Assembly: GCA_029820995.1 (NCBI GenBank)
Contig: JALGUG010000020.1
Location: 1-34,353 of the forward strand
Direction: 5' to 3'
DNA length: 34,353 nucleotides
Source of the DNA: Candidatus Zipacnadia bacterium
GTDB lineage: Bacteria; Armatimonadota; Zipacnadia; JALGUG01
This document shows positions 1 to 34,353 of this stretch, one piece after another. Position 1 is the first letter of the stretch, and each line of letters starts with the position of its first letter. Under the pieces are notes generated by a model that saw only the letters and a list, made by a program, of their open reading frames with translations, was not told where the DNA came from and did not search any database. A program made the position numbers and the translations under genes.

Positions 1-138
1 GACCTGGTCGAGCGCGCACAGATGCCGGACGAGGTCGTGTCGCGCTGGGCCGAGAGCGAGCGCACCTCACAGGCGCAGGCCTATGGCGAGCTCAAGGCGA
101 CGCTGCTGCGCTCGTTGCTCCAGGTCCGCCTGACGTAG
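1..138 (+). CDS. C-terminal end of an unidentified protein (partial)
   Basis: An open frame runs from base 1 to the TAG at 136-138 and encodes the last 45 residues of a protein. The peptide is rich in Glu, Arg, Gln and Leu (for example RWAESERTSQ) and looks alpha-helical, with no transmembrane segment. I recognise no family. The start lies outside the window. A GC-rich hairpin follows 15 bases after the stop. Codon composition matches the neighbouring genes, so I take it as a real gene end, though the fragment is too short to assign a function. Confidence 0.5.
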   Translation, partial: DLVERAQMPDEVVSRWAESERTSQAQAYGELKATLLRSLLQVRLT

Positions 139-609
139 GCAGTAGCCCGGCGCTGCCCGCCCGGGCAGGGCGCGGCAGAACTCAAGCCAGTCATCCGACG
201 CTCCAAAAGCCGAACGATCACCGCAGACTGTGAGCCTTCGGAGGAGGCGCTCAAACGTCTCCTCCCGCTTTGTTCCAGCCGCACCTGCGCGGGGGGCCGA
301 TCAATGATCACCTGCCGACTTCCCTGCGGGACCCAGGGCCTCAGTTCCACGTCATCCCGTTCAAGCACAGCAACATAGCCTCAGCCCGCGTAGGCCGGGA
401 GACCTCCCCGCCGGGCGAAGAACTTCAGAGCGGCCGTCCGTTCGCTCGAACTAGCATTTGCCCCACGAAAAGGACACAAATCATCATCCCCCGGTTCGAC
501 GGACGCTGCGATTGTGGCATAAGCTCGCGCGTAGAGACAAGCTCCCGGCGTTCAGGAAGATTCTGAAGGAATTTGCCGCGAGGGGGTAGAACTGAGCTCA
601 GGATTAGGC
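139..609. other. Non-coding stretch
   Basis: Between the first partial gene and the leader of the first barrel gene I see no convincing protein gene. The open frames here have shadow-like composition, no ribosome-binding site and no family motif. I found no tRNA cloverleaf and no recognisable RNase P, SRP or tmRNA core. Apart from the hairpin at 153-168 I see nothing assignable. Confidence 0.5.
153..168 (+). terminator. GC-rich hairpin after the first partial gene
   Basis: CTGCCC (153-158) pairs with GGGCAG (163-168) around a GCCC loop, starting 15 bases after the stop codon at 138. No T-run follows, so it may help termination without being a classical intrinsic terminator. Confidence 0.3.
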
Positions 610-615
610 TATAAT
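610..615 (+). promoter_or_regulatory. Possible -10 box for the first barrel gene
   Basis: A perfect TATAAT lies at 610-615. The -35 region 17 bases upstream (TAGAAC, 587-592) is poor and there is no extended -10 TG, so the call rests on the -10 alone. It would give a leader of about 235 nt before the ATG at 853. Confidence 0.35.
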
Positions 616-852
616 GTCGCACGTCGTGTTGACCGGACTCCCGCCGTGGGAGGGAGGATCTGGAGCACGGTGCTAGTTTGCTCGCCGGGCAAAACATTCG
701 CTCTTGCCTGGACAAAGGGAGGTGACCGCACACTAGTTGCCAGTCGAAATGGGTTAGTGATCCCACTATTGCGCGTACCAGTGCCATGCGCCACGGTAAG
801 CCGGACCCGGGGAGGGACGGTTTGCCTGGACTCTCAGTAACGGAGGGTTACC
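616..852 (+). promoter_or_regulatory. Structured 5' leader of the first barrel gene
   Basis: Several hairpins can be drawn by eye. CTCCC (638-642) pairs with GGGAG (648-652). CCGGGCAA (685-692) pairs with TTGCCTGG (704-711), eight pairs with one G-U. TAGTG (755-759) pairs with CACTA (764-768). Just before the start, GTAAC (837-841) pairs with GTTAC (847-851) and holds the Shine-Dalgarno GGAGG (842-846) in its loop. The leader may therefore carry translational or transcriptional control. I cannot match it to a known riboswitch class. Confidence 0.4.
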
Positions 853-1650
853 ATGAGAACAACCATAGTTGTTGCGTGCATCGCCTTGCTGGCCGTCGCA
901 GTCTCGGCCGGTCCGGTCGTCCAGACGCAGGGCCCGATTCGAGGGTACGAGCGTCCGGTCGCGCCATCGCTTCTGGGGCCTACGGGCGCAATCGTGACCC
1001 CGACGATGGACACCGTCGGTGACGAGAAGTGGCAGGTCGGCTTCCATTACTGGCAGCCTGATGACGAATACTGGCTTGATAGCGACTACGAGGAGATGGA
1101 TGCCGACGTGTGGGCGCCCAAGGTCAACTTCGGTCTGGGACCATACGTCGAAGTTGGAGTCGCGTACTTCAATGTCAGTGACGACGGCCTGACGTGGCCC
1201 GGCGGCGAGGGCCCTCCGGTCCCGTTCAATGTCGACATGGACGAGACGATCGTTAACCTCAAGATCAAGCTGGCGGAAGAGGGGCCGACCAACCCCGGTT
1301 TCGCCGTCGGCCTGATCGACCTCGGGGATCAGATCGACTTCAAAGCCTACGCCGTCTTGGGCAAGACCTTCTTCCGCAACTCCAGCGTGCCGATCACGCT
1401 TAACATAGGCGCCGGCAGCGGCGACGACCAGAAGTGGTCCGAAGACGCCCTCGTCGCGCTCAAGTCACTCGACGGCTTCTTCGGCTCACTGACTATCCAT
1501 ATCACGCCGAACCTGCAGGTGATGGCCGAGTACGACAGCGAGGAAGACAACTACGCCGTGCGTTGGTGGCCGTGGAATGGCTTGAGCATTGAGGGCGGCA
1601 TCATTGATGACGACTTCTTTGCCGGCCTCGCCTATCGCGGCAGCTTCTAA
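853..1650 (+). CDS. Putative outer-membrane beta-barrel protein, copy 1
   Basis: This 265-residue protein starts with a clear Sec signal peptide (MRTTIVVACIALLAVAVSAG, probable cleavage near residue 19). The mature part alternates hydrophobic and polar residues as in beta strands, contains GPTGAIVTPTM near residue 43, has acidic loops, and ends in GSF. A C-terminal Phe is typical of barrels inserted by the BAM machinery, so a diderm envelope location is likely. The GPTG..TPT motif weakly recalls the start of YjbH-like exopolysaccharide-export barrels, but I would not assign that family. The ATG at 853 is preceded by GGAGG at a good distance, inside a hairpin loop. It is a paralogue of the next gene: both share GPTGA, the KWQVGFHY/RWQVGYHY block and a late RWWPW motif. 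Its ligand or role is unknown. Confidence 0.8.
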   Translation: MRTTIVVACIALLAVAVSAGPVVQTQGPIRGYERPVAPSLLGPTGAIVTPTMDTVGDEKWQVGFHYWQPDDEYWLDSDYEEMDADVWAPKVNFGLGPYVEVGVAYFNVSDDGLTWPGGEGPPVPFNVDMDETIVNLKIKLAEEGPTNPGFAVGLIDLGDQIDFKAYAVLGKTFFRNSSVPITLNIGAGSGDDQKWSEDALVALKSLDGFFGSLTIHITPNLQVMAEYDSEEDNYAVRWWPWNGLSIEGGIIDDDFFAGLAYRGSF

Positions 1651-1685
1651 CCCGCCAGCGCAAGCCTCGGGATAGCGAGGAGGGG

Positions 1686-1715
1686 TTGACGTCCAACTAG
1701 AATAGCAGCGACAAT
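1686..1715 (+). promoter_or_regulatory. Candidate promoter for the second barrel gene
   Basis: TTGACG (1686-1691) is followed after 18 bases by GACAAT (1710-1715), a reasonable sigma-70-like pair 20 bases before the ATG at 1735. A small hairpin, CCTCG/CGAGG, lies just upstream (about 1666-1681) and could act as an attenuator between the two barrel genes. Confidence 0.4.
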
Positions 1716-1734
1716 CACAGGGAGGGAACGCAGC

Positions 1735-2487
1735 ATGCGATCTGCCTCGGCAGTCGTAATCGCAGCAACGATCGTAGTACTGACTACAGCGGTCTGGGCT
1801 CAAGCTCCGGTTCAGCAGCAACAGGTCTGGGTCGGCCGCGGTGAAGCACTGCGTCCGGCCCAGACTTTTTTCGGGCCGACCGGCGCGCTCCAGACACCCA
1901 CCGCCCAGGTGGTGGGCGACAAGCGCTGGCAAGTCGGCTACCACTACTTGCAGCAGGAACGAGGCAGCACAAATTTCCACGTGCCCAAGGTGACGGTCGG
2001 CGTCGGCAGTCATATGGAGGTCAGCGTGGCCTACGCGCACGCCGACGGCTATGATGACCTCTGTCCGCTTGCCCTGCGGGAGCCCTTCGACGTCGAGGAT
2101 GGCGGGCACGTCGTGGCCAGTGCGAAGATCGTGCTCCAGCAAGAGCGTGGCAGCGGCCCTGGGGTGGCTGTGGGCTGCCTTGACATTGCCAACGAGATCG
2201 GCCTCACTGCCTATGCCGTGGCCTCGAAGACCCTGTTCGAGAATAGCCTGTTGCCCGTCACGTTCAGCGGAGGTGTGGCCAGCAGCAACCGGATCCTTGA
2301 CGACGCTTTTTGGTCCGTCGGCTTCCATCCCATGCGGCGCTTTGACCTCCTCGTCGAGCATACCGGGTATTGCTACAATCTCGGTGCACGGTGGTGGCCC
2401 TGGCGCAGCGTGCTCATTGACGCCGGCTGGCAGCACTTGATGGACTCGCAGTACTATGCGGGCGTCTCATACCTCGGACGCTTCTAA
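1735..2487 (+). CDS. Putative outer-membrane beta-barrel protein, copy 2
   Basis: This 250-residue paralogue of the preceding gene has a signal peptide (MRSASAVVIAATIVVLTTAV, probable cleavage after VWA) and then a Gln-rich segment. Conserved blocks shared with copy 1 are GPTGALQTPTA, RWQVGYHYLQ, KVTVGVGSHMEVSVAY, ARWWPW and a C-terminal YAGVSYLGRF ending in Phe. The ATG is preceded by AGGGAGG at about ten bases. It lacks the acidic segment (DDEYWLDSDYEEMD) that copy 1 carries after its first strands. An outer-membrane or cell-surface location is inferred from the signal peptide and the terminal aromatic residue; the function is unknown. The pair probably arose by tandem duplication followed by marked divergence. 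Confidence 0.8.
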   Translation: MRSASAVVIAATIVVLTTAVWAQAPVQQQQVWVGRGEALRPAQTFFGPTGALQTPTAQVVGDKRWQVGYHYLQQERGSTNFHVPKVTVGVGSHMEVSVAYAHADGYDDLCPLALREPFDVEDGGHVVASAKIVLQQERGSGPGVAVGCLDIANEIGLTAYAVASKTLFENSLLPVTFSGGVASSNRILDDAFWSVGFHPMRRFDLLVEHTGYCYNLGARWWPWRSVLIDAGWQHLMDSQYYAGVSYLGRF

Positions 2488-2506
2488 CACGCACGGACCC
2501 CACGCA

Positions 2507-2540
2507 AAGGAGGCCGCCTCCGCCGGGGGGCGGCCTTCTT
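2507..2540 (+). terminator. Intrinsic terminator after the barrel genes
   Basis: AAGGAGGCCGCC (2507-2518) pairs with GGCGGCCTTCTT (2529-2540), 12 base pairs including one G-U, 19 bases after the stop codon at 2487. The T-rich tail (TTCTT) is short. The next gene starts at 2573, so this hairpin separates the barrel pair from the SAM hydrolase gene. Confidence 0.6.
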
Positions 2541-2572
2541 GCTGGGTCACTGACGCGCAGGGGGAACGCCAG

Positions 2573-3376
2573 GTGACTTGCACCCCGTCTCCGCCAATCA
2601 TCACCCTCTTGACCGACTTCGGCACGCAGGACGCTTACGTGGGCGCCCTAAAGGGAGCTTTGCTCACCCACTGTCCCCACGCACTCTTGGTGGATCTCTC
2701 CCACGACATCCCGCCACAGGACGTCGCGGCCGCCGCCTTTGTCTTGTGGAGCGGCTCTCGCTGGTTTCCCCCGGGCACCTTTCACCTGCCGGTCGTGGAC
2801 CCCGGCGTAGGCACCGCACGGCGAATTCTCGTCGCTACGCTCGACGGTCACCACTTCATCGCCCCGGACAACGGGCTGCTCACCTGGGTACTGCGAGGCG
2901 CCCATGATCGCAGCACGTACGCCCTGCGCTGCACACCCAATCAGCTCGCCGCTTCCAGTGACACCTTCCAGGCTCGAGACCTCATGGCCGCGGCTCTGGC
3001 CCGGTGGGCCCGAGGCATCCCACCGCCCACCGCCCCTCTCAGCGAACCGCCTGTGGAGCTGCAGCTCGCGCAAGCCGAACGCTGCGGTGAGGTCCTGGCA
3101 GGAACAGTGATTCATCTTGACCGGTTCGGGAACTGCATAACCAACATCACACGAGCAGCGTGCGAGCGGCTTGCCGCCGGCGGCCCGCTCAAGGTCATCA
3201 TCGGCTCCAAAGAGATCAGGGGATTGCGTCGCGCGTACGGCGAGGCTGCTCCCGGGGAACTGCTGGCGCTGATCAACAGCGTTGATCTACTGGAAATCGC
3301 GGTTGCTGAAGACAGCGCGGCAATCAAGTTAGGCTTGACGCCGGGCACACCCGTTCAGGTTCGATCACTGAAATGA
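2573..3376 (+). CDS. S-adenosylmethionine hydrolase (DUF62 family)
   Basis: The protein belongs to the DUF62 / SAM hydroxide adenosyltransferase family, which hydrolyses S-adenosylmethionine to adenosine and methionine and is related to fluorinase and chlorinase. Visible signatures are ITLLTDFGTQDAYVG at residues 10-24 with the catalytic-region Asp15, the HDIPPQD segment, DPGVGTARR, PDNGLLTWV, and in the C-terminal domain DRFGNCITNI followed by ALINSVDLLEIAV. The open frame extends upstream into the previous gene and across the terminator, so I prefer the GTG at 2573, which has AGGGGG about eight bases upstream and gives 267 residues, the usual length. No signal peptide is seen, so it should act in the cytoplasm. 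The neighbours give no pathway clue. It ends just before a hairpin shared with the convergent H1-like gene. Confidence 0.88.
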   Translation: MTCTPSPPIITLLTDFGTQDAYVGALKGALLTHCPHALLVDLSHDIPPQDVAAAAFVLWSGSRWFPPGTFHLPVVDPGVGTARRILVATLDGHHFIAPDNGLLTWVLRGAHDRSTYALRCTPNQLAASSDTFQARDLMAAALARWARGIPPPTAPLSEPPVELQLAQAERCGEVLAGTVIHLDRFGNCITNITRAACERLAAGGPLKVIIGSKEIRGLRRAYGEAAPGELLALINSVDLLEIAVAEDSAAIKLGLTPGTPVQVRSLK

Positions 3377-3378
3377 CG

Positions 3379-3404
3379 GAGCGCTGGGAACATCCCCAAC
3401 GCTC
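3379..3404. terminator. Hairpin between convergent genes
   Basis: GAGCG-C-TGGG (3379-3388) pairs with CCCA-A-CGCTC (3395-3404), one internal mismatch, directly after the SAM hydrolase stop and about 50 bases beyond the end of the convergent H1-like gene. It could terminate both. The T-run is weak on either strand. Confidence 0.4.
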
Positions 3405-3453
3405 TCGCCAAAGCTCGGCTGATTGTCGCGCACCGAATACCGGGGGGTCGCCC

Positions 3454-3603
3454 CTACTTCTTCTTGGTTGTCTTCTTTTTCGCCGTCTTCTTCTTGGCCG
3501 TCTTTTTCGCTGTCTTCTTCTTAGCCGTCTTCTTCGCTGTCTTCTTCTTAGCCGTCTTCTTCGCTGTCTTCTTCTTGGCCGTCTTCTTCTTGGCTGCCGG
3601 CAT
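3454..3603 (-). CDS. Histone-H1-like Lys/Ala/Thr repeat protein, 49 aa
   Basis: On the minus strand, ATG (3603-3601) to TAG (3456-3454) encodes 49 residues: MPAA followed by alternating KKKTA and KKTA units and a KKKTTKKK end. About 55 percent of residues are Lys and there are no acidic residues. This is the composition of the C-terminal tail of eukaryotic histone H1 and of bacterial H1-like DNA-binding proteins (Hc1, AlgP and similar), so a nucleoid- or nucleic-acid-binding role is likely. A strong Shine-Dalgarno, GGAGGTGA (3617-3610), stands six bases before the ATG and argues strongly that the gene is real. It has its own promoter and a palindromic operator-like site upstream. The repeat units differ in codon choice at several places (GCG/GCC/GCT, AAA/AAG), so they are not a recent exact expansion. 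Long hydrophobic frames read on the opposite strand are artefacts of the repeat. Confidence 0.85.
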   Translation of the reverse strand: MPAAKKKTAKKKTAKKTAKKKTAKKTAKKKTAKKTAKKKTAKKKTTKKK

Positions 3604-3740
3604 TGTGTGTCACCTCCCTCGCCTGATCGTTTCGCAATGCAAACGACGCTGCCACCCACGGCTCGCCGTACTCAATCATCAAATGCAAGCACGCGGCTGA
3701 CGCCTAGGCACCCTCATTCGCGACCACACGCAAGTGACAC

Positions 3741-3755
3741 ATCAACTGAGTTGAT
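3741..3755. promoter_or_regulatory. Perfect palindrome, probable operator
   Basis: ATCAACT-G-AGTTGAT is a perfect 15-nt inverted repeat with one central base. It overlaps the last two bases of the predicted -10 box of the H1-like gene promoter (minus strand) and covers its expected transcription start. This is the usual position for a repressor site. Confidence 0.5.
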
Positions 3756-3781
3756 TCTGTGGATTTCGACAGATTTGTCAA
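3754..3781 (-). promoter_or_regulatory. Promoter of the H1-like gene
   Basis: On the minus strand a consensus TTGACA (3781-3776) is followed after 16 bases by CAGAAT (3759-3754). The surroundings are locally AT-rich in an otherwise GC-rich window. The transcript would carry a leader of about 145 nt before the ATG at 3603. In the rest of 3604-3899 I see no gene. Confidence 0.5.
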
Positions 3782-3899
3782 GAGTTTAGCCAAAAAAGCG
3801 GCACAAACTTATCACGAGAGACGAACGTCGAGGCGACCGCACCGATTGGCGCACTGTCGGAACCGTGACATCAAAGCGAAGCATTCCCCTTCAGCACCC

Positions 3900-4889
3900 T
3901 CACTCTGACCGCGGCCCAACATAGCAGTGCACATCCAGCCACTGCCCATCGTGCTTGAGTTGGCCGCCGAGCGTGGCCTCACGGGAGAACCCGACCCCCT
4001 CCAGGAGCTCCATCTTCTCCGTCGCCGCGCTATCCGCGTAGCACTGCACTTTGCGCGTGCGGGGCAGTTCCATGGCGTCGAGCAGTTCGCCGGCTTGTTG
4101 ATAGAAGTTGGGATGCACGAAGAAGTCGAGCAACAGCGGATCCCCGTGCCATTGCGGTTGCTCGGCGAGGGTCGCGTGGCCCACGACTGCGCCGCCGTCC
4201 GCTTGCAACACGCGCACCGTCTTCATGGCGCCCTTCTCCATCCTCCGCCGCAGTTCCAGGTACGGCCCTTCGTACCCGGCGATGATGTACTGCGACATTG
4301 CCACGCTGCGCAGGAACCAGCCCTCGGTCACGCGATACAGCGCCTCCAGCAGAGGCCAGTCGCCCCAGTTGGTCTCCCGAACGCTCACTGACGCCGGAGC
4401 AAAGAACCTGTCCTCGAAGTCCTCCTCCACGAACCACCGCATGGCGCCGGTGTTCATGATGCTGCGGAAGCCGAAGGAATGATAGATCCAATAGGCGGGG
4501 CTTTCGTATCCGGTTCCCAGGTGGAGCGCCCGGCCGCCACGGGCCTTGAAGTCCTCGGTACACACCTCCATCAGCACGCGGCACACGCCCTGCCGCCGCC
4601 ACTCGGGCGCAGTGAACACATGCCCCAGGATCCCGACAGGCTGCGGCAAGGCTTCGATCAACATGATATTGCCGATGATCTCGCCGTCAACCCGACCCAG
4701 GTAGAACCGCATCTGAAGCGGCGACAACCCGCGCTCGAGTCCCTCCTCCATCGAGGGAATCCACAAAGGCCCTTTGTGCTCTAAGAATCTGAGGATTGCC
4801 TGCTTGAGGTCCGGATGAGGTGCCTCGACCCGCACAACCTCCATCGTGCAACCGGACTTGAGGTGGCCGTCGAACAACTTCGTCAGCAT
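3900..4889 (-). CDS. Double GNAT-domain N-acetyltransferase
   Basis: The 329-residue protein shows the acetyl-CoA-binding pyrophosphate loop of GNAT enzymes at about residues 96-108 (PEWRRQGVCRVLM, the R/Q-x-x-G-x-G/A type), preceded by strand 4 (GILGHVFTAPEW) and followed by YESPAYWIYHSFGF, the usual region that contacts CoA. The second half (about 165-325) looks like a degenerate second GNAT fold: a beta segment TVRVLQADGGAVVGHATLAE and a late MELLEGVGFSREATL block, without a clear second P-loop. The substrate cannot be told from the sequence. The first ATG (4889) has only a distant purine run upstream. An alternative ATG at 4844 starts directly at the domain (MEVVRVEAP), so the first 15 residues are uncertain. 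It is divergent from the heparinase gene. Confidence 0.8.
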   Translation of the reverse strand: MLTKLFDGHLKSGCTMEVVRVEAPHPDLKQAILRFLEHKGPLWIPSMEEGLERGLSPLQMRFYLGRVDGEIIGNIMLIEALPQPVGILGHVFTAPEWRRQGVCRVLMEVCTEDFKARGGRALHLGTGYESPAYWIYHSFGFRSIMNTGAMRWFVEEDFEDRFFAPASVSVRETNWGDWPLLEALYRVTEGWFLRSVAMSQYIIAGYEGPYLELRRRMEKGAMKTVRVLQADGGAVVGHATLAEQPQWHGDPLLLDFFVHPNFYQQAGELLDAMELPRTRKVQCYADSAATEKMELLEGVGFSREATLGGQLKHDGQWLDVHCYVGPRSE

Positions 4890-5112
4890 CAGGCGCTCAA
4901 CGCCCTTTCGTCTGACAACTCAAGAGGCACCATGGTGTTTCAGCAAGAATAGACGTTGCTCCTTCTCGTCGCGCAAAATCCTTCGTCGGACGGTTTGCCT
5001 GCTCGCGCCGGGAAAGCTCTGCCTCCGCAAGAGGTCCGGCAGGTCCAACAGGGAGCCACGCTCAAAAGACAAGGACCACCCCACGAACATCGGCAGACGG
5101 AGGCAAGAGCAG

Positions 5113-7713
5113 ATGAGGCCTTGGGCACTTGTGGTGATGATGGCCGGCGTCGCCTGTGTCGGTGGCGCCCAGCTCCAGGAGTATGGTCCCTGGGAAGTTC
5201 GGCGCGCGCGGACCAGTGACTGCGACAAGGCGGGGCAGTACCCCGAATGGAAAGTCATGTTTAGCGGCGATGAACGGGCGCCCGACGTAGACATCACGGG
5301 GGACGATCAGGGCAAGTTCCGAGGCCACATTTTCATCGGACGACGAGTGAAGGTGCCGGCCGACCGCAAGCTGTTGGCGCTGCGTTTTGCGTATGCGACC
5401 CACTGCGACTTACCCGACCGCGGCGGATCCTGGGACGTCGTCGCGATGCCGGTCGCGAGTTGGGAGGCACTGGGCCGGAAGCCCAAAACGGAGGTCATCT
5501 TCGCCCGTGAGCGTGCGAAGTACCCGGTGCAGCTACGAGTCCACGGCCATATGACGGACCAGGACACACCGCAACCATGGGACGAGATGCAGTCGCGCGT
5601 CCTGGCACTGCAGCTCAGGAAGTTCCAGGGCCAGGAGATCGTCCTGGCCGCAGTATGGACCGGCTATCACACTACGACGGAATGGGGTAAGCTCAAGCAT
5701 CTTGAGGTGACAACCGTGGAGCCCCAGAAGGTCGAGATAGTACTGTTTCGGCGCCTGGACTTGGACCGGCCCGAGCTCGCCAGGCTAAAGGAACTCGTGG
5801 CCGCGGAGAACACCGAGGCCGCTAAGGCCGAGCTGCTGCGTGTGATGCGCGAGCGGACTGAGCCGGCCCTGCCCGGCGATCCGCGCCAGGTGGCCGACTA
5901 TCGAGCCTCGCCCAGGGCCCTCCGGGAGGCCGATGACGCCCTCCAGCACCGCATGATCGGCCAGCCGAGCTACGGCCCCCAGCAGTTAGGAAAGGACATA
6001 GACTGGCATGAGAACGTGACGCCGGACCCCGAATGGACCTGGCAGCTCAACCGCCACAGCGCGTGGCGGGCGCTGGCTCAGGCCTACCGCGCCACGAAGG
6101 ACGAGAAATACGCTCGCGAGTTCGTGGCCCAGCTCCTGGACTGGATCGAGGACAATCCCCCGGGGACGCCAGTCTCGTGGCGGACCCTGGAAGCCGGGAT
6201 CAGGGCCCAAGGCTGGATGTTCGTCTATGCCGCCTTCCTGGACTCGCCCAGCTTCACGCCCGAAGCGCACCTGGCGATGCTGAACTCCTTCGCCGATCAC
6301 GCGGAGTATCTTCTGCCCGAGCAACGCTTCCACAGCGGCAGCAACTGGGGCCTCACGGAGGCGCGAGGGCTGATGGCGATCGGCATGTACTTCCCGGAGT
6401 TCAAACAGGCGATGACCTGGCGGGAAACCGGCTGGTCGCGCATCGAGACCGAGGTCATGAAGCAGGTCTATCCTGACGGCGCGCAGGTGGAACTGAGCCC
6501 GAGCTACCATGGCGGCTGCATCGGCGGATTCTACGACGCCGCTAAGAAGGCCGAAGCGGCGGGCATCAAAGTGTCGCACGAGTACTGGCAGCGCGTGGAG
6601 AAGATGTACGAGTTCCTGATGTATCTGCGCAAGCCCGATGACACGCAACCGATGTGGGGCGACGCCTGGCCGGGGTCCACCTCGGGCGCGTTGCGCTCCG
6701 GGGCCCGGCGCTTCGGGCGCCCGGATTACCTGTGGGTGGCGACCGCCGGCAAACAGGGCACGCCGCCGCCCCATCTCTCCTACGCGTTCCCGTACGCCGG
6801 CTACCACGTGATGCGCAGCGACTGGCTCGACTCCGACGCCCGGTATTTGTGCCTCGATATCTGCCCCTACGGCGGCGGCCACAGCGACGCCGACTGTCTG
6901 AGCTTTATCATGTATGCCTATGGCAAGACGCTGATGCCGGACTCGGGAAGCTACCTCTACTACGGGCAGGGCGCACGCGAGGCCTGGAGCACGCGGGCAC
7001 ACAGCACGATCATGCTGGATGAGCAGAACCAGAACACCTCTCGGCCTACGGTGAATGCCTGGCACACGGACGAGCTATTCGACTTCGCCGACGGCACCCA
7101 TCACGGCTACAAAGGGGTCGCCCATCGCCGTCAGGTGATCTTTGTGCGGCCGGATTACTGGCTGGTGTTCGACACCGTGACCGGAGAGGGAGAGCACACC
7201 GTGGACCAGCTCTTCCACTTCCTGCCCAGCGAGTTGGCAACGGACGAGCCGGCGGGGAGGGTATGGACCAAGCTGCCGCAGGGGCCCAATGTGCTCTTGC
7301 AGGCGCTGGACCGCGACGGCTTGAAGCTGGAACCGTTCGACTGGTGGGTCTCTTGGCGCTACACCGAGAGGGAAGACGCGCCGGCGATCTCTTGGCGCTA
7401 CCAGGGCCCCCTGCCGCGCCGATTCGCAACGCTGCTCTACCCGTACCGCGGCGGCAAGACGCCGGCCGTGAAGGCGGAACTACTGGCGCTCGAGGGCGAG
7501 GCGGACTCTTTCTTGGCGAAAGTGAGCACGCCGGAGGGTACCGACTATGTCTTCGCGGCACCTGAGCCACGCAAGGTGGACGCGAAGACGGACGAAGTGC
7601 AGTTCGTAGGGCGCGCCGGCGTGCTGCGGCTCAATCGCAAGGGACAGGTGAGAGCCTGCGGCGTGACTGACGGTGAAGGCGTTTGGTGGCAGGGGCAGGT
7701 TGCCCGGCCCTAG
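5113..7713 (+). CDS. Secreted heparinase II/III-type polysaccharide lyase
   Basis: The protein of 866 residues starts with a signal peptide ([20 protein letters not shown]). A beta-rich N-terminal region of about 210 residues follows, then the alpha/alpha toroid of heparinase II/III and alginate-lyase families (about 230-530), then the C-terminal anti-parallel beta domain. Expected catalytic-type residues are visible: Asn411 in [12 protein letters not shown], Tyr465-His466 in SPSYHGG, His590 in YGGGHSDAD, and His630 in [10 protein letters not shown] (HNTI-like motif). Such enzymes cleave uronic-acid glycans by beta-elimination; the specific glycan is not predictable. The open frame extends upstream to 4846, but that part is basic and unrelated, and the ATG at 5113 has GGAGG at nine bases plus the signal peptide. 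Its TAG overlaps the stop of the convergent prepilin-like gene. Confidence 0.87.
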
Positions 7714-8378
7714 TCCCGCTCCGCCGTATAGTACCCCGCCGTCCACTGATCGCGCCGGCCGAACTTCACATGACCATCGTAAAACAGGAAGTTCGCGCCC
7801 CCGTTGTGAACGGTGGCCGGCGCAAAGATCAGGGACTGGCTGGCCCAGTCCACGGGCGCCAGCCCGTTCCCGGGCCACCGGATGTAGCGAGGCCCCGGTC
7901 GGTTGCACAGGCCGTTGTCGAAGACGTTGATGCACTGTGACGGCTGCGCGATCTGGGTATCGCTGATCTCGTACAGCGTCATTCGATCGCCATTGAAGTA
8001 CCCCAGATTGCGGCCGTAGGAGAACAGCGCCACATCGCCGCCGTGACAGTAGAACAGACCCTCGATCATGCTCGGACAGGTCAGGATTTGCCAATTGCCG
8101 ATGTAAGGCTGAAGCAGGTGCGGCCACGAGTAGTAGATCATCTTCGAGACGTCACGGGGGTCCGGATACAGCATCGCCTGGCGGCAGGGCATGTACTTCT
8201 CGTCGAAGTCGCTCTTGTACATCGCGAAGGCGAGACCGATTTGCTTCAGGTTAGACTGGCAGGAGGCCTGGCGGGCCTTCTCGCGCGTGCGAGCGAACAC
8301 CGGGAAAAGGATGGCCGCCAGGATCGCGATGATCGCCACGACGACCAACAGCTCAATCAGCGTGAACCCGCGTCTCAC
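7710..8378 (-). CDS. DUF1559-like prepilin / type II pseudopilin protein
   Basis: The protein carries a type III (prepilin) signal: [21 protein letters not shown], with cleavage expected after the Gly and methylation of the following Phe, and Glu at mature position 5. After the helix comes [11 protein letters not shown], the NLKQIGLA segment and a globular domain ending in an [11 protein letters not shown] box, the H-X9-DG-type signature of these proteins. About 222 residues is a normal length. I choose the GTG at 8378, which has GGAGGG seven bases upstream; a longer frame reaches an ATG at 8417 but adds an unlikely N-terminus. The protein would be processed by a prepilin peptidase and assembled by, or anchored near, a type II/IV secretion-like system. 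Large numbers of such proteins are typical of Planctomycetota and Armatimonadota; the [14 protein letters not shown] form points to the latter. Confidence 0.88.
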
Positions 8379-8494
8379 TGCACTTCCCTCCTTCACGGTA
8401 CGGGCGACGCCACGCATCGTGCAACCTCTCCACAGCTTGCTTCGACGAGGTAGGTGCTCTGACCTGCCTTGCGGAACAACTTGGTCACTCTGCC

Positions 8495-9520
<1,026 letters not shown>

Positions 9521-9565
9521 CTTCGCACTAACTGAGAGAAAGCAGTGTGTGAGAGGAGCTGCCGC

Positions 9566-9619
9566 ATGGCCCTTCAGAAGTTCGTTGTCAGCCGACATCC
9601 CGAGCTGTATCAGGCCTAA
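9566..9619 (+). CDS. 17-codon ORF, possible remnant of a sialidase-type gene
   Basis: ATG at 9566 to TAA at 9617-9619 encodes MALQKFVVSRHPELYQA. AGGAG stands seven bases upstream of the ATG. From memory, this resembles the N-terminus of sialidase-like proteins common in Armatimonadota (KFVVSRD..YEAWPD). Nothing recognisable continues after the stop in any frame, so it could be the stub of a deleted gene, or a leader peptide ahead of the glycosyltransferase. The similarity is short and unverified. Confidence 0.25.
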   Translation: MALQKFVVSRHPELYQA

Positions 9620-9703
9620 TTGGCAAGGGGCTCCTCATGGAACCGATGAAGCGCTGCACTGCGGCGCCGGGGTAAAGCAGCGAGATCGAAGGGGTGCGCA
9701 TAA

Positions 9704-11365
9704 GTGCCTTCACACAGCAGCACTTCGTCCCTGTACCGCGCTCGTCACTGGGTGGCGCGGGTCCCAGCATGGGTGCTGCTGGTGCCTGCGTTAACGCTCG
9801 CCCTGATACTGCGGTACTGTGAGTGGCAGCACGCAGGGATCATAAACACCGATGCTGCGGCCTTCCTCCCGGCCTGGAAACGACTGCTGGGGGAGGGCAC
9901 ATGGCAGAATGCAGCACAACCATCTCGCTACACCACCTGGCCGCCGCTATACCCTATGCTGTCCATCGGGGCCAGCCACCTGTGGGGTGGCAATCTGGAG
10001 CTTGGTGCCCGCAGTGTGGCTCTGCTTTTTGGCCTCGGCCTCGTGATCGCCACCTACGAGCTTGTCTGCTGCGTTCGCGGGACGATGTGCGGCCTCGTCG
10101 CGGCATACTTGACGGCGTTCTGCCCCTCTTTGGTGAAGTTCTCTGTGATGGCTTATCCGACTACGCTCTACGCGTTGCTGTTCACGATCGCTTGTATCGT
10201 CCTCTATAAAACGATGCAGAGCACAGGGCGGCCGTCCTCCCACCGCACCGCCTTGCTGGGCGCTTGTCTCGGGCTGGCGTTTCTGTGCCGCCCCGGGGCA
10301 GTAATGCTCTTCGCTGTGACACTAGCCTGGCTGATCTGGAAGACGCTCAGAGGGGAGCGCAGCCCTGGCAGTCACCAGAGCAGGGCCGCGCCCTGGCTGC
10401 CTATCCTGGCCGCTCTCGGGGCCTTCGCCATCTTCTCGGGGCCGTACGTCATTGCCATTCGCATTCAGACGGGCAGATGGATCCTCAGCAAGTCCGGGAA
10501 CGTGCGCATCGGCCTTCAGACCGCTCAGGCTGATGAGAAGGTGAGATGGTCGCTCAACGCGGATCATACCGACTTGGCTGGTACAGGCAGCGAGGGCCCG
10601 CTTCTCTCGTTCATCTGGGCGCACAGAGGGGAGTTTGTCCGCAAGATAGGCCGCAATATGTCAATCATCCTGAGACGTCGCCTGACTGAGCTGGCTCCTG
10701 TGGCCTTGTGGGTCCTTGTCGGCGCCGGCGTGATCGCCCGAACTGAGGGGCCCCCCTCCGGTCTGCTGGCTATTGCCAGCCTCATCGCGCCGCTCTTTAT
10801 CATCCCCGCCTTCGTCATCGATCATGTCAGAATGCTCGGCTGGCTTCTGCCGCTCATCCTCCTCTTCGCGAGCATGGGAGTTTGCCAGGTTGGAGAGCGG
10901 CTGGCAGCGAGCGTCGCCATAGGTCCCCGAGCCGCTGTTGCCTCACTGACGGTGGCGGTCGCTCTGGGACTCATGCTGCCCCTGACGGTTGACTGGGTTT
11001 CACAGTCAAGAACGGGACACAAATTTGGGGCGCAGTACGAAGCGGCCGGCAGGCTCCTCCGATCTCGGTTCGGCAGCGGACACCGCATCATGGCACGCAA
11101 AGCCTGGGTGCCCTTCTATGCCGGCGCCGAAACCGTCCAGCTCCCGTACGCCAGTCTGGACGCGATGTTGGACTATGCGCGACACAAGCATGTACGGTTT
11201 CTGGTCATGGACGGGATCACCGCAGGGCTGCGGCCGCACTTCGCGTACTTACTGAACCCCGAGAACGCACCTGCATCTTGGGCCGTTGTCTACTACGCCC
11301 GTAGCCCCACGGGCGGTCACATCGTGATCTACGATCTGGCTCCGAAGCCCGGAAGAGGACGCTAG
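9704..11365 (+). CDS. GT39/ArnT-like integral membrane glycosyltransferase
   Basis: The 553-residue protein has about 10-11 hydrophobic helices in its first 440 residues and a soluble C-terminal part. Its first extracytoplasmic loop contains IINTDAAAFLPAWKRLLGEG, where the acidic residue corresponds to the conserved Asp of the PMT/ArnT (GT39/GT83, PMT_2) fold, and later YTTWPPLYPML, the usual P-L/Y-P segment. These enzymes use polyprenyl-phosphate sugars at the outer side of the inner membrane to modify proteins, lipids or glycans. Which acceptor it uses cannot be said. The start is GTG at 9704 with AAGGGG about ten bases upstream. It is convergent with the deacetylase gene; only 57 bases separate the two stops and I see no clear terminator between them. 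Confidence 0.8.
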   Translation: MPSHSSTSSLYRARHWVARVPAWVLLVPALTLALILRYCEWQHAGIINTDAAAFLPAWKRLLGEGTWQNAAQPSRYTTWPPLYPMLSIGASHLWGGNLELGARSVALLFGLGLVIATYELVCCVRGTMCGLVAAYLTAFCPSLVKFSVMAYPTTLYALLFTIACIVLYKTMQSTGRPSSHRTALLGACLGLAFLCRPGAVMLFAVTLAWLIWKTLRGERSPGSHQSRAAPWLPILAALGAFAIFSGPYVIAIRIQTGRWILSKSGNVRIGLQTAQADEKVRWSLNADHTDLAGTGSEGPLLSFIWAHRGEFVRKIGRNMSIILRRRLTELAPVALWVLVGAGVIARTEGPPSGLLAIASLIAPLFIIPAFVIDHVRMLGWLLPLILLFASMGVCQVGERLAASVAIGPRAAVASLTVAVALGLMLPLTVDWVSQSRTGHKFGAQYEAAGRLLRSRFGSGHRIMARKAWVPFYAGAETVQLPYASLDAMLDYARHKHVRFLVMDGITAGLRPHFAYLLNPENAPASWAVVYYARSPTGGHIVIYDLAPKPGRGR

Positions 11366-11422
11366 CACCCCTCAGCCCACAGACTCGGCACACGCAGCCA
11401 TGCGAGCAAGTCAGTCCGGACC

Positions 11423-13114
11423 TCACACTCCCGGCAAGCGCCCGCGGAACGAGGCCTCCGTCGGCGGCGCGCCGCAAAGGGCCGCCCGACGGGCGAGGGC
11501 TTCCGGCCAGGGCTGATCCCAACCCAGACGGCGTGGCGCACCGGCCGCGGGCCGCGGCAACGGCGTCGTCGGCAGCCCGGCACACTCGGGCAGCGCCAGG
11601 CGCAGGGTACGCGTGGCCGCCTCGTAGTCGGCCAGCACCCCGCCGGCCTCGCAGACGAGCCACAGCGGCAGCACCAGATCCCCCCGGAAGAACAGTGGCG
11701 GGACCTCGAGCGCTTCGGTTCGGCCGCACCAGTCCACCCGACGGCTGCTCACGCGAGCCGTCACGATCCCCCCCGGTGTCTCCAGAGCGCAGGCCTTCTG
11801 CCGGTCGCGGTACCGCAGTGCCAGGCCCAGTTCCTGCGTCAGCAGCCGGGCGGGCAGCAGCAGATCGTTGCCCGCCTCCGCCGGTCGCGACCGGAGCGTC
11901 ACTTCCCGCCCGTTGACGATGACCCGCAATCCCGGCCGGCATTCCCGCACGGTCAGCGGCCCTCCCGCAAGTTCCACTCGACTAACAACCAGCGGATCGC
12001 CCAGGGGACGCAATTCGCTCAACGTCACGAACTCGTACCCCTCTTCACTCAGCGCTTCCAGAATGCGGCCCAGCGCTTCCACCGTCTGCGCCCGGTTCAG
12101 GCCGCCGTCGTGCAACAGCACCACCTCGCCCGGGTCCACCGCATTCAGCACGCGCGAGCAGATCCGGTCCGCACCGGGCCGCTTCCAATCCCAGGGGTCC
12201 ACGTCCCACGTCGCCTCGCTATAGCCGAGCACCGACACCACTTGCCGCAGCGTGTCGTTCCGGGCCCCATACGGAGACCGGAACCATCTGATCCGGTACC
12301 CCGTCACCGGCTCCACCAGTGCCTCGACGCGCTGCAGGTCCTGGCGAATGTAGTCGGCGGATTTCTTGCTCAGCCAATCGTGACCGAAACTGTGGTTGCC
12401 GATCTCGTGGCCGGCGGCAACTGTGCGCCGCAGCAGTTCCGGCTCCTGTTCCGCACGCAAGCCCAGCACGAAGAAGGTGGCGTGCGCGTGATAACGCGCC
12501 AGCAACTTGAGGATTTGGGGGGTCCACCGCGAATCGGGGCCGTCGTCGAAGGTCAGGGCAATTTGTGGCCGCCCGCCCGGGGCCCGGAGCTCCCGTTTGG
12601 GGCGGATTTTCGTGGCGCGAGCAACCTCGACCCCGGCCAGCAGGTGGCTGTACCGGCCGCGCCAGGCGCGCTTGATCGTGGGGACCTCCGGGGAGGCCGA
12701 GCCTTCGCGCGGCAGAACGGTAGCGGTCTCACGCAAGGGCTCAACCCGGTCGCCGGCCGGCACCGCCCAGATCCGAGCGCCGCGCTTGACGTGATCATCG
12801 AGCCGGGCGCGGCGGTCGTCCACAAACACGACGGCCGGCTGACCCTTCCCTCGACCGATGACATGCCCCTGAACATCGAGCAGGTCACCGACGCGAAGAT
12901 TCAACTGCGCGCGTTGGAGGAGCTCCTGAACGGTCTCGCCGTGATGGACGCGCAGTCGAGTCCCGTTGACTTCGGCCGACCGCGGCCAGGCAGTAAAGGC
13001 CGTAGCAATGAGGAGCACCAAGAGCGTGAGGAACACCCGGCGCCGAAGCGCCGCAGCCCGGCGCCGCTTGCGCTGCAGGCTACGTGTGGCCTGGTAGTAC
13101 GCAACGCGATCCAT
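11423..13114 (-). CDS. Membrane-anchored polysaccharide deacetylase with stalk domain
   Basis: This 563-residue protein starts with a basic segment and one transmembrane helix (about 27-43), so it is anchored with its enzyme outside the cytoplasm. Residues about 48-130 form a small beta-grasp-like domain (VNGTRLRVHHGETVQELL). Residues about 183-375 are a NodB-type deacetylase domain: TFDDGPD with Asp190/Asp191, HEIGNHSFGH with metal-binding His241/His245, RSPYGARND, WDVDPWDW and LLHDGG with His335. The C-terminus (about 390-510) resembles the copper-amine-oxidase N-terminal 'stalk' domain (VIVNGREVTLRSRP, LLLPARLLTQELG). The substrate is probably an N-acetylated cell-wall or surface polysaccharide. 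It is the last gene of a three-gene unit with cdd and another stalk-domain protein; the gap to cdd is 36 bases. Confidence 0.88.
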   Translation of the reverse strand: MDRVAYYQATRSLQRKRRRAAALRRRVFLTLLVLLIATAFTAWPRSAEVNGTRLRVHHGETVQELLQRAQLNLRVGDLLDVQGHVIGRGKGQPAVVFVDDRRARLDDHVKRGARIWAVPAGDRVEPLRETATVLPREGSASPEVPTIKRAWRGRYSHLLAGVEVARATKIRPKRELRAPGGRPQIALTFDDGPDSRWTPQILKLLARYHAHATFFVLGLRAEQEPELLRRTVAAGHEIGNHSFGHDWLSKKSADYIRQDLQRVEALVEPVTGYRIRWFRSPYGARNDTLRQVVSVLGYSEATWDVDPWDWKRPGADRICSRVLNAVDPGEVVLLHDGGLNRAQTVEALGRILEALSEEGYEFVTLSELRPLGDPLVVSRVELAGGPLTVRECRPGLRVIVNGREVTLRSRPAEAGNDLLLPARLLTQELGLALRYRDRQKACALETPGGIVTARVSSRRVDWCGRTEALEVPPLFFRGDLVLPLWLVCEAGGVLADYEAATRTLRLALPECAGLPTTPLPRPAAGAPRRLGWDQPWPEALARRAALCGAPPTEASFRGRLPGV

Positions 13115-13150
13115 AGTTCGATGTGCGGATTCGTACTTCGATCGTTGCTC

Positions 13151-13579
13151 TTAGTCGCCTCGCGCGCCGTCCGGACCAAACGGACGCGGCAGCAATTCTG
13201 CAGCACTGGTAATTATAACGTTTCCGCTGGTATTGGCAAGGAGGACCGTGGCCTGGGGCGCGAACTCGTGCAGCACCTGGCGGCACGCTCCGCACAGCGA
13301 CGCCGGCGGCTCGGCGTCCGTGACAACCGCCAGCGCCTCAAACTGGCGCCGGCCCGCAGCCACTGCGCTCATCACTGCGACGCGCTCGGCACAGACGGTC
13401 AGGCCGGAGGACGCGTTCTCGACGTTGCAGCCCGAGAACACCGTCCCGTCGGCGCAGAGCACGGCTGCTCCCACCAAGAAGCGCGAATAGGGCGCATAGG
13501 CCCGTGCCCGCGCCTCCTGAGCCACGGCAACAAGCTGTTGCTGCGCTGCCTCGGTAATGGCGGCGGCCTCCAACAACAA
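13151..13579 (-). CDS. cdd: Cytidine deaminase
   Basis: The product is a homotetrameric-type cytidine deaminase of about 140 residues that converts cytidine and deoxycytidine to uridine forms in pyrimidine salvage. Conserved features are YAPYSRFLVGAAV, the substrate-binding CNVENAS, the zinc and catalytic Cys-Ala-Glu (CAER, Cys63 and Glu65) and the second zinc pair LCGACRQ (Cys96, Cys99), where the usual Pro before the Cys is Leu. The start is uncertain. No ATG exists, and the frame opens with three TTG codons from 13579 directly after a 9-bp hairpin; a GTG at codon 19, or an ATT preceded by GGAGG, would bring the N-terminus closer to the family's usual length. It lies between two envelope-protein genes in the same direction. 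Confidence 0.9.
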   Translation of the reverse strand: MLLEAAAITEAAQQQLVAVAQEARARAYAPYSRFLVGAAVLCADGTVFSGCNVENASSGLTVCAERVAVMSAVAAGRRQFEALAVVTDAEPPASLCGACRQVLHEFAPQATVLLANTSGNVIITSAAELLPRPFGPDGARGD

Positions 13580-13601
13580 CCGGCGGCCAAGCGGCCGCCG
13601 G
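13580..13601 (-). terminator. 9-bp GC hairpin abutting the cdd start
   Basis: CCGGCGGCC (13580-13588) and GGCCGCCGG (13593-13601) form a perfect 9-bp stem with a four-base loop. In the transcribed (minus) direction it is followed by TTGTTGTTGG, so it could terminate or attenuate transcription after the stalk-domain gene, or control cdd translation. Confidence 0.45.
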
Positions 13602-13635
13602 CATGGTAGTTGATGCTTGGCGCTTTCGGCTGTAT

Positions 13636-14514
13636 CTAGAAGGTCACGAAGTCCCGCTGGGTCGCCGGGTCAAATCTCACTTGCGCGTCGAAGATCTGGC
13701 ACATCGCCTTCAGCGGCACGTACGTGCGGCCCCCCCTGATGATCACCGGCCGGCCCAGGGGCGTCGGCACGCCGTTGACCAACACCGTCGAACTGCCGAC
13801 GAAGAGCTGAACCTCTTTCCCGCGCCGCTTAACCACGATGTGCAAACCCGAGGGCGGCGGCGGGAACAGCTTCTCCTTGCCGGCGGACCAGTAGACTTGG
13901 CTCCGGCGCGGCCCATGGCACCACTCGATCGTACCGCCGATGTGACGCAGCAGGTCACTGAGCGTAAGATACGTGTCACCGTGGCGCCGGGAGGCACACT
14001 TCTCCAGATCGGCCTCGCGGTTGTTGAACCACACGATGTGCCGGTGATAATGCGGATAATACAGCTTGACGAACGGGCCGTACCCGCCGGCCGCCGGCTG
14101 GCGCAGCATCGGCGACACGGCCGCGTTGGCAATCTGCACGGGAATGCTCCCCGTGCTTGCCACCAGCTTGTCCACGTTCACGGCGTCCACACGGAGGGTG
14201 TGCAGTCCCTCGCTTAGTTGCGTGGTGTCCAGCAGAAACTCCGGCGGCACCTGATTAGTCGAGTACCGGGCCTCGCTGTCCACATAGTAGGTGACCTGCA
14301 TCCCCTGCAGGTCCTCCCGTGCCGGCTGCAACCGGACCTGGCCGGTCAGCACCGGGACCGTACCGAAGCGGCCAACGGCACTGGGAGTGTACACGCGCAC
14401 GTCGAAGTCGCCGGGCGCGGAGATGACTGTACTACGAGCAAGGACAGGAACAGACAACAGTGCGGCAAAGAAGGCGGCAACTAGTGCAGCAACAAGTACT
14501 GTGCGTGGCGCCAT
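13636..14514 (-). CDS. Secreted stalk-domain (CuAO_N-like) protein
   Basis: The 292-residue protein starts with a signal peptide (MAPRTVLVAALVAAFFAALL, probable cleavage after VLA). Residues about 30-130 look like an Ig-like beta domain (VTYYVDSEARYSTN, LHTLRVDAVNVDKLV). The C-terminal 45 residues (VLVNGVPTPLGRPVIIRGG, then RTYVPLKAMCQIF and VRFDPATQRDFVTF) match the copper amine oxidase N-terminal domain-like fold, found in many cell-surface proteins without any oxidase. An earlier half-copy of this fold may lie at 150-230 (HGDTYLTLSDLLRHIGG). The ATG at 14514 follows GAGG by six bases. It is first in the unit with cdd and the deacetylase, which has a similar stalk domain, so a shared envelope role is plausible. 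A near-consensus promoter lies upstream. Confidence 0.82.
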   Translation of the reverse strand: MAPRTVLVAALVAAFFAALLSVPVLARSTVISAPGDFDVRVYTPSAVGRFGTVPVLTGQVRLQPAREDLQGMQVTYYVDSEARYSTNQVPPEFLLDTTQLSEGLHTLRVDAVNVDKLVASTGSIPVQIANAAVSPMLRQPAAGGYGPFVKLYYPHYHRHIVWFNNREADLEKCASRRHGDTYLTLSDLLRHIGGTIEWCHGPRRSQVYWSAGKEKLFPPPPSGLHIVVKRRGKEVQLFVGSSTVLVNGVPTPLGRPVIIRGGRTYVPLKAMCQIFDAQVRFDPATQRDFVTF

Positions 14515-14592
14515 TCCGGCCTCACCCCTCAGACACGATTAGGCCGCCGTCAAGCGGCCCGGGCATCCCTGCCGACATCTTCCCCAACGCAA

Positions 14593-14622
14593 TTTATAGC
14601 ACAAGGGTCCGGCCGGTGTCAA
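14593..14622 (-). promoter_or_regulatory. Promoter of the stalk protein-cdd-deacetylase unit
   Basis: On the minus strand a consensus TTGACA (14622-14617) is followed after 18 bases by TATAAA (14598-14593). The leader to the ATG at 14514 is about 70 nt and contains a small hairpin, GGCCGC (14542-14547) with GCGGCC (14554-14559). Confidence 0.65.
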
Positions 14623-14662
14623 ACGAACTTCAGGAACGGCAGCAATTCGCCGAAGGTCCGTG

Positions 14663-14691
14663 TTGATTAACCGGGACAATCGTGCTATAGT
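14663..14691 (+). promoter_or_regulatory. Promoter of the TPR-protein operon
   Basis: TTGATT (14663-14668) is followed after exactly 17 bases by TATAGT (14686-14691). It is divergent from the promoter at 14593-14622, with the two -35 boxes about 40 bases apart, so the two units may share regulation. The leader to the ATG at 14895 is about 195 nt. Confidence 0.65.
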
Positions 14692-14784
14692 AGCCATTGC
14701 CAAGTTGTGAGTCTTCACCGGGCGCGGGAGTGCGAATGAAGTAACCAAAAAAAACCACGACAAGGGAAGGATTGGGGGTCCCAG

Positions 14785-14849
14785 GGGCGAAACATGACCA
14801 CACTGCTCCTCAAGGCGAGGAGAACGCGGGGTTAAGTTCGCCCTTTTTT
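14785..14849 (+). terminator. Terminator-like structure in the leader of the TPR gene
   Basis: GGGCGAA (14785-14791) pairs perfectly with TTCGCCC (14837-14843), directly followed by six T residues (14844-14849). An inner hairpin CTCCTC/GAGGAG (14806-14811 with 14817-14822) sits inside the loop. It lies between the promoter and the gene, so it may act as an attenuator. The remainder of 14692-14894 holds no gene. Confidence 0.5.
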
Positions 14850-14894
14850 GATACCTGCATTCATCTCATCTGATCCGAAGGGGGTTCGTCTACG

Positions 14895-17633
14895 ATGCTT
14901 AGGAGCCTGCTGCTGGCGACAGCCCTGTTGGCGCTTTTCTCCGTCCCCTTGGTGGCTGAAGATAGTGGCCCGGGGCCGACCAAGGTCTCCGAACAGTCCT
15001 TCGACTTGGGAAGCTTGCTCAGCAAGTCCTTCTACGACATCGCCCGAATGCCCACACGTCTGACCTCCTACAACAGCCATGACGACGCGGCCAAGGCCAC
15101 GTACGTCTGCTGTCGGCCCGACCAGGAGGAGGATATCGCCCGGGCCCTCAAGGCGAACGCCGCGTTCCTCACGCTCTATCCATACAGTGACTACGCTGAC
15201 GACACGCTGATGCACAACGCGCGCGTCAACAGTGTGCAGCGGCATTTCCGCGGTGAGATCGAAGCCTACGCTGCCCTGGTGGCCAGATACCCGGACAGCG
15301 ATCTGGCTGACGACGCTTGTTGGGGCCTGGCGATGATGCACTCGCGCGACAAGGCGCGCCCCGAGGCCACTCAGGCCCTGCTCCGGCTGGTCCGGAACTA
15401 CCCCAACAGCACCTGGGCCGACGATGCCTACGCCCTGTTGGCCAAAGAGTACAAGGACCTGGACAATGAGGCCGGCGCGCTGGAAGCGCTCAACCTGCTG
15501 GCCACCAAGTACCCGGCCAGCGACTATTGCCCCAAGGCGATCTTCGCGGTGGGCAAGAAGTACGAGAGCATGGGCAATTACGCCGCGGCAATTCGAACCT
15601 ATCGGGAACTGCAGCGGCGCTACCCGTACTCCGACATGGCCGACGACGCCCAGTTCGCCATCGGCAATTGCTACCGGGCGGCGGAAGATGACGTGGCGGC
15701 TCTGGAGGCCTACGAGTTCATCATTCACCAGTTGCCGGGCAGCGGGATGACCAAGCCGGCCATGCGCGAGGCCAACACGATCTACAAACGGCTCTCCGGG
15801 CGCGGCCGGCGCGGCGCGACTGCCGACCGCTACAATATGAACATGCGGTGTCCGTGCAAGATCGCCATGGACCTGTTCGATAAGGCCGCACACCACCAGC
15901 GGTACCGGATGTACAAGAGCGCCGTCGAGCTGTACACCCAGTTCATCAACCGGTTCCCGGGCAATGACAACTTCGACGACGCGATCTACAACATCGGAAT
16001 CTGCTACCTCGAGTTGAATATGCTGTTCGCCGAAATCAACCAGGCGCGCGGCCCCGACGATCTGTTCCGGCTGAAGGTGGAGTGGGAGGACGCCTTGGGC
16101 AGCCGGGCCAAGATGCCAGCCAAGGGCCACCTCAGCGCGGTGGAGGACGCCGCGGGCGCCTTCGAGTTCGTGGCCTATCGGCTGCCGGGCAGTCCCTGGC
16201 GCGACGACGCGCTCTATCAACTGGCGCGGTCCTACGAGGATTCGGGTCGCCGGGCCGAAGAGGCCATGATGTATCAGCAGCTTCTCTTGTCCTTCCCCGG
16301 CAGCCAGCATGAGATGGAAGCGCTGGTGCGCCTCATGCGCTACTACGGCGATCCGAAGAACTTCCCCGGCTGTGTGAAGCTCTACGGTCGCCTGGCCAAG
16401 GCATACCCGAGCGTCTTTCCGCTGAACCTCGCCGACAGCCCCTCGGACTTCAAGCTGCTGATGAAGCTGTATCGCCGCCACACGGACTTCGCCTGGGAGG
16501 AGTACAATCACCACCACATCCCATACCGCCTGACGTTGTCGGATCTGCAGCAGGACGCGGACTTCTACATCGCCGCGCTGCAGATGAAGCGCGGCCAGTA
16601 CCGCTCGGCGATCAAGATGCTGAAGAACCTGGCGCGGCGGCCCACATGTGACTTCGCCGCTTCGGCCCAGTTCCTCATCGCCCGCGCCTACGAGAAGCGT
16701 GGGGACACCAAGAACGCCCGGACCTACTACAACAAGATCCTGCAGCAGCACCCCCTGTCGGGCCTGGCGGACGACGCACAGATGTGTCTGGGGGCGCTAG
16801 GCAACTCCGAGGACTTTGGGCCGATCTTCGAGCGCATCGCGGCCAAGTTCGGACCGCTGCCGGGCGACATGGATGTGTGGGCCAGCGACGAGCTGGTCGT
16901 GGTCGCCCCCTGGACGGCCACAGCCAAGATGAGGGCCTACAACCTCCCCAACATCTGGCGACAGGCTCGCGCCGACCTGGGAGCGTGGACCGGGCACGAG
17001 CCGCAGGAGCGTCAGATCATCTACTTGGCCGAGAGTGGCGGCAGGACGCAAGCCGGGAACCCGATCCGGCTCTGCGCCTGTCAGATCGGCGACCCACCGC
17101 GGTGGAGCCTCGGCTTCCGGGAGCTGGCCGAAAACGCCATGCTCGGCGGCGGCGCGCGCTCCATCGCCCAGTTCCAGCCGGCGATCACGCGCGGCCTAAG
17201 CGACTTCGCCGCGGCCAGCCTGCAACTGGCGCTGGTCAGCGAGACGCGCGACGCCGTGGGCAGTGCGGTGGCGGTCGTGCTGCCGAATCAGGAGGTGCTC
17301 GACGCCCGTAAGCGCGCCTTGGAGGCGCTGCAGGAGTACGTTCGCAATACGCCCGATGTGAAGAAGCTGACGCCCCAGGTCGTGTGCGGCATGCTATATA
17401 GTCTGCTGGATCAGCAGGGCCTGGCCAAAGACAGCCTCGCAGACTGGCAACCGTACGCAAAGCTGTTCCGCACCTGGGACGAGGCCGGCGGAGCCAAATC
17501 GCCAGAACAATCGGCCAGCCTGTTCGTCGAAGGAATAAACAAGGCCTTCGGCACCGATCTGACCCAGCAGATGAAGGAATGGGGGTTCCCCGTCGCAGCC
17601 ACGACGATGACCAGACTGCCGGGCCGCAGCTAA
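14895..17633 (+). CDS. Secreted TPR-repeat protein with degenerate peptidase-like C-terminus
   Basis: The 912-residue protein begins with a signal peptide (MLRSLLLATALLALFSVPLV, cleavage after VAE or nearby). Residues about 70-650 consist of many TPR/BamD-like repeats, recognisable by recurring YP-S-ADDA units (YPYSDYADD, YPDSDLADDA, YPNSTWADDA, YPYSDMADDA, LPGSPWRDDA). A C-terminal domain (about 670-912) resembles gluzincin peptidases: REL(A)EN at 742-747 stands where HExxH would be, RGLSDFAA at 766-773 where the third zinc ligand (EGLADY) would be, and the end (FGTDLTQQMKEWGFPV) is like the M60/basic-secretory-protein tail. All three zinc ligands appear to be lost, so I infer a binding rather than hydrolytic role. 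It is likely periplasmic or surface-exposed. The ATG follows AAGGGGG by about ten bases. It is first in a string with the radical SAM and DUF362 genes. Confidence 0.8.
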   Translation: MLRSLLLATALLALFSVPLVAEDSGPGPTKVSEQSFDLGSLLSKSFYDIARMPTRLTSYNSHDDAAKATYVCCRPDQEEDIARALKANAAFLTLYPYSDYADDTLMHNARVNSVQRHFRGEIEAYAALVARYPDSDLADDACWGLAMMHSRDKARPEATQALLRLVRNYPNSTWADDAYALLAKEYKDLDNEAGALEALNLLATKYPASDYCPKAIFAVGKKYESMGNYAAAIRTYRELQRRYPYSDMADDAQFAIGNCYRAAEDDVAALEAYEFIIHQLPGSGMTKPAMREANTIYKRLSGRGRRGATADRYNMNMRCPCKIAMDLFDKAAHHQRYRMYKSAVELYTQFINRFPGNDNFDDAIYNIGICYLELNMLFAEINQARGPDDLFRLKVEWEDALGSRAKMPAKGHLSAVEDAAGAFEFVAYRLPGSPWRDDALYQLARSYEDSGRRAEEAMMYQQLLLSFPGSQHEMEALVRLMRYYGDPKNFPGCVKLYGRLAKAYPSVFPLNLADSPSDFKLLMKLYRRHTDFAWEEYNHHHIPYRLTLSDLQQDADFYIAALQMKRGQYRSAIKMLKNLARRPTCDFAASAQFLIARAYEKRGDTKNARTYYNKILQQHPLSGLADDAQMCLGALGNSEDFGPIFERIAAKFGPLPGDMDVWASDELVVVAPWTATAKMRAYNLPNIWRQARADLGAWTGHEPQERQIIYLAESGGRTQAGNPIRLCACQIGDPPRWSLGFRELAENAMLGGGARSIAQFQPAITRGLSDFAAASLQLALVSETRDAVGSAVAVVLPNQEVLDARKRALEALQEYVRNTPDVKKLTPQVVCGMLYSLLDQQGLAKDSLADWQPYAKLFRTWDEAGGAKSPEQSASLFVEGINKAFGTDLTQQMKEWGFPVAATTMTRLPGRS

Positions 17634-17714
17634 CAGCCCAACGGGAAGCCGGCCGCAGTGCCCTGGCAGATGAGAGCGGCCGGCCTTGCCGGGGGTTTGA
17701 AGGAAGCCAGTGCA

Positions 17715-18872
17715 ATGCCCGACGATAAGCTAACCCGCCGCGACTTTCTCGGCAAGTGTGTCCAAGGCGGGGCCTCCTTCGGCTTGATCTGCGCCGGATT
17801 GGGCCCCGCCTTCAACTTGGTCCCCGCCGCCTGGCGGCGCGTTGGGGACGTATCCGACCACCCGGCGCTGTTCGCAGTGCACAGCGAGGGCAAGGATATC
17901 CAGTGTATCCTGTGTCCCCGCATGTGCAAGGTCAAGCCCGGCGAGCGCGGATTGTGCGCCTCGCGCGAAAACGTGAACGGCGAATACCGCGTCAAGGTCT
18001 ACGGCAAGCCGGCGCAGATCCTGATTGATCCCATCGAGAAAGACCCCTTCTTCCACTATCGGCCGGGCTCCAAGACCTTGGCCCTGGGCACCCCTACCTG
18101 CAACCTCACCTGCCACTATTGCCAGTCCTGGAGCTTCGCGCAAGCGCGCCCGGAGGAAACGGACAATCAGGACCTGCCCCCCGACAAGCTCGTGGCCCAG
18201 GCCAAGAAGTATGGCCTCAAGTCCATCACCTTCACCTTCAGCGAGCCCGTTCAATGCATCGAGTACGTGATCGACACCGCGGCCCTGGCCCGGGAGCACG
18301 GCATTGACGTCACGGTCCACACGGCCGCTTATGTCAACGTCGAACCGATCAAGAAGATGTGCGAGAACCTGACCGCGGTCAACGTGGACCTCAAGGGCTT
18401 CACGGAGGAGTTCTATCGCGACATCTGCGGCGGGCAGTTGGCGCCGGTGCTCAAGGCGATCAAGGCGATCAAGGAGACCGGCGTCTGGCTGGAGCTCACG
18501 AACCTGGTGGTGCCCGACTGCAATGACAGCCCGGACATGGTCCGCAACATGTCGCGCTGGATCGTCAAGAACCTGGGCCGCGACGTCCCGCTCCACTTCG
18601 GCAAGTTCTTCCCGATGTTCAAGATGGCGAACAAGAACGGAACCCCGCTGGAGACGCTGAAGAATCTGCGCCGAATCGCGTGGTTCGAAGGGGTTCGCTA
18701 CCCGTACATCGGCAACGTGCCCGGAGAGGCCGCCGAATCGACCTATTGCCCCAAGTGCCGCGCCAAGGTCATCCACCGGGCAGGATATAATCACATCACG
18801 AACGTCGGCCTGAATCTCAAAACCGGCAAGTGCAGGTTCTGCGGATACAAGATCCCGGGAATCTGGTCCTGA
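17715..18872 (+). CDS. Tat-signal radical SAM protein, AmmeMemoRadiSam type
   Basis: The protein (385 residues) has a radical SAM core with CNLTCHYC (Cys129, Cys133, Cys136) that binds the 4Fe-4S cluster, an upstream cysteine cluster CILCPRMC...GLC (Cys64, 67, 71, 81), and C-terminal CPKC and CRFC pairs that look like a zinc ribbon or extra cluster. This layout is that of the AmmeMemoRadiSam-system radical SAM enzyme; its AMMECR1 and Memo partners are not in the window. The N-terminus contains a twin-arginine-like motif TRRDFLGK followed by a hydrophobic stretch, unusual for an enzyme needing cytoplasmic SAM. I chose the ATG at 17715, which opens this signal; a longer frame begins at 17658. 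It lies 81 bases after the TPR gene and 10 bases before the DUF362 gene. Its substrate is unknown. Confidence 0.88.
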   Translation: MPDDKLTRRDFLGKCVQGGASFGLICAGLGPAFNLVPAAWRRVGDVSDHPALFAVHSEGKDIQCILCPRMCKVKPGERGLCASRENVNGEYRVKVYGKPAQILIDPIEKDPFFHYRPGSKTLALGTPTCNLTCHYCQSWSFAQARPEETDNQDLPPDKLVAQAKKYGLKSITFTFSEPVQCIEYVIDTAALAREHGIDVTVHTAAYVNVEPIKKMCENLTAVNVDLKGFTEEFYRDICGGQLAPVLKAIKAIKETGVWLELTNLVVPDCNDSPDMVRNMSRWIVKNLGRDVPLHFGKFFPMFKMANKNGTPLETLKNLRRIAWFEGVRYPYIGNVPGEAAESTYCPKCRAKVIHRAGYNHITNVGLNLKTGKCRFCGYKIPGIWS

Positions 18873-18882
18873 GTCTAGCTCG

Positions 18883-19893
18883 ATGAACCGACGTGAATTC
18901 CTTAAAGCGACGGCCTTAATTGGTGCCGCCGGCGTGGCCGTGCCTCCCTTGAGGGCCGCGCCGCCCCTGTCGGCTCGGGGCCCCCGCGCCACGGTCGCGC
19001 TGATCCGCAACACCGGCCTGCCGCAGATTGCTGAGGCGGACCAGGCCGCCGCCATCCGACGCCTCGTGGACGTCGCCGTTTGCCAGACAGTGGGCCAGCG
19101 GCGCCCGGAAGACGCCTGGGGGAGCCTGTTCCGGCCCACTGAGACCGTCGCGATCAAGCTCAACTGCCTCGACCCCAACCTCTCGCCCAGCCCGCACGTC
19201 GTGGACGCCGTGGTGGCCGGGTTGCGGAGCGCCGGGGTGCCGCCCGAGAAAGTCATTGTCTACGACAAGGAGAACCGGGACCTGATCGGCGCCGGGTACG
19301 ACATCCGCTTCACGGGACCGGGCTATCGCTGCTATGGCACCGTGGGCGACGACCGTTGTCCCGGCTATGAGGAGAGGTTCGTCACGTTGGGCGAAGACAC
19401 TACCGTCCGCCTGAGCAAGATCGTCACCAAGCAGGCGGACGCCATCGTGAATGTTCCGGTGGTGAAGGACCACTGTTGGGCCGGGATGACCGGTGCGCTC
19501 AAGAATCACTTCGGCACCATCCATAACCCCGAGGATTTCCACAAGATTGACGGCTGCAACCCGGCTGTGGCCGACGTTTGCACCCACCCCAACATCCGCG
19601 GCAAGCAGCGCCTGGTCGTGGTGGACGCGCTCCGCATCATGTACGAGGGCGGCCCCTCCGGAAGCCCGGACATCCTGGACTACCACGGCGTGTTGGCCGC
19701 CACCGATCCCGTGGCCCTGGACGCCGAGCTGGCGCTCCTAGTGGATATCTCGCGCAAATACAAGGGGCTCAAGTCCCTACAGGAGGTGGGCCGCCCACCG
19801 AAGTACATCCAAACGGCGGCGCGGTACGGCCTGGGCGTGGGTGACACGAAGTTCATCGCGCTGCGGCAGTTCGATCTGGCCCGCTCGAGGTAA
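18883..19893 (+). CDS. Tat-signal DUF362 protein
   Basis: This 336-residue protein starts with a textbook twin-arginine signal (MNRREFLKATALIGAAG). The mature part is a DUF362 domain: VAIKLNCLDPNLSPSPHVVDAV near residue 90, then KVIVYDKENRDLIGAGY, ADAIVNVPVVKDH, GMTGALKNHFGTIHNPEDFH and DALRIMYEGGPSG, and a late LAATDPVALDAELALL. DUF362 proteins are often linked with iron-sulfur proteins, but this one lacks the 4Fe-4S ferredoxin cysteines. Its molecular function is not established. It directly follows the Tat-signal radical SAM gene, and two adjacent Tat-signal proteins suggest export of a folded, cofactor-bearing pair. The gene is convergent with the HD-GYP gene, and I see no strong terminator in the 99 bases between the two stops. 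Confidence 0.88.
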   Translation: MNRREFLKATALIGAAGVAVPPLRAAPPLSARGPRATVALIRNTGLPQIAEADQAAAIRRLVDVAVCQTVGQRRPEDAWGSLFRPTETVAIKLNCLDPNLSPSPHVVDAVVAGLRSAGVPPEKVIVYDKENRDLIGAGYDIRFTGPGYRCYGTVGDDRCPGYEERFVTLGEDTTVRLSKIVTKQADAIVNVPVVKDHCWAGMTGALKNHFGTIHNPEDFHKIDGCNPAVADVCTHPNIRGKQRLVVVDALRIMYEGGPSGSPDILDYHGVLAATDPVALDAELALLVDISRKYKGLKSLQEVGRPPKYIQTAARYGLGVGDTKFIALRQFDLARSR

Positions 19894-19992
19894 TTCCTCG
19901 TTGTACCACTACCCCCCGGCCCATTTGACCTTGGCGACCGGCGATTCCGACCCGCGCGCGCCTGCTCGATGTGGGGAAGTATCGCCCTCACA

Positions 19993-21063
19993 CTAGCGGC
20001 TGTCCAACATCTTGAGGAAGACATCTACGACTCGCGGGTCCCAGTGGCGCCCGCGCCCCTCGCGGAGCAGGTCCCGGGCCACGGTGTCGGGCAGAGCGGG
20101 ACGATAAGCGCGATCGGAGGTCATGGCATCATAGGCGTCGGCAACAGCGATAATCCGCGCCGGGAGGGGGATCTCCTCGCCCTGGAGCCCTTTGGGATAG
20201 CCGCTCCCGTCCCAGCGTTCATGATGGAAGTACACCGAGGGGACAATGGGCGCCAGGCGCTTGACGGGCCGGATGATGTCTCGCGAGGCGACCGGGTGCC
20301 GCCGCAACTCCGCGATCTCCTCTTCGGTTAGCTCGCCCTTCTTGTTCAGCACCTCTTCCCGCACGGCGAACTTGCCCACGTCATGGAGCAGCGCAGCGTG
20401 TTCGAGCAGCTTGATCTCGCGCGATCCGAGGTTGATTCTCTGGGCCACGGCGACGGAGAGGTTGCGGACCGAAGTGCTGTGGTTCTTGAGGTACGGATCG
20501 CGGCTCTCCATCACCCGCACGAGTGTTTCGATGACTTCGACGCTCCCGGCCAGATCGCGAACTTGCCAGCAACGCTCCACAGCTCGGTCAATCGCGGCAA
20601 CGAGGTCCACCGTGCTGAAGGGCTTTACGAGGAAGTCGTACGCTCCCCGCTTCATGAATTCCACGGCGGTCTCCGCGGTCGAGTAGCCCGTAATGATCAT
20701 GACCGTGGGGTCGTCATCCCACAGCGCGCGGGTGTAGTTGAGCACATCGTCGCCGCCCAGGATCGGCATGTTCAGGTCCAATAAAATCAGGTCGAACTGC
20801 CGCTTCTCGATGGCGTCAATGGCTTCCTGACCGTCCGAGGCGCGGGCAATCTGACGTAGCCCGCAGCTCCGAGCAACGTCCTCTAAGAAGTCGGCGACGA
20901 AGAGCTCGTCGTCCACGATGAGTACCGATAGCTCGGACCGGCGCTCGTCCTCGCGCACACTGCGCGCTAACCGAGCGCGCAGCGCGCCGGTGAGGTCCGC
21001 GGTCGGACCCCCCGCGGACGTCGTGCCCGCCATGCTCCACAAGCCTTCACTAGCATCAGGCAT
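19993..21063 (-). CDS. Response regulator with HD-GYP c-di-GMP phosphodiesterase domain
   Basis: The 356-residue protein has a receiver domain (about 45-165) with acidic Asp51/Asp52, phospho-acceptor Asp96 in LILLDLNMP and Lys147 in LVKPF. It is followed by an HD-GYP domain (about 178-355): HAALLHDVGK with His227/Asp228, then HHERWDGSGYPKGLQGEEIP with the GYP triad at 288-290, and RIIAVADAYDAMTSDRAYR. All key residues for hydrolysing cyclic di-GMP appear present, so the enzyme should be active and phosphorylation-controlled. Its ATG overlaps the end of the histidine kinase gene by eight bases, so the two are translationally coupled and very likely cognate. It is the last gene of the long minus-strand string. 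Confidence 0.93.
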   Translation of the reverse strand: MPDASEGLWSMAGTTSAGGPTADLTGALRARLARSVREDERRSELSVLIVDDELFVADFLEDVARSCGLRQIARASDGQEAIDAIEKRQFDLILLDLNMPILGGDDVLNYTRALWDDDPTVMIITGYSTAETAVEFMKRGAYDFLVKPFSTVDLVAAIDRAVERCWQVRDLAGSVEVIETLVRVMESRDPYLKNHSTSVRNLSVAVAQRINLGSREIKLLEHAALLHDVGKFAVREEVLNKKGELTEEEIAELRRHPVASRDIIRPVKRLAPIVPSVYFHHERWDGSGYPKGLQGEEIPLPARIIAVADAYDAMTSDRAYRPALPDTVARDLLREGRGRHWDPRVVDVFLKMLDSR

Positions 21064-22696
21064 TGCGTCGAGTCTCCGTTGGTGGCTCCAGTGGCAGCGT
21101 CAGGGCGAAGACGCACCCCTGCCCGGGCGAGCTGTCCAGTTCGATGGTTCCACCGAGCCGAGTGGTAATCGCGCGCACCAGCGCCAAGCCCAGGCCTGCG
21201 CCCTGCGTTTTGCGGGTCAGGGAGCCGTCGGCCCGGTAGAACTTGTCGAACACGTACGGCCGGTGCTCGGCGGGTATCCCGCAGCCGTCGTCCGCGACCG
21301 TGATGCGCAGGTGACCATCGTCGGACTGCGCTGTGATGGTCGTCCGAGTCGCCCCGTCGGCGTGCTTGATCGCGTTGGCGACCAGCTCCCGGATTGCCTG
21401 CACCAGCCGGCGCGAATCCGAGCAGACCGTGATACGCCCTTCGGCCTGCACGTCCAGCCTAATCCCTGCGACACGTGCCTCGGCCCCCATGTCCTGCGCC
21501 ACCTGGTACAGCAGGGCCGTCGCATCGAACTCTTCCAGGGAGACGTCCAGGGTTCCTGCCTGCACCTTGGCCATATCCAGAATGTCGCCGGTGAGACTGA
21601 CCAGTCGGTCGGTATTGCGCGCGATAGCTTCCAGCGTCTCGCGAGTCTCTTCCCAGCTCGCCTCGTCCATCTCGCTCTGCAGCAACAGCTCCACGTAGCC
21701 GCGCACCGAAGCCAGCGGCGTACGCAGCTCGTGGGACACCGTGGTCAGGAACTCCGATCGGACCCGCTCCAATTCGTGCTCCCGCGTCATATCCTGAAAG
21801 GCCTGTACGGCACCCAGCACCTCGCCGTCTTCGCTGCGGAACACCGAACTGGTCAGTCGCACTGGCACGGTCCGCCCGTCAGCCCGCTGCACGAAGGCCT
21901 CCAGTCCCGAGAACTCCTGCCCCGTCAACAGCGTCTCCGCTAGACGGTCGGCGGCCTCCGCGTCAATCAGCACATTCCACGGCCGGCCCTCGACCTCGGC
22001 ACGAGTGTAGCCGGTGATCTGCTCGGCCGCACGGTTCACGTACATGATCGTCCCGTCCTGATCCACCGTGACTACGCCGTCGCCCAGGCTCTCGAGGGTC
22101 GCCCGGATCCGGCTGCTGACCGCCCCCAGCTCCTCATTGCTGCGACGCAGTTCTGCCGTCGCTGCGTCTACACGCCGCTGCAGCTCGGCCTCATGCTGCT
22201 GGAGGTCCGCCAGCAAGCGGCGGTTCTCAAGTTTCAGCCGTCGTTTCGTGAGCGCATTCCGTACCGTCTGCACTACTGCCTGCACTCGGAAGGGCTTGCG
22301 GATATAGTCGAACACTCCGTGGTGCAGCGCTTCGATGGCTGAGCCGGTGGTCGCATACCCGGTGATGATGATGATCTCGGTGTCGTCACGCAGGGCGCGC
22401 GCTTGTCGTAGGACCTCTTCCCCCCGAAGGTCGGGCAAGTCAAGATCCAGCAGTATGGCCGCATAGTCCGTCTCCTGGACAGCCCGCAAGGCCTCCTGGC
22501 CCCGTGTGGCCAGGTCCAGGGGATGCCCCACTGCCTCCAGCGCCTCGGCTAGCAGCCGGAGAATCGGCTCCTCGTCATCCACAATTAGGATGGGGGGGGC
22601 GAGTAGCTCCACACCACGCTCGTTCGGCATCTCTGCCGCCGGTTTCCGACCACGACCGCTCCCGCCGGTCGTGGACACGGCGTTTACCGAAGGCAT
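21056..22696 (-). CDS. Receiver-PAS sensor histidine kinase
   Basis: The 546-residue soluble kinase has, in order, a receiver domain (about 34-150; Asp40/Asp41, phospho-acceptor Asp84 in ILLDLDLPD, Lys134 in IRKPF), a coiled-coil linker (about 150-192), a PAS domain (about 193-305; GDGVVTVDQDG, NRAAEQITGYTRAEVEGR), a HisKA domain with His322 in TVSHELRTPLAS, and an ATPase domain with the N box ELVANAIKHA, DDGCGIP and GAGLGLALV. No transmembrane helix or signal peptide is seen, so it acts in the cytoplasm and its receiver is probably an input from another kinase. Its start directly abuts the stop of the upstream membrane-protein gene and its end overlaps the HD-GYP regulator gene. Confidence 0.93.
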   Translation of the reverse strand: MPSVNAVSTTGGSGRGRKPAAEMPNERGVELLAPPILIVDDEEPILRLLAEALEAVGHPLDLATRGQEALRAVQETDYAAILLDLDLPDLRGEEVLRQARALRDDTEIIIITGYATTGSAIEALHHGVFDYIRKPFRVQAVVQTVRNALTKRRLKLENRRLLADLQQHEAELQRRVDAATAELRRSNEELGAVSSRIRATLESLGDGVVTVDQDGTIMYVNRAAEQITGYTRAEVEGRPWNVLIDAEAADRLAETLLTGQEFSGLEAFVQRADGRTVPVRLTSSVFRSEDGEVLGAVQAFQDMTREHELERVRSEFLTTVSHELRTPLASVRGYVELLLQSEMDEASWEETRETLEAIARNTDRLVSLTGDILDMAKVQAGTLDVSLEEFDATALLYQVAQDMGAEARVAGIRLDVQAEGRITVCSDSRRLVQAIRELVANAIKHADGATRTTITAQSDDGHLRITVADDGCGIPAEHRPYVFDKFYRADGSLTRKTQGAGLGLALVRAITTRLGGTIELDSSPGQGCVFALTLPLEPPTETRRNA

Positions 22697-23377
22697 CTAG
22701 TGCATCAGTCCCAGCCAGTCGCGTAGTAGAAACTGCATCCGTCCGATGAGCAACGACACTCGCGCCATGACAGTGTTCCCGAACCCGGCCCCGAAGGCAA
22801 TCATCAGAAACCAGATGCCAATGCGCGAAGTGACCCCCAGCGCGCCCTTGTGCTCTTTGGAGAAGTAGAAGTAGCTCAACACGCAGAGCACGCCCACGAT
22901 CAGAATAAGATTATTCACCGAGGCGAGCGCATCGTACCCGCCGCTTGCTGTCCGCTCGTAGAGCGGCAGCATGGTACCTTTGAGCTGCATCAGGACTTTC
23001 GCCTGCACCACCGCAGGGATCGCCGCACCCGCGCCCAAGCCGATGATCAGCGCGATCGGCCAGCGCGAGAGCCAGGCGATGCGAGGCACGAAGCGCGAGA
23101 ACATGAGCAGCCCCAGGATGGTCGGCGGAATGGTCGTTAGCAGCACCAGCCAGTACGGCAATCCCAGGCTGTTCTCCTCGCTCGGCTCAAAGATCGGTTG
23201 CCAGACGAGCGGATATACCCCCTGCCAGAACGCAATTGTGATGAAATACCCCGCCGACGTCCCGACAAACACATGTTCCACGAACTTATAGACCGGATTG
23301 TCGCGGTACAGAAAACTATAGATTCCCAGCGTCAAGAATGCCGCGACCCACACACCAACGTCTCGGCTGACATCCAT
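22697..23377 (-). CDS. Multi-pass membrane protein of the MutL/DUF6754 cluster
   Basis: A 226-residue protein with about six hydrophobic helices: near 8-25, 40-55, 74-95, 105-125, 155-172 and 184-205. A short loop carries FVEHVFVGTSAGYF. No enzymatic motif is visible and I do not recognise a named family. The ATG at 23377 has GAGG about nine bases upstream and the gene begins five bases after the stop of the 288-residue gene, so the two are coupled. Its end directly abuts the histidine kinase gene. The position as the last of several small membrane proteins suggests a subunit of a membrane complex. Confidence 0.75.
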   Translation of the reverse strand: MDVSRDVGVWVAAFLTLGIYSFLYRDNPVYKFVEHVFVGTSAGYFITIAFWQGVYPLVWQPIFEPSEENSLGLPYWLVLLTTIPPTILGLLMFSRFVPRIAWLSRWPIALIIGLGAGAAIPAVVQAKVLMQLKGTMLPLYERTASGGYDALASVNNLILIVGVLCVLSYFYFSKEHKGALGVTSRIGIWFLMIAFGAGFGNTVMARVSLLIGRMQFLLRDWLGLMH

Positions 23378-23382
23378 GCTGC

Positions 23383-24249
23383 TTACCTCGCCCGCCGACG
23401 CCGTTCCGCGCGGCGCATAGCTAGATATGCCACATTTCCCAGCAGGACAAACACGACGATGGCAAGATGTGCGGTGGATTGAGGGTCCATCCCCCGTGTC
23501 GCCACCGCCGGCTTCCTGATAAGCTGTTCGTATTCCGCCGCGCCCTTGAGGCCCCCAATAAGCCCCACGAGCTGCTTGGTCTGCAGGTACGGGTAGTAAT
23601 CAATGATCATCACGGCAGTGACGCCCGTGCCGACCTTCTGCTGGAACCGTGCGCCTGCAAACCCGATCCAGAGGTCCGGCGACGAACTGGAGGCCAAGTC
23701 CACCACTAGCGCGATATCCTCATAGTTGCGCACTCCCGCCATCACGGACAGGCTACGGGTCGCGCGCCCGATGTAGTCCCGGGGAAACACTTGATAGATG
23801 TCCGTGCCCATCCCCAAGACGACCGCACTCCAACCCGGCTTGTAGCCCAGATTCACGTAGTCCTGGCCCGAATGCTTGTCATACTGGGGCGCGACTTCGG
23901 CCAGGGCGTTCTCTGCCATGACGGGTCCGTCAGCGGTCAGGGTCATGGCCAGCACCCGCAGGTTCCGGGAGAAGCAATGATGTAGCACGGCCACCGCCAT
24001 GGGCTGCAGCTCGGGCATGGCCGAGGGACCATAATCAAAGGCGACCATGACTACCGAGCGCTCGGGCAGGGCCTCGATGAAGTTGTACAGGTCCCGGGTG
24101 CGCCGTCCGACCAGCACCGGCAGGTTCAGCCGAATGAGCAGGGGCACAATTACCGCCACGGCGATCACGATGAACAGGTAGCGCCGGTCAATGTGGCCCA
24201 TGCGCTCCCAGAAGCTGCGCTGATCGCCCGAAGGAGGAGAGGTCGCCAT
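23383..24249 (-). CDS. Membrane-anchored protein with large extracytoplasmic or lumenal domain
   Basis: A 288-residue protein with one transmembrane helix near the N-terminus (about 24-42, YLFIVIAVAVIVPLLI) and another near the C-terminus (HLAIVVFVLLGNVAYLAM), with a globular domain of about 215 residues between them. That domain contains LPERSVVMVAFDYGPSAMPEL, an alternating beta-alpha pattern (LGYKPGWSAVVLGMGTDIYQVF) and DLWIGFAGARFQQKVGTGV. I recognise no named family. The ATG at 24249 shares one base with the TAA of the upstream gene (TAATG), a typical coupling signal; a longer frame to 24384 would overlap that gene by 135 bases and is unlikely. The domain could bind a ligand, but nothing shows which. 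Confidence 0.75.
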   Translation of the reverse strand: MATSPPSGDQRSFWERMGHIDRRYLFIVIAVAVIVPLLIRLNLPVLVGRRTRDLYNFIEALPERSVVMVAFDYGPSAMPELQPMAVAVLHHCFSRNLRVLAMTLTADGPVMAENALAEVAPQYDKHSGQDYVNLGYKPGWSAVVLGMGTDIYQVFPRDYIGRATRSLSVMAGVRNYEDIALVVDLASSSSPDLWIGFAGARFQQKVGTGVTAVMIIDYYPYLQTKQLVGLIGGLKGAAEYEQLIRKPAVATRGMDPQSTAHLAIVVFVLLGNVAYLAMRRAERRRRAR

Positions 24250-24878
24250 TACGTCTCCTGCTCCCCGCCGAAATAGCTCCGCTCGATGCCCAGGATAATC
24301 CGCAGCGAAGTCGCGATGGCGCCCAGGGCGACCCCGAACAGGATCCCCCGCTTCGCCGCGGTGCTCGGGACGCTGAAGATCCACTCCGCGGCGTCGCCCA
24401 GCAGCCCGTGGAGCGCCGCCCCGATAGGCACGCGCCCGATCATCACGATGATTGCAGTCAGCAGCAACAACGTGGCCTCCGGTGTCCGCGCCCGGAAGGT
24501 GCGGTAGGCCGCCGACGCGATGAAGAAGGCCAGCATAGAGAACATCGTCGCTTCCAGCGGAATCTCAACGTACTGAAACACCCAGTACGCCGGCTGGCCG
24601 GGCTCCACCTTGCGCCATAGGCCCAGAAACGACATGGCGGCCAGGGATGCCAGCGTCACCACGCTGTAGAACCAGCCCTCGCGCTTGCGGCCCACGCGAT
24701 CCAGATGAGTCTTCAGCAAGCTGCCGATGCCCAGCACCAGAGCAAAGGACCCGATGATCCGGCTCCAGCGCAAGGCAATGTCATAGGCCTTGACACCCAC
24801 CTCGTGCGGCACGAAGAACTGTACGAACATGAAGGTGCCTGCGATGAAGGTGATCGCCAGAGGAATCCGTAGCCGCAT
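24249..24878 (-). CDS. Multi-pass membrane protein of the MutL/DUF6754 cluster
   Basis: A 209-residue integral membrane protein with about six helices (for example LAITFIAGTFMFVQFFVP, IIGSFALVLGIGSLL, VVTLASLAAMSFLGLW and ATLLLLTAIIVMIG). It begins without a cleavable signal. A basic loop (KTHLDRVGRKREG) follows the second helix and probably faces the cytoplasm. I see no catalytic motif and no named family. The ATG at 24878 has GAGG about eight bases upstream, and 23 bases separate it from the DUF6754-like gene. It shares its stop region with the next gene (TAATG). Confidence 0.75.
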   Translation of the reverse strand: MRLRIPLAITFIAGTFMFVQFFVPHEVGVKAYDIALRWSRIIGSFALVLGIGSLLKTHLDRVGRKREGWFYSVVTLASLAAMSFLGLWRKVEPGQPAYWVFQYVEIPLEATMFSMLAFFIASAAYRTFRARTPEATLLLLTAIIVMIGRVPIGAALHGLLGDAAEWIFSVPSTAAKRGILFGVALGAIATSLRIILGIERSYFGGEQET

Positions 24879-24901
24879 GATCTTGCCTCAAGCCGGCGCG
24901 C

Positions 24902-26821
24902 TCATAGCGCCGAAAACCAGGTCACAAAGGCCGTCCAGCCGAACGTCGCGGCCAGAACGCCGATGACAATAACGAGGCCGATGGCCAGCTTGCCGATGTC
25001 CTGGCCCTTCAGGGTGCCCAGCAGGACCGGCTCGCGCGACAGATAGGCCGAGGCGGCGTAAAGCTCCTCGCCCATCAGCGTGTAGTCGCAGGCCGTGATG
25101 AAGAACGGGAGCTGGGTATCCGCATCGGTCCCCGCGATCTGGATGGACCCCGCGGCAGCGCCCGTCTCGGCCAGAATGAGCGACTCCGCATAGAAATAGC
25201 CCATGTAGAAATTGGTGGCCGGCCGCTCCCGCATCATCAGACCCGACACCGCGGCAACATAGCCGAACTGCGAATCGGTGACGTAGAACACGTTGTCCGG
25301 ATTGTACGCCTCCATCTTCCCGGCGTCCAGGTAGGCTTCGCGGACGATCTCACGCTCGGCGGCCATCACCAGCGCGTCGTTGCAGGGCACGAGCAGCGGC
25401 GTCTCGTATTCGGCCGTGCGCCGGGCGATGCGCCCCAGAATGATCATCGAGGCGATGGTGGAGATATCGCTGACGCCCGTGAGGCCCGAGACGTACAGAA
25501 TCGGGCGTCCCATCTCCGTGGCGCGCCCGATAGCATCGTCCACCGCCTCCAGACCCGCGATGGGCCGCACGTACAGCTCCCGACCGCGCCGGACGAGCGT
25601 CAGGCAAACCAGCACGATCACGCTGAACAGGAGCGACACGGTCAGGACATTGATCCGGTCGGTGTTGAACCACTGGCCCGAAGCTGCAGCCGAGGCTGTG
25701 GGCAGCTTGGCCGCCAGCTCAGCCGGTAGCTCCGGGGGGAGGATCTTCTCGTTGCTCAGGTACGCTCCCGTGACAAAGACCTGGTCCTCACTCGGTGCCA
25801 GGGCTGAGACCTTATAGTGGTACGGCCGCTTGTTCTCCGGAACCTTGTCCGTGATCTCCTGCACTCCGGGGCCCAGCATCAGCGTGTGTGCCTCGTATGG
25901 CCCCTCGCGCTGCTCAGCGCGCCATAGCACGTAGCCGGCTACGGCCTCCCCCGTGCCGTCATCGCCGGCGGACTTCTGCCACGTGAGCTTGATCTGTTTG
26001 CCCTGGTCGTTGGGCGCGTCTTCGGCCGCCAAGCCGGTGGGCTGGGGCAGCTCTGCAGAGCGCCTCAGCTTGACGGCGAGCCGCCGGGACGGGTTGTCTC
26101 TGGCCTCGGCTTCGGCGTGCGCCAGCACGGCCTCCGCACCGGCCACGAGCAGCGGAGCCGGTGCCCCACCTTCCTCCAGGTACTCCGCCTGCTGGAAGAT
26201 CTTTGCCTCAGCCGGCGCAATCGCGCTGACGGCGAACTCGTAGCTCACGTCATTCTCGGGCACCGAGACCACGGCCTGCTCGGCCCCGGGCGGCAGCAGG
26301 CCGCTTGCGGCCTTGTACTGGCCCGGTCCCGGGGGCGAGCGCCAGACTACATACCCGGCAACACGCTCTCCGCTGTCGTCATCGGCCGCCGACTTGTGCC
26401 ACGCCACGGCCACCTTCCCCCCGGCGTCATCGGGCACATCCTGTGCCGTCACGCCGGTAGGCTGAGGCAGGCGCAGTGATTCGGTGAGCGCCACGGAGGG
26501 AGCTATGGCGGGGCCCTTGCAGCCTGTCAGCAGCACCGGGACCAGCAGGAGCAGCGCCAGTACCGCTGCGACGGCTGTCCCTGCGGCGGCGCCGACGGGG
26601 CCTGGAGGGGCCGAGTACCAGTGCGGCTCGGCGGGCCGGGTCGCGTGAAGTATCCGGCCCGCGAAAACCGCAGGGCGATGGGCCGGATAGGGCTGCTGCC
26701 CAACGTCTCGTGTCCGGCCCCTCCGCGCACAGCGTCGCACCAGTACGAGGCCCGCATGATTGCGGGCTTGAACGCGTCCCACCTGCGCGTCAGCGGCGAT
26801 CAAGTCGCTACTCCTCCACAA
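24902..26821 (-). CDS. Fibronectin type III / DUF6754-like membrane protein
   Basis: The frame encodes 639 residues. After an odd hydrophilic N-terminus (1-77) comes a hydrophobic segment ending in LLTGC (Cys101), which looks like a lipoprotein signal or an anchor. Two tandem fibronectin type III repeats follow (about 117-205 and 265-350), each starting LPQPTG and containing AGYVVWRS or AGYVLWRA. A transmembrane helix lies at about 405-425, then a conserved domain of about 200 residues (GRPILYVSGLTGVSDISTI, FYVTDSQFGYVAAV) and a final helix at the C-terminus. The C-terminal part resembles proteins annotated as DUF6754. The ATG at 26821 overlaps the upstream gene by 14 bases; no ATG, GTG or TTG occurs close before the hydrophobic segment, so the true start is unclear. 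It probably forms the scaffold of the membrane cluster. Confidence 0.8.
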   Translation of the reverse strand: MWRSSDLIAADAQVGRVQARNHAGLVLVRRCARRGRTRDVGQQPYPAHRPAVFAGRILHATRPAEPHWYSAPPGPVGAAAGTAVAAVLALLLLVPVLLTGCKGPAIAPSVALTESLRLPQPTGVTAQDVPDDAGGKVAVAWHKSAADDDSGERVAGYVVWRSPPGPGQYKAASGLLPPGAEQAVVSVPENDVSYEFAVSAIAPAEAKIFQQAEYLEEGGAPAPLLVAGAEAVLAHAEAEARDNPSRRLAVKLRRSAELPQPTGLAAEDAPNDQGKQIKLTWQKSAGDDGTGEAVAGYVLWRAEQREGPYEAHTLMLGPGVQEITDKVPENKRPYHYKVSALAPSEDQVFVTGAYLSNEKILPPELPAELAAKLPTASAAASGQWFNTDRINVLTVSLLFSVIVLVCLTLVRRGRELYVRPIAGLEAVDDAIGRATEMGRPILYVSGLTGVSDISTIASMIILGRIARRTAEYETPLLVPCNDALVMAAEREIVREAYLDAGKMEAYNPDNVFYVTDSQFGYVAAVSGLMMRERPATNFYMGYFYAESLILAETGAAAGSIQIAGTDADTQLPFFITACDYTLMGEELYAASAYLSREPVLLGTLKGQDIGKLAIGLVIVIGVLAATFGWTAFVTWFSAL

Positions 26822-27929
26822 GCTCCACGTTGGCTCGCGGAACCGTCACGAGGTCGCCGTTGTCCAGTCGAGCGATGAGCACTCGCACCCGCGCTTCCGT
26901 CTCAATCTCGGTCAGCGCCTCGGGCAGCTCCGCCACCTGGGCGAGCCGGCCGAAATACGGCTCCCGGATGAGACGAACGCGACTGCCCTCCTCGAGCCCG
27001 ATCTCCGCGGCTCGGACCGCTTCCTCCGGCGCCGGGCCGGACCGGGCAACGATCACCTCGGGGCGGATAACGCCGGCCCGAATCTGCGTCTGTCCATTCA
27101 TGGAGGTCCGCCGGCCGGCCAGCGATTTCAACAGGTCGAAGGTGCCCTGCGCCATCGGCACCCGGCCAAAGCCTTCGGTAATCACCAGCGACAGACCCAC
27201 ATCCTCGTGACCGGTGATTGCCACGCCCAGAGGATAGCCCAGGAACGCTTCCAGGTCGTTATAGTCAATCCCTCCCGCGACCACCCCCGCCGCCCCGACT
27301 TCCACTGCGGCCCGCAGGGCGTCCAAGGTAACACACGAGCCGCCCGCGATCACTTTGCCGGCACAAGCTTCGTCCACTTGCCGCGCGGTCAGCTCCTCCT
27401 CAGGTCCGTCGGCGCGAAGCTCGAGCACTCCGTACGTCTCGCCCCCGATGCCGAAGATCCCTTGCAGGAGACTAACTTGCGCTTCGACGATCACGCCCTC
27501 CTCAGGAAGCACCTCAACCACTGTACCGTCAAGGTATGCCCGCAGCTCCACCGGCAGCGCCGGGCCGCGCAAGGCGACCTGGCCGGTCACGTCCGAGATG
27601 CTCTCAACGGTACCGGTGATCGGCGCCTCGCACGTGCTCCGGAACAGGCCCCACAGGCCCTTGGATTCGGCCAGCAGCTCCCCCGCCTCGACCGCATCAC
27701 CCTCCTGCTTGAGCATTAGCTCGGGCACTTCCTCGGGTGTGCAGCCCAGCCGCTGGGCGGCGTTGACGATGGTCACCTGCCCGGGTAGCTCAGTGGAGGC
27801 CACGACCTGTTCCGCGCTTACGGTGTCGCCCGGACGCACATGCACTTCGCCCGCGAGCGGCAGCTTGCGCTCTCTGCGCAGCACCGCGTATTGCGCCACT
27901 CTCAAGCCGGGAGTATAGGCGTGGGCCAT
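26808..27929 (-). CDS. Conserved cytoplasmic protein with RnfC/biotinyl-like N-terminal folds
   Basis: A 373-residue soluble protein. The first half has repeated beta motifs like those of barrel-sandwich hybrid (biotinyl/RnfC N-terminal) domains: LPLAGEVHVRPGDTVSAEQV, then EGDAVEAGELLAESKGLWG, and APITGTVESISDVTGQV. The middle holds VEVGAAGVVAGGIDYNDL and YPLGVAITGHEDVGLSLVIT. The end (VRLIREPYFGRLAQVAELPE) resembles a KOW/SH3-like barrel. I know no established function, though such proteins are seen widely next to MutL-like genes. The ATG at 27929 starts the conserved part; a longer frame begins at 28004 but adds unconserved basic sequence. There is no strong Shine-Dalgarno. A 185-base gap to the mutL-like gene contains a 7-bp hairpin. 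Confidence 0.78.
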   Translation of the reverse strand: MAHAYTPGLRVAQYAVLRRERKLPLAGEVHVRPGDTVSAEQVVASTELPGQVTIVNAAQRLGCTPEEVPELMLKQEGDAVEAGELLAESKGLWGLFRSTCEAPITGTVESISDVTGQVALRGPALPVELRAYLDGTVVEVLPEEGVIVEAQVSLLQGIFGIGGETYGVLELRADGPEEELTARQVDEACAGKVIAGGSCVTLDALRAAVEVGAAGVVAGGIDYNDLEAFLGYPLGVAITGHEDVGLSLVITEGFGRVPMAQGTFDLLKSLAGRRTSMNGQTQIRAGVIRPEVIVARSGPAPEEAVRAAEIGLEEGSRVRLIREPYFGRLAQVAELPEALTEIETEARVRVLIARLDNGDLVTVPRANVELVEE

Positions 27930-27977
27930 TGCTCGGTCACGAGATCCTTTGCGAGTTCTGATCGGGCCGGATGCTTC

Positions 27978-27998
27978 GACTGTCCATAGGCGACAGTC
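27978..27998 (-). promoter_or_regulatory. Hairpin in the gap after the mutL-like gene
   Basis: GACTGTC (27978-27984) and GACAGTC (27992-27998) form a perfect 7-bp stem with a seven-base loop, 48 bases before the ATG at 27929. No T-run follows in the transcribed direction, so it may be an RNA-stability or regulatory element rather than a terminator. Confidence 0.35.
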
Positions 27999-28114
27999 TC
28001 GCATTCAGCCCCTCTTGTCTGTACGAGCGCCTCTAGCGCGACCACGCCCTGTAGGATAACATAGACCGCCTTCAGGCGCGATCGTCGTTGGTCGTTGAGG
28101 TTACGAAACCGCTT

Positions 28115-29923
28115 CTAGAGCGCCTCCTCCGGATAGGCGCCGACTGCGGCGTTCCAGCGCTGCACGTTCGCCCGCTGGACTTCGGCGGTCTCTCCAACTT
28201 CGAGAGGTCGCCCGCGGGCGTCAATGATGATGCCGACCTCGCCGCCGGAAAGCCGCCGCGTCACGGATCGCCCGCGGCCGGCGCCGACGTCGAAGTGCCG
28301 CGCCGGGTCAATCACGGCTTCAGTTTCCTCCCCGCGACCCAGGGGTACCAGAGCCATCTCGCCGAAAGCGCAGCTCGCCTCCCGCCCGTCGCTGAGCCTC
28401 AGACGAACGCACTCCTCCCCCGGCTTCCCGCGGCCGACTGGCGCAATGCAGGGCCCGAGCGGGATGAGACAATCCGCCTCGAAGACCTGCACGGCGGCCT
28501 CCGCATTGACCGTGGCCAGCACCCCAAGCTGGGGCATCATGAAGATGCTGTCCACGGCCAACTGCGTCACGCCTTCGGGCCGGAAGCCGTCAATCAGCAT
28601 CATGGCCGCCTGCACGCGGCGCGGCGCGTGCGACAGAACGCCGCCGCTGCCGATCAGCAGATCAAGCTCCATCATGTTGACGAGGCTCTCGCCGCCGACT
28701 GTCTGCTCGAAGGCATCTGAAATCGTGCGTTCCTGCTGCACGCCCTTCAGTCCGGCGGCCAGCTCCTTGTGCTGCTCGAAGGCCAGACGCAGCGCCTCTC
28801 GCGCCAGGGCTTGCTCGATTACCAGGTCGGCCAGGAGCTGGGGGATCGTGGTCGGCCGGATCATCTTGTTGCGGATTCTATTCCCCAGGTTGGCGCCTTC
28901 GGCCGCGTGGCGACACCAGCGAAGCACGTTCTCGTTGCCGGCGTCGGCCAGCACATTGGAGATCGAGTAGCTCATGCCCAGATTCGCGCTCACGGTGCGG
29001 TTGAACGCGCCGCCGAAGACGCTGAACACGTCGGTGGTCGCACCACCGATGTCTACGCCGACGACGTTGATCCGCTCCTGTTCGGCGACGCGCTGGATTA
29101 GACTGCCGACCGCAGCCGGCGTGGGCATGATCGGGGCATCGGTCCACTGCATCAGGCGCGGATAGCCCGGCGCCTGGGCCATGACGTGGTCGAGGAACAG
29201 CTTCTGAATTCGCCGGCGGGCCGGCATCAGGACCTCGCGCTCCAGGACCGGCCGCAGGTTGTCCTCGATGAACAGCGCCGTCGTCGCGTCGAGCACGTGG
29301 CGAATGTCCTCCCGAGCGTTCCGACTGCCGGCGTAGATGATCGGCAGCTCGTAGTCCTCGCCCAGACGGGCGCGAATGTTCGCCGCCGCAATCTGTTCGG
29401 CCAGTTGAACGACGCGCTTGTCCCGGCTGTCATCGGTCCCGCCGGACAGCAGAATCATGTCCGGACGCAGCTCGCGCATGCGCTGAATGCGCTCATGGGG
29501 GTGGCGCTTGTCATCCAGGGAGACGACGTCCATAACAATGGCTCCCGCCCCCAACGCCGCTCGCTGAGCGCTCTCGGCCGTCATCCGGCGGACGAGGCCG
29601 GCGACCATCATCTGCAGCCCCCCGCCGGCCGAACTGGTGGACACGTAGATATCCACCCCCCGGCGGCCATGCTGGGGCCGGATGATCGTCCCGTCCTCGA
29701 GAAGCTGCCGCCCGGCGAGTTCCTCTACTTCCGCCACGGCGTTCAGCACCCCGCGCGTGACGTCCTCGTACGGCGCCTCCACGGTCGTCGGCGCCTCGCC
29801 CCGAACCTGCAGGCGATATTCGTCGCCCTCCCGCTGGATCAGGATCGCCTTGGTCGTCGTGCTGCCGCAGTCAGTCGCCAGAATGGACTGAGGCTGCTGC
29901 GCACGATCTTGCGCTTCAGCCAT
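28115..29923 (-). CDS. MutL/GlmL-type ASKHA ATPase
   Basis: The 602-residue protein matches the glutamate mutase L (MutL/GlmL) family of the actin-like ATPase superfamily. The phosphate-1 motif is ILATDCGSTTTKAILI near residue 13, the phosphate-2 region is VGVDIGGATTDVFSVFG, and the adenosine region is LDLLIGSGGVLSHAPR. Other family blocks are STSSAGGGLQMMV, PDMILLSGGTDD and PIIYAGSRNA. In clostridia the gene lies between glutamate mutase subunits and is thought to be a chaperone or reactivase, but here no mutS or mutE is near, so I do not use that name for its role. The ATG at 29923 overlaps the upstream stop by eight bases (ATGGCTGA), which fixes the start; a longer frame to 29995 is unlikely. 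It is probably the energy-using member of this membrane-rich operon. Confidence 0.9.
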   Translation of the reverse strand: MAEAQDRAQQPQSILATDCGSTTTKAILIQREGDEYRLQVRGEAPTTVEAPYEDVTRGVLNAVAEVEELAGRQLLEDGTIIRPQHGRRGVDIYVSTSSAGGGLQMMVAGLVRRMTAESAQRAALGAGAIVMDVVSLDDKRHPHERIQRMRELRPDMILLSGGTDDSRDKRVVQLAEQIAAANIRARLGEDYELPIIYAGSRNAREDIRHVLDATTALFIEDNLRPVLEREVLMPARRRIQKLFLDHVMAQAPGYPRLMQWTDAPIMPTPAAVGSLIQRVAEQERINVVGVDIGGATTDVFSVFGGAFNRTVSANLGMSYSISNVLADAGNENVLRWCRHAAEGANLGNRIRNKMIRPTTIPQLLADLVIEQALAREALRLAFEQHKELAAGLKGVQQERTISDAFEQTVGGESLVNMMELDLLIGSGGVLSHAPRRVQAAMMLIDGFRPEGVTQLAVDSIFMMPQLGVLATVNAEAAVQVFEADCLIPLGPCIAPVGRGKPGEECVRLRLSDGREASCAFGEMALVPLGRGEETEAVIDPARHFDVGAGRGRSVTRRLSGGEVGIIIDARGRPLEVGETAEVQRANVQRWNAAVGAYPEEAL

Positions 29924-30296
29924 CGGACTCTCGCTTGCGCCCCCGCTGCTCCTCCAGCTCTTCCAGGCGATCAATAAGCTGGCGCACCCGGTCACGATTC
30001 TCCAGTAGCCGCACGAAGGCCCGATAGTCCTTCAGCGACAGGACAGACTGGACGATCGGTTCCAGCACGATCAGGGCCTGGCTGGAGACAAAGGTCAGAG
30101 GCAAGCCCGCCTCCAGAATGAACATGGCCGGCGCCGCCAGACGGCGCTCGGCCAGCGCCACGGCGACCCGCTCCAGGAGCTCCTCCTCCTCGCGGGCCTC
30201 ACGGCGTTCGTCGGGCTCGGTCTCGGCGAGGGCGTCGAGGGTCTCCGGGCCCACAGCCTCGTCAACTGCGGCCGGCGTCTCTAGTTCCTTGCGCAT
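29916..30296 (-). CDS. Small conserved helical protein next to MutL
   Basis: A 126-residue protein, highly charged. The conserved-looking core is LAERRLAAPAMFILEAGLPL then FVSSQALIVLEPIVQSVLSL and a C-terminal coiled-coil-like stretch (RDRVRQLIDRLEELEEQRGR). From memory this resembles short hypothetical proteins that accompany MutL-like genes in other bacteria. The amphipathic core with a hydrophobic 16-residue patch suggests membrane association or binding to a membrane partner. I prefer the ATG at 30296 (AAGG about eight bases upstream); an upstream start at 30335 would overlap the previous gene by 74 bases. The end overlaps mutL by eight bases. Confidence 0.7.
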   Translation of the reverse strand: MRKELETPAAVDEAVGPETLDALAETEPDERREAREEEELLERVAVALAERRLAAPAMFILEAGLPLTFVSSQALIVLEPIVQSVLSLKDYRAFVRLLENRDRVRQLIDRLEELEEQRGRKRESDG

Positions 30297-30726
30297 CTGC
30301 TTCGCCTTGGGCCCGGGCAATGTGGCGCTGAGCAAAAGCCACCACAGCCTCGTGGTTGCCGTTGCAGCGCAAATACAGCCCCCTGGTCGCGGCCAGCCGC
30401 GTGGCCCGCCGGGAAGGGCTCAAGAGCACGCCCTCAGCGTCGGAGAAGCTGGCCCGGAAGTCGCTCCAGGGCCGCCGATCGGTGAACCATAGGCTCCGCA
30501 CTGTCGCGGCCTCGGCCGTGAGATGGTAGCTGGTCACCGCAAAGAAGCGGGAGACCGACAGCAGCAACACCACTGCGGCGAGCAGCACGAACCAGGGGTT
30601 GCCGAAAGCCACGTACACGGCGATGCACGTGGCCAAGAGTGCGGCAACGGCCACCGCGCCCTTCCAGGGCTCCTGGGCGCAGGGCCGCACGCTCCATTGT
30701 AGTTCTGTGCTCTGCCGGCAAGACAC
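30262..30726 (-). CDS. Small two-helix membrane protein heading the MutL operon
   Basis: A 154-residue protein with two adjacent transmembrane helices (about 25-40 and 44-59), then a cytoplasmic, PH-like beta segment (TSYHLTAEAATVRSLWFTDR, ATRGLYLRCNGNHEAVVAF). The pattern resembles membrane proteins with a bacterial PH-like domain. I know no function. The first possible start, GTG at 30726, lies about seven bases after the predicted -10 box, so it would be leaderless. A GTG at codon 25 (30654) has GGAAGG at a better distance but would sit at the edge of the first helix. It is first in the operon and overlaps the next gene. Confidence 0.65.
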   Translation of the reverse strand: MSCRQSTELQWSVRPCAQEPWKGAVAVAALLATCIAVYVAFGNPWFVLLAAVVLLLSVSRFFAVTSYHLTAEAATVRSLWFTDRRPWSDFRASFSDAEGVLLSPSRRATRLAATRGLYLRCNGNHEAVVAFAQRHIARAQGEADAQGTRDAGRS

Positions 30727-30732
30727 CCGGCG

Positions 30733-30762
30733 ATTATAACAACTGCTGCCGACGCGTGTCTA
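30733..30762 (-). promoter_or_regulatory. Promoter of the MutL/DUF6754 operon
   Basis: On the minus strand TAGACA (30762-30757) is followed after 18 bases by a perfect TATAAT (30738-30733). The expected transcription start is near 30726, at the first GTG of the operon's first gene. Confidence 0.6.
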
Positions 30763-30796
30763 CCGTCACGGTTGCTGTTTGCACCGCGTCGGTGAG

Positions 30797-30833
30797 AATA
30801 CCACTGTCCGCTACGGCGGTGGACATTGGTATT
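30797..30833. terminator. Long inverted repeat between the Mo-cofactor and MutL operons
   Basis: AATACCACTGTCC (30797-30809) and GGACATTGGTATT (30821-30833) match as an inverted repeat in 12 of 13 positions, with an 11-base loop. It starts 21 bases beyond the mogA stop in the transcribed direction and precedes the MutL promoter. A role in ending the Mo-cofactor transcript is likely, although no T-run follows; a protein-binding site is possible. Confidence 0.45.
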
Positions 30834-30853
30834 GGCCGGCCGTGTCGCCGACG

Positions 30854-31357
30854 CTAGCGCCGGCGTGCCGAGTCGGTCTCAGGGTGGGTCGCTTCGCCGC
30901 GCGCGGTCTCGATGGCGTGTGCGAGCACCGGCTCCAAGACCGCCCATTGCTCGGCGACGGCCTTCGGGCTGCCGGAGAGGTTCACGATGAGCGTGCGGCC
31001 GCGGAGGCCGGCGACGGCTCGGGACAGCATGGCCCGAGGCGTGTGTGCCATGCCGCCGGCCCGGATCGCCTCAGCAATACCCGGCGCTTCCCTGTCCAGG
31101 ACGCTCCTGGTGGCCTCCGGCGTCACGTCGGTCGGAGCGAGGCCGGTGCCGCCGGAGGTCAGAGCGAGGTCCACCTGATCCTCGTCGGCCACGCGGCGCA
31201 GCCAGGCAGCGATGGCCTCGCGGTCATCGGACGCGACATCGGCGCGCACCACGGTGCCGCCCGCCTGGGTGACCAGCTCCCGCATTGCGGGGCCGCTCAG
31301 GTCGGCCTGTCGTCCGGCCGCGGCCGATTCACTGACCGTCAGCAGGGCTACTCGCAT
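30854..31357 (-). CDS. mogA: MogA/MoaB-type molybdopterin adenylyltransferase
   Basis: The 167-residue protein belongs to the MogA/MoaB family, which adenylylates molybdopterin before molybdenum insertion. Visible motifs are LTSGGTGLAPTDVTPEAT with the conserved Gly-rich loop and Asp, and NLSGSPKAVAEQW, a variant of the usual NLPGSPKAV. The N-terminus [15 protein letters not shown] is the expected first strand. The gene overlaps the end of the MOSC gene by ten bases; MogA-MOSC pairs or fusions are common and probably act together. I cannot separate MogA from MoaB by sequence alone, so the symbol is tentative. It is the last gene of the Mo-cofactor operon, and its stop lies in the loop of a small GC hairpin (30846-30865). 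Confidence 0.9.
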   Translation of the reverse strand: MRVALLTVSESAAAGRQADLSGPAMRELVTQAGGTVVRADVASDDREAIAAWLRRVADEDQVDLALTSGGTGLAPTDVTPEATRSVLDREAPGIAEAIRAGGMAHTPRAMLSRAVAGLRGRTLIVNLSGSPKAVAEQWAVLEPVLAHAIETARGEATHPETDSARRR

Positions 31358-31794
31358 TCGTCCAAGACCTCGATCTCGTCGCCGGGACGCACCTCGCCGC
31401 CCTGTTGCACGCGGATGAAGATGCCCTCCCGCGGTATCCCGAACTTGCCGAGCTGTCGGAAGAACTCGGACTGGCTGTGCTCCTTCTTCCCGATTTGGCT
31501 GACCTCGCCCAACACCGAGGCGCCCAGCCGAATCTTCGTGCCCAGGGGCAGGGAGAACAGCTCGAGGCCCTCCGTGGTGATGTTCTCCGCGAAGTCGCCG
31601 GGCTTCACATCCACGCCTCGAGCCTGCATCTTGCGGATGCTCTCCAGGGCCAGCAGGCTCACTTGCCGCAGGCCCGGCCCGGCGTGGGCGTCGCCGCGGA
31701 TGCCCTTGTCGACCTCCAGGAGCACCTGAGGCACATTGTGCTTCTTGGTGCCGCGGCGTTCGCTGATCGAGACGGCAACAACGCGCCCAATCAT
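31348..31794 (-). CDS. MOSC domain protein lacking conserved cysteines
   Basis: A 148-residue single MOSC domain protein. The fold signatures are [20 protein letters not shown], the [13 protein letters not shown] segment (usual xxENIxxxGL), [10 protein letters not shown], and PREGIFIRV followed by [13 protein letters not shown]. In typical MOSC proteins of this type the segment after QIGK carries cysteines (GKECH..C and a later C before MPREG). Here it reads [20 protein letters not shown] with none, so direct sulfur transfer through those cysteines is unlikely. A Mo-cofactor-binding or carrier role with MogA is inferred from the overlap of the two genes and from the surrounding moa genes. It overlaps moaC by four bases (ATGA). 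Confidence 0.88.
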
Positions 31795-32342
31795 TGGTCT
31801 CCCTCTCGATCGCGGCGCCGGAAGTCGCCCGTTGTTCCGCCCGATTTCTCGAGCAGCTTAATGTCCTCGATGATCATCTCCTGATCCACTGCCTTGCACA
31901 TGTCGTATATCGTGAGACACGCCACCGCAGCCGCAGTCAGCGCCTCCATCTCAACGCCGGTCTTGCCCACACAGGACGCCCCGGCGCGAACGGAGATGCT
32001 CGGCGGGTCGTCGCAGTGGTCGCAATCCACGGTCACATCAGTCAAGGGGAGCGGATGGCACAGCGGGATCAGCTCTGCAGTTCGCTTCGCGGCCATGATT
32101 CCGGCCAGCCGGGCCGCCTCGATCACGCTACCCTTGGCGATGCGGTCCTCCTTGACGAGTATGAGCGTCTCCCGTTTCATCCGGACCCGACCGGCCGCCA
32201 CGGCACGCCGAGCGCTCTCCGGCTTCGGGGTCACGTCAACCATTCGGGCGCCCCGAGGGCCGGTATGAGTGAGGCGCTCGCGGGCCGGAGGGGCTTCCGA
32301 GCTTAGCCGCCGATCGCGCTCATCGGGGTCCTTGGGTGACAA
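31791..32342 (-). CDS. moaC: Cyclic pyranopterin monophosphate synthase
   Basis: MoaC works with MoaA to convert GTP to cyclic pyranopterin monophosphate, the first step of molybdenum cofactor synthesis. Conserved features are [38 protein letters not shown], the [19 protein letters not shown] segment and [10 protein letters not shown]. The 183-residue frame starts with TTG at 32342, preceded by GGGAGAGGGAG, and overlaps the end of moaA by 40 bases. The first 20 or so residues are longer than usual and charged, so a later start is possible, but no ATG or GTG lies before the conserved Met34. The end overlaps the MOSC gene by four bases. Confidence 0.93.
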
Positions 32343-33295
32343 GCCGCTCCCTCTCCCAACCGGTGGCGCTCGGGCTTGCTCTGAGCCGCCGCCACGAAGG
32401 CCCGGCGAATGTCGGCGTCCGTTCCGCCGGCCCGGAGTATGGCCCGCAAGTCCACGAAGCTGTCCGACAGCAAACAGGGCCGCAGTTGGCCGTCAGCAGA
32501 CAATCGGAGGCGGTTGCAGGCGGCGCAGAACGGCTTCGAGATGGGGCTAATGAAGGCGATGGTCGCTCGCGCGCCGGGCAAGCGCCAGGCCTGTCCGCCT
32601 CGGCTGGTCGCAGGCGTCTCCGCGCGCTCCAGCGGCCCGACGGTTTCGACAGCGGCGCGCGTCTCGCTCTCCAGCACAACCGCCTGCTCGGACCACAGGC
32701 CGATGTCGCCGATGGGCATGAACTCGATGAACCGTACGTCGTATGGTTCCTCCAGAGTCCAGCGAGCAAAGTCGGTCACCTGATCGTCGTTCACGCCCCG
32801 GATGACCACGACGTTGACCTTGAGCGGCAACAAGCCCTCTGCCCGGCAAGCGGCCAGGCCCTGCAGTACCGGCGCCAGCTCGCCGCCTCCGGTAATGTCG
32901 CGGTAACGCTCCGGATCGAGCGTGTCGAGGCTCACATTGACCCGGCTCAGACCGGCCTCGCGCAGCTCGCCGGCATAGCGGCCGAGAAACTGTCCGTTGG
33001 TCGTCAAGCTGATGTCTTCCACACCGGGAAGCTCGCGGAGCATCCGCACGAGACTGGGGATTCCCGGCCGGACCAGGGGCTCGCCACCCGTGAGGCGCAG
33101 ACGATTAATGCCGCACGACACCACAGCCCGCACCGCTCGGGCGATCTCCTCGTACCGTAGGATCTCCTCGTGTCGCTTCGGTACCACGCCACCCGGAGGC
33201 ATGCAATAGCGACAGCGCAGATTACACCGGTCCGTCACCGAGATCCGCAGATAGCTTACCCGGCGACCGAACGAGTCCCGAATTTCCGTGTCCAT
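32303..33295 (-). CDS. moaA: GTP 3',8-cyclase
   Basis: MoaA is the radical SAM enzyme that rearranges GTP to 3',8-cyclo-GTP, the precursor used by MoaC. The 330-residue protein has the N-terminal cluster motif CNLRCRYC (Cys24, Cys28, Cys31), [30 protein letters not shown], and the C-terminal second cluster [18 protein letters not shown] (Cys257, Cys260, Cys274). It ends in the essential Gly-Gly (SAIGG) that reaches into the active site. The start ATG at 33295 follows AGGGCGGGG. It lies 16 bases after the moeA-type gene and overlaps moaC by 40 bases, so it forms part of one operon with moeA, moaC, the MOSC gene and mogA. Confidence 0.96.
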
Positions 33296-33311
33296 CAGCC
33301 CCGCCCTTCGC

Positions 33312-34178
33312 TTACTGCTCGTACATTTCCTTCCCGGTGTCAGTCAGGTCATAGCCGCCGAGAGCCAGCACGGCCTCGCGGAACGCCGGCGAGGCGATGA
33401 TCTCCAGGAGCTGCCGCACTCCGGGGTGGTCCAGGTGTTCCCGCGGCACCGTCAGGTCGTAGCGCTCAGTGGCCACCGGAACGAAGTCCAGTTGCATCGC
33501 GCGTGCAGCAGCGCGGATCCCCAGGCCCACATCCGCCGCGCCACCCGACACGGCCGCCGCCACCATGGTGTGCGTCGTGACCTCGCGCTCGTAACCGGCC
33601 ACTGAACCGGGCTCAATCCCCGCCCGGACCAGCAGGAAGTCCAGCAGAACTCGCGTCCCCGCGCCGCGCTGCCGGTTGATCATCACCAGGTCGGGGCGGG
33701 CTAGGTCCTCGATGGAGCGCAGGCCCTTCGGATTCCCCGGCGGCACGATCAAACCGACCTCGCGATAGGCCAGGTTAATCAGCTTGAGCGGCAGACCGCC
33801 CAGAATTCGGCGGATATACGGAACATTGTACTGCTCACTTTCCGGGTCCAGCAGGTGCGTGCCGGCCAAGTGGGCCTCGCCTTGAGCCAACGCGCGCAGG
33901 CCGCCCATGCTGCCCACGTGAACCGAGGCCACGCGGAAGCCGTCGGGCCGCCGCGCCAGGTCGGAGGCCAGAAGATCGAGCGCGATATCGTGGCTGCCCA
34001 CGACCAGCACCGTGCGCTCAATGTCCGCCGGCGGAACGAGCAGCTCGACCTCCGCCGACGCCCCGGCATTCAGCCCCTCCGCCATGTCGGGCACGACCAG
34101 CAGCCCATCCGCCTGCACGAGCGAGCTGAGCGCGCCGGCCGCTCGCTTCAGCGGCACGGCGACGAGATCGCTGCCCAC
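33312..34178 (-). CDS. C-terminal part of a MoeA-PBP-like fusion
   Basis: The first 48 residues from the GTG at 34178 form the end of MoeA domain IV (VAVPLKRAAGALSSLVQADG then GLNAGASAEVELL). The rest is a periplasmic-binding-protein-like domain (PF12727 type): SHDIALDLLASDLARR, VGSMGGLRALAQGEAHLAGT, YNVPYIRRIL, VGLIVPPGNPKGLRSIEDL, NRQRGAGTRVLLDFLLVRAG and SGGAADVGLGIRAAA. Such domains are commonly fused to MoeA and are thought to sense or bind molybdate or a pterin; this is inference. The same frame continues upstream through 25 more domain IV codons to an in-frame TGA at 34254-34256 and then into normal MoeA sequence. No start codon exists between the TGA and 34178, so the gene appears interrupted, and this start may not be a natural one. 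Confidence 0.75.
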   Translation of the reverse strand: MGSDLVAVPLKRAAGALSSLVQADGLLVVPDMAEGLNAGASAEVELLVPPADIERTVLVVGSHDIALDLLASDLARRPDGFRVASVHVGSMGGLRALAQGEAHLAGTHLLDPESEQYNVPYIRRILGGLPLKLINLAYREVGLIVPPGNPKGLRSIEDLARPDLVMINRQRGAGTRVLLDFLLVRAGIEPGSVAGYEREVTTHTMVAAAVSGGAADVGLGIRAAARAMQLDFVPVATERYDLTVPREHLDHPGVRQLLEIIASPAFREAVLALGGYDLTDTGKEMYEQ

Positions 34179-34253
34179 GCGCCCGACCCGAGCCCTGATG
34201 TACTCGCGTGTCCCCGACTTGGACGGAACCTTGCGGCGAACCGTCGCGCTGAC

Positions 34254-34353
34254 TCATGGCCTCTCGGGGACCGGCAAGCCCTGCAACCGGAAGATGACCG
34301 GCTTCGCCAGGAGATCGAACGCCATCCAGGCCGCGACCGAGTAGCCTGGAACA
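34254..34353 (-). pseudogene. moeA: moeA fragment ending at an in-frame TGA (partial)
   Basis: On the minus strand from the window edge the frame reads VPGYSVAAWMAFDLLAKPVI, then FRLQGLPVPERP, then TGA (34256-34254). This is the end of MoeA domain III (the usual LPGNPVS-type loop and its following helix). The same frame carries on with VSATVRRKVPSKSGTREY, the start of MoeA domain IV. One C-to-T change from CGA (Arg) would create the TGA. MoeA inserts molybdenum into adenylylated molybdopterin. Most of the gene lies outside the window. Confidence 0.65.

What the first reader, a model, noticed from the sequence alone, without database searches (positions are those of the whole stretch)
34178..34353. 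In-frame TGA splits the MoeA-PBP fusion at the domain III/IV border
Reading the minus strand, MoeA sequence continues in one frame on both sides of TGA 34254-34256, with good domain IV sequence after it and no start codon until 34178. Other genes here use TGA as a normal stop (for example at 21056 and 29916), so code reassignment is unlikely. A C-to-T change of an Arg CGA codon would explain it. Alternatives are an assembly error, programmed readthrough, or two separate polypeptides.
Basis: partly seen in the sequence, partly recalled or inferred. Interest (0 to 1): 0.65.

Follow-up and report, generated by a model that had tools for sequence, protein, structure and literature searches.

The report
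Assembly-end variant, not a split gene
The stop codon that seems to cut this molybdenum-cofactor gene in two lies in the last 100 bases of a metagenome contig, and another contig of the same genome that overlaps that end by 328 bases has an ordinary arginine codon there, so the gene is most likely intact and the finding is ordinary.

Summary
The in-frame TGA (34256-34254, minus strand) is really in the sequence, and MoeA-PBP homology runs through it in one frame. But the window is the whole contig C252 of a 481-contig genome bin, so the TGA lies 97 bases from a contig end. Another contig of the bin, C177, ends with the first 410 codons of the same gene. Its last 328 bases overlap the end of C252 without gaps at 321/328 identity, and where C252 has TGA, C177 has AGA (Arg). 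Eight same-class relatives and six other bacteria or archaea have varied sense codons there, never a stop, Cys or Trp. Sampled contig ends of the bin show exact 114-base overlaps, plus one more inexact dovetail (377 bases, 97.6%; 7 of 9 differences synonymous). Neither inexact pair shares an exact run of 114 bases, so a k-mer assembler could not join them. The TGA is therefore one of seven allele or error differences at a strain-variant assembly break. Readthrough, code change and two polypeptides are not supported. Whether a rare strain really carries the nonsense allele cannot be decided without reads.

The parts
34254..34256 (-). In-frame TGA; AGA (Arg) in the overlapping contig C177 of the same bin
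34026..34353 (-). Contig-end overlap with the last 328 bases of C177 (39800-40127), 321/328 identical, no gaps; the seven differences are at 34329, 34256, 34239, 34212, 34141, 34137, 34136
33312..34353 (-). C-terminal part of a MoeA-PBP fusion gene (PRK14498), cut at its 5' side by the contig end; normal stop TAA
34038..34247 (-). MoeA domain IV (PF03454)
33396..33965 (-). PBP-like domain (PF12727)
   Evidence: residues 130-319

Best explanation
The TGA is a local difference at the tip of a metagenome contig, not a property of the gene. The gene is an ordinary MoeA-PBP fusion of about 647 codons that the assembler left in two contigs, because alleles or reads differ at seven positions close together. 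C177 has the sense codon AGA (Arg) at this place and C252 has TGA. Shown: the dovetail overlap, AGA with an unbroken frame on C177, and the same kind of break elsewhere in the bin. Inferred: that the two contig ends are one locus, and that the TGA is either an error in a thin contig tip or a minor-strain variant.
For: Window = whole contig C252, TGA 97 bases from its end. C177's last 328 bases overlap it, 321/328, ungapped and reaching both termini, with AGA at the TGA. C177 gives 410 codons and C252 the rest, about 647 in all, as in relatives (mostly 641-650 aa open frames). In two relatives moeA is followed directly by the unbroken fusion on one contig. Sense codons at this position in 14 relatives. 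Among 237 contig ends of the bin, seven pairs overlap by exactly 114 identical bases and two overlap inexactly, this one and C2/C5; the longest exact runs in those two are 110 and 105 bases, too short to be joined. In C2/C5 7 of 9 differences are synonymous, as in true strain variants. Bin contamination estimate 5.27%.
Against: No reads were available, so coverage and allele frequency at the TGA are unknown. Four of the seven differences here are synonymous, P about 0.10 under random change, which does not separate error from strain variation. Two near-identical separate loci are not formally excluded.
Confidence: 0.93

Rival explanations
1. A true nonsense allele carried by a minor strain: some cells make a MoeA cut before domain IV, or none, and rely on the neighbouring plain moeA. 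This is one of the two ways in which the best explanation can hold, so its probability overlaps with it.
For: Four of seven differences are synonymous and Ser/Gly at one of them varies among relatives, so C252's tip may be a real haplotype. A second complete moeA lies just upstream on C177.
Against: A nonsense change and a loss of a mostly conserved Gly among seven differences also fits errors in a thin tip; AGA is the other assembled allele.
Confidence: 0.3
2. Two separate near-identical moeA-PBP loci, one of them a pseudogene with the TGA.
For: The two contigs do differ at seven positions.
Against: The similarity stops exactly at both contig termini in dovetail orientation, each contig holds the half that the other lacks, and only these two matches exist in the bin.
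Confidence: 0.03
3. Programmed readthrough or selenocysteine insertion at the TGA.
For: The bin has a tRNA-Sec gene.
Against: AGA in the overlapping contig; varied sense codons and no Cys in relatives; the 60 bases from the TGA fold no better than shuffles, z 0.37.
Confidence: 0.01
4. TGA is reassigned to an amino acid in this organism.
For: None found.
Against: TGA follows a complete C-terminal domain in the kinase gene ending at 21056; the only tRNA with anticodon TCA seen is tRNA-Sec, and the tRNA-Trp seen has CCA (not a full tRNA scan of the bin).
Confidence: 0.005

Closest known systems
MoeA-PBP fusion (NCBIfam NF011068 / PRK14498; 'MoeA1' of Archaea and some bacterial phyla, PMC11733289)
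   Same: Same domain order, MoeA followed by a C-terminal PBP-like domain; same length as the family model (647) when both contigs are counted.
   Different: Only the C252 contig tip has an in-frame TGA; relatives and C177 do not.
Strain-variant or low-coverage contig ends in short-read metagenome assemblies
   Same: Ungapped, inexact (about 98%) end overlap with no exact shared run as long as the assembler's 114-base overlap; strain heterogeneity is reported to hamper contiguity (PMC10926707).
   Different: One of the differences happens to make a stop codon.

Membership tests
MoeA-PBP fusion (PRK14498) | MoeA domain IV followed by a PBP-like domain in one frame | tested here: met
   PF03454 at residues 36-105 and PF12727 at 130-319 of P0001, no stop between them
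MoeA-PBP fusion (PRK14498) | Full-length model match over the curated cut-off (534 bits) | tested here: inconclusive
   The two contig pieces score 376.6 bits (model 306-646) and 429.3 bits (model 2-412), each below the cut-off because each is partial; the homologue in L041 scores 709.7
Stop-codon recoding (Sec or readthrough) | Stop conserved, or Cys/Sec in homologues at the same place, with a hairpin just downstream | tested here: not met
   AGA in C177; S, T, R, E, Q, K, V, I in relatives; no fold beyond chance
Strain-variant assembly break | Another contig of the bin overlaps the end in dovetail orientation with small differences and no exact shared run as long as the assembler's overlap | tested here: met
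   328-base overlap, longest exact run 110; normal exact overlaps are 114
Strain-variant assembly break | Reads show two alleles or low coverage at the position | not testable with these tools
   No reads are held

The most novel reading that the evidence does not exclude
A strain in the population truly carries the nonsense codon between MoeA domains III and IV and makes a separate domain IV-PBP polypeptide (from GTG 34178 or another start) that still works, with the neighbouring moeA supplying the rest.
Probability: 0.03. Interest if true: 0.25.

Novelty: not a real feature. Interest (0 to 1): 0.05.

Why it matters
It removes a false case of a split or recoded MoeA, and shows that a stop codon close to a metagenome contig end should first be checked against the other contig ends of the same bin. 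The intact fusion beside a second moeA is a known arrangement; the fusion has been proposed to serve tungsten cofactor synthesis (PMC11733289).

Tried and rejected
Selenocysteine or readthrough: tRNA-Sec is present, but the sister codon is AGA. Code reassignment. CGA-to-TGA transition: the sister codon is AGA. Telling pure error from pure strain variation by codon effect: 4 of 7 synonymous, P about 0.10, not decisive. The other ends of C252 and C177 have no overlap partner in the bin. In the gene-order script the plain moeA of C177 was translated in a wrong frame, so its rows there are unsafe; the gene order rests on the fusion rows and on the paralogous moeA matches.

Full report
Observation. 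On the minus strand from 34352 the MoeA-PBP frame runs to the TAA at 33312 with a single stop inside, TGA 34256-34254. The first possible start after it in that frame is GTG 34178. Domain IV (PF03454) begins three residues after the TGA, and the NCBIfam model PRK14498 (MoeA-PBP) aligns straight across it.

The window is all of contig C252 (34,353 bases) of a bin of 5.55 Mb in 481 contigs, estimated 95.24% complete and 5.27% contaminated. The TGA therefore lies 97 bases from a contig end. In the relatives search no genome closer than the same class was given; the two best matches (70-74% identity) are MAGs titled Armatimonadetes.

The sister contig. A search of the bin for domain IV found two more copies, both on contig C177 (40,127 bases): a complete moeA, and a second moeA that runs into the end of the contig. 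The last 328 bases of C177 equal the end of C252 in 321 positions without gaps. The seven differences are at window positions 34329, 34256, 34239, 34212, 34141, 34137 and 34136. Four are synonymous, two change residues (Gly/Ala and Ser/Gly, C177/C252), and one is AGA (Arg) on C177 against TGA on C252. C177 carries 410 codons of the fusion and C252 the rest, about 647 in all; open frames of most full-length relatives are 641-650. In two relatives moeA is followed directly by the unbroken fusion on one contig, the order that C177 plus C252 gives.

Relatives. At this codon eight same-class relatives and six more distant bacteria or archaea have TCG, ACG, CGG, GAA, CAA, AGG, ACC, AAG, GTC or ATA. 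The position is variable and is never a stop, Cys or Trp.

Why the contigs break there. I compared 237 ends of 122 contigs of the bin. Seven pairs share exactly 114 identical bases at their ends, the mark of a k-mer assembler (inference). Two pairs overlap inexactly in the same dovetail orientation: C177/C252 (328 bases, 97.9%) and C2/C5 (377 bases, 97.6%). The longest exact runs within them are 110 and 105 bases, so a 114-base overlap could not join either pair. In C2/C5 seven of nine differences are synonymous in the open frame, as expected of true strain variants. The same kind of break accounts for C177/C252. Strain heterogeneity as a cause of poor contiguity is documented (PMC10926707).

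What stays open. Whether the TGA is an error in a thin contig tip or a rare true allele cannot be told: 4 of 7 synonymous has P about 0.10 under random change, and no reads are held. Either way the other assembled version of the locus is unbroken.

Other readings. TGA is a normal stop here, for example after the complete HATPase domain of the kinase that ends at 21056. The bin has a tRNA-Sec gene, but AGA in the sister contig, the relatives' codons and the absence of a hairpin beyond chance speak against selenocysteine or readthrough. Two polypeptides are not needed.

Comparison with the known. The gene is a MoeA-PBP fusion, described for archaeal MoeA1 and a few bacterial phyla and proposed to serve tungsten cofactor synthesis (PMC11733289). 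The TGA is not a feature of that family nor, as far as can be shown, of this genome's main allele. Interest is low.

Noticed in passing
G000:C395:47514-47608 (L031): The bin has a tRNA-Sec gene (Rfam 76.2 bits, ARAGORN anticodon TCA), so this organism probably makes selenoproteins; they were not looked for.
   Followed up: partly
G000:C2:1-377 and G000:C5:1-377: A second inexact contig-end overlap, 97.6% over 377 bases, 7 of 9 differences synonymous: the bin mixes strain alleles at contig ends.
   Followed up: yes
G000:C177:38406-40127 with window 33312-34353: MoeA-PBP is reported to co-occur with the tungsten-uptake protein TupA in 86% of cases (PMC11733289), but the only PBP_like_2 (PF12849) match in this bin is the fusion's own PBP domain, below the cut-off. 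The bin is incomplete.
   Followed up: partly
window 24902-28004: A 639-aa protein with DUF6754 next to a 398-aa protein with only a marginal biotin/lipoyl match, beside a MutL-type (PF13941) gene; the cluster was not studied.
   Followed up: no
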